34,792 nt of DNA from Pseudomonadales bacterium (GTDB lineage: Bacteria; Pseudomonadota; Gammaproteobacteria; Pseudomonadales; Pseudohongiellaceae), in the NCBI GenBank assembly GCA_028281635.1, contig JANQJM010000185.1, forward strand, positions 1-34,792, given 5' to 3'. The position numbers and the translations under genes are program-made. Positions 1-34,792 of the stretch are shown one piece after another (the stretch's first letter is position 1; each line of letters opens with the position of its first letter). The notes below the pieces were generated by a model. The model worked only from the letters and a program-made list of their open reading frames with translations, searched no databases and was not told where the DNA came from.

Positions 1-411
1 CAACTGTTGCAGTTGCCAGGGCAGAAAGGAGCGCAACTGGTGGTTCCCAGCGAGTGTGAGGAAGTGAGTTCGGTCCACGGGAACTTGCAAGATCTCGAAG
101 CGGGCAGTAACTCATTAGCTAAAGTGCACTACTTCAATCTGCGGCAAAGCATGAACAATGGCGGTGGTCCCGCCTGTTTGCGCTTGCGCGTGGTGATGAG
201 CGATAACCAGATCAATCAGAGCAAGGCCCGCGTGTTTCTGAACGAGGGGCTATACCAAGAGCTTCGGGATTGGGTGGAAAAGCACTATCGCGATTCAATT
301 GTGCCAGACGAACTGGTCGATCCAAATCTCCTGATCGAATGTCGAACCGCGCTTGATGAATTGAGTCAGTTACTCAATATCGGCAGCGTTTATGACTTTC
401 AGCTCAATTGA
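1..411 (+). CDS. astB: N-succinylarginine dihydrolase, 3' part (start lies before the window)
   Basis: The reading frame is open from base 1 and ends at a TGA at 409-411, so only the C-terminal 136 codons are present. AstB hydrolyses N2-succinylarginine to N2-succinylornithine, ammonia and CO2 in the cytosolic arginine succinyltransferase (AST) pathway. The segment holds the family signature NGGGPACLRLRVV; the Cys codon at 175-177 corresponds to the catalytic nucleophile of this amidinotransferase-fold family. The C-terminal block HYRD...DELVDPNLL..CRTALDELSQLL.IGSVY is also typical of AstB ends. The gene converges on the phosphatase gene with 2 bp between the stop codons. Other ast genes would be expected upstream, outside the window. 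Identification comes from recognising these motifs. Confidence 0.93.
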   Translation, partial: QLLQLPGQKGAQLVVPSECEEVSSVHGNLQDLEAGSNSLAKVHYFNLRQSMNNGGGPACLRLRVVMSDNQINQSKARVFLNEGLYQELRDWVEKHYRDSIVPDELVDPNLLIECRTALDELSQLLNIGSVYDFQLN

Positions 412-413
412 GT

Positions 414-1955
414 CTAGCGTTGGCTTAGCTGACTCGCTTCCATCATGACGTGAAAGATCACATTCTGTTCCATTACCCCTCGAATCAAGTCTGATCCAGG
501 TCCGATAGCATAGATCGCAACGTCTTCGCCGCCATGGGTTTCGGAGCCCATGGGTACCGTGACTTCAGGCCTGAAGCTTCGGGCAGTGGTATCCACGTTG
601 GTCAGGTTGGGTCGCCGGTATTCTGTCAGCGCCAGGGGCTGTCCGCCAAATGAGGCGGGTTCGCCGTTGGCATAGCTTAATGTTGTGTATGGTAGACCGT
701 CGGCAGCCAGGCTGGGCTCTTCCAGCGGATTGCCAGCGGCATCCACGCCCACTGATTTGCCAAGGATTGGGTTGCCGCGCTTGGGGTAGCCGGCAATGGT
801 GAACACGTGGCTATGGTCCGCGGTAACGATGATAAGTGTTTCACTCAAGTCGACACGCTCTACCGCTGTGCGTATTGCGTTAGAAAACTCAATGGCATCC
901 GTTAGTGCACGAATCGGGCTTGTCGCATGGTGGGCGTGGTCAATGCGACCCGACTCTACCTGCAGAAAATAGCCGTTGCTGTTCCTGGCAAGAATATCAA
1001 TAGCCTTGGCAGTCATGTCACTGAGATCGGGTTCACCCGCAGCGTCCTGCGGACGATCCAATTCATATTGCATGTGGGAGGGTTGGAAAAGTCCCAGAAG
1101 ATGATCAGTAGTTGCCGGATCAATAGCATCGAACTGATCTTTGTTCCACACGTAATGACTGTTAGGTTCCAGAGTTTCCCATTCCTCAGTCAAATCTCGA
1201 CCATCGAGTCGGTTGCCATTGCGCCCGGATTCGGGATCGGTCACTGATGCCGGGATGAAGCTGGCGCGGCCGCCGCCCATGGCAACCTCCAGACCGTCAC
1301 TGCCCAACGTATTGCTGCCAAACTCGATCAGTTGACGAGCGATATCTGCACAATCTCCGGGAAAGCTCAGGCTTGCTGCATCGGCGTCGTCCTCAAAATC
1401 TCTGTCCATGATGTGGGCATAGTTTGCTGCCGGTGTAGCATGGGTCAGGCGCGCAGTGGTAACCACGCCCGTGGACAAGCCACGCATCTCAGCCCGTTCC
1501 AGGAAAGTGAGAGTTTGATTTCCGGCCTGGCTATCACAATCACCCCGGATAACATTTTGATTAACGCTGATCAGTCCGGCTTTGGTTTTTATGCCGGTGG
1601 CCATAGCGGACATGGTGCCTGCAGAATCCGCGACTTGGGCATTCGTGTTATAAGTCTTGGAAAGTGCCAGGCTGGGAAAGGTTTCGAAACTCAGCATGTT
1701 TTCTTCACCGGTTTCTCCGCGTAACTGTCCTTCGAATATACGGGCTGCGGTAACGGTGGAGACTCCCATGCCATCACCAACGAACAGAATGACATTGCGC
1801 GCGATGCCGTCTCCCTGGGCAGATCGCAGAGCTAAATTTCTTGCTACAGTTTCCCGGCCTGCATCGAACCACCCTTGCGGTGTCTCTTGGGACAGCAGAG
1901 ATTGAGAAGTAATGCATGCCGCTAAGCTGATGACAGAAGCGAGTTTGGTGCGCAT
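414..1955 (-). CDS. Secreted alkaline phosphatase (PhoA superfamily)
   Basis: This 513-aa protein begins with a signal peptide (about residues 1-22, ending ITSQSLLSQ). It should hydrolyse phosphomonoesters in the periplasm or outside the cell. The visible metal and catalytic elements of the alkaline phosphatase fold are FVGDGMG (metal Asp61), VADSAGTMSAMATG with the nucleophile Ser111, ESGRIDHAHH (Glu, Asp and His ligands), TADHSH (Asp and His ligands) and a C-terminal ETHGGEDV (His ligand). The length is normal for the family. The ATG is at 1955. The upstream intergenic region is shared with the divergent SelW-like gene. No Pho box was identified, so phosphate control is not claimed. The substrate range (general monoesters or a nucleotide/phytate-like compound) cannot be decided from the sequence. 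Confidence 0.92.
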   Translation of the reverse strand: MRTKLASVISLAACITSQSLLSQETPQGWFDAGRETVARNLALRSAQGDGIARNVILFVGDGMGVSTVTAARIFEGQLRGETGEENMLSFETFPSLALSKTYNTNAQVADSAGTMSAMATGIKTKAGLISVNQNVIRGDCDSQAGNQTLTFLERAEMRGLSTGVVTTARLTHATPAANYAHIMDRDFEDDADAASLSFPGDCADIARQLIEFGSNTLGSDGLEVAMGGGRASFIPASVTDPESGRNGNRLDGRDLTEEWETLEPNSHYVWNKDQFDAIDPATTDHLLGLFQPSHMQYELDRPQDAAGEPDLSDMTAKAIDILARNSNGYFLQVESGRIDHAHHATSPIRALTDAIEFSNAIRTAVERVDLSETLIIVTADHSHVFTIAGYPKRGNPILGKSVGVDAAGNPLEEPSLAADGLPYTTLSYANGEPASFGGQPLALTEYRRPNLTNVDTTARSFRPEVTVPMGSETHGGEDVAIYAIGPGSDLIRGVMEQNVIFHVMMEASQLSQR

Positions 1956-2094
1956 AGTAGATTCCTAAAGCAAGAAACTGTTGATCTTAAAATTGCTGAT
2001 AGACTCCCACGTCCATATTACAGGAAAATGAACTGATAAAGACCTTGCTAGGCTGAATTACGCCTACTCTTCATGGGTTATGGGAGATTCACAC

Positions 2095-2316
2095 ATGGTA
2101 ATAAGCATTACCTATTGCACGGCTTGAAACTATCGGCCTGAAGCGGACCGTGTGTCTGCCGAGATCGCGACAGCTGTGGGTGTAGTCCCCGAGTTAATCG
2201 GTGGCGGGGGAGGAGTTTTTGACGTCGTCGTCGACGGCAACACGATATTCTCCAAATTCTCAGAGAATCGCTTTCCCAGGGAAGGTGAAATCGCGGCACT
2301 TCTGGACAACAAGTAA
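2095..2316 (+). CDS. SelW/Rdx-family selenoprotein (in-frame TGA at 2125-2127 read as Sec)
   Basis: Read from the ATG at 2095, the frame gives MVISITYCTA, then TGA, then NYRPEADRVSAEIATAVGVV and onward to a TAA at 2314-2316, 73 residues with Sec11. The family is recognisable on both sides of the TGA: a first beta-strand leading into YCxxU, then a YRPxA helix, then GGGGVFDVVVDG and RFPREGEIAALL, the usual Rdx (SelW/SelT/SelH) layout. The TGA sits exactly where these proteins carry the second residue of the CxxC/CxxU thioredoxin-like motif (Cys8, Sec11). A GGGAGA-like ribosome site (about 2082-2087) precedes the ATG at good spacing. A 17-nt hairpin 15 nt after the TGA is annotated separately. 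Family members are small thiol-redox proteins of uncertain physiological role. A conventional gene caller would miss this gene. The alternative is a nonsense-inactivated Cys homologue, which conservation downstream of the TGA argues against. Confidence 0.87.
2143..2159 (+). promoter_or_regulatory. Candidate bacterial SECIS hairpin of the SelW-like gene
   Basis: GCGGAC-CGTGT-GTCTGC can fold into a 6-bp stem (third pair from the base is G-U) closed by the five-base loop CGTGT, starting 15 nt after the TGA. Bacterial SECIS elements lie inside the coding region just after the UGA and present a short stem with G/U in the apical loop to SelB. The geometry fits, and the loop matches that found after the MerP TGA in the same window. 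Confidence 0.7.
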
Positions 2317-2411
2317 TCGGCGAGTGGCAAATGCAAACTGGCTTTGACTCTCGCAGCCGATGCACGAAATAATTAGCTGCCAAAGCATTAGGAAATTAGT
2401 GGGTCAATTTT

Positions 2412-3047
2412 TTGGTCACCAGCATTATCGCCATCACTGGCCCTTCAGGCTCTGGTAAAACTTCACTAGCGCAAGTGCTGCGTCAGGAACTGCAAATATC
2501 CTTTCCAAGTCTTGGAATAGAAATATTGGCAGAGGATTCCTATTACCATGATCTGGCCGATCTCTCGATGCAGGAAAGGGAACAGGTGAATTTCGACCAT
2601 CCCTCGGCACTGGAACATGATCTGCTGCTAACTCATTTGCGTGAATTGAAAGCGGGGATGGCAGTGGATGTACCGAACTACGATTACACACGTCACACGC
2701 GGCATGCGCATACCCGTCCTCTGGAACCAAGCAAGTTACTTATTGTGGAAGGCATACTGCTATTGAGCCATGTGCAGTTGCGCAGTGAGTTTGATCTGCG
2801 ATTATTCATCGACACACCTCTCGAAGTATGTCTTTCACGACGAATGGCCCGCGATGCTGTTGAGCGGGGACGCAGTCCGGAATCAATAGAGCAACAGTTT
2901 GCAAAAACCGTGATTCCCATGTTTCATGAGCACATTGCACCCACCCGGGATCATGCTCACATGGTATTGTCAGGTGAGGAGACGCCACAAGATCTCAGCC
3001 GACAGGTGCAACTAGAATTACAACAACGAGGCTACCTGGAAGGATAG
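2412..3047 (+). CDS. udk: Uridine kinase
   Basis: Uridine kinase phosphorylates uridine and cytidine to UMP and CMP in the cytosolic pyrimidine salvage pathway. The 211-aa product has the Walker A loop GPSGSGKT at residues 10-17, followed by the family blocks [39 protein letters not shown], and the LID-like [13 protein letters not shown]. The start must be the TTG at 2412: an in-frame TAG at 2397-2399 excludes anything longer, and no ATG or GTG lies before the P-loop region. A GTGGG stretch at 2399-2403 could serve as the ribosome site. It lies 95 bp after the SelW-like gene and 19 bp before the nucleoside transporter, so uptake and phosphorylation are probably co-transcribed. Confidence 0.93.
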
Positions 3048-3066
3048 TCTTAGGGGAAACAATCAC

Positions 3067-4287
3067 ATGGATTCTTTGGTTAGCCTGTTTGGTATCCTGG
3101 TTCTCTTTGGTATTGCCTACGGGCTCTCTGCCAAGCGCAAGTTTGTAAACTGGCGTACGGTCGGTTTCGCTCTGTTGTTGCAGTTTACTCTCGGTGGGAT
3201 TGCCTTGTACTTGCCGGTAGGTGTTGCCGTATTGGAAGCCATATCCAATGGTGTTGCCAGCGTGCTAGCCAATGCCCAGGACGGTATCGACTTCGTTTTC
3301 GGTCCAATCGGTGCCTTCGAAGTAGGATTCATTTTTGCATTTCATGTGCTGCCAGTAATCGTTTTCTTTTCTTCATTGGTGTCTGTGTTGTACTACCTGG
3401 GGATTATGGGTTGGCTGATTCGGGTAATCGGGGGCGGATTACAGAAGTTACTGAAAACCAGTCAGCCGGAATCCATGTCCGCTACTGCCAATATCTTCGT
3501 CGGTCAAACAGAAGCGCCGTTAGTGGTACGTCCTTATATAGCTACCATGACCCGATCCGAGCTGTTCGCCATCATGGTGGGTGGTATGTCGACAGTGGCC
3601 GGTTCGGTGTTGGCTGGTTACGTGCTGCTGGGGGTTGAGATTCAGTATTTACTGGCAGCGAGCTTTATGGCTGCGCCTGGCGGTTTTCTGATGGCCAAGC
3701 TATTACTCCCCGAGTCGGAGAAAGTGCAGAGTGAGGAAGAGGAATTCAAGTTAGAGTTCGAAGCCCATGTGAATGTTATTGATGCCGCAGCTTCCGGAGC
3801 GAGCAGCGGTATGACATTAGCCCTCAACGTTGGGGCTATGGTGCTCGCCTTCGTTGGCCTGATTGCGCTTTTGAACACTGTACTTGCGTGGATAGGTGGA
3901 GCAATTGGTTTCGATTCGCTTTCTCTGCAACTGATTCTGGGTTATTTGTTTCAACCCCTGGCGTTTGCCATTGGTATTCCCTGGGAAGAGACACGACTCG
4001 CAGGCAGCCTGATAGGGCAGAAGCTTGTGTTTAACGAATTTGTCGCCTTTGTCGAGTTTACCTCACAGATGGAGATGATGAGTGCGCGAGCACAGGCTAT
4101 TGTTACCTTCGCACTCTGTGGTTTTGCTAATTTCTCATCCATAGGAATTGTGTTAGGCGGTATTGGCTTGATGGCACCAAATCGCCGCAGTGATATTGCT
4201 GAATTGGGACTGCGCGCTGTCTTCGCCGGCTTCATGGCAAATCTGATGAGTGCTGCCATAGCAGGATTCTTCCTGTCCCTGGGATAG
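3067..4287 (+). CDS. nupC: Concentrative nucleoside transporter (NupC/CNT family)
   Basis: This 406-aa inner-membrane protein should import nucleosides with H+ or Na+. It has many hydrophobic segments and the CNT signature regions: [14 protein letters not shown] (Gln147-Thr-Glu149, nucleoside-contacting region), the NEFVAFVEF motif (Asn323, Glu324), and a C-terminal [17 protein letters not shown]. The length matches bacterial NupC proteins. The ATG at 3067 is preceded by AGGGGAAA at suitable spacing. It follows udk by 19 bp and most likely forms an operon with it. It ends 1 bp short of the stop codon of the convergent 2OG-Fe(II) oxygenase gene. Whether it prefers pyrimidine or purine nucleosides is not visible, but the udk and cdd neighbours favour pyrimidines. 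Confidence 0.93.
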
Positions 4288-4288
4288 G

Positions 4289-5224
4289 TCAGGTTTTAGT
4301 CAGACCAATCTCTTCCAGCCGCTGATTTAAAAATTCTCCAGCCGTAATCGGCGGATACTTGGGGCCAGTGCGGCCTTCACATTGCGGCAAGCAATTGAGG
4401 CTGGCAGCACTGTGGGGGTGCAAAAAGAAGGGCATGGAATAACGAGACGTGTCCTGTCTGTCTGGATTGATCACTCGATGCACCGTTGAAGGTAATACGT
4501 CGTTGGTTAATCGCGACATCATGTCACCAGTGTCCAAAACGATTTCTTCCTCATTGCTGATTACTGGCATCCAGTTGCCGTCTTTGTCTAACAATTCGAG
4601 GCCGGAATCGGTTGCTCCAACCAGCAAGGTGAGCAGATTGATGTCGGCGTGAGCCGCCGCTCGCATGGAGTTGGATGTGTCCAGTCCTTCAACACTGGGG
4701 TAGTGCAGAATACGGCAAATCGAATTGCCGTCGGTCACCATGTCGCGGAAAAACTCTTTTTCCAAACCCATAGCCTCACCCAAAGCCTCAAGTACGGTTT
4801 TGCCCAGGGTTTCCAGATCTCGATAGAGCTGCTCAAACACTTCTTTGAATTCTGGTAATTCGCTTGGCCAGACATTGGGTGGGTACTCATCGATGTAAGG
4901 ACTGGACGCCTCCACGTCTTGTCCCACATGCCAGAACTCTTTGAGATCTGCATGAGGGTTGCCTTTGGCATTCTCTCTACCAAAGGAGGTATAGCCACGG
5001 GCGCCACCTTTGCCACTGTCGTATTGCAGTTTCGTTTCCAAAGGCAGATCGAAGAACTCTCTGGCCAAACGGTAAGCACGATCCAATTGCTCGCGTTTTA
5101 TGCTGTGGTCTCGCAGTACAACGAAGCCATACTCTTTCAAACCAACATGCAACTCATTGATGAAGTGTTCACGGTTGGGGCCGTTCAGATCACTCATGCT
5201 GAGACGTTTGATTTCGTTGCTCAT
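4289..5224 (-). CDS. 2OG-Fe(II) dioxygenase, isopenicillin-N-synthase-like
   Basis: The protein has an N-terminal DIOX_N-like half (ending near FWHVGQD) and a C-terminal double-stranded beta-helix. The iron-binding facial triad is visible as HAD (His192, Asp194) and VHRV (His249), and the 2-oxoglutarate-binding RYS (Arg261, Ser263). This fits a non-heme iron oxygenase using 2-oxoglutarate; the substrate is unknown. I chose the ATG at 5224 (311 aa). A TTG at 5233 would add three residues and overlap the cdd stop, but the purine-rich AAGAG lies too close to it. The gene follows cdd directly and is probably co-transcribed. Such proteins beside nucleoside salvage genes are seen in proteobacteria, and a role in nucleoside or base oxidation is only a guess. 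Confidence 0.88.
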   Translation of the reverse strand: MSNEIKRLSMSDLNGPNREHFINELHVGLKEYGFVVLRDHSIKREQLDRAYRLAREFFDLPLETKLQYDSGKGGARGYTSFGRENAKGNPHADLKEFWHVGQDVEASSPYIDEYPPNVWPSELPEFKEVFEQLYRDLETLGKTVLEALGEAMGLEKEFFRDMVTDGNSICRILHYPSVEGLDTSNSMRAAAHADINLLTLLVGATDSGLELLDKDGNWMPVISNEEEIVLDTGDMMSRLTNDVLPSTVHRVINPDRQDTSRYSMPFFLHPHSAASLNCLPQCEGRTGPKYPPITAGEFLNQRLEEIGLTKT

Positions 5225-5229
5225 AGCAT

Positions 5230-5652
5230 TCAACTCTTGTTCCCATTTAATGAAAACGCTTTGGGAATCAAGTCGGCACTATTGGTCAGCACTTCTGATT
5301 CGGAGTCACAGAAACTTAACACAGTTGCATTCCTGGCGAATTCGCTGATGACTTGTCTGCAGGCTCCACAGGGAGTGCTTGGCTCGCTGGTTGGGGTGTA
5401 GACTACCACTTCATGAATCTCAGTGGCCCCTTCACCAATGGCTGTGCAGATAGCAGAACGTTCTGCACATTGGGTGAGGCCGTAAGACCCGTTTTCGACA
5501 TTGACCCCGGTATACACTTTGCCCCGTTCATCCCGCACAGCGGCGGCTACCCGGAATCCACTATAGGGTGCGTAACTGTTTTGCAGGGCTTCGCGGGCTC
5601 TTCGTTTTAAATCTTCCACTCTGGTTTTCTCTAGCGCGGCCGAAACTGACAC
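5230..5652 (-). CDS. cdd: Cytidine deaminase
   Basis: This short, tetramer-type enzyme deaminates cytidine and deoxycytidine to the uridine forms, feeding Udk in pyrimidine salvage. Zinc ligands and catalytic residues are visible: CAERSA (Cys62, catalytic Glu64) and PCGACRQ (Cys95, Cys98), with the substrate-binding SYAPYSGFRVAAA and VNVENGSYGL upstream. The longest frame starts at a GTG at 5652 (140 aa). A GTG at codon 12 (first base 5619) would give an N-terminus closer to that of typical family members, so the start is uncertain. It is followed within a few bases by the 2OG-Fe(II) oxygenase gene and lies 42 bp downstream of the MFS gene on the same strand. Confidence 0.93.
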   Translation of the reverse strand: MSVSAALEKTRVEDLKRRAREALQNSYAPYSGFRVAAAVRDERGKVYTGVNVENGSYGLTQCAERSAICTAIGEGATEIHEVVVYTPTSEPSTPCGACRQVISEFARNATVLSFCDSESEVLTNSADLIPKAFSLNGNKS

Positions 5653-5694
5653 GGCCGGCTATTATCGCCGGAGCGGGCATAAGAGTCATGTATT

Positions 5695-7389
5695 CTATGC
5701 AGGCTTTTCCTGCATGTGGTGACGTGGATCAACCGGCCTCATCAGGGCATTGCTTACCAATGCTATAGCTAACAACAGGGCCATCAAGATCATGGTGGAG
5801 TTATAGAGGCTGCTGGTGGGATCGGTCGTGCCAGGTGGCGCAATTTCCATTAGCCGGGCGATGGTGACAGTATTTTGGGCGATCAGCTCATCCAATTGCG
5901 AAACCGGCGCACCGAAGTGTGCCTGAAAGTCACTGGCGTTAATGCTGGCTGCCAGATCATTGATGGCAGTGTTCACGGAATTTTGCCGTAGCGAAGTTAT
6001 GGCAAGCGGACCCAGCACGCCGGCGGTGCTCCAGGCCGTCAGCAGTCGGCCATGAATACCACCCACAAAGCGCGTCCCGAAGATATCGGCAAGATAGGCA
6101 GGTATAGTGGCGAACCCACCACCGTACATAGTAAAGATAATCATCGTGGCAGCATAGAAATAAATCAACCAGACTACTGAAGGGCTAACGCTTACTTGTT
6201 GTGCTGTCCAGGGGATGGAGAGATATAACAGAATGCCCAGTACAAAAAACACCCAATAGGTATTGCGACGACCAATGTAGTCAGAAGCACTAGCCCAGAT
6301 GAAGCGTCCAACCATGTTGAAAGCACTAATCATGACGACATAGGTTGCGGCGAATGTGGTATCCACAACTTGCGGAAGTGAAGAACCGAAGATCTCGGTA
6401 ATCATGGTGCGAGCGACACCTAATACTCCGATACCTGCAGTTACGTTCAGGCATAAGACGATCCACAGTTGATAGAACTGCGGCGTCTTCAGGGCCTGAT
6501 CGATGTCCACATTATGGGTGGTGATCAGAGCTCCGCGTTCTGCTTCGGTTGGTTCTTCCCAGCCTTTCGGTTTCCACTCGGGAGCCGGTAGGCGGTAGGA
6601 AAACGCGGCAATAAGCATTACCACCAGGTAGATGAGTCCAATCATCAGAAAGGCCTCGGCTACACCTGTGGCACCGGTATCCACAAGGTATACGCCCTCG
6701 GGTCCGGCTATGGTCATGTCGCGAACTTCTGCGGCGCCGACCACAACGACTTCTCTTAATTCGCCGGCTATTTCAGCGAAGCGTCTTCCCGCCTCGGTAA
6801 TCAGTTGCACCTGGTCCTGGGTGCCCAAATATTCCGGTGCCTGATAAAACAGGCGAATGAAGTACTCTTTCATCGGTGTGCCGATCATGGCGCCGCCACC
6901 GAATCCCATGATGGCCATGCCAGCCGCCATACCTCTCCTGTCGGGAAACCAGCGAATCAAAGTGCTAACAGGTGATACGTAGCCCAAGCCAAGTCCGCAA
7001 CCGCCGATGACGCCATAGCCAAGATAGAGTAGCCAGAGCTGATGGGTCATGATGCCAACTGCACCAATCAGGTAGCCACCGCCCCAGCAACAGGCCGATA
7101 CTACACCTACCTTACGTGGCCCTACTTCTTCCAACCACTTGCCGGCAAAGGCGGCGGCCAGTCCCAGAAAGACAATTGCTACAGTAAATACCCACACTAC
7201 CTCACTGAGGCTCCAATCGTCGGCAGCACTCGTAACAACACCGTGCACACGAGTTAAGGAGGGGTTGTAAATGCTCCAGGCGTATACCGAGCCGATACAG
7301 AGATGAATAGCGATTGAGGCGAGAGGGACGCGCCAGCGGTTATAGTCTGGCGCAGCAATGATGCGTTCCTTGGCGAGAATGCCTGTCAT
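5695..7389 (-). CDS. MFS transporter, OFA (oxalate/formate antiporter-like) family
   Basis: This 564-aa inner-membrane carrier has about 12 hydrophobic segments. The N-terminal CIGSVYAWSIYNPSL, GKWLEEVGPRKVG and GLGYVSPVSTLIRWFPDRRGMAAGMAIMGFGGG blocks are characteristic of the OFA family of the major facilitator superfamily. Compared with classical ~420-aa OxlT, it carries a soluble insertion between TM5 and TM6 (about residues 195-255, with alternating acidic, Val and Gly residues) and a longer C-terminal loop. The ATG at 7389 is the only good start. It lies upstream of cdd on the same strand and could be its operon leader. Substrates of OFA members include oxalate, formate and other small monocarboxylates; which one applies here cannot be read from the sequence. 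Confidence 0.88.
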   Translation of the reverse strand: MTGILAKERIIAAPDYNRWRVPLASIAIHLCIGSVYAWSIYNPSLTRVHGVVTSAADDWSLSEVVWVFTVAIVFLGLAAAFAGKWLEEVGPRKVGVVSACCWGGGYLIGAVGIMTHQLWLLYLGYGVIGGCGLGLGYVSPVSTLIRWFPDRRGMAAGMAIMGFGGGAMIGTPMKEYFIRLFYQAPEYLGTQDQVQLITEAGRRFAEIAGELREVVVVGAAEVRDMTIAGPEGVYLVDTGATGVAEAFLMIGLIYLVVMLIAAFSYRLPAPEWKPKGWEEPTEAERGALITTHNVDIDQALKTPQFYQLWIVLCLNVTAGIGVLGVARTMITEIFGSSLPQVVDTTFAATYVVMISAFNMVGRFIWASASDYIGRRNTYWVFFVLGILLYLSIPWTAQQVSVSPSVVWLIYFYAATMIIFTMYGGGFATIPAYLADIFGTRFVGGIHGRLLTAWSTAGVLGPLAITSLRQNSVNTAINDLAASINASDFQAHFGAPVSQLDELIAQNTVTIARLMEIAPPGTTDPTSSLYNSTMILMALLLAIALVSNALMRPVDPRHHMQEKPA

Positions 7390-7508
7390 GATACTGCTCG
7401 ATATTATTGTTATTGTGCGGGCTTAAGCTAACCCATTAGGCAGTCGCTGTATACTCTGCACAACCCGTGCTGGCAATCTCAGTGAGCCATTAATCAAGCG
7501 CAGCAACT

Positions 7509-7631
7509 ATGTCAGCCAGCAACACAGGAGGCCAGCAAATTCTCCATTGGTTGTTGGCAATATTGCTGCTGTTTTGGTTGTTTGTCAGTGATGCATTTGT
7601 CGCATCCACAGTTATAAGCAGCCTTTTCTGA
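7509..7631 (+). CDS. Possible 40-aa single-span membrane protein
   Basis: An ATG at 7509 opens a short frame ending at the TGA 7629-7631. The product has a polar start (MSASNTGGQQ), then one strongly hydrophobic segment rich in Leu, Trp and Phe (residues 11-33), then a short tail. It lies in the 267-bp gap between the MFS and YeeE genes, on the opposite strand to both. No convincing ribosome site precedes it. The hydrophobic span is the only argument for it; it may be chance. Confidence 0.25.
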   Translation: MSASNTGGQQILHWLLAILLLFWLFVSDAFVASTVISSLF

Positions 7632-7656
7632 AACAGGTGATATAGGTATCCCACAA

Positions 7657-8103
7657 TCAGTCGAAAGCGTTGTGGTGGATTGTCACCCCTGCGAACATGG
7701 CGAGTACGAACAGAAACACATTTCCATCAAGTGAGATCAGAGAAGTGATTGCCGGGCCAGGGCAGAATCCAGCCAGACCCCAGCCCAATCCAAAAAGCAT
7801 GGCGCCAAGCAAGAGCTTGGCATCGATATCGGTACGGGTTGGCAAATAAAAGCGGGGCTCGAATAGTGGATGCTCAGTTTTTGTAACGAACTGAAATCCG
7901 GGTATGGATACTGCAAGGCCTGCCGTCATTACCAGCAGCAGACTCGGGTCCCAGTTGTTAAAGAAATCCAGAAAGCCTATCACCTTGGCCGGATTGGTCA
8001 TGCCGGAGATCGTTAAACCCAATCCAAACAGCACACCCGCCATAAACAATGACAACGCGGTTTGGTTCGAAATGGTTTCGGGAGCAGTGGCGTTTTCAGA
8101 CAT
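7657..8103 (-). CDS. YeeE/YedE-type membrane protein (DUF6691-like), sulfur-compound transport half
   Basis: The 148-aa product is a four-helix membrane protein with the repeats GVLFGLGLTISGMTNPAKVIGFLD and GAMLFGLGWGLAGFCPGPAI, both hallmarks of the YeeE/YedE (Sul_transp) fold. TsuA-type members carry thiosulfate through conserved cysteines; here a Cys sits in GFCPGPA. The start ATG at 8103 overlaps the end of the preceding YeeE gene by 8 bp, indicating translational coupling. Such split pairs commonly accompany persulfide dioxygenase genes in proteobacteria, where they are thought to import or export reduced sulfur species. The exact substrate is not established. Confidence 0.87.
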   Translation of the reverse strand: MSENATAPETISNQTALSLFMAGVLFGLGLTISGMTNPAKVIGFLDFFNNWDPSLLLVMTAGLAVSIPGFQFVTKTEHPLFEPRFYLPTRTDIDAKLLLGAMLFGLGWGLAGFCPGPAITSLISLDGNVFLFVLAMFAGVTIHHNAFD

Positions 8104-8512
8104 GGTTTGTCACATAGACAGTCAGCACTCCCGACAGGATAAAGACAGAAGTGGCGAGGAAAGAGCGTTTGGAAAACCTGGCAATTCCACAGATTCCGTG
8201 CCCACTGGTACATCCACTCCCCAGCCGAGTGCCGAATCCCACCAATAGTCCAGCCGCTATGGTGGTAAGAGGTGAAGATTGAATTTGAATATTTATCGAG
8301 CCCTGGTTAAAGAGCAGATACATGAGTCCACCGGTAAGCATCCCTGCAAGGAATAACAATCGCCATGCGACATCGGTTTTCTTCGGAAACAAAGCACCCG
8401 CAATGATTCCGCTGATGCCAGCGATGCGGCCGGTTGTCCACAGAGTAAGAGTGGCAGCCGCACCTATCAATAGTCCTCCGATAATGGCGCTGACCGGTGT
8501 GAAGTTTTCCAT
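8096..8512 (-). CDS. YeeE/YedE-type membrane protein, partner half
   Basis: This 138-aa protein has an N-terminal VSAIIGGLLIGAAATLTLWTTGRIAGISGI block and the motif GTRLGSGCTSGHGICGIARFSKRS, the conserved Cys-containing pore motif of the YeeE/YedE family. It probably pairs with the overlapping downstream half to form one transport unit in the inner membrane. It starts at an ATG (8512) only 6 bp after the persulfide dioxygenase stop, so the three genes form a tight operon: dioxygenase, YeeE-1, YeeE-2. Transport of sulfane sulfur, thiosulfate or sulfite is the likely role by family and context. Confidence 0.88.
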   Translation of the reverse strand: MENFTPVSAIIGGLLIGAAATLTLWTTGRIAGISGIIAGALFPKKTDVAWRLLFLAGMLTGGLMYLLFNQGSINIQIQSSPLTTIAAGLLVGFGTRLGSGCTSGHGICGIARFSKRSFLATSVFILSGVLTVYVTNHV

Positions 8513-8518
8513 TTGAAA

Positions 8519-9268
8519 CTAGCCTTGAGGACTTTCGGTCATTTGTTGGCAGTATTTTTCCATCTGCTCAGGAAGATCGCTGGGACACTCGCCACAGAGT
8601 CGATTGCCGGGTACGGCATACTCGATAAACGTCGGATGGGGGAGATCGAGCTCGGCCATAGTCTGCACAAATTCTTCTTCGGTGGTGGAATGCCTGATAC
8701 GAGGGTTTCGCGTTCGTTCCTGCGCTATGGACGAGACGAATCTGCCATTGTAGTCATGCCCTGGATAGACCAGCGTCTCCTCAGGCAGATTGTACAGAAT
8801 TTCACTGATGCTTCTATAAAGTTGCGCACTGTCGCCATTCTGAAAATCTGTTCGTCCGCAGCCATCGATCAGCAAGCAGTCGCCGGTAAATAATTTGTCA
8901 TCAATCAGAAAGCAAAAGTGATCATCAGTATGCCCGGGTGTGTAAAGGGGCATGATGTTCAAGTTTCCTACTTGCAGCGGGTTTCTGTCAGAAATCTGTA
9001 CATCGGCGCAAGAGAGATTGTCGATTGCCGGAAAGGCGATCTGGCAGCCTACTTCCTGCCGCAGATGCAGAGCTGCAGTGATGTGGTCTGCGTGGACATG
9101 GGTTTCCAGTGTCATCTGCAGTTGTAGCCCGAGGTCTTTGAGTACGGCAAGATCCCGTTCCATTGTTGGCACAACTGGATCAATCAGGGCTGCCTGCCTG
9201 GTATCTTCACAAGCGATTAGATAGGTGTAGGTGCTGGAGAGTGGCTCAAAGAGTTGTTTGAATATCAT
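8519..9268 (-). CDS. ETHE1-like persulfide dioxygenase (MBL fold)
   Basis: ETHE1-type persulfide dioxygenases oxidise glutathione persulfide to sulfite with a mononuclear iron held by a 2-His-1-Asp site. The 249-aa protein shows the MBL motif THVHADH (residues 56-62), TPGHTDDH, GDCLLIDGCGRTDFQ and PGHDYNGRF. The GCGRTDFQ.GD segment after the metal Asp is specific to ETHE1-like enzymes as opposed to glyoxalase II. The C-terminal tail has CGECP, typical of bacterial PDOs. The ATG at 9268 is preceded by GGAG. No ArsR-type (BigR/SqrR) sensor gene is seen beside it. It leads the operon with the two YeeE-type genes and lies beside the SoxCD-like pair, which could take the sulfite on to sulfate. Confidence 0.9.
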   Translation of the reverse strand: MIFKQLFEPLSSTYTYLIACEDTRQAALIDPVVPTMERDLAVLKDLGLQLQMTLETHVHADHITAALHLRQEVGCQIAFPAIDNLSCADVQISDRNPLQVGNLNIMPLYTPGHTDDHFCFLIDDKLFTGDCLLIDGCGRTDFQNGDSAQLYRSISEILYNLPEETLVYPGHDYNGRFVSSIAQERTRNPRIRHSTTEEEFVQTMAELDLPHPTFIEYAVPGNRLCGECPSDLPEQMEKYCQQMTESPQG

Positions 9269-9430
9269 CGATTGAACTCCGTGGAATCATGAGTTCGATG
9301 TTAAATCGAGAGGTCGGACTTCTAAAGTGGGTAAGCAGTTATTTTCACTCTGGTTGATCTTACGCAACAACTTCGATGCGTTCAGAATCAGCCGCGTCGA
9401 AGTGAGGAAGTGAGGTAGATGCGTAAACGA

Positions 9431-9456
9431 AAACGGCCTCTGATTAGAGACCGTTT
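9431..9456 (-). terminator. Hairpin terminator after the soxCD-like pair
   Basis: AAACGG-C-CTCT, loop GATT, AGAG-A-CCGTTT gives a 10-bp stem with one mismatch. Read on the minus strand, it lies 18 bp after the cytochrome stop and is followed by a short T-rich run (TTTTCGTTT), as expected for an intrinsic terminator. Confidence 0.7.
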
Positions 9457-9474
9457 GTAAATCGAGCTGATCAG

Positions 9475-10011
9475 CTAAAGGATATGACTCCGATCGATAA
9501 ACCCATCGGCATTTGGCATCTCTACGTTGGGAAGCGTCTCAGCATTCAGGATTTCATCTTCACCGACAATACCATTGAGGAACAGCACGTAAGCTACCAC
9601 CTGATAGACTTCTTCATCAGAAAGCGATTTCGGAGCATCCGCTGGCATGGCGCGACGGACAAAGTCGAAAACCGTGCTGGCATAGGGCCAATAGCTGCCG
9701 ACGGTACGTAGCGGTGTGCCTTCGGAATTCATGTCGCCGCCCACGATGACCGTATTGCCTGAGACCCCTTCACCGTTGAGAGCATGACAAGCGGCACAGC
9801 GTGCCTCATAAACCGCTTTACCTTGCCGCGCAGTTCCACTGCCAGAGGGAAAGCCGCCACCATCGGGTTCCGCTATCAGGTCAAACTCTGCCAGCTGCTC
9901 TTCAGTAACCGGCGTGCCAAGCCCCACAGGTTCCTGCGAACTGGAAATGTACGACCAGCAGGCGATGACGCTAATGGTGCAAACACAGCAGCATTTCTTA
10001 AGCGTAGACAT
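9475..10011 (-). CDS. soxD: SoxD-like c-type cytochrome
   Basis: The 178-aa protein starts with a Lys/Cys-rich hydrophobic export segment (residues 1-25) and carries one heme c motif, CAACH (Cys72, Cys75, His76), and a possible Met ligand in RRAMP. The block GGDMNSEG..LRTVGSYWPYASTVFDFVRRAMP is characteristic of the heme domain of SoxD, the electron-accepting subunit of SoxCD. I chose the ATG at 10011 rather than a frame extending to 10167, because the extra 52 residues have no export signal and are antisense to coding sequence. The start overlaps the SoxC stop by 14 bp, indicating coupling. Classical SoxD carries two hemes; this form has one, so it is a short variant. It probably passes electrons from the molybdoenzyme to the respiratory chain. 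Confidence 0.88.
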   Translation of the reverse strand: MSTLKKCCCVCTISVIACWSYISSSQEPVGLGTPVTEEQLAEFDLIAEPDGGGFPSGSGTARQGKAVYEARCAACHALNGEGVSGNTVIVGGDMNSEGTPLRTVGSYWPYASTVFDFVRRAMPADAPKSLSDEEVYQVVAYVLFLNGIVGEDEILNAETLPNVEMPNADGFIDRSHIL

Positions 10012-11263
10012 TGCGTACCTCGCCTGCCGAGTTAACGCCCCAGCTTTGAATACAGTGGTTGTGGTAGGTGGTAATAAGGCCTTTATCCGCAATAATGGAG
10101 TCGCGGGTTGGCTGTACATTACCCAGACTGTCAGTTGCCCGGCTCTGCAAAATGGCATCACCGCCATCCCATTCCCAGGGAATGCTGAACCGCGTCAGGG
10201 ATTTCTCGCTCTGATGACTGTCAATCAGCGCATCCGCCCAGCTGCGCCCGCCGTCAGCACTTACTTCCACGCGACGAATAGTGCCGGACCCTGACCAGGC
10301 AATACCGGTTACGCGATAGATGCCGCGTCGATTTAACGACATTTGTCCGGAGGGAGAGGTGATGAGCGACTTGGTTCCCATCGGAAACGTAAATTTCAGA
10401 CTGCTGCGATCAGGCAGGGTATCGGTGTACTTGCTGGTTTCATCACGGAAGTGAGGCGACTCATTGGTGAGTTTGAGTTGAGTAAGCCACTTCACGCTGG
10501 TATTACCTTCCCAGCCAGGGTTAAACAGACGCATTGGATAGCCTTGTCCTGGCATGACCGGCTCGCCGTTTTGAAACAATGCCACCATGGAGTCGTCCAT
10601 GGCTTTTCCGATGGGTACAGAGCGGCCCATACTGGCAGCATCTGCACCTACCGCCGCTACCCAGTTGGCTTCGGGTAACACGCCCGCTTCATCCAGCAGG
10701 GTAGACAATGGAATTCCTGTCCATTCGGCACAGGACACCAGGCCATGCAGACTCTGCGCCGTGCCATTTGGATCGGGATCCCGTTGCCTGAGCACCGCGC
10801 CACTGTTGCCGGAACACTCCAGGAAATAAATCTTGCTGACCATGGGGTAGCGCAAAAGATCTTCATAGCTGAACACCAATGGCTGGCGAACGAGTCCGTT
10901 GATGACCAGTTTGTGCTGCGCGGGATCGATATCCGGAATACCTGCATGGTGACGTTCGAAGTGCAGCGCATTGGGAGTAATGGTTCCCTGCAAGTGCTGC
11001 AAAGGGGAGCGGGACGAGCCGCCGCCGGGGTAGATTGGGTTTGGATTACCAGCCATGCGCATCATGTTTTCGGCATGAGACGAGCGGCTGCCATAGGCAC
11101 TCGCGCTGGTACCTGGGGCCTTCGACCATTCAGGAATCTGCAGGTCTTGTCCAAGCACCGAGTTGGCAACAGCCATACCGGCACCGCCCAGACCAAGGCC
11201 TAGCAGGTGGCGCCGATTAATCAGACCATTGCCAGCAACTTTTTCCATTTCTTGTTTCTTCAT
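9998..11263 (-). CDS. soxC: SoxC-like sulfite/sulfane dehydrogenase, molybdenum subunit
   Basis: This 421-aa sulfite-oxidase-family molybdoenzyme has a Tat signal (NRRHLLGLGLGGAGMAVA, residues 16-33). The segment around residues 88-114 (LQHLQGTITPNALHFERHHA and on to DIDP) is typical of SoxC. The molybdenum-binding Cys150 lies in YFLECSGNSG. A C-terminal dimerisation domain begins near PSGQMSLNRRGIYRVTGIAWSG. SoxC with SoxD oxidises protein-bound sulfane sulfur on SoxYZ, and relatives oxidise sulfite. No soxYZ, soxXA or soxB is present here, so with the persulfide dioxygenase next door a sulfite-oxidising role seems more likely. The final ~14 bp overlap the cytochrome gene. Twin-arginine export fits a periplasmic site. 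Confidence 0.9.
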   Translation of the reverse strand: MKKQEMEKVAGNGLINRRHLLGLGLGGAGMAVANSVLGQDLQIPEWSKAPGTSASAYGSRSSHAENMMRMAGNPNPIYPGGGSSRSPLQHLQGTITPNALHFERHHAGIPDIDPAQHKLVINGLVRQPLVFSYEDLLRYPMVSKIYFLECSGNSGAVLRQRDPDPNGTAQSLHGLVSCAEWTGIPLSTLLDEAGVLPEANWVAAVGADAASMGRSVPIGKAMDDSMVALFQNGEPVMPGQGYPMRLFNPGWEGNTSVKWLTQLKLTNESPHFRDETSKYTDTLPDRSSLKFTFPMGTKSLITSPSGQMSLNRRGIYRVTGIAWSGSGTIRRVEVSADGGRSWADALIDSHQSEKSLTRFSIPWEWDGGDAILQSRATDSLGNVQPTRDSIIADKGLITTYHNHCIQSWGVNSAGEVRNVYA

Positions 11264-11284
11264 CGCTGTTACCGCTTTAACAAA

Positions 11285-12844
11285 CTAGTTGATTGCAACG
11301 AAGCGCTTGGCTTCCTGCACTGATGGCAGGGTGTCATCGCTCCAGATCATTAACAGTTGCGCATACTTCCGGTCAGCATTCTCATCATCGCCCATGGCCG
11401 CATAAGCACGAGCAGCACCTAACAGCGAAAGTGGGCGGTTTGGCAGACGTAATAGAGAGGTCTCAAACAGTTCAGCCGCTTCGGCAGTGTTGCCCAGCTC
11501 CAGATGAATCTCGCCAGCCAATTCATGAATTGGCTTCAATGGTGTTGCTGCACCATTAGGCAGACGCCCAGCTTCCTTTCTAGCTATGGCGTCTTTCAGC
11601 AGTGCATCTGCTTCTTCAGCCGCAGCCATGCCATGGCGTTTCACCTTCGCCAGTGCAGTCACCTGTGCATACATGATTTGCAGGTTGGCATTATTGGGGC
11701 TATCTGAGGCGAGTTGACCCAGACGCTCGGCAACGCGATCGGCCAGATCCAGCTCGCCGAGATTAGCCGCACTCATTCCCAAAGCCAATAACTGGTCACC
11801 AGTGAGATCATTGTTGAGTTCAGTCAGTTGCCAATTACGAGTCTCGATAGTGTGGCGCGCTTTCATGATCTTAAGTGTATTGGTAGAGCGCTCGTCACCA
11901 GGATTTTCGGAGAGAGTTTCTTCGGCGCGGGTGATCCACAGTTTGGATCGTTCCAGGTCGCCCCGTTGCAGATCGCCATACTGACCCCAGTCCGAAGCAT
12001 GATTCTGTTCGCCCACTGCATCACCTGGCTTCCACAGTTCGCGCGCAACCAGATACGCGGAGTCATTCCACTCAGCCACATAGTCCCACATGCCATGCTG
12101 AATAAAGATGTGAGAAGGCATATGTCGGGCATGGGAAACTGCTGGTGCGATGTCGCGATACTTCAATGCGGCTTCAAGCGCGATAGGTGCATGAATCGGA
12201 TCATCAAAGGCGTGAATCACGTAATGTGCCGCACCGGGGTGATTGTCATTGCGCTTGAACAGTTCCAGAGCCAGGGCACCAGCCTTCATGTTCATGCGTT
12301 CACGCATTTCACCCGAGGCACCGGCAGCAGCCAGGGTTGAAACTGTATAGAAGGCAATGACCTCATCGTCATCCGGATACTTTTCATAGACCTCTTCCAT
12401 GGCTTGGTTCCAGGCGATACGGCGTTCAGGCATGCCGCCTGGTGTCGTGGCATACGCCTCAGCGGCCTTCAGAAATCCTTTTTCTCTGTCAGTGGGTGCC
12501 TTCGCTAACCTGAGTTCAGGGGTTGGTGCCAGCCGCTCCAACACCGCGGCTGGTCCATCACTCATGGGGCCAAAGAAGGGGTGCTGATAGGTAAAGACTT
12601 CACCCCAATAGGCCATGGCGAAATCAGGATCCAGTTCCTGGGCTCTGCGAAAAGCGGCCTGAGCCTGGGTATTGCCAAAGCTGTGCAAGTAGCCGACACC
12701 CAGCATGAATTGTTCCTGGGCTTCCGCATTTTGGGTGGAAGTTGGAAAATCATAAGTGCCTACCCGAGGAACATCTGCTGCCTGGACACTTAGAGAAATG
12801 AAACAAAAACCAACAATTACGGAGAAAAATGAACGAAGAGACAT
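11285..12844 (-). CDS. Secreted TPR protein with a conserved His-rich core
   Basis: The 519-aa protein has a signal peptide (residues 1-22, ending SVQAA) and TPR-like helical repeats in both halves (for example QAAFRRAQELDPDFAMAYWGEV and AAELFETSLLRLPNRPLSLLGAARAYAAMGD). Between them lies a block not explained by TPR alone: NDNHPGAAHYVIHAFDDPIH, then SHARHMPSHIFIQHGMWD and EQNHASDWGQYGDLQ. The density of invariant-looking His, Asp and Trp suggests a metal or catalytic site. This block recurs in a widespread family annotated only as tetratricopeptide-repeat protein; no function is known to me. It lies 21 bp upstream of the SoxC start, on the same strand, so it may be transcribed with soxCD. 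The ATG at 12844 is preceded by GGGGTTAC. Confidence 0.8.
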   Translation of the reverse strand: MSLRSFFSVIVGFCFISLSVQAADVPRVGTYDFPTSTQNAEAQEQFMLGVGYLHSFGNTQAQAAFRRAQELDPDFAMAYWGEVFTYQHPFFGPMSDGPAAVLERLAPTPELRLAKAPTDREKGFLKAAEAYATTPGGMPERRIAWNQAMEEVYEKYPDDDEVIAFYTVSTLAAAGASGEMRERMNMKAGALALELFKRNDNHPGAAHYVIHAFDDPIHAPIALEAALKYRDIAPAVSHARHMPSHIFIQHGMWDYVAEWNDSAYLVARELWKPGDAVGEQNHASDWGQYGDLQRGDLERSKLWITRAEETLSENPGDERSTNTLKIMKARHTIETRNWQLTELNNDLTGDQLLALGMSAANLGELDLADRVAERLGQLASDSPNNANLQIMYAQVTALAKVKRHGMAAAEEADALLKDAIARKEAGRLPNGAATPLKPIHELAGEIHLELGNTAEAAELFETSLLRLPNRPLSLLGAARAYAAMGDDENADRKYAQLLMIWSDDTLPSVQEAKRFVAIN

Positions 12845-12999
12845 GGTGTAACCCCACTATCCAGTATTATTCTGAGTTCAAGGTTGCCAAGACTGCTGCT
12901 GCAATGCAAATGCTTCTTTGTGTCGTATTGTGGCACCTTTGTTACGAGTTTAAGATATTGATTTTTAAGAAATAATATTGATATTTGAGAGTATTTGAA

Positions 13000-13515
13000 A
13001 TGCTTATTCGTCTGCTGTTCCTAGCACTTTGTATTCTGCTGAACATTTCTCAGGTAGTAGCCCAACAAACGGGTTGTGAAGCGCTGGAAGGATTTTCAGA
13101 TTTTGATTTCTGGGTAGGGGAGTGGGAAGTGTTTGACAGCAATACTGGCAGTCGTGCCGGAGAGAATTCCATTGTGAAGATGGAGGACGGTTGTATGCTG
13201 ATGGAAAGCTGGAGTGGGGGTGGAGGAGTGACTACCGGTACCAGCATCAACTACTACAATCCGGTGACTCGGGAGTGGCGGCAGGTCTGGGTTTCCGGCG
13301 GAGCTTACGCCATCGATATCGTAGGTGGATTGCGTGGTGAGGCCATGGTGTTAGAAGGCAGCCTTTACAATTTCGCTGGTGCGGTGTGGAACTTCCGCGG
13401 CACCTGGACGCCGAATGCTGATGGCAGTGTGCGTCAGTTCTTTGAGCAGTTTAATCACGACACCGAAGAATGGGCGCCCTGGTTTGATGGGCGGTATGTG
13501 CGTAAAGCAGAATAG
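13000..13515 (+). CDS. Small secreted protein, DUF1579-like beta-barrel candidate
   Basis: This is a 171-aa product with a clear signal peptide (MLIRLLFLALCILLNISQVVAQ). The mature part opens with FSDFDFWVGEWEV and continues with GENSIVKMEDGCMLMESW, SINYYNPVTREWRQVWVS, a GGLRG..MVLEG segment, and WNFRGTWTPNADGSVRQFFE. This succession of short strands with aromatic residues resembles lipocalin- or DUF1579-like proteins from environmental bacteria. The ATG at 13000 is preferred over a TTG at 12985 because GAGAG then sits at normal spacing and the signal peptide starts at once. It is divergent from the TPR gene; the 155-bp AT-rich gap between them should hold both promoters. The function is unknown. 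Confidence 0.75.
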   Translation: MLIRLLFLALCILLNISQVVAQQTGCEALEGFSDFDFWVGEWEVFDSNTGSRAGENSIVKMEDGCMLMESWSGGGGVTTGTSINYYNPVTREWRQVWVSGGAYAIDIVGGLRGEAMVLEGSLYNFAGAVWNFRGTWTPNADGSVRQFFEQFNHDTEEWAPWFDGRYVRKAE

Positions 13516-13532
13516 AGCATTCGGCAAACAGC

Positions 13533-14909
13533 TTAGTCTTCAGCGGCAATTTCAACTCTCAGCAAGCTACTACTCTCCACCACGCTGCCATCGACCATTT
13601 TCGGACGAAAGCGCAGTTGCTCCAGTCTCTCCTGCGCTTCTTTTCTTCCATCCTCGATTTGTCTGAAGCCGGTAATAGCTTCCATCGCGGATACTCGCCC
13701 GATGCTGGTTGGAAATCTGTTCGAGTAGAGAAACGAAACTCTGTTCTCTGCTGGTAGTTGCATCGACAGCAATGCGTAATCTGATTCTTCGTCATCGCGG
13801 TGAAAGGAATTGAGTGGACTCGCTATGGTTGGAATAGAGGTGGTCCACTCGGTCAGCATCAGCTGGGAATCAGCAGTGTTATTAGTAGATGGCAATTCCA
13901 CAAGCGCTGCATCTATGTTTGCGTGAAACTGTGGCAATGGAAGTATTCTGGGTTGGCTAAAAAACGCATTGACTCGTTCGCGACTCTCTCCCGAGTCAAT
14001 CAGTAAAGCATAAGCTCGTTCGTAACCTTCGACTGCCAGATCCGAAAAATCGAACAGGTTGTGCCAATCAGCAAGATACAACTCGCTCATTGCCTGCCCA
14101 ACCAGACCAGGCGCATCTGGCTCTGAATAGATGGTTTCTATTTGATTAAGCAAATCGAGACCTTCGAGGTAGTAGATTCTTTTCAGGTCTTTTCTCAACA
14201 TATGCCGGGCACGTGCGCCACTGGTGGAATACTCCTGCAGCGAATCTCGAAAGGTCGTGTTATTTGCCCCGTTGTTGTCGAATATCTTTCGGAACATGTA
14301 ATAGTGCTGGGCTTGTCGATAGAGCAGCGGGACAAGTACAGGACTGTTGTCCCCGTGTAACTGTCGGGCTGCTATGATCATTACCAGATTCAGTTGGTGG
14401 GCCCGGTTAAAATGAAAACCCTGCTCTTCAATTGAATCTTCCGTCACGCCTCGCAGGTGTTGTTCCGCCAGCTCGAGAAAATCATCGATCAGGTTTGCAT
14501 TGAGCGCTACTGGCAGCCGCAGGTAATAGGTAAACAAATACTCCATTTGATCACGAGCATCATCCCAGGCCTGGCGATTCGTGAAATTCTCGATACGTTT
14601 CCTGATAAGGGAGAGTTGGGCGGGGGAATGCAGGCCATTATGGTATCGAGTTATCTGCACGGCACGATCTAATAATGCGTCAGCCTCATCGAATTGATTC
14701 AAGGTCATTAGTCGATCGGCAAGCTGTTCCATGGGCTCAACAAGCGCCATGGCGTCACGGCCGAATTCGAATTCGATGACATCGAGGACTTCACGCGCCG
14801 CTTCCAGTTCTGCCAGCGCCTGGAGATTGCGAGCGGTTTGGTCTTGGGCTGCTGCGAAGGAGCCGAGCAGCAGCAAGGTGCAGGAGGAGATTAGTAGTGT
14901 TGCGCGCAT
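13533..14909 (-). CDS. Secreted helical-repeat protein with a TonB-C-like tail
   Basis: This is a 458-aa protein with a signal peptide (residues 1-21, ending SFAAAQ). Residues 25-110 read as a TPR-like pair of helices (MTLNQFDEADALLDRAVQIT), followed by a long mainly helical region. The C-terminal ~50 residues (GRVSAMEAITGFRQ.EDGRKEAQERLEQLRFRPKMVDGSVVES) resemble the energy-transducer TonB C-terminal fold, with the usual LR(F)RP..xDG pattern. There is no N-terminal membrane anchor or proline-rich stretch, so it is not a TonB energiser. I infer a periplasmic scaffold or binding protein. It faces the small secreted protein gene convergently, 17 bp away. The function is not recognised. Confidence 0.75.
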   Translation of the reverse strand: MRATLLISSCTLLLLGSFAAAQDQTARNLQALAELEAAREVLDVIEFEFGRDAMALVEPMEQLADRLMTLNQFDEADALLDRAVQITRYHNGLHSPAQLSLIRKRIENFTNRQAWDDARDQMEYLFTYYLRLPVALNANLIDDFLELAEQHLRGVTEDSIEEQGFHFNRAHQLNLVMIIAARQLHGDNSPVLVPLLYRQAQHYYMFRKIFDNNGANNTTFRDSLQEYSTSGARARHMLRKDLKRIYYLEGLDLLNQIETIYSEPDAPGLVGQAMSELYLADWHNLFDFSDLAVEGYERAYALLIDSGESRERVNAFFSQPRILPLPQFHANIDAALVELPSTNNTADSQLMLTEWTTSIPTIASPLNSFHRDDEESDYALLSMQLPAENRVSFLYSNRFPTSIGRVSAMEAITGFRQIEDGRKEAQERLEQLRFRPKMVDGSVVESSSLLRVEIAAED

Positions 14910-15050
14910 CCCACGTTGCCTCCCAGGGATTGACAGATCGCTAACTTTTTAACACTACGCTACTGGCCTGGTACCGTCAATTCGCTCATTTCTTAGAGTA
15001 GGAGGAGTAAAAGAGGAAGCGAGTACTAGTTGTTCTCTTCAGGGTAAAAC

Positions 15051-15590
15051 TCATTTTGCCTCATTCTCTTTTAGTACCGGCACCATCGAATCCCAAATGC
15101 CGTCTCTTTTCTGCCGATGGTAGATGGCTGCAATAACATGGGCAGCGATGAGATTCACGCTGGTCCAGTAGGCAATTTCATGCAGCAGGATAACAGCATC
15201 AAGCAGGGTGCCACTTTTAATTCCCGACCAATACAAGCTGCCGATGGTCAATCCTGTTATGGCGATTAATCCCAGGCTTGCATACATCCCGAGATGTACC
15301 GCTTTCGCCAGATTTTTCATCATCCTGGGTGTGTCGTCAGGCAGCACGGTAGGGCGCGTCCTGCGCATATAGAAGAATCTGGCAATCAGGAGAATCAGAA
15401 AAAAGGACGCGTAGGCCATTTCAAACTGCAGCAAGGCAAAGTCTTCGAGTTCCTCAACTTCATCAATCTGTTTGTAAAGCGCAAAGATGAAAACGGCGAT
15501 GAATCCCCAGTGCAGCGTTTTTGCCAGTGCGCTGTGAGATTCGATTGTTAATTGCGAATCTTCAGATACATTGTCTGTATAGACTGTCAT
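15051..15590 (-). CDS. Cytochrome b561-type membrane protein
   Basis: The 179-aa product has four hydrophobic segments and the histidine pattern of prokaryotic cytochrome b561: KTLHWGF (His27), KAVHLGMY (His99), LLHEIAYW (His137) and AAHVIAAIYHRQKRDGIW (His151, with the usual arginine-rich end). Such proteins bind two b-type hemes and pass electrons between the quinone pool and periplasmic or soluble partners such as superoxide. The ATG at 15590 is preceded by GGGGAAAG. It lies 127 bp downstream of the TonB receptor gene on the same strand. The electron partner is not shown by the sequence; the heme- and copper-containing fusions nearby are possible candidates. Confidence 0.85.
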   Translation of the reverse strand: MTVYTDNVSEDSQLTIESHSALAKTLHWGFIAVFIFALYKQIDEVEELEDFALLQFEMAYASFFLILLIARFFYMRRTRPTVLPDDTPRMMKNLAKAVHLGMYASLGLIAITGLTIGSLYWSGIKSGTLLDAVILLHEIAYWTSVNLIAAHVIAAIYHRQKRDGIWDSMVPVLKENEAK

Positions 15591-15717
15591 AGCTTTCCCC
15601 GCATTATTGCCAGAGAGGATCCCTTTTGATCCTGTCTTATGAGATTAGACGAAGCTAACAGCCAAAAGTTTAACTATTCTGGAAAATCGCTTGCTGGCTA
15701 TGTGGCCAGGAATACAC

Positions 15718-17874
15718 CTACAAGTTCACTTTAATGGTCACGAATGCGGCTAACGGCATTCCAGGCCGCACTACTTCACCGAGCAGAAACTGAAATGGGA
15801 TGAAATACTCATCATCCAGCAGGTTCTGCACGTTTAGCCCTAGTTCAAAGTTGTCGAATGCGTAATCAGCATGTAGATCAATTACTGCGTAATCGTCTGA
15901 GTAAAAGACATTGAAATCCGTCAGCGGTGCTTCATCTGAAAAGCTGATGCCTGCTCCCAGGCTAAGCCCATCCAATTCACCTCCAGAGAATCGATAGTGG
16001 CCCGCCAGGCGTCCCCGATAATCAGGTATTCTTGAGAGTCCTGCCCCAACGGCAAAGTTACCAAATGAGGTGGGGATGGCTTCTTTGATCTCGGCATTCA
16101 TTACTGCATAGTTGAAAAGAACTGACCAATTGGTTGTTGGCTCCCAGATCAGATCGAGTTCCACTCCATCTGATTCTTGTTCTCCGGCCTGCCCCTGTGC
16201 GAATGGATCAAGTGAAAGCAGGGTAGGAATGTTGTCTCTCAACAACCTGAATGCCACTAGAGAACCTGAGATTTGTGAATCTTCGAAGTCAAATTTGATG
16301 CCAGCTTCGGCTGAACGTGAAGTTTCAGGTTCAGGTGGTGAACCATTTTCTCCTGTGAAGAACAGGCTAAGTCTGGAGCCCGTAGCATAGCCTGCGAACA
16401 GCGAGAAGCTATCGTTGATCAGGTAGGTAAGCCCTAGTCGATAATCGAATTCACTGTGGTCTGTGTCAAAACTGGTTAGGGAGGGAAATCCCTCTGAGTG
16501 TTCGTAGCGTGTGTAACGACCGCTGACGAGTGCTTTGAAATTGTCGCTAAAGCTAATCTGATCTTGCAGATAAATCGCGCGGGTTTCGTATTTGTTTAAA
16601 AAAAGCCCTGCCGGATCGATCGGTGGAACTGGCCCAAAAGACAAATCATTAACTCCCGACGCATAATCAAGAATCCCTATTGGATTAAAATCGAATGCTG
16701 ATCCACCCTGATAGTCTGTGGAATCCAGAAAGACACCACCCAACAATGAGTGCGCTACAGCTCCGCCATCAACTTCCCAGTTGAAGCTGACGTCCAATGT
16801 GGTTTCCTCAAGGTCAACCGGTAGTTGTCCTTTGAGTATGAATGCCGAAGATCCTGTTACAGGGAAAAACGCGGTATAGGCAAAAGAAGAATATTCCTCG
16901 AATTCGTTCTCGTAGCGGCGTAGTTGGATTTTGGCAGACAAGCTGTCTGAGAATTGGTGGTTTAGAACACCATGCAATGACAGATTGCGTACTTCGGTGC
17001 GCGGGCCATCGAGAGCGCCCGTAAACTGGTAGGGATCGACGCCGGGCAGGTTTGCAACTTCAGCGGGTAATCCAGTGTATTCAAGTTGTTCGATCTTGTT
17101 AAAGATTCCACGGAACAGGAATTCTGTTTGTTCCCCTAACTCGATTCGTAATGAGGGATTGACAGTCAAACGATCGGTGTCTGCTCCTTCGATGTAGTCA
17201 TCAGAGGTGTAGCTTTCTGCAGCCAGGCGGAAGCCAATGTCATCAGAAAGTGGCTGGTTGATATCGATGGCACCTGAATAGGTACCAAAACTACCGCCGT
17301 ACAAGCTAAGATCAACTGCAGATTCTGCGTGAGGGGTTTTGGTGACAAGATTAATTAAGCCGCCAACAGGGGCTCCCGTTCCGCCGCCGTACAAGGTGGA
17401 GGTAGGTCCTTTTGCCACTTCAACTCGTTCAACACCAATGAGAGATGAGGGATCAATCACTGCTGTATCCCCGTAGCCCAACAGTCCGTCCAGAAAAATT
17501 TCTGACTCAAAGCCTCTTACAATTGGGTTTACCAGGACGGTCTCCGCTTCCTGGTTGGGTACCACACCTGACACATTCGCCAGTGCCTGGGTAAGTGTTT
17601 GTAAGTCCTGGTCATCCAGCAGTGCGCGATTGAGAACCTGAACTGATTGTGGCAATTCAATAAGCGGAATGTTGCCACGGACGACACTGGCATTTTGGTT
17701 CTGATAACTGGACTGGTTGCCTATTACGATAATTTCCTGAACTCTCCAACTCTCATCATCGATGTTCTCACCGGCGGACTCCTGTGCGAGTGATGAAAGG
17801 GAGAAGGAGAGAGGAAGAGAGGCTAGCGATGTTGCCAACAGGTTTCGTAAAACAAAATTCATATCAGTGGCCAT
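15718..17874 (-). CDS. TonB-dependent siderophore-type outer-membrane receptor
   Basis: This 718-aa protein has a signal peptide, a TonB-box-like stretch (IQEIIVIG region), a plug domain (about residues 60-170: RGNIPLIELPQSVQVLNRAL, DQDLQTLTQALANVSGVVPN, LIGVERVEVAKGPTSTLYGGGTGAPVGGLINLVTK) and a 22-strand-type barrel (residues ~180-718). The plug pattern is that of the FhuA/FpvA-like siderophore receptor group. It should bring a large iron or metal chelate, or another TonB substrate, across the outer membrane. A second ATG at 17862 gives an equally good signal peptide, so the start is uncertain by four codons. The last residues (VTIKVNL) lack a terminal Phe. No Fur box was confidently seen upstream. 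It is the first of the receptor/cytochrome/DJ-1 group. Confidence 0.92.
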   Translation of the reverse strand: MATDMNFVLRNLLATSLASLPLSFSLSSLAQESAGENIDDESWRVQEIIVIGNQSSYQNQNASVVRGNIPLIELPQSVQVLNRALLDDQDLQTLTQALANVSGVVPNQEAETVLVNPIVRGFESEIFLDGLLGYGDTAVIDPSSLIGVERVEVAKGPTSTLYGGGTGAPVGGLINLVTKTPHAESAVDLSLYGGSFGTYSGAIDINQPLSDDIGFRLAAESYTSDDYIEGADTDRLTVNPSLRIELGEQTEFLFRGIFNKIEQLEYTGLPAEVANLPGVDPYQFTGALDGPRTEVRNLSLHGVLNHQFSDSLSAKIQLRRYENEFEEYSSFAYTAFFPVTGSSAFILKGQLPVDLEETTLDVSFNWEVDGGAVAHSLLGGVFLDSTDYQGGSAFDFNPIGILDYASGVNDLSFGPVPPIDPAGLFLNKYETRAIYLQDQISFSDNFKALVSGRYTRYEHSEGFPSLTSFDTDHSEFDYRLGLTYLINDSFSLFAGYATGSRLSLFFTGENGSPPEPETSRSAEAGIKFDFEDSQISGSLVAFRLLRDNIPTLLSLDPFAQGQAGEQESDGVELDLIWEPTTNWSVLFNYAVMNAEIKEAIPTSFGNFAVGAGLSRIPDYRGRLAGHYRFSGGELDGLSLGAGISFSDEAPLTDFNVFYSDDYAVIDLHADYAFDNFELGLNVQNLLDDEYFIPFQFLLGEVVRPGMPLAAFVTIKVNL

Positions 17875-18043
17875 TCAGTTTTCGTTAGAGGTCTAAGATT
17901 TTTTTTCGGGCAGAGCCAAGGAGATGCCTCTGCTTTGCAAACATCTTGAGATTAAAAACTCAAAAGATTGGTGCGCGGCGAGATAGTAATTGTGGGCGCT
18001 GGAAATTGTCGATGTGACTCTTTGCCACAGCGACAAATTGACG

Positions 18044-18075
18044 CAGCAGCCTGACTACAGAGAGTCAGGCTGCTG
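18044..18075 (-). terminator. 13-bp perfect hairpin after the DJ-1/CopC fusion gene
   Basis: CAGCAGCCTGACT and its exact complement AGTCAGGCTGCTG enclose the six-base loop ACAGAG. On the minus strand it begins 23 bp after the stop of the DJ-1/CopC-like fusion. The following bases have only a weak T run (AATTTG), so efficient termination is inferred from stem strength and place. Confidence 0.6.
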
Positions 18076-18098
18076 GGAATTTGAAAAAGTCGGAAGTG

Positions 18099-19679
18099 CT
18101 ATTGGCTTGCTACAACAAATTCGAATTCACCTGACTGCGGGGAGACTTCGTTTCTATAGCTTGCGTTCCAACGCACTACGTAAGTGCCAGGAGTCAATTC
18201 GGATCCGACAGACATCATCAGATCATCAGCTCCCATATTGTGCATTCCCGGTAGGGGGATGGAGGTGTCCGGATCGTCTGTACGATGCAGGGTTACCGTG
18301 CTCGCAGAGACCTCGGGTAATCGATCGAAATACAGCCGCAAAAAACGCGGTGTTTGTTGCAGTTCCGTCCCTGCGGCGGGCTCAGAGCGAATTAGTTCTC
18401 CCAATCCTATGCCCTCTGGTTGGGCACGTTGTACGAATTGTGCGAAGGGGTCTACGTCTGCTTCCTCATGCCACTCATACTCGACACTGCTGGCGAGGTC
18501 ACGCGCGGCCTGAATGCCATGGGTCTTGGCGACCAATCCCAGCGCCATATCAGTGCCAGCAGAAACTCCGGATGAAGTGAACATCTTGCCACTCTCTACC
18601 CAGCGTGCATCAACAACCCAATCCACTTCTTTGCTCTGCTGTTCCGATAAAAAGAAGAAGCGTTTGTTGGCAGTCGCTCTGTGACCGTTTAATACGCCAG
18701 CTTTAGCGAGGAGAGCGGAGCCCGTGCAAACCGAAGTGGTAAATTCAGTTGTTTCGTTTACTACTTCCAGATAGTCAAGAAAATTCTGATTTTCCAGTTG
18801 CTGTCTGGAACCTGTGCCACCTGGCACCATTACAATGTCCAACTGTGGTGCTGTTTCGAAGGAGTGTGTGGCTACCGTGGCTACACCCTGGGCCGACATC
18901 ACCGGACCGGCTTCTTCTGCGATCATAACGATGTTGTAGTCCGGCACATAGGCCCACATCTCAAGCGGACCGTAGACGTCCAGAACTTCGAAGCCTGGAT
19001 ACAAAATGATGCCAAGTGTTTTTCGTGAGTCGTTAACTGAAACCAGTTCGATGGGCTGACTTGTATCCGGTTGGGCGCTTGGGTCGAGCGCAGCAGCAAC
19101 ATAGGCACTGGCGCTTCGATCACTTAGTGCGCTGAATTCTTCTATATTGGAAAAGCCGTCGCCATCTGCGTCGCCTTCAGCTTTAAACCACTCACCCACC
19201 GCAAGGGCAAAGGAATAGTCACCATCCAGTCCAACGCCGAACCCGGCAACCATGGCGTCCATCTGCTGGAAAGAAGTGGCTCCCAGCATGGCGTAACCCA
19301 GTCCAACTTCGGCACTGGTAGACCAGGTCGCGAGAAGAGGTTCCAGATCGGTCATGGCGACCTCGATACCTGATACATAAGCTGCGTAGACAGCATCATG
19401 TGATACACCGCCATCAGTTGAAAAATCCAGGTTTGCGTCTGCCAGGACTGCTGAAATCAGTGCCAGTTCAATCGCATCGGGGACACCGTTACCTACGCCT
19501 TGTCCTTCGCCGTTGAAGTCCAGGGTGGCTGGATCGAACTGCACTCCACGCAGTGCTTCATCGAAGTCCACTTGCAGGGTGTCTGCCGCTGCAACTCCAG
19601 GAAGCATTAGGAAAGCAGTCATGAAGCAGACTGACAACAGGCGAAAACAATCAGGGAATTCAACTTTCAGGAAAGACAT
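18099..19679 (-). CDS. Secreted fusion: EF-hand-like N-part, DJ-1/PfpI domain, CopC-like C-part
   Basis: The 526-aa protein has a long signal peptide (cleaved near residue 31). Residues 35-200 are Ala/Asp-rich with one calcium-loop-like DADGDGFSNIEEF (170-182). Residues 220-405 form a DJ-1/PfpI (GATase1-like, AraC-N-type) domain with LYPGFEVLDVYGPLEMW, MVPGGTG and the nucleophile elbow SVCTGSALLAKAGVLNGHRAT (Cys318). Residues 428-526 are a CopC-like beta-sandwich (LIRSEPAAGTELQQTPRFLR, LTPGTYVVRWNAS, GEFEFVV). The typical CopC N-terminal His and DGH copper ligands are absent; instead GMHNMGADDLM occupies the centre. AGGAG stands before the ATG at 19679. The arrangement suggests a periplasmic Cys-dependent enzyme tied to a metal-binding or adhesive module. 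The exact activity (isonitrile hydratase-like, glyoxalase-like or other) is unknown. Confidence 0.87.
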   Translation of the reverse strand: MSFLKVEFPDCFRLLSVCFMTAFLMLPGVAAADTLQVDFDEALRGVQFDPATLDFNGEGQGVGNGVPDAIELALISAVLADANLDFSTDGGVSHDAVYAAYVSGIEVAMTDLEPLLATWSTSAEVGLGYAMLGATSFQQMDAMVAGFGVGLDGDYSFALAVGEWFKAEGDADGDGFSNIEEFSALSDRSASAYVAAALDPSAQPDTSQPIELVSVNDSRKTLGIILYPGFEVLDVYGPLEMWAYVPDYNIVMIAEEAGPVMSAQGVATVATHSFETAPQLDIVMVPGGTGSRQQLENQNFLDYLEVVNETTEFTTSVCTGSALLAKAGVLNGHRATANKRFFFLSEQQSKEVDWVVDARWVESGKMFTSSGVSAGTDMALGLVAKTHGIQAARDLASSVEYEWHEEADVDPFAQFVQRAQPEGIGLGELIRSEPAAGTELQQTPRFLRLYFDRLPEVSASTVTLHRTDDPDTSIPLPGMHNMGADDLMMSVGSELTPGTYVVRWNASYRNEVSPQSGEFEFVVASQ

Positions 19680-19917
19680 AGCGGTCTCCTAACTCAAGCA
19701 TGTTGGCGGGTACTTTAGTGAAATTCATTGTCGAACGTCGATGCGACACAGTGACGCAGAACGAACAGGTTTGTAAGGTCAGAATTCAGTTACTCGTTTT
19801 TGTGTTGGAATCTAAACCAGAGAGAGTTGGGTTCCAGTTTGCAGTGGCTGGGGAAGGTTGGGGAAAGCGGTGTAAAAACCTCAAACTTGGGAGGGTTATT
19901 GCCTGGTCAGCAATGAG

Positions 19918-19943
19918 CCTCGCTGGGGAATACTCCAGCGAGG
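19918..19943. terminator. 9-bp perfect hairpin in the gap after the redoxin gene
   Basis: CCTCGCTGG and CCAGCGAGG enclose GGAATACT. It lies 23 bp beyond the redoxin stop on the minus strand, so it may end that operon, but neither side has a strong T run. The rest of 19680-19965 shows nothing recognisable apart from the ribosome site of the DJ-1/CopC fusion. Confidence 0.45.
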
Positions 19944-19965
19944 TTTATCAGGAGCTATATGTCGT

Positions 19966-20556
19966 CTAAGTATCGAAAATGGCGACCAGACAACCTTTCG
20001 AGTCGGGAATATCCTGCATATTGACAGTGCCGCCGGCTAGCACAGTATTCAGCGCATCTTTGAGGTATTCATCGTGTGCTTCGTTACGCTGGGTTTCGTA
20101 GCCAAGCTGGTCATTGATTGGCCCGCGAAACAGAACTTCCTGTGTCTTCGGATCAATAATGAACACCTCGGCTGTTCGTTCAACGCCGAGTGATTTGGCC
20201 AACAGCTGGTCACTGTCTTTCAGAATAGTAAAATCGATGCCAAACTCGGTGGCTTCCCGATTGATGCGCTTCAGATCATCCTGGATGTTGGCATTGAACA
20301 TTAGAAATTCGATGTTCTTTTCCTGATACATGTCCCGCACTTCCCGGAATTGAGGTAATGCGATACGGGCAATTGGGCAACCCACACCCTGTACATACAT
20401 AACAATCAATTCTCTATCCCGATACTGTTCAAGGGAATGGGTAGTGCCATGCTGATCCAGTAACTCAAAATCGGGTAGAGATTTCAGCCACTCGTCTGCA
20501 GCGCTTATAGTGGTAAAGGCGAGAAACGAGATGCCTAACAAGATTCTTCGTAACAT
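19966..20556 (-). CDS. Exported thioredoxin-fold redoxin
   Basis: This is a 196-aa product with a signal peptide (MLRRILLGISFLAFTTISAA) and a peroxiredoxin/AhpC-TSA-like fold: PDFELLDQHGTTHSLEQYRD, VMYVQGVGCPIARIALPQF with a single Cys60, then FLMFNANIQDD, FTILKDSDQLLAKSLGVERTAEVFIIDP and FRGPINDQ. The ATG at 20556 is preferred because AAAGGAA stands at good spacing; a TTG at 20571 would be longer but lacks a site. The domain resembles the N-terminal redoxin part of the two PHM fusion proteins nearby. It starts 15 bp after the stop of one of them, on the same strand, and so works with it. The single Cys and absent resolving Cys suggest a binding or relay role more than a classical peroxidase, but this is inference. 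Confidence 0.82.
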   Translation of the reverse strand: MLRRILLGISFLAFTTISAADEWLKSLPDFELLDQHGTTHSLEQYRDRELIVMYVQGVGCPIARIALPQFREVRDMYQEKNIEFLMFNANIQDDLKRINREATEFGIDFTILKDSDQLLAKSLGVERTAEVFIIDPKTQEVLFRGPINDQLGYETQRNEAHDEYLKDALNTVLAGGTVNMQDIPDSKGCLVAIFDT

Positions 20557-20571
20557 AACAATTCCTTTCAA

Positions 20572-22275
20572 TTACTCATCAACATAGTAGGTGAGATAAC
20601 CAGTGAACATTTCTTCCCAGCTCTCCAACCCCCAGGTGACTTCCTCTCTGGGATCAGGATTAAACGGATTGGATAGCGAGTTATCAAAAGCGCCCGCGAC
20701 CTGCACGTTGGTGCCAGGTTCCAGGGTGCGGGGTTCAGTTAGCCAGTAATGTGGTTGCCAGCCGTAGTTGTAGGCTGGGATGCTGAACACAACATCGTCG
20801 TCACCACCTGGAGGCTGTACCGTGAACTTCATATGTTTGCCGCGGTAATTCATGCGCGCTCTCACTGCCAGTAACTTTACGCGCTGGTCGAATTTATAGT
20901 TGGCAGCGATTGGATGCTCTGGATCTTCTGGCGCTATGGTGAAGCGCTCAGCAACGGCGCGGGTCAGGATCTCGTTTTCCGGAGCTTCATCCGCAAAATA
21001 GAGTCCGATGCTGGTAGTCTCGCGAATTTCCACTCCGTTGGTGACATAGTGGAATTGCAGTGCGAGTTTGTGACCAGCGGGGATTCGTACTCCAGAGTTT
21101 TCTGGAAACACTGTCGCTGGATTTTCACCGGGTATAAAGCTACCCAGGAAGCGTCGTTCAGGAGTGGTTTCGGTTTTTTCTGGTCCCCAGAAATCTTCAT
21201 CGGGACCAATCACAAAGGTCATCAGGTGATGAAGTATTCTCTCGTCCCCAGGCGAATACTGAAAAGCCCGAACCCATTTCTCTTCCTCAAAGGGCAATTC
21301 GACTTCCAGATACTCGTAGTCCAGGATGCCTACGGCTGGCACGATATTCGTCGGTGCTTTGACGACAAAGTCTGGTTCGCCAAGTTGCCAGACAAATTCT
21401 TTCTCCAACGGAATTTCTTCCAGCGGATCCACAGAGCCTTCGCCCCGAGGCGCGCCCGCCGCCATCCAGTGGATCAGTTTTTGTCGCTCCTCAGCTGAAA
21501 TTTCATGGGCGTTAGGGGAATCGCTTAATTCAGAGTCAACCTGCATGGGTGGCATGCGTTTGTTCAGAAGCACTTCTCTCACCATCGGTGACCAGCCCAA
21601 CAATGAAACATAGCCGTCGAAGGCAAAAGGGCCTGCGCCACCCCAGCGGTGGCAGATAGCACAATTCTCGACAATGATTGGTGCAACTTCAGTGCTGTAA
21701 TCCGGCGGATTCTGCTGGTGCATGGCCAAATCAGCATAGTCAATCTGGCAGCCGCTTACTTCAGTGGTGAGGGTATCGCTTGCCTCGCCGTTCTCAACGG
21801 CCAGCAATCTATCTGCAAGCGCGTTTTGCGCACCGCCCCGGTAATAAAGTGACATACGCTCAGGATTAAACATGAGCACCTCCCCGGCTTGCGACAGGGA
21901 CAGGCTTTCTGCGACCAGCAGCTTCTCGTCACCCAGGGTGGGATAGGGTATCGCCCATTGCTGTCGTTGTTCGCGGGAGGCTCCACTGACGTCCAACGCC
22001 AGAAACTCGATATGTTCGCCATACTGCTTTTGCAGTCTGGCTAATTCCAGTGAGGCCTCCTCGGCGGCAGGGCATGTAGCATCGTAGGCCAACATGACGA
22101 CAGCCTCGCGATGCTGATAGCGACTCAGTTGATGAAATCTGCCTGTTTCATCCAGCAGGGCGAAGTCGCCGACCCGTTCGGTAGCTGCATGGCTGATACC
22201 GCAAGCAGCAATCAGGGAAACTATGCCTGTTAATAGTGCCTGGATGTTTCTAGAGCTTGGCGCTGACGGAATCAT
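20572..22275 (-). CDS. Redoxin / cytochrome c / PHM-like copper monooxygenase fusion, copy A
   Basis: This 567-aa exported protein has a signal peptide, a redoxin-like domain (32-160, DATCPAAEEA), one heme c motif CAICH (Cys205, Cys208, His209) in a small cytochrome-like domain, then a two-part copper type II monooxygenase fold of the PHM/DBM type (about 290-567). The first copper site looks complete: ILHHLMTF (His349, His350) and QFHYVTNG (His409). The second site normally has HxH plus Met; here the HxH position reads RMN (474-476, in RARMNYRGK), although the WEEM Met556 region is kept. In the paralogue (24732) the position is HMH. So copy A probably lacks one copper site. It forms an operon with the upstream unknown gene (14 bp gap) and the downstream redoxin. 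The substrate is unknown. Confidence 0.85.
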   Translation of the reverse strand: MIPSAPSSRNIQALLTGIVSLIAACGISHAATERVGDFALLDETGRFHQLSRYQHREAVVMLAYDATCPAAEEASLELARLQKQYGEHIEFLALDVSGASREQRQQWAIPYPTLGDEKLLVAESLSLSQAGEVLMFNPERMSLYYRGGAQNALADRLLAVENGEASDTLTTEVSGCQIDYADLAMHQQNPPDYSTEVAPIIVENCAICHRWGGAGPFAFDGYVSLLGWSPMVREVLLNKRMPPMQVDSELSDSPNAHEISAEERQKLIHWMAAGAPRGEGSVDPLEEIPLEKEFVWQLGEPDFVVKAPTNIVPAVGILDYEYLEVELPFEEEKWVRAFQYSPGDERILHHLMTFVIGPDEDFWGPEKTETTPERRFLGSFIPGENPATVFPENSGVRIPAGHKLALQFHYVTNGVEIRETTSIGLYFADEAPENEILTRAVAERFTIAPEDPEHPIAANYKFDQRVKLLAVRARMNYRGKHMKFTVQPPGGDDDVVFSIPAYNYGWQPHYWLTEPRTLEPGTNVQVAGAFDNSLSNPFNPDPREEVTWGLESWEEMFTGYLTYYVDE

Positions 22276-22289
22276 TCAGTTTTCCCTAA

Positions 22290-23450
22290 CTATTGAGCCA
22301 TTGGGCTGGTGCTGATGTGGGGATTCTCTACTTGCTCTCTGGTCCAGTTGCGATCTGGCACCGTGAGACCTCCGCGAGCTGGCCCGCCAGCGTTATAGAT
22401 TCCGCCCCGAAGCACATACAACAGGTAGTCCGTTTCGTCGCTCAGGTTTGAAGTTTTTTCAGTGTAGTTGGCTACCGCACGTTCAATCTCCAGCCAGCGG
22501 TCTTCCACTTCAGGGTGAGCCAATATGTCGCCTATGACCACTTTCAACAATTCAAGATTGTCGATGATGTAGGCCGCATCGGGATGCAAGCCATAGAAAT
22601 TGGGAGCGATGACTGGGTTGGTCGGAATGTCGCTGGGCAGCGAGACGAAACTGCCGTGAAGTCGGGTTATCTTCTCGCCATATAAAGAGAGCATTGTTTG
22701 TATATCCGCATCCCGGGTCTCTTTGTCCGGTGCAAAGACGAGAATCTCCAGCAGGGCTACCTTTAACCACTGGGACGCCCAGGTGAGTCCGCTCAGCTGT
22801 GGGAATCCTGCCTTGTAGGCGTAGGCGTAGGGGTGATCAGACAAAAGCTCATCTGATTTTGGTTTGTAGGCAACCGAATGCCTCTCATCTTCGAGGTAAG
22901 CTTGCACAGCATCTGAGACCGCTGCTTTTTTATCTTCGAACACGGGATTGAGGTAAATCTCAATAAGTTGCTCTATGAATTGCCTGCCTCTTTGCAGTGT
23001 GTCTACTGCTACCGGAGGCAGGTTGCCAATATCGGCCAGGGCGGAGCGTACTTCTTCCGCATTGTGATCCTCCCGGATCACGCCAAGCAAACCTGGTGTG
23101 GCCCGGCTTTCAAATACCCGATGGGGTCCGAGCATAGAGGAATGATCACCGGCGGTGTGATAGTGGGAACCTTTGGTTTCTTCCAACTCCTGCAGTGTTT
23201 CCATCAGTACCCGCTGCCCGATTGCGGCGGTGGGGGAGCTGTTGGTAATGGTGATTTCCTCGTAAGCGCGAGCTTGCACCACATCATGTGCCAACAGTAA
23301 CTGTTGGAGTTCTGGATACTCTCTGGCAAGTACTGTGCTGTCGTTGGCTTTAATGGCTTGAGAACATGTCGTGAGTAGCAAAAAACCCAGCACTCTCCAG
23401 ATGGGAAAGCGCATGGTGAAAGACACTAAGTGAGAAGTGAAGTTTGTCAT
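22290..23450 (-). CDS. Exported protein of unknown function, first gene of the PHM-fusion operon
   Basis: The 386-aa product has a hydrophobic export segment (about residues 16-36; a second ATG at codon 13 would give a more usual signal peptide). The mature part is mostly helical, with a His-rich stretch HYHTAGDHSSMLGPHRVFESRA near residues 96-115, LSDHPYAYAYKAGFPQLSGLTW in the middle, and a C-terminal YVLRGGIYNAGGPARGGLTVPDRNWTREQV. I do not recognise a named domain. The His cluster and strict export suggest a metal- or heme-linked role; this is inference. It lies 14 bp before the copy A fusion on the same strand, so the two are surely co-expressed. A lipobox (LLLTTC) is present but the residue after Cys is Ser, so lipidation is possible. 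Confidence 0.75.
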   Translation of the reverse strand: MTNFTSHLVSFTMRFPIWRVLGFLLLTTCSQAIKANDSTVLAREYPELQQLLLAHDVVQARAYEEITITNSSPTAAIGQRVLMETLQELEETKGSHYHTAGDHSSMLGPHRVFESRATPGLLGVIREDHNAEEVRSALADIGNLPPVAVDTLQRGRQFIEQLIEIYLNPVFEDKKAAVSDAVQAYLEDERHSVAYKPKSDELLSDHPYAYAYKAGFPQLSGLTWASQWLKVALLEILVFAPDKETRDADIQTMLSLYGEKITRLHGSFVSLPSDIPTNPVIAPNFYGLHPDAAYIIDNLELLKVVIGDILAHPEVEDRWLEIERAVANYTEKTSNLSDETDYLLYVLRGGIYNAGGPARGGLTVPDRNWTREQVENPHISTSPMAQ

Positions 23451-23818
23451 TTCGCTGGTCTCTACCTTTCAGAATCTACAAAACAGACAGGTTAGTTTTC
23501 GGTAGCCGAGTATACGCGAGCAGGCTTGAGGCGACAGGTGCGACAAAATGCCTCAGGGAATTGTGGATTCAAGTCTGCAAGCTGAAAAACCCTATATTTC
23601 AAGCTATTACATCAAGCGGGTAGATTTGCTGAGTCGCTAAAATTACAACTTGCTACATTTAGCTTGCCAGCATCAGCGTTTACCAAGACATGGGGAGCCA
23701 ACGAGAGGCGAATCACTGTGCCGATGGCAATGCGGCAATTTGTCATCTTGTTCACGAAGAACAGCGAACATAGTCTATCGAACAACCGTATTAATCACCG
23801 TGGGTTAAGGAGAGAAGT
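23451..23818. other. 368-bp divergent intergenic region
   Basis: This gap lies between the divergent starts of the unknown exported protein (-) and the CopC-like lipoprotein (+), so it must hold promoters for both. AAGGAGAG at 23807-23814 is the ribosome site of the lipoprotein gene. I see a short inverted repeat GTTC-ACGAA-GAAC near 23750 of unknown meaning and no RNA gene or coding frame worth reporting. Confidence 0.5.
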
Positions 23819-24187
23819 GTGCTAGCTCGAGCTTGGAAAGCAGCGTTCATTATTATTGCAGGGGTATTGGCCTCCTGTTCAGCTAATACGGAGCAATCGC
23901 CATTGATTAGAGCCGAGCCCGATATAGGGTCGGTTCTGACTCGAGCGCCACGCACGCTTCGTTTGTATTACACAGCCTTGCCGGACGTTTCACAAAGCAG
24001 TCTGCGACTCGTCGGGCCGGAGGGAGACCTTGCTTTGAGAGGGCTGCACACCATGGCGGCCGATGATCTGATGATAGAGATTCTGGACACGGTTACTCCG
24101 GGCGACTACACCGTAGTCTGGGAGACCGTGGTTGAGGGGAATCCTGCCCAGCACGAGGGTAGTTATCAGTTCAGTTACGCGCCCTAG
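23819..24187 (+). CDS. CopC-like lipoprotein
   Basis: The 122-aa product starts at a GTG (23819) preceded by AAGGAGAG. It has a lipoprotein signal with lipobox LASC (Cys20). The mature part is one CopC-like sandwich: SPLIRAEPDIGSVLTRAPRTLRLYYTALP, LRLVGPEGDL, GDYTVVWETV and GSYQFSY. It is homologous to the C-terminal part of the DJ-1 fusion, including the central GLHTMAADDLM (residues 75-85). CopC proteins bind Cu(I)/Cu(II) in the periplasm; the standard N-terminal His and DGH ligands are missing, while His77, Met79, Asp82 and Asp83 could form a different site. It is divergent from the copy A operon and upstream of the small unknown gene and the copy B fusion. Confidence 0.8.
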   Translation: MLARAWKAAFIIIAGVLASCSANTEQSPLIRAEPDIGSVLTRAPRTLRLYYTALPDVSQSSLRLVGPEGDLALRGLHTMAADDLMIEILDTVTPGDYTVVWETVVEGNPAQHEGSYQFSYAP

Positions 24188-24209
24188 AGCTATCAGCAGA
24201 TTAGCTGGT

Positions 24210-24467
24210 ATGAAACCAATAATCCGAGAGTCAGCAGCCGGAAGCGACAGCCAACACAGAATGCAAGCCTATTCAAATGAGCAACTGCAGCAGGCCGTTG
24301 GTCTCTACAACACAAGGTTTAATGACAATATCCCATTGGAACTGCTCACATCGGCCGCTTCCGCTTTTCGTTCCCGTGAATTGATGTCTACGCTGCTAGA
24401 TCGGGTAGCGGCCAATGAACCAGTTCGAAACTGGGAAGAGTTCAGCGATCGGTTTCTCAGGGACTGA
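24210..24467 (+). CDS. Small protein of unknown function
   Basis: This is an 85-aa frame starting at the ATG 24210, 22 bp after the CopC-like lipoprotein; a second ATG at 24261 would give 68 aa. The C-terminal two thirds look like a real protein: helical, charged and with balanced composition (LQQAVGLYNTRFNDNIPLEL, LMSTLLDRVAANEPVRNWEEF). No export signal, Cys or known motif is seen. The longer frame reaching back to 24132 overlaps the lipoprotein gene and is not favoured. Neither start has a strong ribosome site, so coupling to the preceding gene is assumed. Confidence 0.5.
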   Translation: MKPIIRESAAGSDSQHRMQAYSNEQLQQAVGLYNTRFNDNIPLELLTSAASAFRSRELMSTLLDRVAANEPVRNWEEFSDRFLRD

Positions 24468-24731
24468 TTTATTTTCCTTTAATATTGGCTGACCAAAACC
24501 CGGACTTCTGGCTTTAGCCCCATTTAAAACCCCCAATCTACGCGGCTTGCACGCCCAAAACCCACTCCATCTTGATATAGGTCATGATCCGTGGCCTGCA
24601 ATTGGCTCAAAGTAGAGGCTACAGCAGTGTGGCTGGAGGCCTTGCTACAACTGGTTTCTTCAGCCAGCCATGCTTATCGAGAATTAGACCGACTCCAGAT
24701 TTCGGAGTGGTAATTTCAGGAGTGACTCTTC

Positions 24732-26453
24732 ATGCAAATGCAAAAACTGATACTTGGATTGTTAGTGGCCTGCTTGGCTTCAATCGCAGGCGCAGTTGAA
24801 AGAGTGGGGGATTTCACCCTGCTGGATCAGAATGGCGCATCGCATTCCATGAGTTGGTATGACGATCAGAATGCCGTGATTTTTCTCACACAGGCTAATA
24901 GCTGTGATTCACTGAACGGCGTGGCATCTGACTTTGACGCTGTTCGTGACCGTTATGCTGAGGTGAATTTCCAATTCATGATGCTGAATGCTGAGGGTAG
25001 TGTTGATCGCGAAGCTGTGTCTGCCGCGGCTGCGTCCTATGGTTCAGATTTGCCAATTTTGATGGATGAGACACAGATGGTTTCCCAGGCAATGGAAATC
25101 AGTCGTGCCGGTGAAGCCATCGTGTATGATCCCCGATCATTCCGCATTGTGTATCGTGGTCCTGTTGACACTAACTTGTCCGCTGCGCTGGATGAGATTG
25201 CTGCCGGCGAAGACGTGAGCAAAGCGCAGATGCCTGTTACCGGTTGTGAGATTGCCTATGGCATGACGCCGGACGCTTCCATTTCTTACGCTGAGGAAGT
25301 CGCTCCCATTCTGGCCGAGAACTGCGCCACCTGTCACCGTGAAAACGGGATTGCACCGTTTGCACTGAATAATCATCAGGCCGTGCAGGGCTGGTCGCCA
25401 ATGATCCGCGAGGTCGTAATGACGCGACGCATGCCGCCCGGACAGATTGATCATCATGTCGGTAAATTCGACGGCGCCCCAGGCATGAGCAAAGTTGAGA
25501 TTCAAAAGTTGCTGAACTGGATCGCTGCCGGTTCACGCAACGAATCAGATCGCGATCCGCTCACCGAACTGACCTGGCCAGATACCAAGTGGACATTGGG
25601 TGAGCCAGATTTGATTGTGAAGATTCCCGCGCAGCAGATTCCAGCCACCGGCGTGCTGGATTATCGCAACCTGGCGGTGCCTTTAACGGAGCTCACCGAA
25701 TCACGCTGGGTGAGAGGAAGTGAAGTTTCTCCCGGTGATCCCACTGTGGTGCACCACGTGATTCCATCAGTGATTCCTCCCTCCGGTGGAGAGGCTCGAG
25801 GTGAGGGGCAGAACAGCGTGCTGGCCTTAAATCCTGAAGTGCCTACACTGGCTGGCTACGCGCCTGGTTACCAGAACCGCATGGAAGACGAAAACACAGG
25901 TGCCTTGTTGGAGGCGGGCTCCACGATCGTGTTTCAGATGCACTACACAACGTCTGGTAAGGAAACCGTAGATGAAACAGAGCTTGGTATCTACTTCTAT
26001 CCAGAAGGTGTGGTACCAGAAGAACGGGTATCAGGCCGACCTGCCGTGACCTGGGATATCGCAGTACCACCTGGTGTCAAGGATCACGCAATGCAGGCCA
26101 GCATCGAACTGGATCGAGATGTTTATCTGCAAAGCGTGCTGCCCCATATGCACTTCCGTGGTAAGCGAGTGAAGTACATCGCTCAATTTCCAGATGGCAC
26201 GGAACAACTTCTGTTTAATCAGCCGCACTACAACTTTAATTGGCAGTTGACTTACCATTTCGAAGAGCCTGTATTCCTGCCCGCTGGTACGACTATTCTG
26301 GTTGATAGTGCCTTCGATAACTCGGCACAGAATCCCTTCAATCCAGACCCATCTATCACTGTGTATGGTGGCGAGCAAAGCTGGGAAGAAATGTTCTTCG
26401 GGTTTATGACCTGGAAGGACGCCGATCAGAGTAAGTGGGCGGTTAACGACTAG
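24732..26453 (+). CDS. Redoxin / cytochrome c / PHM-like copper monooxygenase fusion, copy B
   Basis: This 573-aa exported protein is paralogous to the 20572-22275 product. Order: signal peptide (1-21), redoxin-like domain (22-160, single Cys58), heme motif CATCH (Cys198, Cys201, His202), and PHM-like domains (about 285-573). Both copper sites appear intact: HH at 341-342 (VVHHVIPS) with QMHYTTSG (His404) for the first, and LPHMHFRGK (His472, His474) with SWEEMFFG (Met553) for the second. PHM-type enzymes use two copper ions and O2 to hydroxylate a C-H bond, with electrons from ascorbate in animals; here the fused heme could supply them. The ATG at 24732 follows CAGGAG by about 9 bp. It ends just before a strong terminator. 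The substrate is unknown. Confidence 0.88.
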   Translation: MQMQKLILGLLVACLASIAGAVERVGDFTLLDQNGASHSMSWYDDQNAVIFLTQANSCDSLNGVASDFDAVRDRYAEVNFQFMMLNAEGSVDREAVSAAAASYGSDLPILMDETQMVSQAMEISRAGEAIVYDPRSFRIVYRGPVDTNLSAALDEIAAGEDVSKAQMPVTGCEIAYGMTPDASISYAEEVAPILAENCATCHRENGIAPFALNNHQAVQGWSPMIREVVMTRRMPPGQIDHHVGKFDGAPGMSKVEIQKLLNWIAAGSRNESDRDPLTELTWPDTKWTLGEPDLIVKIPAQQIPATGVLDYRNLAVPLTELTESRWVRGSEVSPGDPTVVHHVIPSVIPPSGGEARGEGQNSVLALNPEVPTLAGYAPGYQNRMEDENTGALLEAGSTIVFQMHYTTSGKETVDETELGIYFYPEGVVPEERVSGRPAVTWDIAVPPGVKDHAMQASIELDRDVYLQSVLPHMHFRGKRVKYIAQFPDGTEQLLFNQPHYNFNWQLTYHFEEPVFLPAGTTILVDSAFDNSAQNPFNPDPSITVYGGEQSWEEMFFGFMTWKDADQSKWAVND

Positions 26454-26480
26454 ACTCGAAAATACTTCGGGTAAGAAACT

Positions 26481-26513
26481 AAAGGGCCTGGTCGCAAGAC
26501 CGGGCCCTTTTTT
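26481..26513. terminator. Strong intrinsic terminator between convergent genes
   Basis: AAAGGGCCTGGTC, loop GCAA, GACCGGGCCCTTT gives a 13-bp stem with one T-G wobble, followed by a T run on the plus strand (positions to 26513, then GTTT). It ends the copy B fusion gene. In the other direction the stem is followed by TTTAGTTTCTT, so it may also terminate the merT operon. Confidence 0.9.
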
Positions 26514-26520
26514 GTTTCCG

Positions 26521-26874
26521 CTATGCAAGAAACTGAATCCACCAGGTGCTGGTTATCAGGATGAGTGCCAGTGTGCTTAACGCAATATAGGCTTGCTTGA
26601 GATGAAGACTTGCTTTCGCCGCCTGGCAATCCGTGGTCGCAGTTTCTGTACTGCTGGACCAATCGATTCGCCAACCGGCGATTCCGAACAGTCCGATTGT
26701 CAGTGCGGCGAACAATGGCTGGAAAGGTTCCAGCGCCATCATCTGGCTCATCCAGGCGGCACTGATTCCTGTTGCAAGAAGAAACAAGGGGCCGATGCAG
26801 CAGACACTGGCAACGATTGACGTTAACAGGCCGCCGATCAGATAGGGTGAGGTTTTTTTGCTTTCGCCTTGCAT
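26521..26874 (-). CDS. merT: Mercuric-ion transport protein MerT
   Basis: The 117-aa inner-membrane protein has three hydrophobic segments. The first holds the vicinal pair of MerT, TSIVASVCCIGPLFLLATG (Cys25, Cys26), which accepts Hg(II) from MerP in characterised systems. A further Cys lies in the cytosolic loop (TTDCQAAK), where MerT usually has one or two. The length is standard. The ATG at 26874 lies 32 bp after the MerP-like stop on the same strand. No merA, merB or merR is present in the window. In the classical pathway the ion would be reduced by MerA, so it is unclear what receives the metal here. Confidence 0.9.
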   Translation of the reverse strand: MQGESKKTSPYLIGGLLTSIVASVCCIGPLFLLATGISAAWMSQMMALEPFQPLFAALTIGLFGIAGWRIDWSSSTETATTDCQAAKASLHLKQAYIALSTLALILITSTWWIQFLA

Positions 26875-26906
26875 TGGTTCGATGAATAAGTGGCTGCTGA
26901 TCAGGA

Positions 26907-27236
26907 CTATGGCGTTTTCTCGGAAGAAGGAAAGCCGATAGCGGTGGTCGCTTTCGTCATGGCCTCGACCGTTACCAATTCAGGCACATAGCGCACAATG
27001 GCTTCTTCGAGATCCAGATCCACTTCTACCGATTTTATGCCTTCAAGCTTTCGTAGTGAGCTGCGCACGGCAACTATACATCCAGCTCAAGTCATATTTT
27101 CGACTTTGAGAATGACTTCTTTTTGGTCTGTTTCCGCGGAGTCAGGTGTCGCACTAAAGACAAATCCTGAGGCTAGTAGTAGTGAAAGCAGACCTGCCAA
27201 AAGCATTGGCCTACTGCTGGCGTATTGACTGTGCAT
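26907..27236 (-). CDS. merP: MerP-like periplasmic metal-binding selenoprotein (TGA at 27089-27087 read as Sec)
   Basis: Read on the minus strand from the ATG at 27236 (ribosome site AGAGGA, good spacing), the frame encodes a signal peptide (MHSQYASSRPMLLAGLLSLL and on to FSA), then EVILKVENMT, then TGA, then AGCIVAVRSSLRKLEGIKSV, EVDLDLEEAIVRY, ...VEAMTKATTAIGFPSSEKTP and TAG at 26907-26909: 109 residues with Sec50. The part after the TGA is an unbroken HMA/MerP domain; classical MerP reads GMTCSAC, and the TGA stands at the first Cys, giving UxxC. A 17-nt hairpin begins 11 nt after the TGA. MerP binds Hg(II) in the periplasm and passes it to MerT. Selenolate has extremely high affinity for Hg. 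A standard gene caller would report only a truncated 70-aa ORF. A nonsense-mutated pseudogene is the alternative. Confidence 0.88.
27059..27075 (-). promoter_or_regulatory. Candidate bacterial SECIS hairpin of the MerP-like gene
   Basis: On the minus strand AGTTGC-CGTGC-GCAGCT folds into a 6-bp stem (third pair U-G) with the loop CGTGC. It starts 11 nt after the TGA and is 17 nt long, the same placement and size as the minimal SECIS of E. coli fdhF. The loop shares CGTG with the hairpin after the SelW-like TGA. A competing 7-bp pairing (27083-27089 with 27057-27063) that includes the TGA itself is also possible. Confidence 0.72.
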
Positions 27237-27267
27237 CAAAAAGTCCTCTTCGATTGCAAACTCGTTG

Positions 27268-29097
27268 TTACGCACCGTTGGCGCAGCAGGGACATCCACC
27301 GCCGCCGCTGGTCATGATCGATTCTGCCGCTTTGGCATTTTGTTCCGCGGTGCGTTTGGTGGTCGCGAACTGTGAAGTGCTTGCCATCGCAGCAGGGTCG
27401 GGCTGGTTTACTGCCACTTCCTGACCGAAGTATCCGGTGCGCACCTGATACTGATGTTGCCCAATGTCTGTTGTAACGCGAATAGTATTGGCATCCACAA
27501 CTTGCACGTCACTGAGGGCATTGCCATCACGAATGACAACTGCTTCGGCAGCATTGGGCAGATTGCTTATCTGCCAGCTGGTAGTGCGTCCAGAGGCATT
27601 GCGGTCTCCTACATAGGTGCCGATGTGCAGGATGCCATTCTCCTTGTCATTCCAGGCCGTATCCACTCCGAGATTTGGGTAGTCGACGCCTTCCAGAGTG
27701 GGAGCTGTGTACTTGTCCATATGCCTCACCTGGAACGCTTCGATCCAGTTGCCTTCAGCGATTTCGCTCATCATCTGTTGGGCGGTTGAAGTTCCGCGTG
27801 GCCAGGGCTCGTCGCGGTCAGACCACCAGCCGAAGCGGTCCATGTCGTCACCAAAGAATCTGGGTTCGGAGAATTGTTCAGCCGCTGCTTGCAGTCGTTC
27901 AAATGCCACATCGTCACCCAGTGCTTTAGCCATCACTTGTGCCAGGGGATTAGGGCGAATTTCGCGGGAGCTATCGCGGAAGCCGCTGCTATTGGCGATG
28001 CCTTCATAGACAAAGGTAGCAATCTCTGGTGATTGAGGCAGCAAGTAAAAGGCAGTCGCTGTGCCCGCACCACCCGGTGTGTTTACTTTAAAGTTTTCAA
28101 GCGGGTCATAGTACAAGGTTGCCCATTCCAGTTCGTTTTGATCATTGATGCTCATGTAATTGTCTTTCATGAACTCAACCCAATCTTCAAAAACCCCATG
28201 GGCGTTGGTAACACCCAATTGATCCGACAGAAAGATGCCTAGCCCGGCAGCAGAGTTGCAGAGCGGCCAAATCTTGGTGTTCTCACAATGAGGTCCTTCA
28301 GGATGATCGGTATATTGCTGGAACAAGTGTTCGACAATTCTGGGCTGCGTCCATTCAAAATGTTCATTCTCATAGCCTGCAATCTCCCAGGGCTGCTCCC
28401 ACTTGTCATCCCCCGACACGTATTTGTAGATGGAGAGAACCAGGTTTAGCCAGCCGCGAAAAAACAGATTGCCATCGGCGCCGATCGGGTCTGGTTGCAA
28501 ACCCCAGGGTTCAACCCCATTGGCTGTCCAACCCGGTCTGTCGTAGTTGCCACGCACTCGTTCAGGCCAGAGCTGGTAACCCGGTGCATTGAATGGACCG
28601 TACTTGTCCCGTTGCGGACTGGGTCCGATGAAGGTATTCCAATCGATAGCGGCCCAATAAGAAGTATGTCTGGATGCCAGCTCATCCATGATGCGGGTAT
28701 AGACTTCACGCCAGGCAGGAGTCTGGTCAGCCATTAGCAGAACCGGGTAACTGGAATCGGCCAGATCGAAGCGCGGATAGCTGAGCATCGGTGGTGCCGC
28801 ATATTGATCCCACCAGGGATGAGGTCCAATCCTGTCTACGGTGAAATCTATCTCGCCACGAGGAATCTGTATTCCCCAGGGAAGCTCAATGTCTTCGCGA
28901 TAACCCCAATCATCGGGAGTGGTCGCTTTTTCCCAGATGAAGCGCAGCCATCCCTTGGTCCTGTCATTGTGGGTAGGGTAGAGCGGGTTGGTCGAAGGTT
29001 GGGCAGCGACAGTGCCTACTCCCAGTGAGGCGGCGCTGCCAATGATCGCGCTGTTCTTTAGAAAGGCCCGACGCGAAATACTCTGAGTATCGCTCAT
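27268..29097 (-). CDS. Tat-exported linalool dehydratase/isomerase-family protein with a CPCC tail
   Basis: This 609-aa protein has a Tat signal (SISRRAFLKN, residues 6-15). The central domain matches the LDI family: GNLFFRGWLNLVLSIYKYVSG, then GPHCENTKIWPLCNSAAGLGIFL, then VFEDWVEFMKDNYM. Cys271 and Cys280 have the same nine-residue spacing as the catalytic Cys171/Cys180 of Castellaniella LDI. A C-terminal domain of about 100 residues follows (beta-rich, GILHIGTYVGDRNASGRTTS), ending in GGGGCPCCANGA, a glycine linker and a CPCC motif that is not part of LDI. The ATG at 29097 is preceded by AGGGGGAA. It leads an operon with MerP (31 bp) and MerT. LDI enzymes hydrate or isomerise terpene alkenes and alcohols; whether this one does so is unknown, and the tail and partners suggest a metal link. 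Confidence 0.82.
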   Translation of the reverse strand: MSDTQSISRRAFLKNSAIIGSAASLGVGTVAAQPSTNPLYPTHNDRTKGWLRFIWEKATTPDDWGYREDIELPWGIQIPRGEIDFTVDRIGPHPWWDQYAAPPMLSYPRFDLADSSYPVLLMADQTPAWREVYTRIMDELASRHTSYWAAIDWNTFIGPSPQRDKYGPFNAPGYQLWPERVRGNYDRPGWTANGVEPWGLQPDPIGADGNLFFRGWLNLVLSIYKYVSGDDKWEQPWEIAGYENEHFEWTQPRIVEHLFQQYTDHPEGPHCENTKIWPLCNSAAGLGIFLSDQLGVTNAHGVFEDWVEFMKDNYMSINDQNELEWATLYYDPLENFKVNTPGGAGTATAFYLLPQSPEIATFVYEGIANSSGFRDSSREIRPNPLAQVMAKALGDDVAFERLQAAAEQFSEPRFFGDDMDRFGWWSDRDEPWPRGTSTAQQMMSEIAEGNWIEAFQVRHMDKYTAPTLEGVDYPNLGVDTAWNDKENGILHIGTYVGDRNASGRTTSWQISNLPNAAEAVVIRDGNALSDVQVVDANTIRVTTDIGQHQYQVRTGYFGQEVAVNQPDPAAMASTSQFATTKRTAEQNAKAAESIMTSGGGGCPCCANGA

Positions 29098-29229
29098 GTT
29101 TCCCCCTATTGGGCTTGAGAATAGCCCGCTAGCGGTGTTTTTGTATCACTCTCTCTGGCTCAGTGCTATCAGATTTCGGAAAAACTCAGCCTGCGGAAAG
29201 AATTACGGCTTCATGTTGGTGTTTCCGCC

Positions 29230-29847
29230 TTAAAGGCCGTGTAGCTCAAGCACAGGCTTCACCGCTTCCCGCTCTCGCATGCGCTGATTATGTTCGGCGA
29301 TTCTTGGAAAATCATCGATATCTACACCATCGCCTTCAAGCCAGTTCTCAACGGTAAAAAGATAGGGGTCGCAGATTGAATAATCGGAGCCCATAACCCA
29401 GGGACCTGCAAACATCTCCTTATCTATAAGCGCGAAACACTCGCCCATTGTCTGGGGCACCTTCGCCTGCATGGCCTTAATGGCATTGTCATCATCGACC
29501 CAGCGACTGCCGCGAATCTTATGGGCATGGGCAACGTGGACGGTTGCACATAGATAAGCGTTGAATTCCTGCATCTTGGCGAAGATGAAGGGATCATCAA
29601 GCGGAGCCAATCGAGCTGCCGGATAGGACTGTGCTACATAGGCAAGAATCGCGGGAGTCTCGGTGAGAATACCCTGGTCGGTTACCAATGCCGGGACGCG
29701 TCCCTTCGGGTTCACCCTCAGGTAGTCATCGGATCGCTGCTCTGTCATGGAGAAATCCAGTCGCCGCAATTCATAGTCGGCAGCGGCTTCATTCAAAGTA
29801 ATGTGGGATGCTACGGAAACAGTTCTGGGTGCGTAGTAGAAAATCAT
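29230..29847 (-). CDS. Glutathione S-transferase family protein
   Basis: The 205-aa cytosolic protein has the GST thioredoxin-like N-domain (MIFYYAPRTVSVASHITLNE, NPKGRVPAL with the cis-Pro, LTETPAILAYVA) and an all-helical C-domain with MGSDYSICDPYLF, the N-cap/hydrophobic-staple region. I start it at the ATG 29847, where the first beta-strand of GST begins; the 98 residues upstream in the same frame lack GST features and overlap the preceding gene. The N-terminal catalytic residue could be Ser/Thr (APRTVS) and there is no Cys10 as in beta-class enzymes. It probably conjugates or reduces glutathione adducts, or is a ligandin. It follows the small membrane protein gene by 23 bp. Confidence 0.9.
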   Translation of the reverse strand: MIFYYAPRTVSVASHITLNEAAADYELRRLDFSMTEQRSDDYLRVNPKGRVPALVTDQGILTETPAILAYVAQSYPAARLAPLDDPFIFAKMQEFNAYLCATVHVAHAHKIRGSRWVDDDNAIKAMQAKVPQTMGECFALIDKEMFAGPWVMGSDYSICDPYLFTVENWLEGDGVDIDDFPRIAEHNQRMREREAVKPVLELHGL

Positions 29848-29870
29848 AGTGAGTTTGCCGGTTTCGTTTG

Positions 29871-30323
29871 CTAGTCCATATTGCCCAGGAGTACAAAGAG
29901 GGCTGTCAGAATGATTGGGATCATTCCCGCACAGAGTATGATGAATGCGGAAGCAGCTTGCACCAGTCTGCCTTTGAAAACTGCTTCGCGACCACGCTGA
30001 ATGCTCATGCGTCGGATGATGCCGTAACCTGGCGCGGGCAACTGTTGATGTTGAACGACGCTGCTCCCATATCTGAACAGATAGCATGCACCCCAGAGGA
30101 TAGGGGACACCAGAATCAGGCCAAAGATGAAGACTATCCACGGTCGGCTTACCAGCAAAGCAATATTGTCTTCCAGCCAGCCTTGCAAGGGTCCTTCCAG
30201 TGCAAGAATTAGAAATACGATCAGACCACCGAAGACGATGCTTGCAGCAACAATCGTCATAGCTCTGCGCCGCGCTTCGGGATCAGCTTCAATGAATTCT
30301 GGTTCCTTCTCAGTTGGGTTCAT
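29871..30323 (-). CDS. Small integral membrane protein of unknown function
   Basis: This is a 150-aa product with an acidic N-terminal tail (MNPTEKEPEFIEADPEARRR) and three clear hydrophobic segments (about residues 22-44, 58-82 and 122-147), with the loop RYGSSVVQHQQLPAPGYGII between the second and third. No Cys pair, His cluster or named family signature is seen. The ATG at 30323 is preferred over a frame reaching 30401, which would overlap the preceding 2OG-type gene. It sits in a same-strand run (2OG-like, this gene, GST), probably one transcription unit. Confidence 0.7.
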   Translation of the reverse strand: MNPTEKEPEFIEADPEARRRAMTIVAASIVFGGLIVFLILALEGPLQGWLEDNIALLVSRPWIVFIFGLILVSPILWGACYLFRYGSSVVQHQQLPAPGYGIIRRMSIQRGREAVFKGRLVQAASAFIILCAGMIPIILTALFVLLGNMD

Positions 30324-30346
30324 CGATACCGTAAACCTTTGTGGAA

Positions 30347-31030
30347 CTAGCGATTGTAAAAAGAGCGACCAAACAGGGTCAGTAACAGTCTGTTCAACCA
30401 TGAATCATCTTGTTGTTGCAGATAGCGTGTAAACACGTGATTGATCAGAAACGGAAACATCAGTGACAGTTTGCGGCACAACCATTCGTAAACAAGCGGT
30501 ACCGAATTAGCTTCCTGTTTGTTCACATCGATGCCTTGCAGGTTGCCAAGCAAAGCCAAATCATCTCGATGGGCAATTTTGTATTGCACTGCCTGGCGAT
30601 TTAAATCCCGAGAGATAACTCCGGCGTGCAGTACATCGCAGTGAAACAAAACTGCGTTTGCCTGCTCGGAGCTTATAATTTTTGCTGAGTTCCAGACCAA
30701 GGGCGTCTGGCGATGGCTGCCTGGCACGACGCTGAGCATCTTGCCTTTGCTGCCATAACAGATCAGGGTGTAGATCGGCTGTTGGCTCTTGAATACATAA
30801 GGGCTGCTGGTGACGTCCCGGTGAAAAGTAGACAGTGCACAGCCGGTAATGGAATATCTGTAGTCGAGAAATTCATAGCCCTCAGGGAGCAGGGCAAGCA
30901 CTGCTTCGGGTCGGCAGTTTTGCAGCAGTAAGACGCCATCTTTCTCCAGATTCAATATTGATCGCAGCGGTTTCTCCCGGCAGCTCCAGTAAAGCATTGC
31001 TGCCAAGGCAGGGAAAGCTAACCAGAACAT
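30347..31030 (-). CDS. PhyH-like 2OG-Fe(II) oxygenase candidate
   Basis: The 227-aa protein begins with a hydrophobic segment that could anchor it (MFWLAFPALAAMLYW), then a core resembling the phytanoyl-CoA dioxygenase fold: LSTFHRDVTSSP (His70, Asp72), YTLICYGSKGKMLSVVPGSHRQTP, and VLFHCDVLHAGV (His135) with Arg145 nearby in RQAVQYKI. The HxD..H..R set fits a non-heme iron site binding 2-oxoglutarate. The substrate is unknown. It starts 3 bp after the stop of the preceding secreted protein and so is translationally linked to it. Confidence 0.72.
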   Translation of the reverse strand: MFWLAFPALAAMLYWSCREKPLRSILNLEKDGVLLLQNCRPEAVLALLPEGYEFLDYRYSITGCALSTFHRDVTSSPYVFKSQQPIYTLICYGSKGKMLSVVPGSHRQTPLVWNSAKIISSEQANAVLFHCDVLHAGVISRDLNRQAVQYKIAHRDDLALLGNLQGIDVNKQEANSVPLVYEWLCRKLSLMFPFLINHVFTRYLQQQDDSWLNRLLLTLFGRSFYNR

Positions 31031-31033
31031 AGT

Positions 31034-32053
31034 CTATGGGGTGCCTGCTGAGCTTAATCCCAATTCGGCGTCGACATCACCGCGGCGTGCACCAGCGAGA
31101 ATACCGCGGACTGCATGATTACCTTCATGGCAGGCAGATTCGTAAATGATTTCTGATTTGCCCATACGGTCCAGAGGAATCTCACCAGTGAAAGGTTGCT
31201 GCAAGGCGACCGGGTCGGTGAAAGTGAATCGGTACAAGAGCTGATCTTCCCCTGCACGGGAGAATACTTCGGTGATTTCCAACTCTGAGGATGTACGTAT
31301 TCTGCGATTGGATTGTTCAATCCTGAAGTTTTTGCTGGTAACGATCAGTGAACCTCCCTCATAGCGCCCAACGGAGGCTCCTCGCCATTGAGGCCAGCTA
31401 ATGCTGTTCTCTTCAGTGGTTAAAGGAATAATACGCACAGCTGTCGCGTATTCTGCATTCAACACCACATAGTCCTCAAACTGCAGAATCTGCATGGTCT
31501 TGGAATCTTCCGGACCAATCTGAATAACCAGCGGCACCTGGCCAGGTGAGTTCAAGCAACGTTCGTTGGCCGGGCGCAGTTTCGCGTCATCAAAGGCGTC
31601 GTAGCCAGCATCGAAATGTTGCAAATAGTAATCGCGAAACTCAGGATTTGGTGCGATGCGGCCATTGGGAGGGTCAATGATTAAGGAAGTGCGGTACTCG
31701 CCGTCGATGAGTGGTAAGTCTTTGGCAAATTCAGGGTGAAAATTGGCATCTGCAACATTGGTGATGAGTTCGCCGGCCGGAGGCGCGCCTCGATCTGGGT
31801 CGCTAGGTTGTATGCGTTGTTGTTGTGCCGCCTCACGTCCACGGATGATTTCCTCAGCCTCGGCGGCTGTATAGGCCCGTTTCAAACCCAGCTCTTGGGG
31901 TCGTTGGAATGCTGCGCTTACCCGATTAATCCAATAGCCTTGCAGATCGGGCTGATCGAATTCATTGCGCGGCGGGTTGTAGCTGCTCTGGGCAAACGCA
32001 AAGTTTGCCACAAGCGAAAATAGTAGCAGCGAGTTTCTGGCGCCAGATTCCAT
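31034..32053 (-). CDS. Secreted protein of an uncharacterised CHEGN-motif family
   Basis: The 339-aa product has a signal peptide (MESGARNSLLLFSLVANFAF). The mature part starts with FDQPDLQGYWINRVSAAFQRP, has PPNGRIAPNPEFRDYY near the middle, then DYVVLNAEYATAVRIIPL, WRGASVGRYEGGSLIV and IIYESACHEGNHAVRGILAG near the end. Proteins with this DLQGYW...GRYEGGSLIV...CHEGN layout are common in marine gammaproteobacteria and some other groups, usually in several copies, with no known function. They look like beta-rich periplasmic proteins. A second copy's 3' end is at 34689-34792, on the other side of the peptidase gene. It lies 32 bp downstream of the peptidase gene and may be co-transcribed with it. 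Confidence 0.82.
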   Translation of the reverse strand: MESGARNSLLLFSLVANFAFAQSSYNPPRNEFDQPDLQGYWINRVSAAFQRPQELGLKRAYTAAEAEEIIRGREAAQQQRIQPSDPDRGAPPAGELITNVADANFHPEFAKDLPLIDGEYRTSLIIDPPNGRIAPNPEFRDYYLQHFDAGYDAFDDAKLRPANERCLNSPGQVPLVIQIGPEDSKTMQILQFEDYVVLNAEYATAVRIIPLTTEENSISWPQWRGASVGRYEGGSLIVTSKNFRIEQSNRRIRTSSELEITEVFSRAGEDQLLYRFTFTDPVALQQPFTGEIPLDRMGKSEIIYESACHEGNHAVRGILAGARRGDVDAELGLSSAGTP

Positions 32054-32085
32054 GTGCGTCGTTTGGTTCCTTTTTGTGGTCCTGA

Positions 32086-34260
32086 CTAGTCTGCCAATTG
32101 CTGCATCAGGTACACGATTTCCATGGCCTGAGTTTGTGCTAGCTGATTGAGATTGGCGCCACCTCCGTGACCGCCCTCCGTATTCTCGAAATAAATTAGC
32201 TCATGACCTTGTTCCATCATACGCGCGGCCATCTTGCGGGCGTGGCCGGGATGCACCCGATCATCTTTCGGATTGGTCCAGAGAAATATCTCTGGATAGT
32301 CCGCGCCAGGTACCACATTTTGGTAAGGAGAGTACTCGGCTATGAAGTCGAAGTGTTCGGGAATATCAGGATTGCCATACTCTGCCATCCAGCTGGCACC
32401 GGCCAGCAGGCGATGGTAGCGCAGCATATCGATGAGTGGGACAGCACTGATAATGGCATTGTAAAGATCAGGTCTTTGCACCATAACCGCGGTAACCAGC
32501 AGGCCGCCATTGCTGCCACCGGTAACGCCCAGATGTTCGGGGCTGGTGATGCCGCTGTCGATTAAATCTTCTGCTACCGCAATGAAATCTTCATAGACCT
32601 TGTAGCGGTTTTCCAGGAGTGCGCTTTGATGCCATTCGGGACCGTATTCACCGCCGCCACGAATGTTGGCCAGAACATAGGCTCCGCCACGCTTCAACCA
32701 GGCTTGTCCTTGGGCACTCATATAGACCGGTGTTCGTGACACTTCGAATCCACCATAAGCGGTTAATCTGGTTGGGGTCGAACCATCCAGCGGAATGTCT
32801 TTGGCATGTACCACGTAGTAGGGAATGGGAGTGCCATCGGCGCTGGCGACAAAGCGTTGTTGTACATCGAACGGCTCTGCATCAAATTGAGGTTGCAGCG
32901 CCTTGATCGCGACTGGCTCGGCATCGCCTTCTACCAGATAGAGGGTTTGCGGTGTCAGGAAACTCTGGTAGCGCACTATCAGGGTGTCTGAATAGTCATC
33001 TGCCGAAACGATTTGTATAGCACCGTTTTCGGGAAGCGCTACCGACGAGACTTCCCAGTCGTCATCATTCGCTTGTATGCGCAGGAGTTGTCCGGAAACA
33101 TCCTTAAGTGCGCTGACGTAGATGGCATCGCTGGTGATACCGATGCTGTTAATTGCATCCAGTGCATCATCGGAGCCTGGGTTTAGCACGATGCTGACAT
33201 TGGTTGCAGCATTGGCGGCCACGCTGGCTTCGATATCCATGGCAATCAAACTCCCTGCCGGATAGGTGTCCTCACCATCCGGTGACCAGTCGCTGCGCAT
33301 CAAAGCCAATAGCCGATCGCCGAAAACGCCACGCACGTCAACATCGATAGGAAAGGGGATGTCTGCCAGTTCGCCCTGGCCAGTTACCAGCCAATTCTGC
33401 TCCGTGAAGAAATCGGGTCGGCGCGTGACAATGCTATACGTGGATTCGTTCTCCATCAGCGAGGCGAAGTAGACGCCCATGTCTTCTCGTTCTACTTCGA
33501 TAATCTGTTGAGCTGTGTCGAGATTGGTTCCCCGCTGCCACAGGCGAAGGGTGCGCGCATACCCAGACGTGGTTAGCGAGTCTGCGCCGAAATCAGTACC
33601 GATAATCAAGGTGTCTGCATCCAGCCAGTCAACATTGGTCTTGCCTTCGGCAACTACGAAACCCCCATCGACAAAGTTCTTATTCTCAAGATCGAATTCC
33701 CGGATTACTACAGCATCCTTGCCACCATCACTGAGCCGTAGCAGACAACGTGACGGATCGGTGTGCAGACACGTTCTTCCTTTATACACCCAATTGGCAT
33801 CTTCAACTTCAGCCAGGGAATCGATATCGATAACGGTCTCCCATTGCGGCTCATCAGTCTGGTAACTGGCAAGTGAAGTGCGTCTGAGCAGGCCGCGTAC
33901 ATTCACGTCGTCCTGCCAGAAATTGTAGACCTGACCGTCGATCAGTGCCGGTGAGGGAATTCGGTCATCGGATGTCAGTACCGCTTCGATTTCCTGACGG
34001 ATCTCTTCGTAACGTGGGTCGCCTTGCAGACGGGGTATGGAGAGCGCATTTTGTTCGGCTGCCCAGGCCAGAGCTTCTTCGCCTTCCACTTCCTCTAACC
34101 AGATATAGGGATCATCCAGGTTGGGTTGAAATTCCACTGGTGCTGAATCAGTTGCTGGCTCCGAACTTTGCTCAGCTGTTTCCACTGCTTGCTCTCCGCA
34201 GCTGACAAGAGCCAATGTGACTATCCAGCCAAAAGCAATACCGATGAAGCGAATGATCAT
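32086..34260 (-). CDS. Prolyl-oligopeptidase (S9A) family lipoprotein
   Basis: The 724-aa protein has a lipobox (LVSC, Cys21), an N-terminal DDPYIWLEEVEGEEALAWA typical of S9A, a seven-bladed propeller region (about 95-460) and an alpha/beta-hydrolase C-domain (465-724). The catalytic triad is Ser583 in GVTGGSNGGL, an Asp in PKDDRVHPGH (Asp667) and His698 in GGHGGG. These enzymes cleave after proline in short peptides; the lipid anchor places it in the envelope, probably periplasmic. Length matches the family. The ATG at 34260 overlaps the stop of the DUF2277 gene by 4 bp (ATGA), so the two are translationally coupled. Confidence 0.93.
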   Translation of the reverse strand: MIIRFIGIAFGWIVTLALVSCGEQAVETAEQSSEPATDSAPVEFQPNLDDPYIWLEEVEGEEALAWAAEQNALSIPRLQGDPRYEEIRQEIEAVLTSDDRIPSPALIDGQVYNFWQDDVNVRGLLRRTSLASYQTDEPQWETVIDIDSLAEVEDANWVYKGRTCLHTDPSRCLLRLSDGGKDAVVIREFDLENKNFVDGGFVVAEGKTNVDWLDADTLIIGTDFGADSLTTSGYARTLRLWQRGTNLDTAQQIIEVEREDMGVYFASLMENESTYSIVTRRPDFFTEQNWLVTGQGELADIPFPIDVDVRGVFGDRLLALMRSDWSPDGEDTYPAGSLIAMDIEASVAANAATNVSIVLNPGSDDALDAINSIGITSDAIYVSALKDVSGQLLRIQANDDDWEVSSVALPENGAIQIVSADDYSDTLIVRYQSFLTPQTLYLVEGDAEPVAIKALQPQFDAEPFDVQQRFVASADGTPIPYYVVHAKDIPLDGSTPTRLTAYGGFEVSRTPVYMSAQGQAWLKRGGAYVLANIRGGGEYGPEWHQSALLENRYKVYEDFIAVAEDLIDSGITSPEHLGVTGGSNGGLLVTAVMVQRPDLYNAIISAVPLIDMLRYHRLLAGASWMAEYGNPDIPEHFDFIAEYSPYQNVVPGADYPEIFLWTNPKDDRVHPGHARKMAARMMEQGHELIYFENTEGGHGGGANLNQLAQTQAMEIVYLMQQLAD

Positions 34261-34565
34261 GAAGGTCTCCTGTCCTGGTTTGTTGTGGCGGTAACCGGCG
34301 TGCCGAAACGTTTGGCTGCTCTTGCCTGCGCTTTCAACTTTTCTTGTTCGCGATTTTTCGGCGGGGCGTTGGTAATCAGATTATGCAGCAACGATTGCAC
34401 AGAGTCGGCAATCTCGTCGATGGCGGCATTAAACGCTGCCTCGTTGGCTTTCGAGGGTTTGCTGGAGCCACTCACCTTGCGCACGAATTGTATGGCCGCG
34501 GCACGGATTTCCTCGTCTGTGGCGGGCGGATCGAAATTGAAGAGAATTTTGATGTTTCGGCACAT
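34257..34565 (-). CDS. DUF2277 family protein
   Basis: The 102-aa product begins MCRNIKILFNFDPPATDEEI and continues RAAAIQFVRKVSGSSKPSKA and NEAAFNAAIDEIADSVQSLL, the recognisable layout of DUF2277 proteins (MCRNI.xL.NF.PPAT..EI, then a helical region, ending in AKRFGTP). I place the start at the ATG 34565 because the family starts MCRNI; a frame nine codons longer exists. The function is unknown. The stop overlaps the start of the peptidase gene by four bases. Confidence 0.9.
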   Translation of the reverse strand: MCRNIKILFNFDPPATDEEIRAAAIQFVRKVSGSSKPSKANEAAFNAAIDEIADSVQSLLHNLITNAPPKNREQEKLKAQARAAKRFGTPVTATTNQDRRPS

Positions 34566-34688
34566 AGCAGGAAATCGCCTCAGTCTTAACAACGGACTGA
34601 ATATCCTAGTCTATGCAGTAGCGATTAGGAACAGCTGAGACCGCCAGTAGTCGTTACTCTGACGATCTCGAAAGCTTTCTGAGAACGT

Positions 34689-34792
34689 CTAGTTGTCCAG
34701 GCCCAGTTCAGCTCTCACCTCAACTACTCTTTCACCTCGCAAGGCACCAACCATGCTGTAGTTGCCTTCATGGCAGGAGTATTCGTAGATGT
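34689..34792 (-). CDS. 3' end of a second CHEGN-family secreted protein (start lies beyond the window)
   Basis: On the minus strand the frame entering at 34792 reads IYEYSCHEGNYSMVGALRGE, then RVVEVRAELGLDN and a TAG at 34689-34691. It matches the end of the 31034-32053 product (IIYESACHEGNHAVRGILAG), so the two are paralogues either side of the peptidase/DUF2277 pair. Only 34 codons are visible. Confidence 0.85.
   Translation of the reverse strand, partial: IYEYSCHEGNYSMVGALRGERVVEVRAELGLDN

Follow-up and report, generated by a model that had tools for sequence, protein, structure and literature searches.

The locus

The window, by which we mean the whole stretch of 34,792 nucleotides analyzed here, contains on its minus strand a frame (27236–26907) that encodes a signal sequence followed by an HMA domain and that is interrupted by one in-frame TGA, at 27089–27087. 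The translation starts MHSQ, runs VENMT-stop-AGCIVAVRSS across the TGA, the sole internal stop, and ends FPSSEKTP. With the TGA read as selenocysteine (Sec, U), the gene at 26907–27236, called Sec-MerP below, specifies 109 residues with U50, a metal loop NMT-U-A-G-C and a TAG stop. An earlier sequence-only reading had placed the TGA at the first Cys of the metal-binding motif, followed by an intact HMA half ending as MerP does; translation of the minus-strand frame bore out both points, and the Pfam HMA model PF00403 matched the read-through product at 47.4 bits (cut-off 24.8). The ribosome binding site and signal peptide of that reading were also recognized, by eye in both cases: an SD-like GAGGA lies at 27244–27248 (minus strand), upstream of the ATG at 27236, and the N-terminus is a hydrophobic signal sequence.

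The product thus has the signal sequence, the HMA domain and the ligand pair spaced by two residues that characterize MerP, with U for the first Cys. Against the NCBI MerP equivalog TIGR02052 it scored 61.8 bits, under the cut-off of 92.55, whereas a Cys-MerP from the same genus (L035) scored 152.2 bits. The earlier identification therefore stands as "MerP-like", and not as MerP proper. The open flanks of the TGA are no evidence by themselves, since of the 1283 TGAs that the window contains, 15 (the Sec-MerP TGA included) are preceded by 49 or more open codons and followed by 59 or more. The Sec-MerP TGA stands out from chance by the homology of its two flanks, by its recurrence at the same codon in relatives and by the frozen synonymous sites after it.

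Relatives and conservation of the TGA

A first search of 58 genomes yielded, besides the window's own genome, ten genus relatives with Sec-MerP, each with one TGA inside the gene. Identity to the window's protein was 50 to 55% for four of them and 38 to 43% for six. The alignment of these 11 sequences served as query for 84 genomes of the window's genus (Pseudohongiella-like), of which 27 carried Sec-MerP, at 28 loci with one in-frame TGA each. This count omits six stop-free MerP-type matches (CxxC) in six of the same genomes, two-TGA matches (the UxxU family), long-frame matches taken as P-type ATPases, a few weak stop-free matches, and a weak match in genome G010 (C176:11100-11264) in which the TGA precedes a merA start. 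A protein-pattern scan of named genome contigs gave 27 loci, with U at the site in 27 of 27; these overlap the genus set, many sequences being identical. Because the patterns covered only sequence beyond the TGA codon, the scan was not by design biased against Cys forms. The loci were labelled Gammaproteobacteria (15), Pseudomonadales (8), and Pseudohongiella, Proteobacteria, SAR86 and Alphaproteobacteria (one each), and these labels are the basis of the term Pseudohongiella-like. No Sec-MerP relative was found on viral contigs, where 19 stretches matched a pattern and none was confirmed.

In all, the loci read contain 28 distinct Sec-MerP sequences, the window's included, and all 28 have UxxC. 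In the protein collection, where the 7989 best-sharing candidates were scored, 223 homologues were found. Among the best 120 of these, the residue at the Sec site was C in 82, W in 23 and R in one (P0018), and in 14 the site was absent from the sequence. The W and R sequences lie within P0001–P0024, and in the 23 public proteins the Trp is probably the product of gene callers that translate TGA as Trp. A tree with 116 rows and 74 columns was built from the 28 Sec sequences and 88 Cys sequences, the latter being 82 of the 96 rows P0025–P0120 plus the six from the genus; the W and R rows were left out. One branch, with support 100/98, parted the 28 Sec rows from the 88 sampled Cys rows, while the inner forks were weak because the columns are few. 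Thus the search for homologues with Cys or TGA at the site, which the sequence-only reading had proposed, found TGA in 28 distinct sequences and Cys homologues only outside the clade; no Cys form was found within the clade among the 28 distinct DNA sequences, the tree and the protein homologues listed. Nor is the downstream half decayed in the relatives, as that reading had allowed it might be; it is intact. In the relative at L069/L093, the neighboring Ldi-like gene (see below) is split in two and Sec-MerP is without a normal signal start, possibly through decay or assembly error.

A SECIS-like hairpin after the TGA

A bacterial SECIS element is a hairpin just after the TGA, at a set distance from it, with a G in the first two loop positions. 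Downstream of the Sec-MerP TGA lies a putative hairpin of this kind, with a conserved core, GTTGC-CGTGC-GCAGC, at 27060–27074 (minus strand); in most relatives the last arm is GCAAC. An outer extension of three pairs, GTG/CAC in most relatives, spans 27056–27079, and two of the three pairs form in the window's sequence. The loop starts 17 nt past the TGA and its second base is G, so that both the distance and the loop G agree with the bacterial pattern.

Synonymous sites were compared in 20 representatives under 85% identical, with 300 simulations in which the sequences were treated as independent. All 20 representatives had the same codons at +3 (TGT) and +5 to +8 (GTT GCC GTG CGC), and 19 of the 20 agreed at +9. 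The synonymous identity at −1 and at +3 to +10 was reached by 0 of 300 simulations. With the rest of the gene as internal control, and with columns of few same-residue pairs left unprinted, no other column did better than 8 of 300, and most matched the null; mildly high values were seen at −9, −8, −7 and −5 (8 to 20 of 300), +11 (8) and +21 (9). Most of the Sec-MerP gene is therefore without the synonymous constraint seen after the TGA.

The frozen bases pair as GUUGC/GCAAC around a 5-nt loop (GUUGC-CGUGC-GCAAC). None of the five inner pairs was broken in any of 23 distinct sequences, the window's GCAGC variant retaining the stem by a U-G pair. Pairing was found in 97.3% of cells across these 23 sequences, versus 24.5 to 60.9% with the partners slid, the structure having been drawn from the very sequences scored. 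Covariation in the hairpin was nil in the same 23 sequences, given that the stem is invariant and 500 of 500 shuffles reached the observed pairing. Folding energies were ordinary against shuffles in the six hairpins tested (z −1.03 to +0.19), one of which had another optimal fold, and folding energy was uninformative here as evidence for a SECIS.

Sec machinery

The sequence-only reading had called for selA, selB, selC and selD to be sought elsewhere in the genome. In the window's own genome, tRNA-Sec (66.9 bits, gathering cut-off 47), SelB (384 bits, cut-off 242) and SelD (285.5 bits, cut-off 125) were found. SelA was absent from searches of this draft, which is 85.8% complete, yet it was found in 76 of the 84 genomes of the genus, 24 of the 27 Sec-MerP carriers among them; completeness is 65 to 86% for the carriers that lacked it (the window's genome G000, G008 and G059). 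The absence of Sec machinery, named beforehand as grounds for abandoning the Sec assignment, is, SelA in the draft aside, not the situation here. The SelD match (G000:C83:31867-32784) sits in an open frame of 759 codons, more than twice the length of the family, perhaps as a fusion; a fused SelD is among the marine data of PMC2398784.

Together, the conserved TGA, the frozen hairpin at SECIS distance and the genome's Sec machinery support the earlier assignment of Sec to the first metal-binding Cys. On this evidence, all of it from sequence, selenocysteine would almost certainly be inserted at the TGA.

The mercury-type neighborhood

Directly downstream of Sec-MerP, at 26521–26874 (minus strand), lies a MerT-family inner-membrane protein gene, as had been noticed before. 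Its product scored 79.2 bits with Pfam PF02411, over the gathering cut-off of 32.9, and 61.1 bits with PRK13751, under the NCBI cut-off of 150. For comparison of neighborhoods, 27 carrier loci were used, one per genome (the window and L072 to L097), with the second locus of genome G076 kept apart. The same order recurred in relatives, a MerT-family gene following Sec-MerP in 26 of the 27 loci, the window's included. Of the 28 distinct sequences, 25 had a CC-x-[GAS]-P motif in the frame after Sec-MerP, the exceptions being L018, L020 and L058.

No MerA or MerR was seen by eye among the window's ORFs, so the locus does not qualify as a mer operon, and no MerA over the cut-off was found in the window's own genome. 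Above-cut-off MerA occurred in four of the 84 genus genomes, all four being Sec-MerP carriers that have a Cys-MerP too, and was absent in 23 of the 27 carriers. Weaker MerA matches, present in 84 of 84, are expected from related flavoproteins. Where both forms occur, in six genus genomes, Cys-MerP is a separate gene, which lies beside MerA in four. One of these relatives, G076 (L065, L153), has Sec-MerP within a full mer island, in the order MerC - SecMerP - MerR - MerT - CysMerP - MerF - MerA, where MerC, MerR, MerT, HMA and MerF scored over the Pfam cut-offs and MerA over NCBI's. Further, in L058, labelled Alphaproteobacteria, merA lies about 2.7 kb from Sec-MerP. Because both forms co-occur and MerA is usually lacking, the Sec form is not a mere stand-in for the MerP of a mer operon but belongs to a second system, in most cases independent of MerA, with a mercury-type neighborhood.

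Elsewhere in the window, a CopC-domain protein is encoded at 23819–24187 (plus strand; 31.3 bits, cut-off 23.3) and by eye resembles the C-terminal part of a DJ-1-like protein at 18099–19679. Two long proteins, at 20572–22275 (minus) and 24732–26453 (plus), have peroxiredoxin-like N-termini, the AhpC-TSA match being under the cut-off in the former and over it in the latter. Both have sub-threshold cytochrome c matches, and the plus-strand protein a sub-threshold match to Cu type II monooxygenase.

The Ldi-like secreted protein

The gene directly upstream of Sec-MerP, at 27268–29097 (minus strand), is its usual neighbor in the genus and encodes a secreted protein with a Tat signal, like linalool dehydratase/isomerase (Ldi; PF18566) and ending GGGGCPCCANGA. 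The Tat-type signal scored 19.0 bits (cut-off 16.7), and around a C-x8-C stretch that they share, the protein weakly resembles linalool dehydratase/isomerase structures (E 0.0022). The window's protein has a CPCC tail, and a C-terminal CxCC was present in all 120 Ldi-like sequences listed, its own included (the best 120 of 1431).

An Ldi-like gene precedes Sec-MerP in 23 of the 27 carrier loci, in one of them in two pieces. It was also found without Sec-MerP, occurring in 62 of the 84 genus genomes. Outside the genus context it was rare: five of 390 genomes sampled across the order had it, all five of the genus, as did three of 369 sampled across the class besides the window's own. Forty genus Ldi regions without an adjacent Sec-MerP were searched with tblastn (E 0.01), and no MerP, MerT or MerC was found within about 1.5 kb downstream; three of these regions have less than 1 kb of downstream sequence, and three further Ldi loci (G065:C78, G084:C66 and G031:C9) lie outside the set. 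In several regions without Sec-MerP a methyltransferase-like gene came next, by eye. These 40 regions and the occurrence in 62 genomes weaken the case for an Ldi-like gene that serves the Sec-MerP system exclusively. In G027 (L105:1063-1464, minus strand), MerC (47.9 bits with PF03203, cut-off 27.6) follows the Ldi-like gene in place of Sec-MerP and MerT.

The CPCC-tailed Ldi-like protein is probably a functional partner of Sec-MerP. A more elaborate proposal, which we regard as doubtful, is that the Ldi-like enzyme, Sec-MerP and MerT might form a MerA-free (organo)mercury module, in which the C-x8-C and CxCC of the enzyme would release or receive the metal outside the cytoplasm, passing it from CPCC to UxxC to MerT, and in which MerC could replace Sec-MerP and MerT.

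Proposed mechanism and alternatives

Taken as a whole, the explanation that we consider likely is that the gene encodes a selenoprotein, a UxxC chaperone that delivers a soft metal, for which Hg(II) is the best candidate, to MerT. SelB and tRNA-Sec would decode the TGA at codon 50 as selenocysteine, directed, as the conservation suggests, by a short SECIS hairpin inside the coding sequence that starts 12 nt after the TGA. Given its signal sequence, the protein would be exported to the periplasm, where it is predicted to fold as an HMA ferredoxin-like domain with the metal loop U-x-x-C for C-x-x-C. It may there bind a soft, thiophilic cation, with Hg(II) the likeliest, as a selenolate-thiolate complex, and, by the model of MerP and MerT, the metal would pass to the paired cysteines of the adjoining MerT-family protein. 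We regard it as very probable that Sec-MerP is a genuine metal carrier based on selenium; proteins of this kind have been listed earlier but hardly described.

As to the cargo, we lean toward mercury as the main one. Because MerA scored over the cut-off in just four of the 84 genus genomes, mercury is a substrate that we infer, and the mercury trap of the sequence-only reading likewise; the link is the relative with Sec-MerP inside a full mer island. It is possible, though on balance unlikely, that Sec is real and the cargo is Cu(I), Ag(I) or another soft ion, or that the protein is a selenol-thiol redox partner, with MerT acting as a generic importer. The HMA profile also strongly matches copper chaperones and ATPases, most carriers (23 of 27) are without above-cut-off MerA, the window has its CopC-domain gene, and in L020 Sec-MerP adjoins a frame with TCPMH repeats that by eye resembles a Cu-type P-ATPase. 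Against another cargo stand MerT and MerC, which are named mercury transport families, and the positions of Sec-MerP in the island of G076 and near the merA of L058.

We think it very improbable that the TGA is read as tryptophan under an altered code, or through plain leakiness. The 23 W residues in the best 120 of 223 public homologues would fit a Trp reading, but TGA is a normal stop here, ending five of the 27 window genes checked, and an altered code was rejected on that ground. The genome has tRNA-Sec, SelB and SelD, Trp makes no chemical sense in an HMA metal site, and the freezing of synonymous sites, which suggests an RNA signal, argues against both a Trp and a leaky reading. Equally hard to credit is separate use of the two halves, as a truncated secreted peptide and a product of a downstream start. 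Some database entries, such as P0039 and P0040, do begin after the TGA; however, in the first 11 sequences conservation of the VxLxVENMT stretch upstream roughly equaled that of the downstream part, and neither half should fold because the TGA cuts the HMA fold at the metal loop. Finally, although a recent pseudogene would typically show just such a lone stop in its frame, a decayed MerP or a sequencing error is ruled out for practical purposes by the recurrence of TGA at this one codon across separate genome assemblies, in 28 distinct sequences, the intact and conserved 3' half, and the frozen synonymous sites.

Relation to known systems

MerP itself (TIGR02052; structures 1AFI and 1OSD) is, like Sec-MerP, a small secreted HMA protein encoded beside MerT, with two-residue spacing in the metal loop, and residues 3–72 of 1AFI align with positions 40–109 of the Sec-MerP profile. 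Sec-MerP differs in its U for the first Cys, its sub-cut-off TIGR02052 score, and the lack of an above-cut-off MerA in 23 of 27 carriers. The sequence-only reading mentioned that Sec-containing metal-binding proteins had been suggested from marine metagenomes, and the 2008 GOS selenoproteome table does list a "Mercuric transport protein MerP", with two sequences and 0 Cys homologues in the set (PMC2398784). The GOS entry is given there as a marine selenoprotein, without motif or domain (PMC2398784), and may or may not belong to the family of Sec-MerP, which is likewise from a marine bacterium.

Two NCBI models come close. NF045683, a MerT/CopZ fusion-like heavy metal transport selenoprotein, combines MerT and an HMA-type domain as the window's pair does, and matched Sec-MerP (E 2e-15, 56.8 bits) and MerT (E 6e-15, 55.3 bits) under its cut-off of 375; it is one fused model of 235 positions, whereas the window has two genes. 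NF041115, the UxxU metal-binding (seleno)protein tabulated in PMC13188914, likewise places Sec in the metal loop of an HMA-like domain, but with UxxU where Sec-MerP has UxxC, and Sec-MerP scored 57.4 bits against a cut-off of 95. Four members of the Sec-MerP family were scanned, and each of their matches to NCBIfam models fell short of the model's cut-off. A Sec-containing E1-E2 cation ATPase (ABB15669.1, UxxC) and a MerT-type protein (ABB16073.1), both in PMC13188914, place Sec in metal transport as Sec-MerP does, but are membrane transporters and not periplasmic chaperones. The Sec MerT-type protein, the UxxC cation ATPase and the UxxU protein are listed in reviews of 2022 and 2026, and the word MerP has 0 occurrences in the main texts of these two selenoprotein reviews. 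The Sec-MerP operon was not found described in the titles and abstracts of the selenoprotein, mercury or linalool dehydratase literature (openly licensed full texts). Evidence from sequence is given here for the SECIS-like element of Sec-MerP, the uniform TGA in its clade and its operon, of which no description came up in the literature searched.

For many of the known selenoproteins, Sec is believed to serve in redox chemistry (PMC13188914). In Sec-MerP it replaces a metal-ligand Cys in a simple, well-understood chaperone fold, as the sole form found in the clade, and for these reasons the selection of Sec as a metal ligand is directly testable with U and C versions. Public gene calls can miss the start of Sec-MerP or write Trp for Sec.

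A second selenoprotein-like family was seen in the genus, with a signal peptide, a UxxU HMA-like domain and a thioredoxin domain (231 residues in L020). Only its HMA part matched NF041115, under the cut-off. Its loci are L020:929-1621 (minus strand), L099, L154, L156, L157, L158 and L161. A MerR-type gene is the neighbor in five of the seven (L154, L156, L157, L158 and L161), MerC lies beside L158 and L161, MerA is about 1.5 kb off in L154, and Sec-MerP adjoins in L020.
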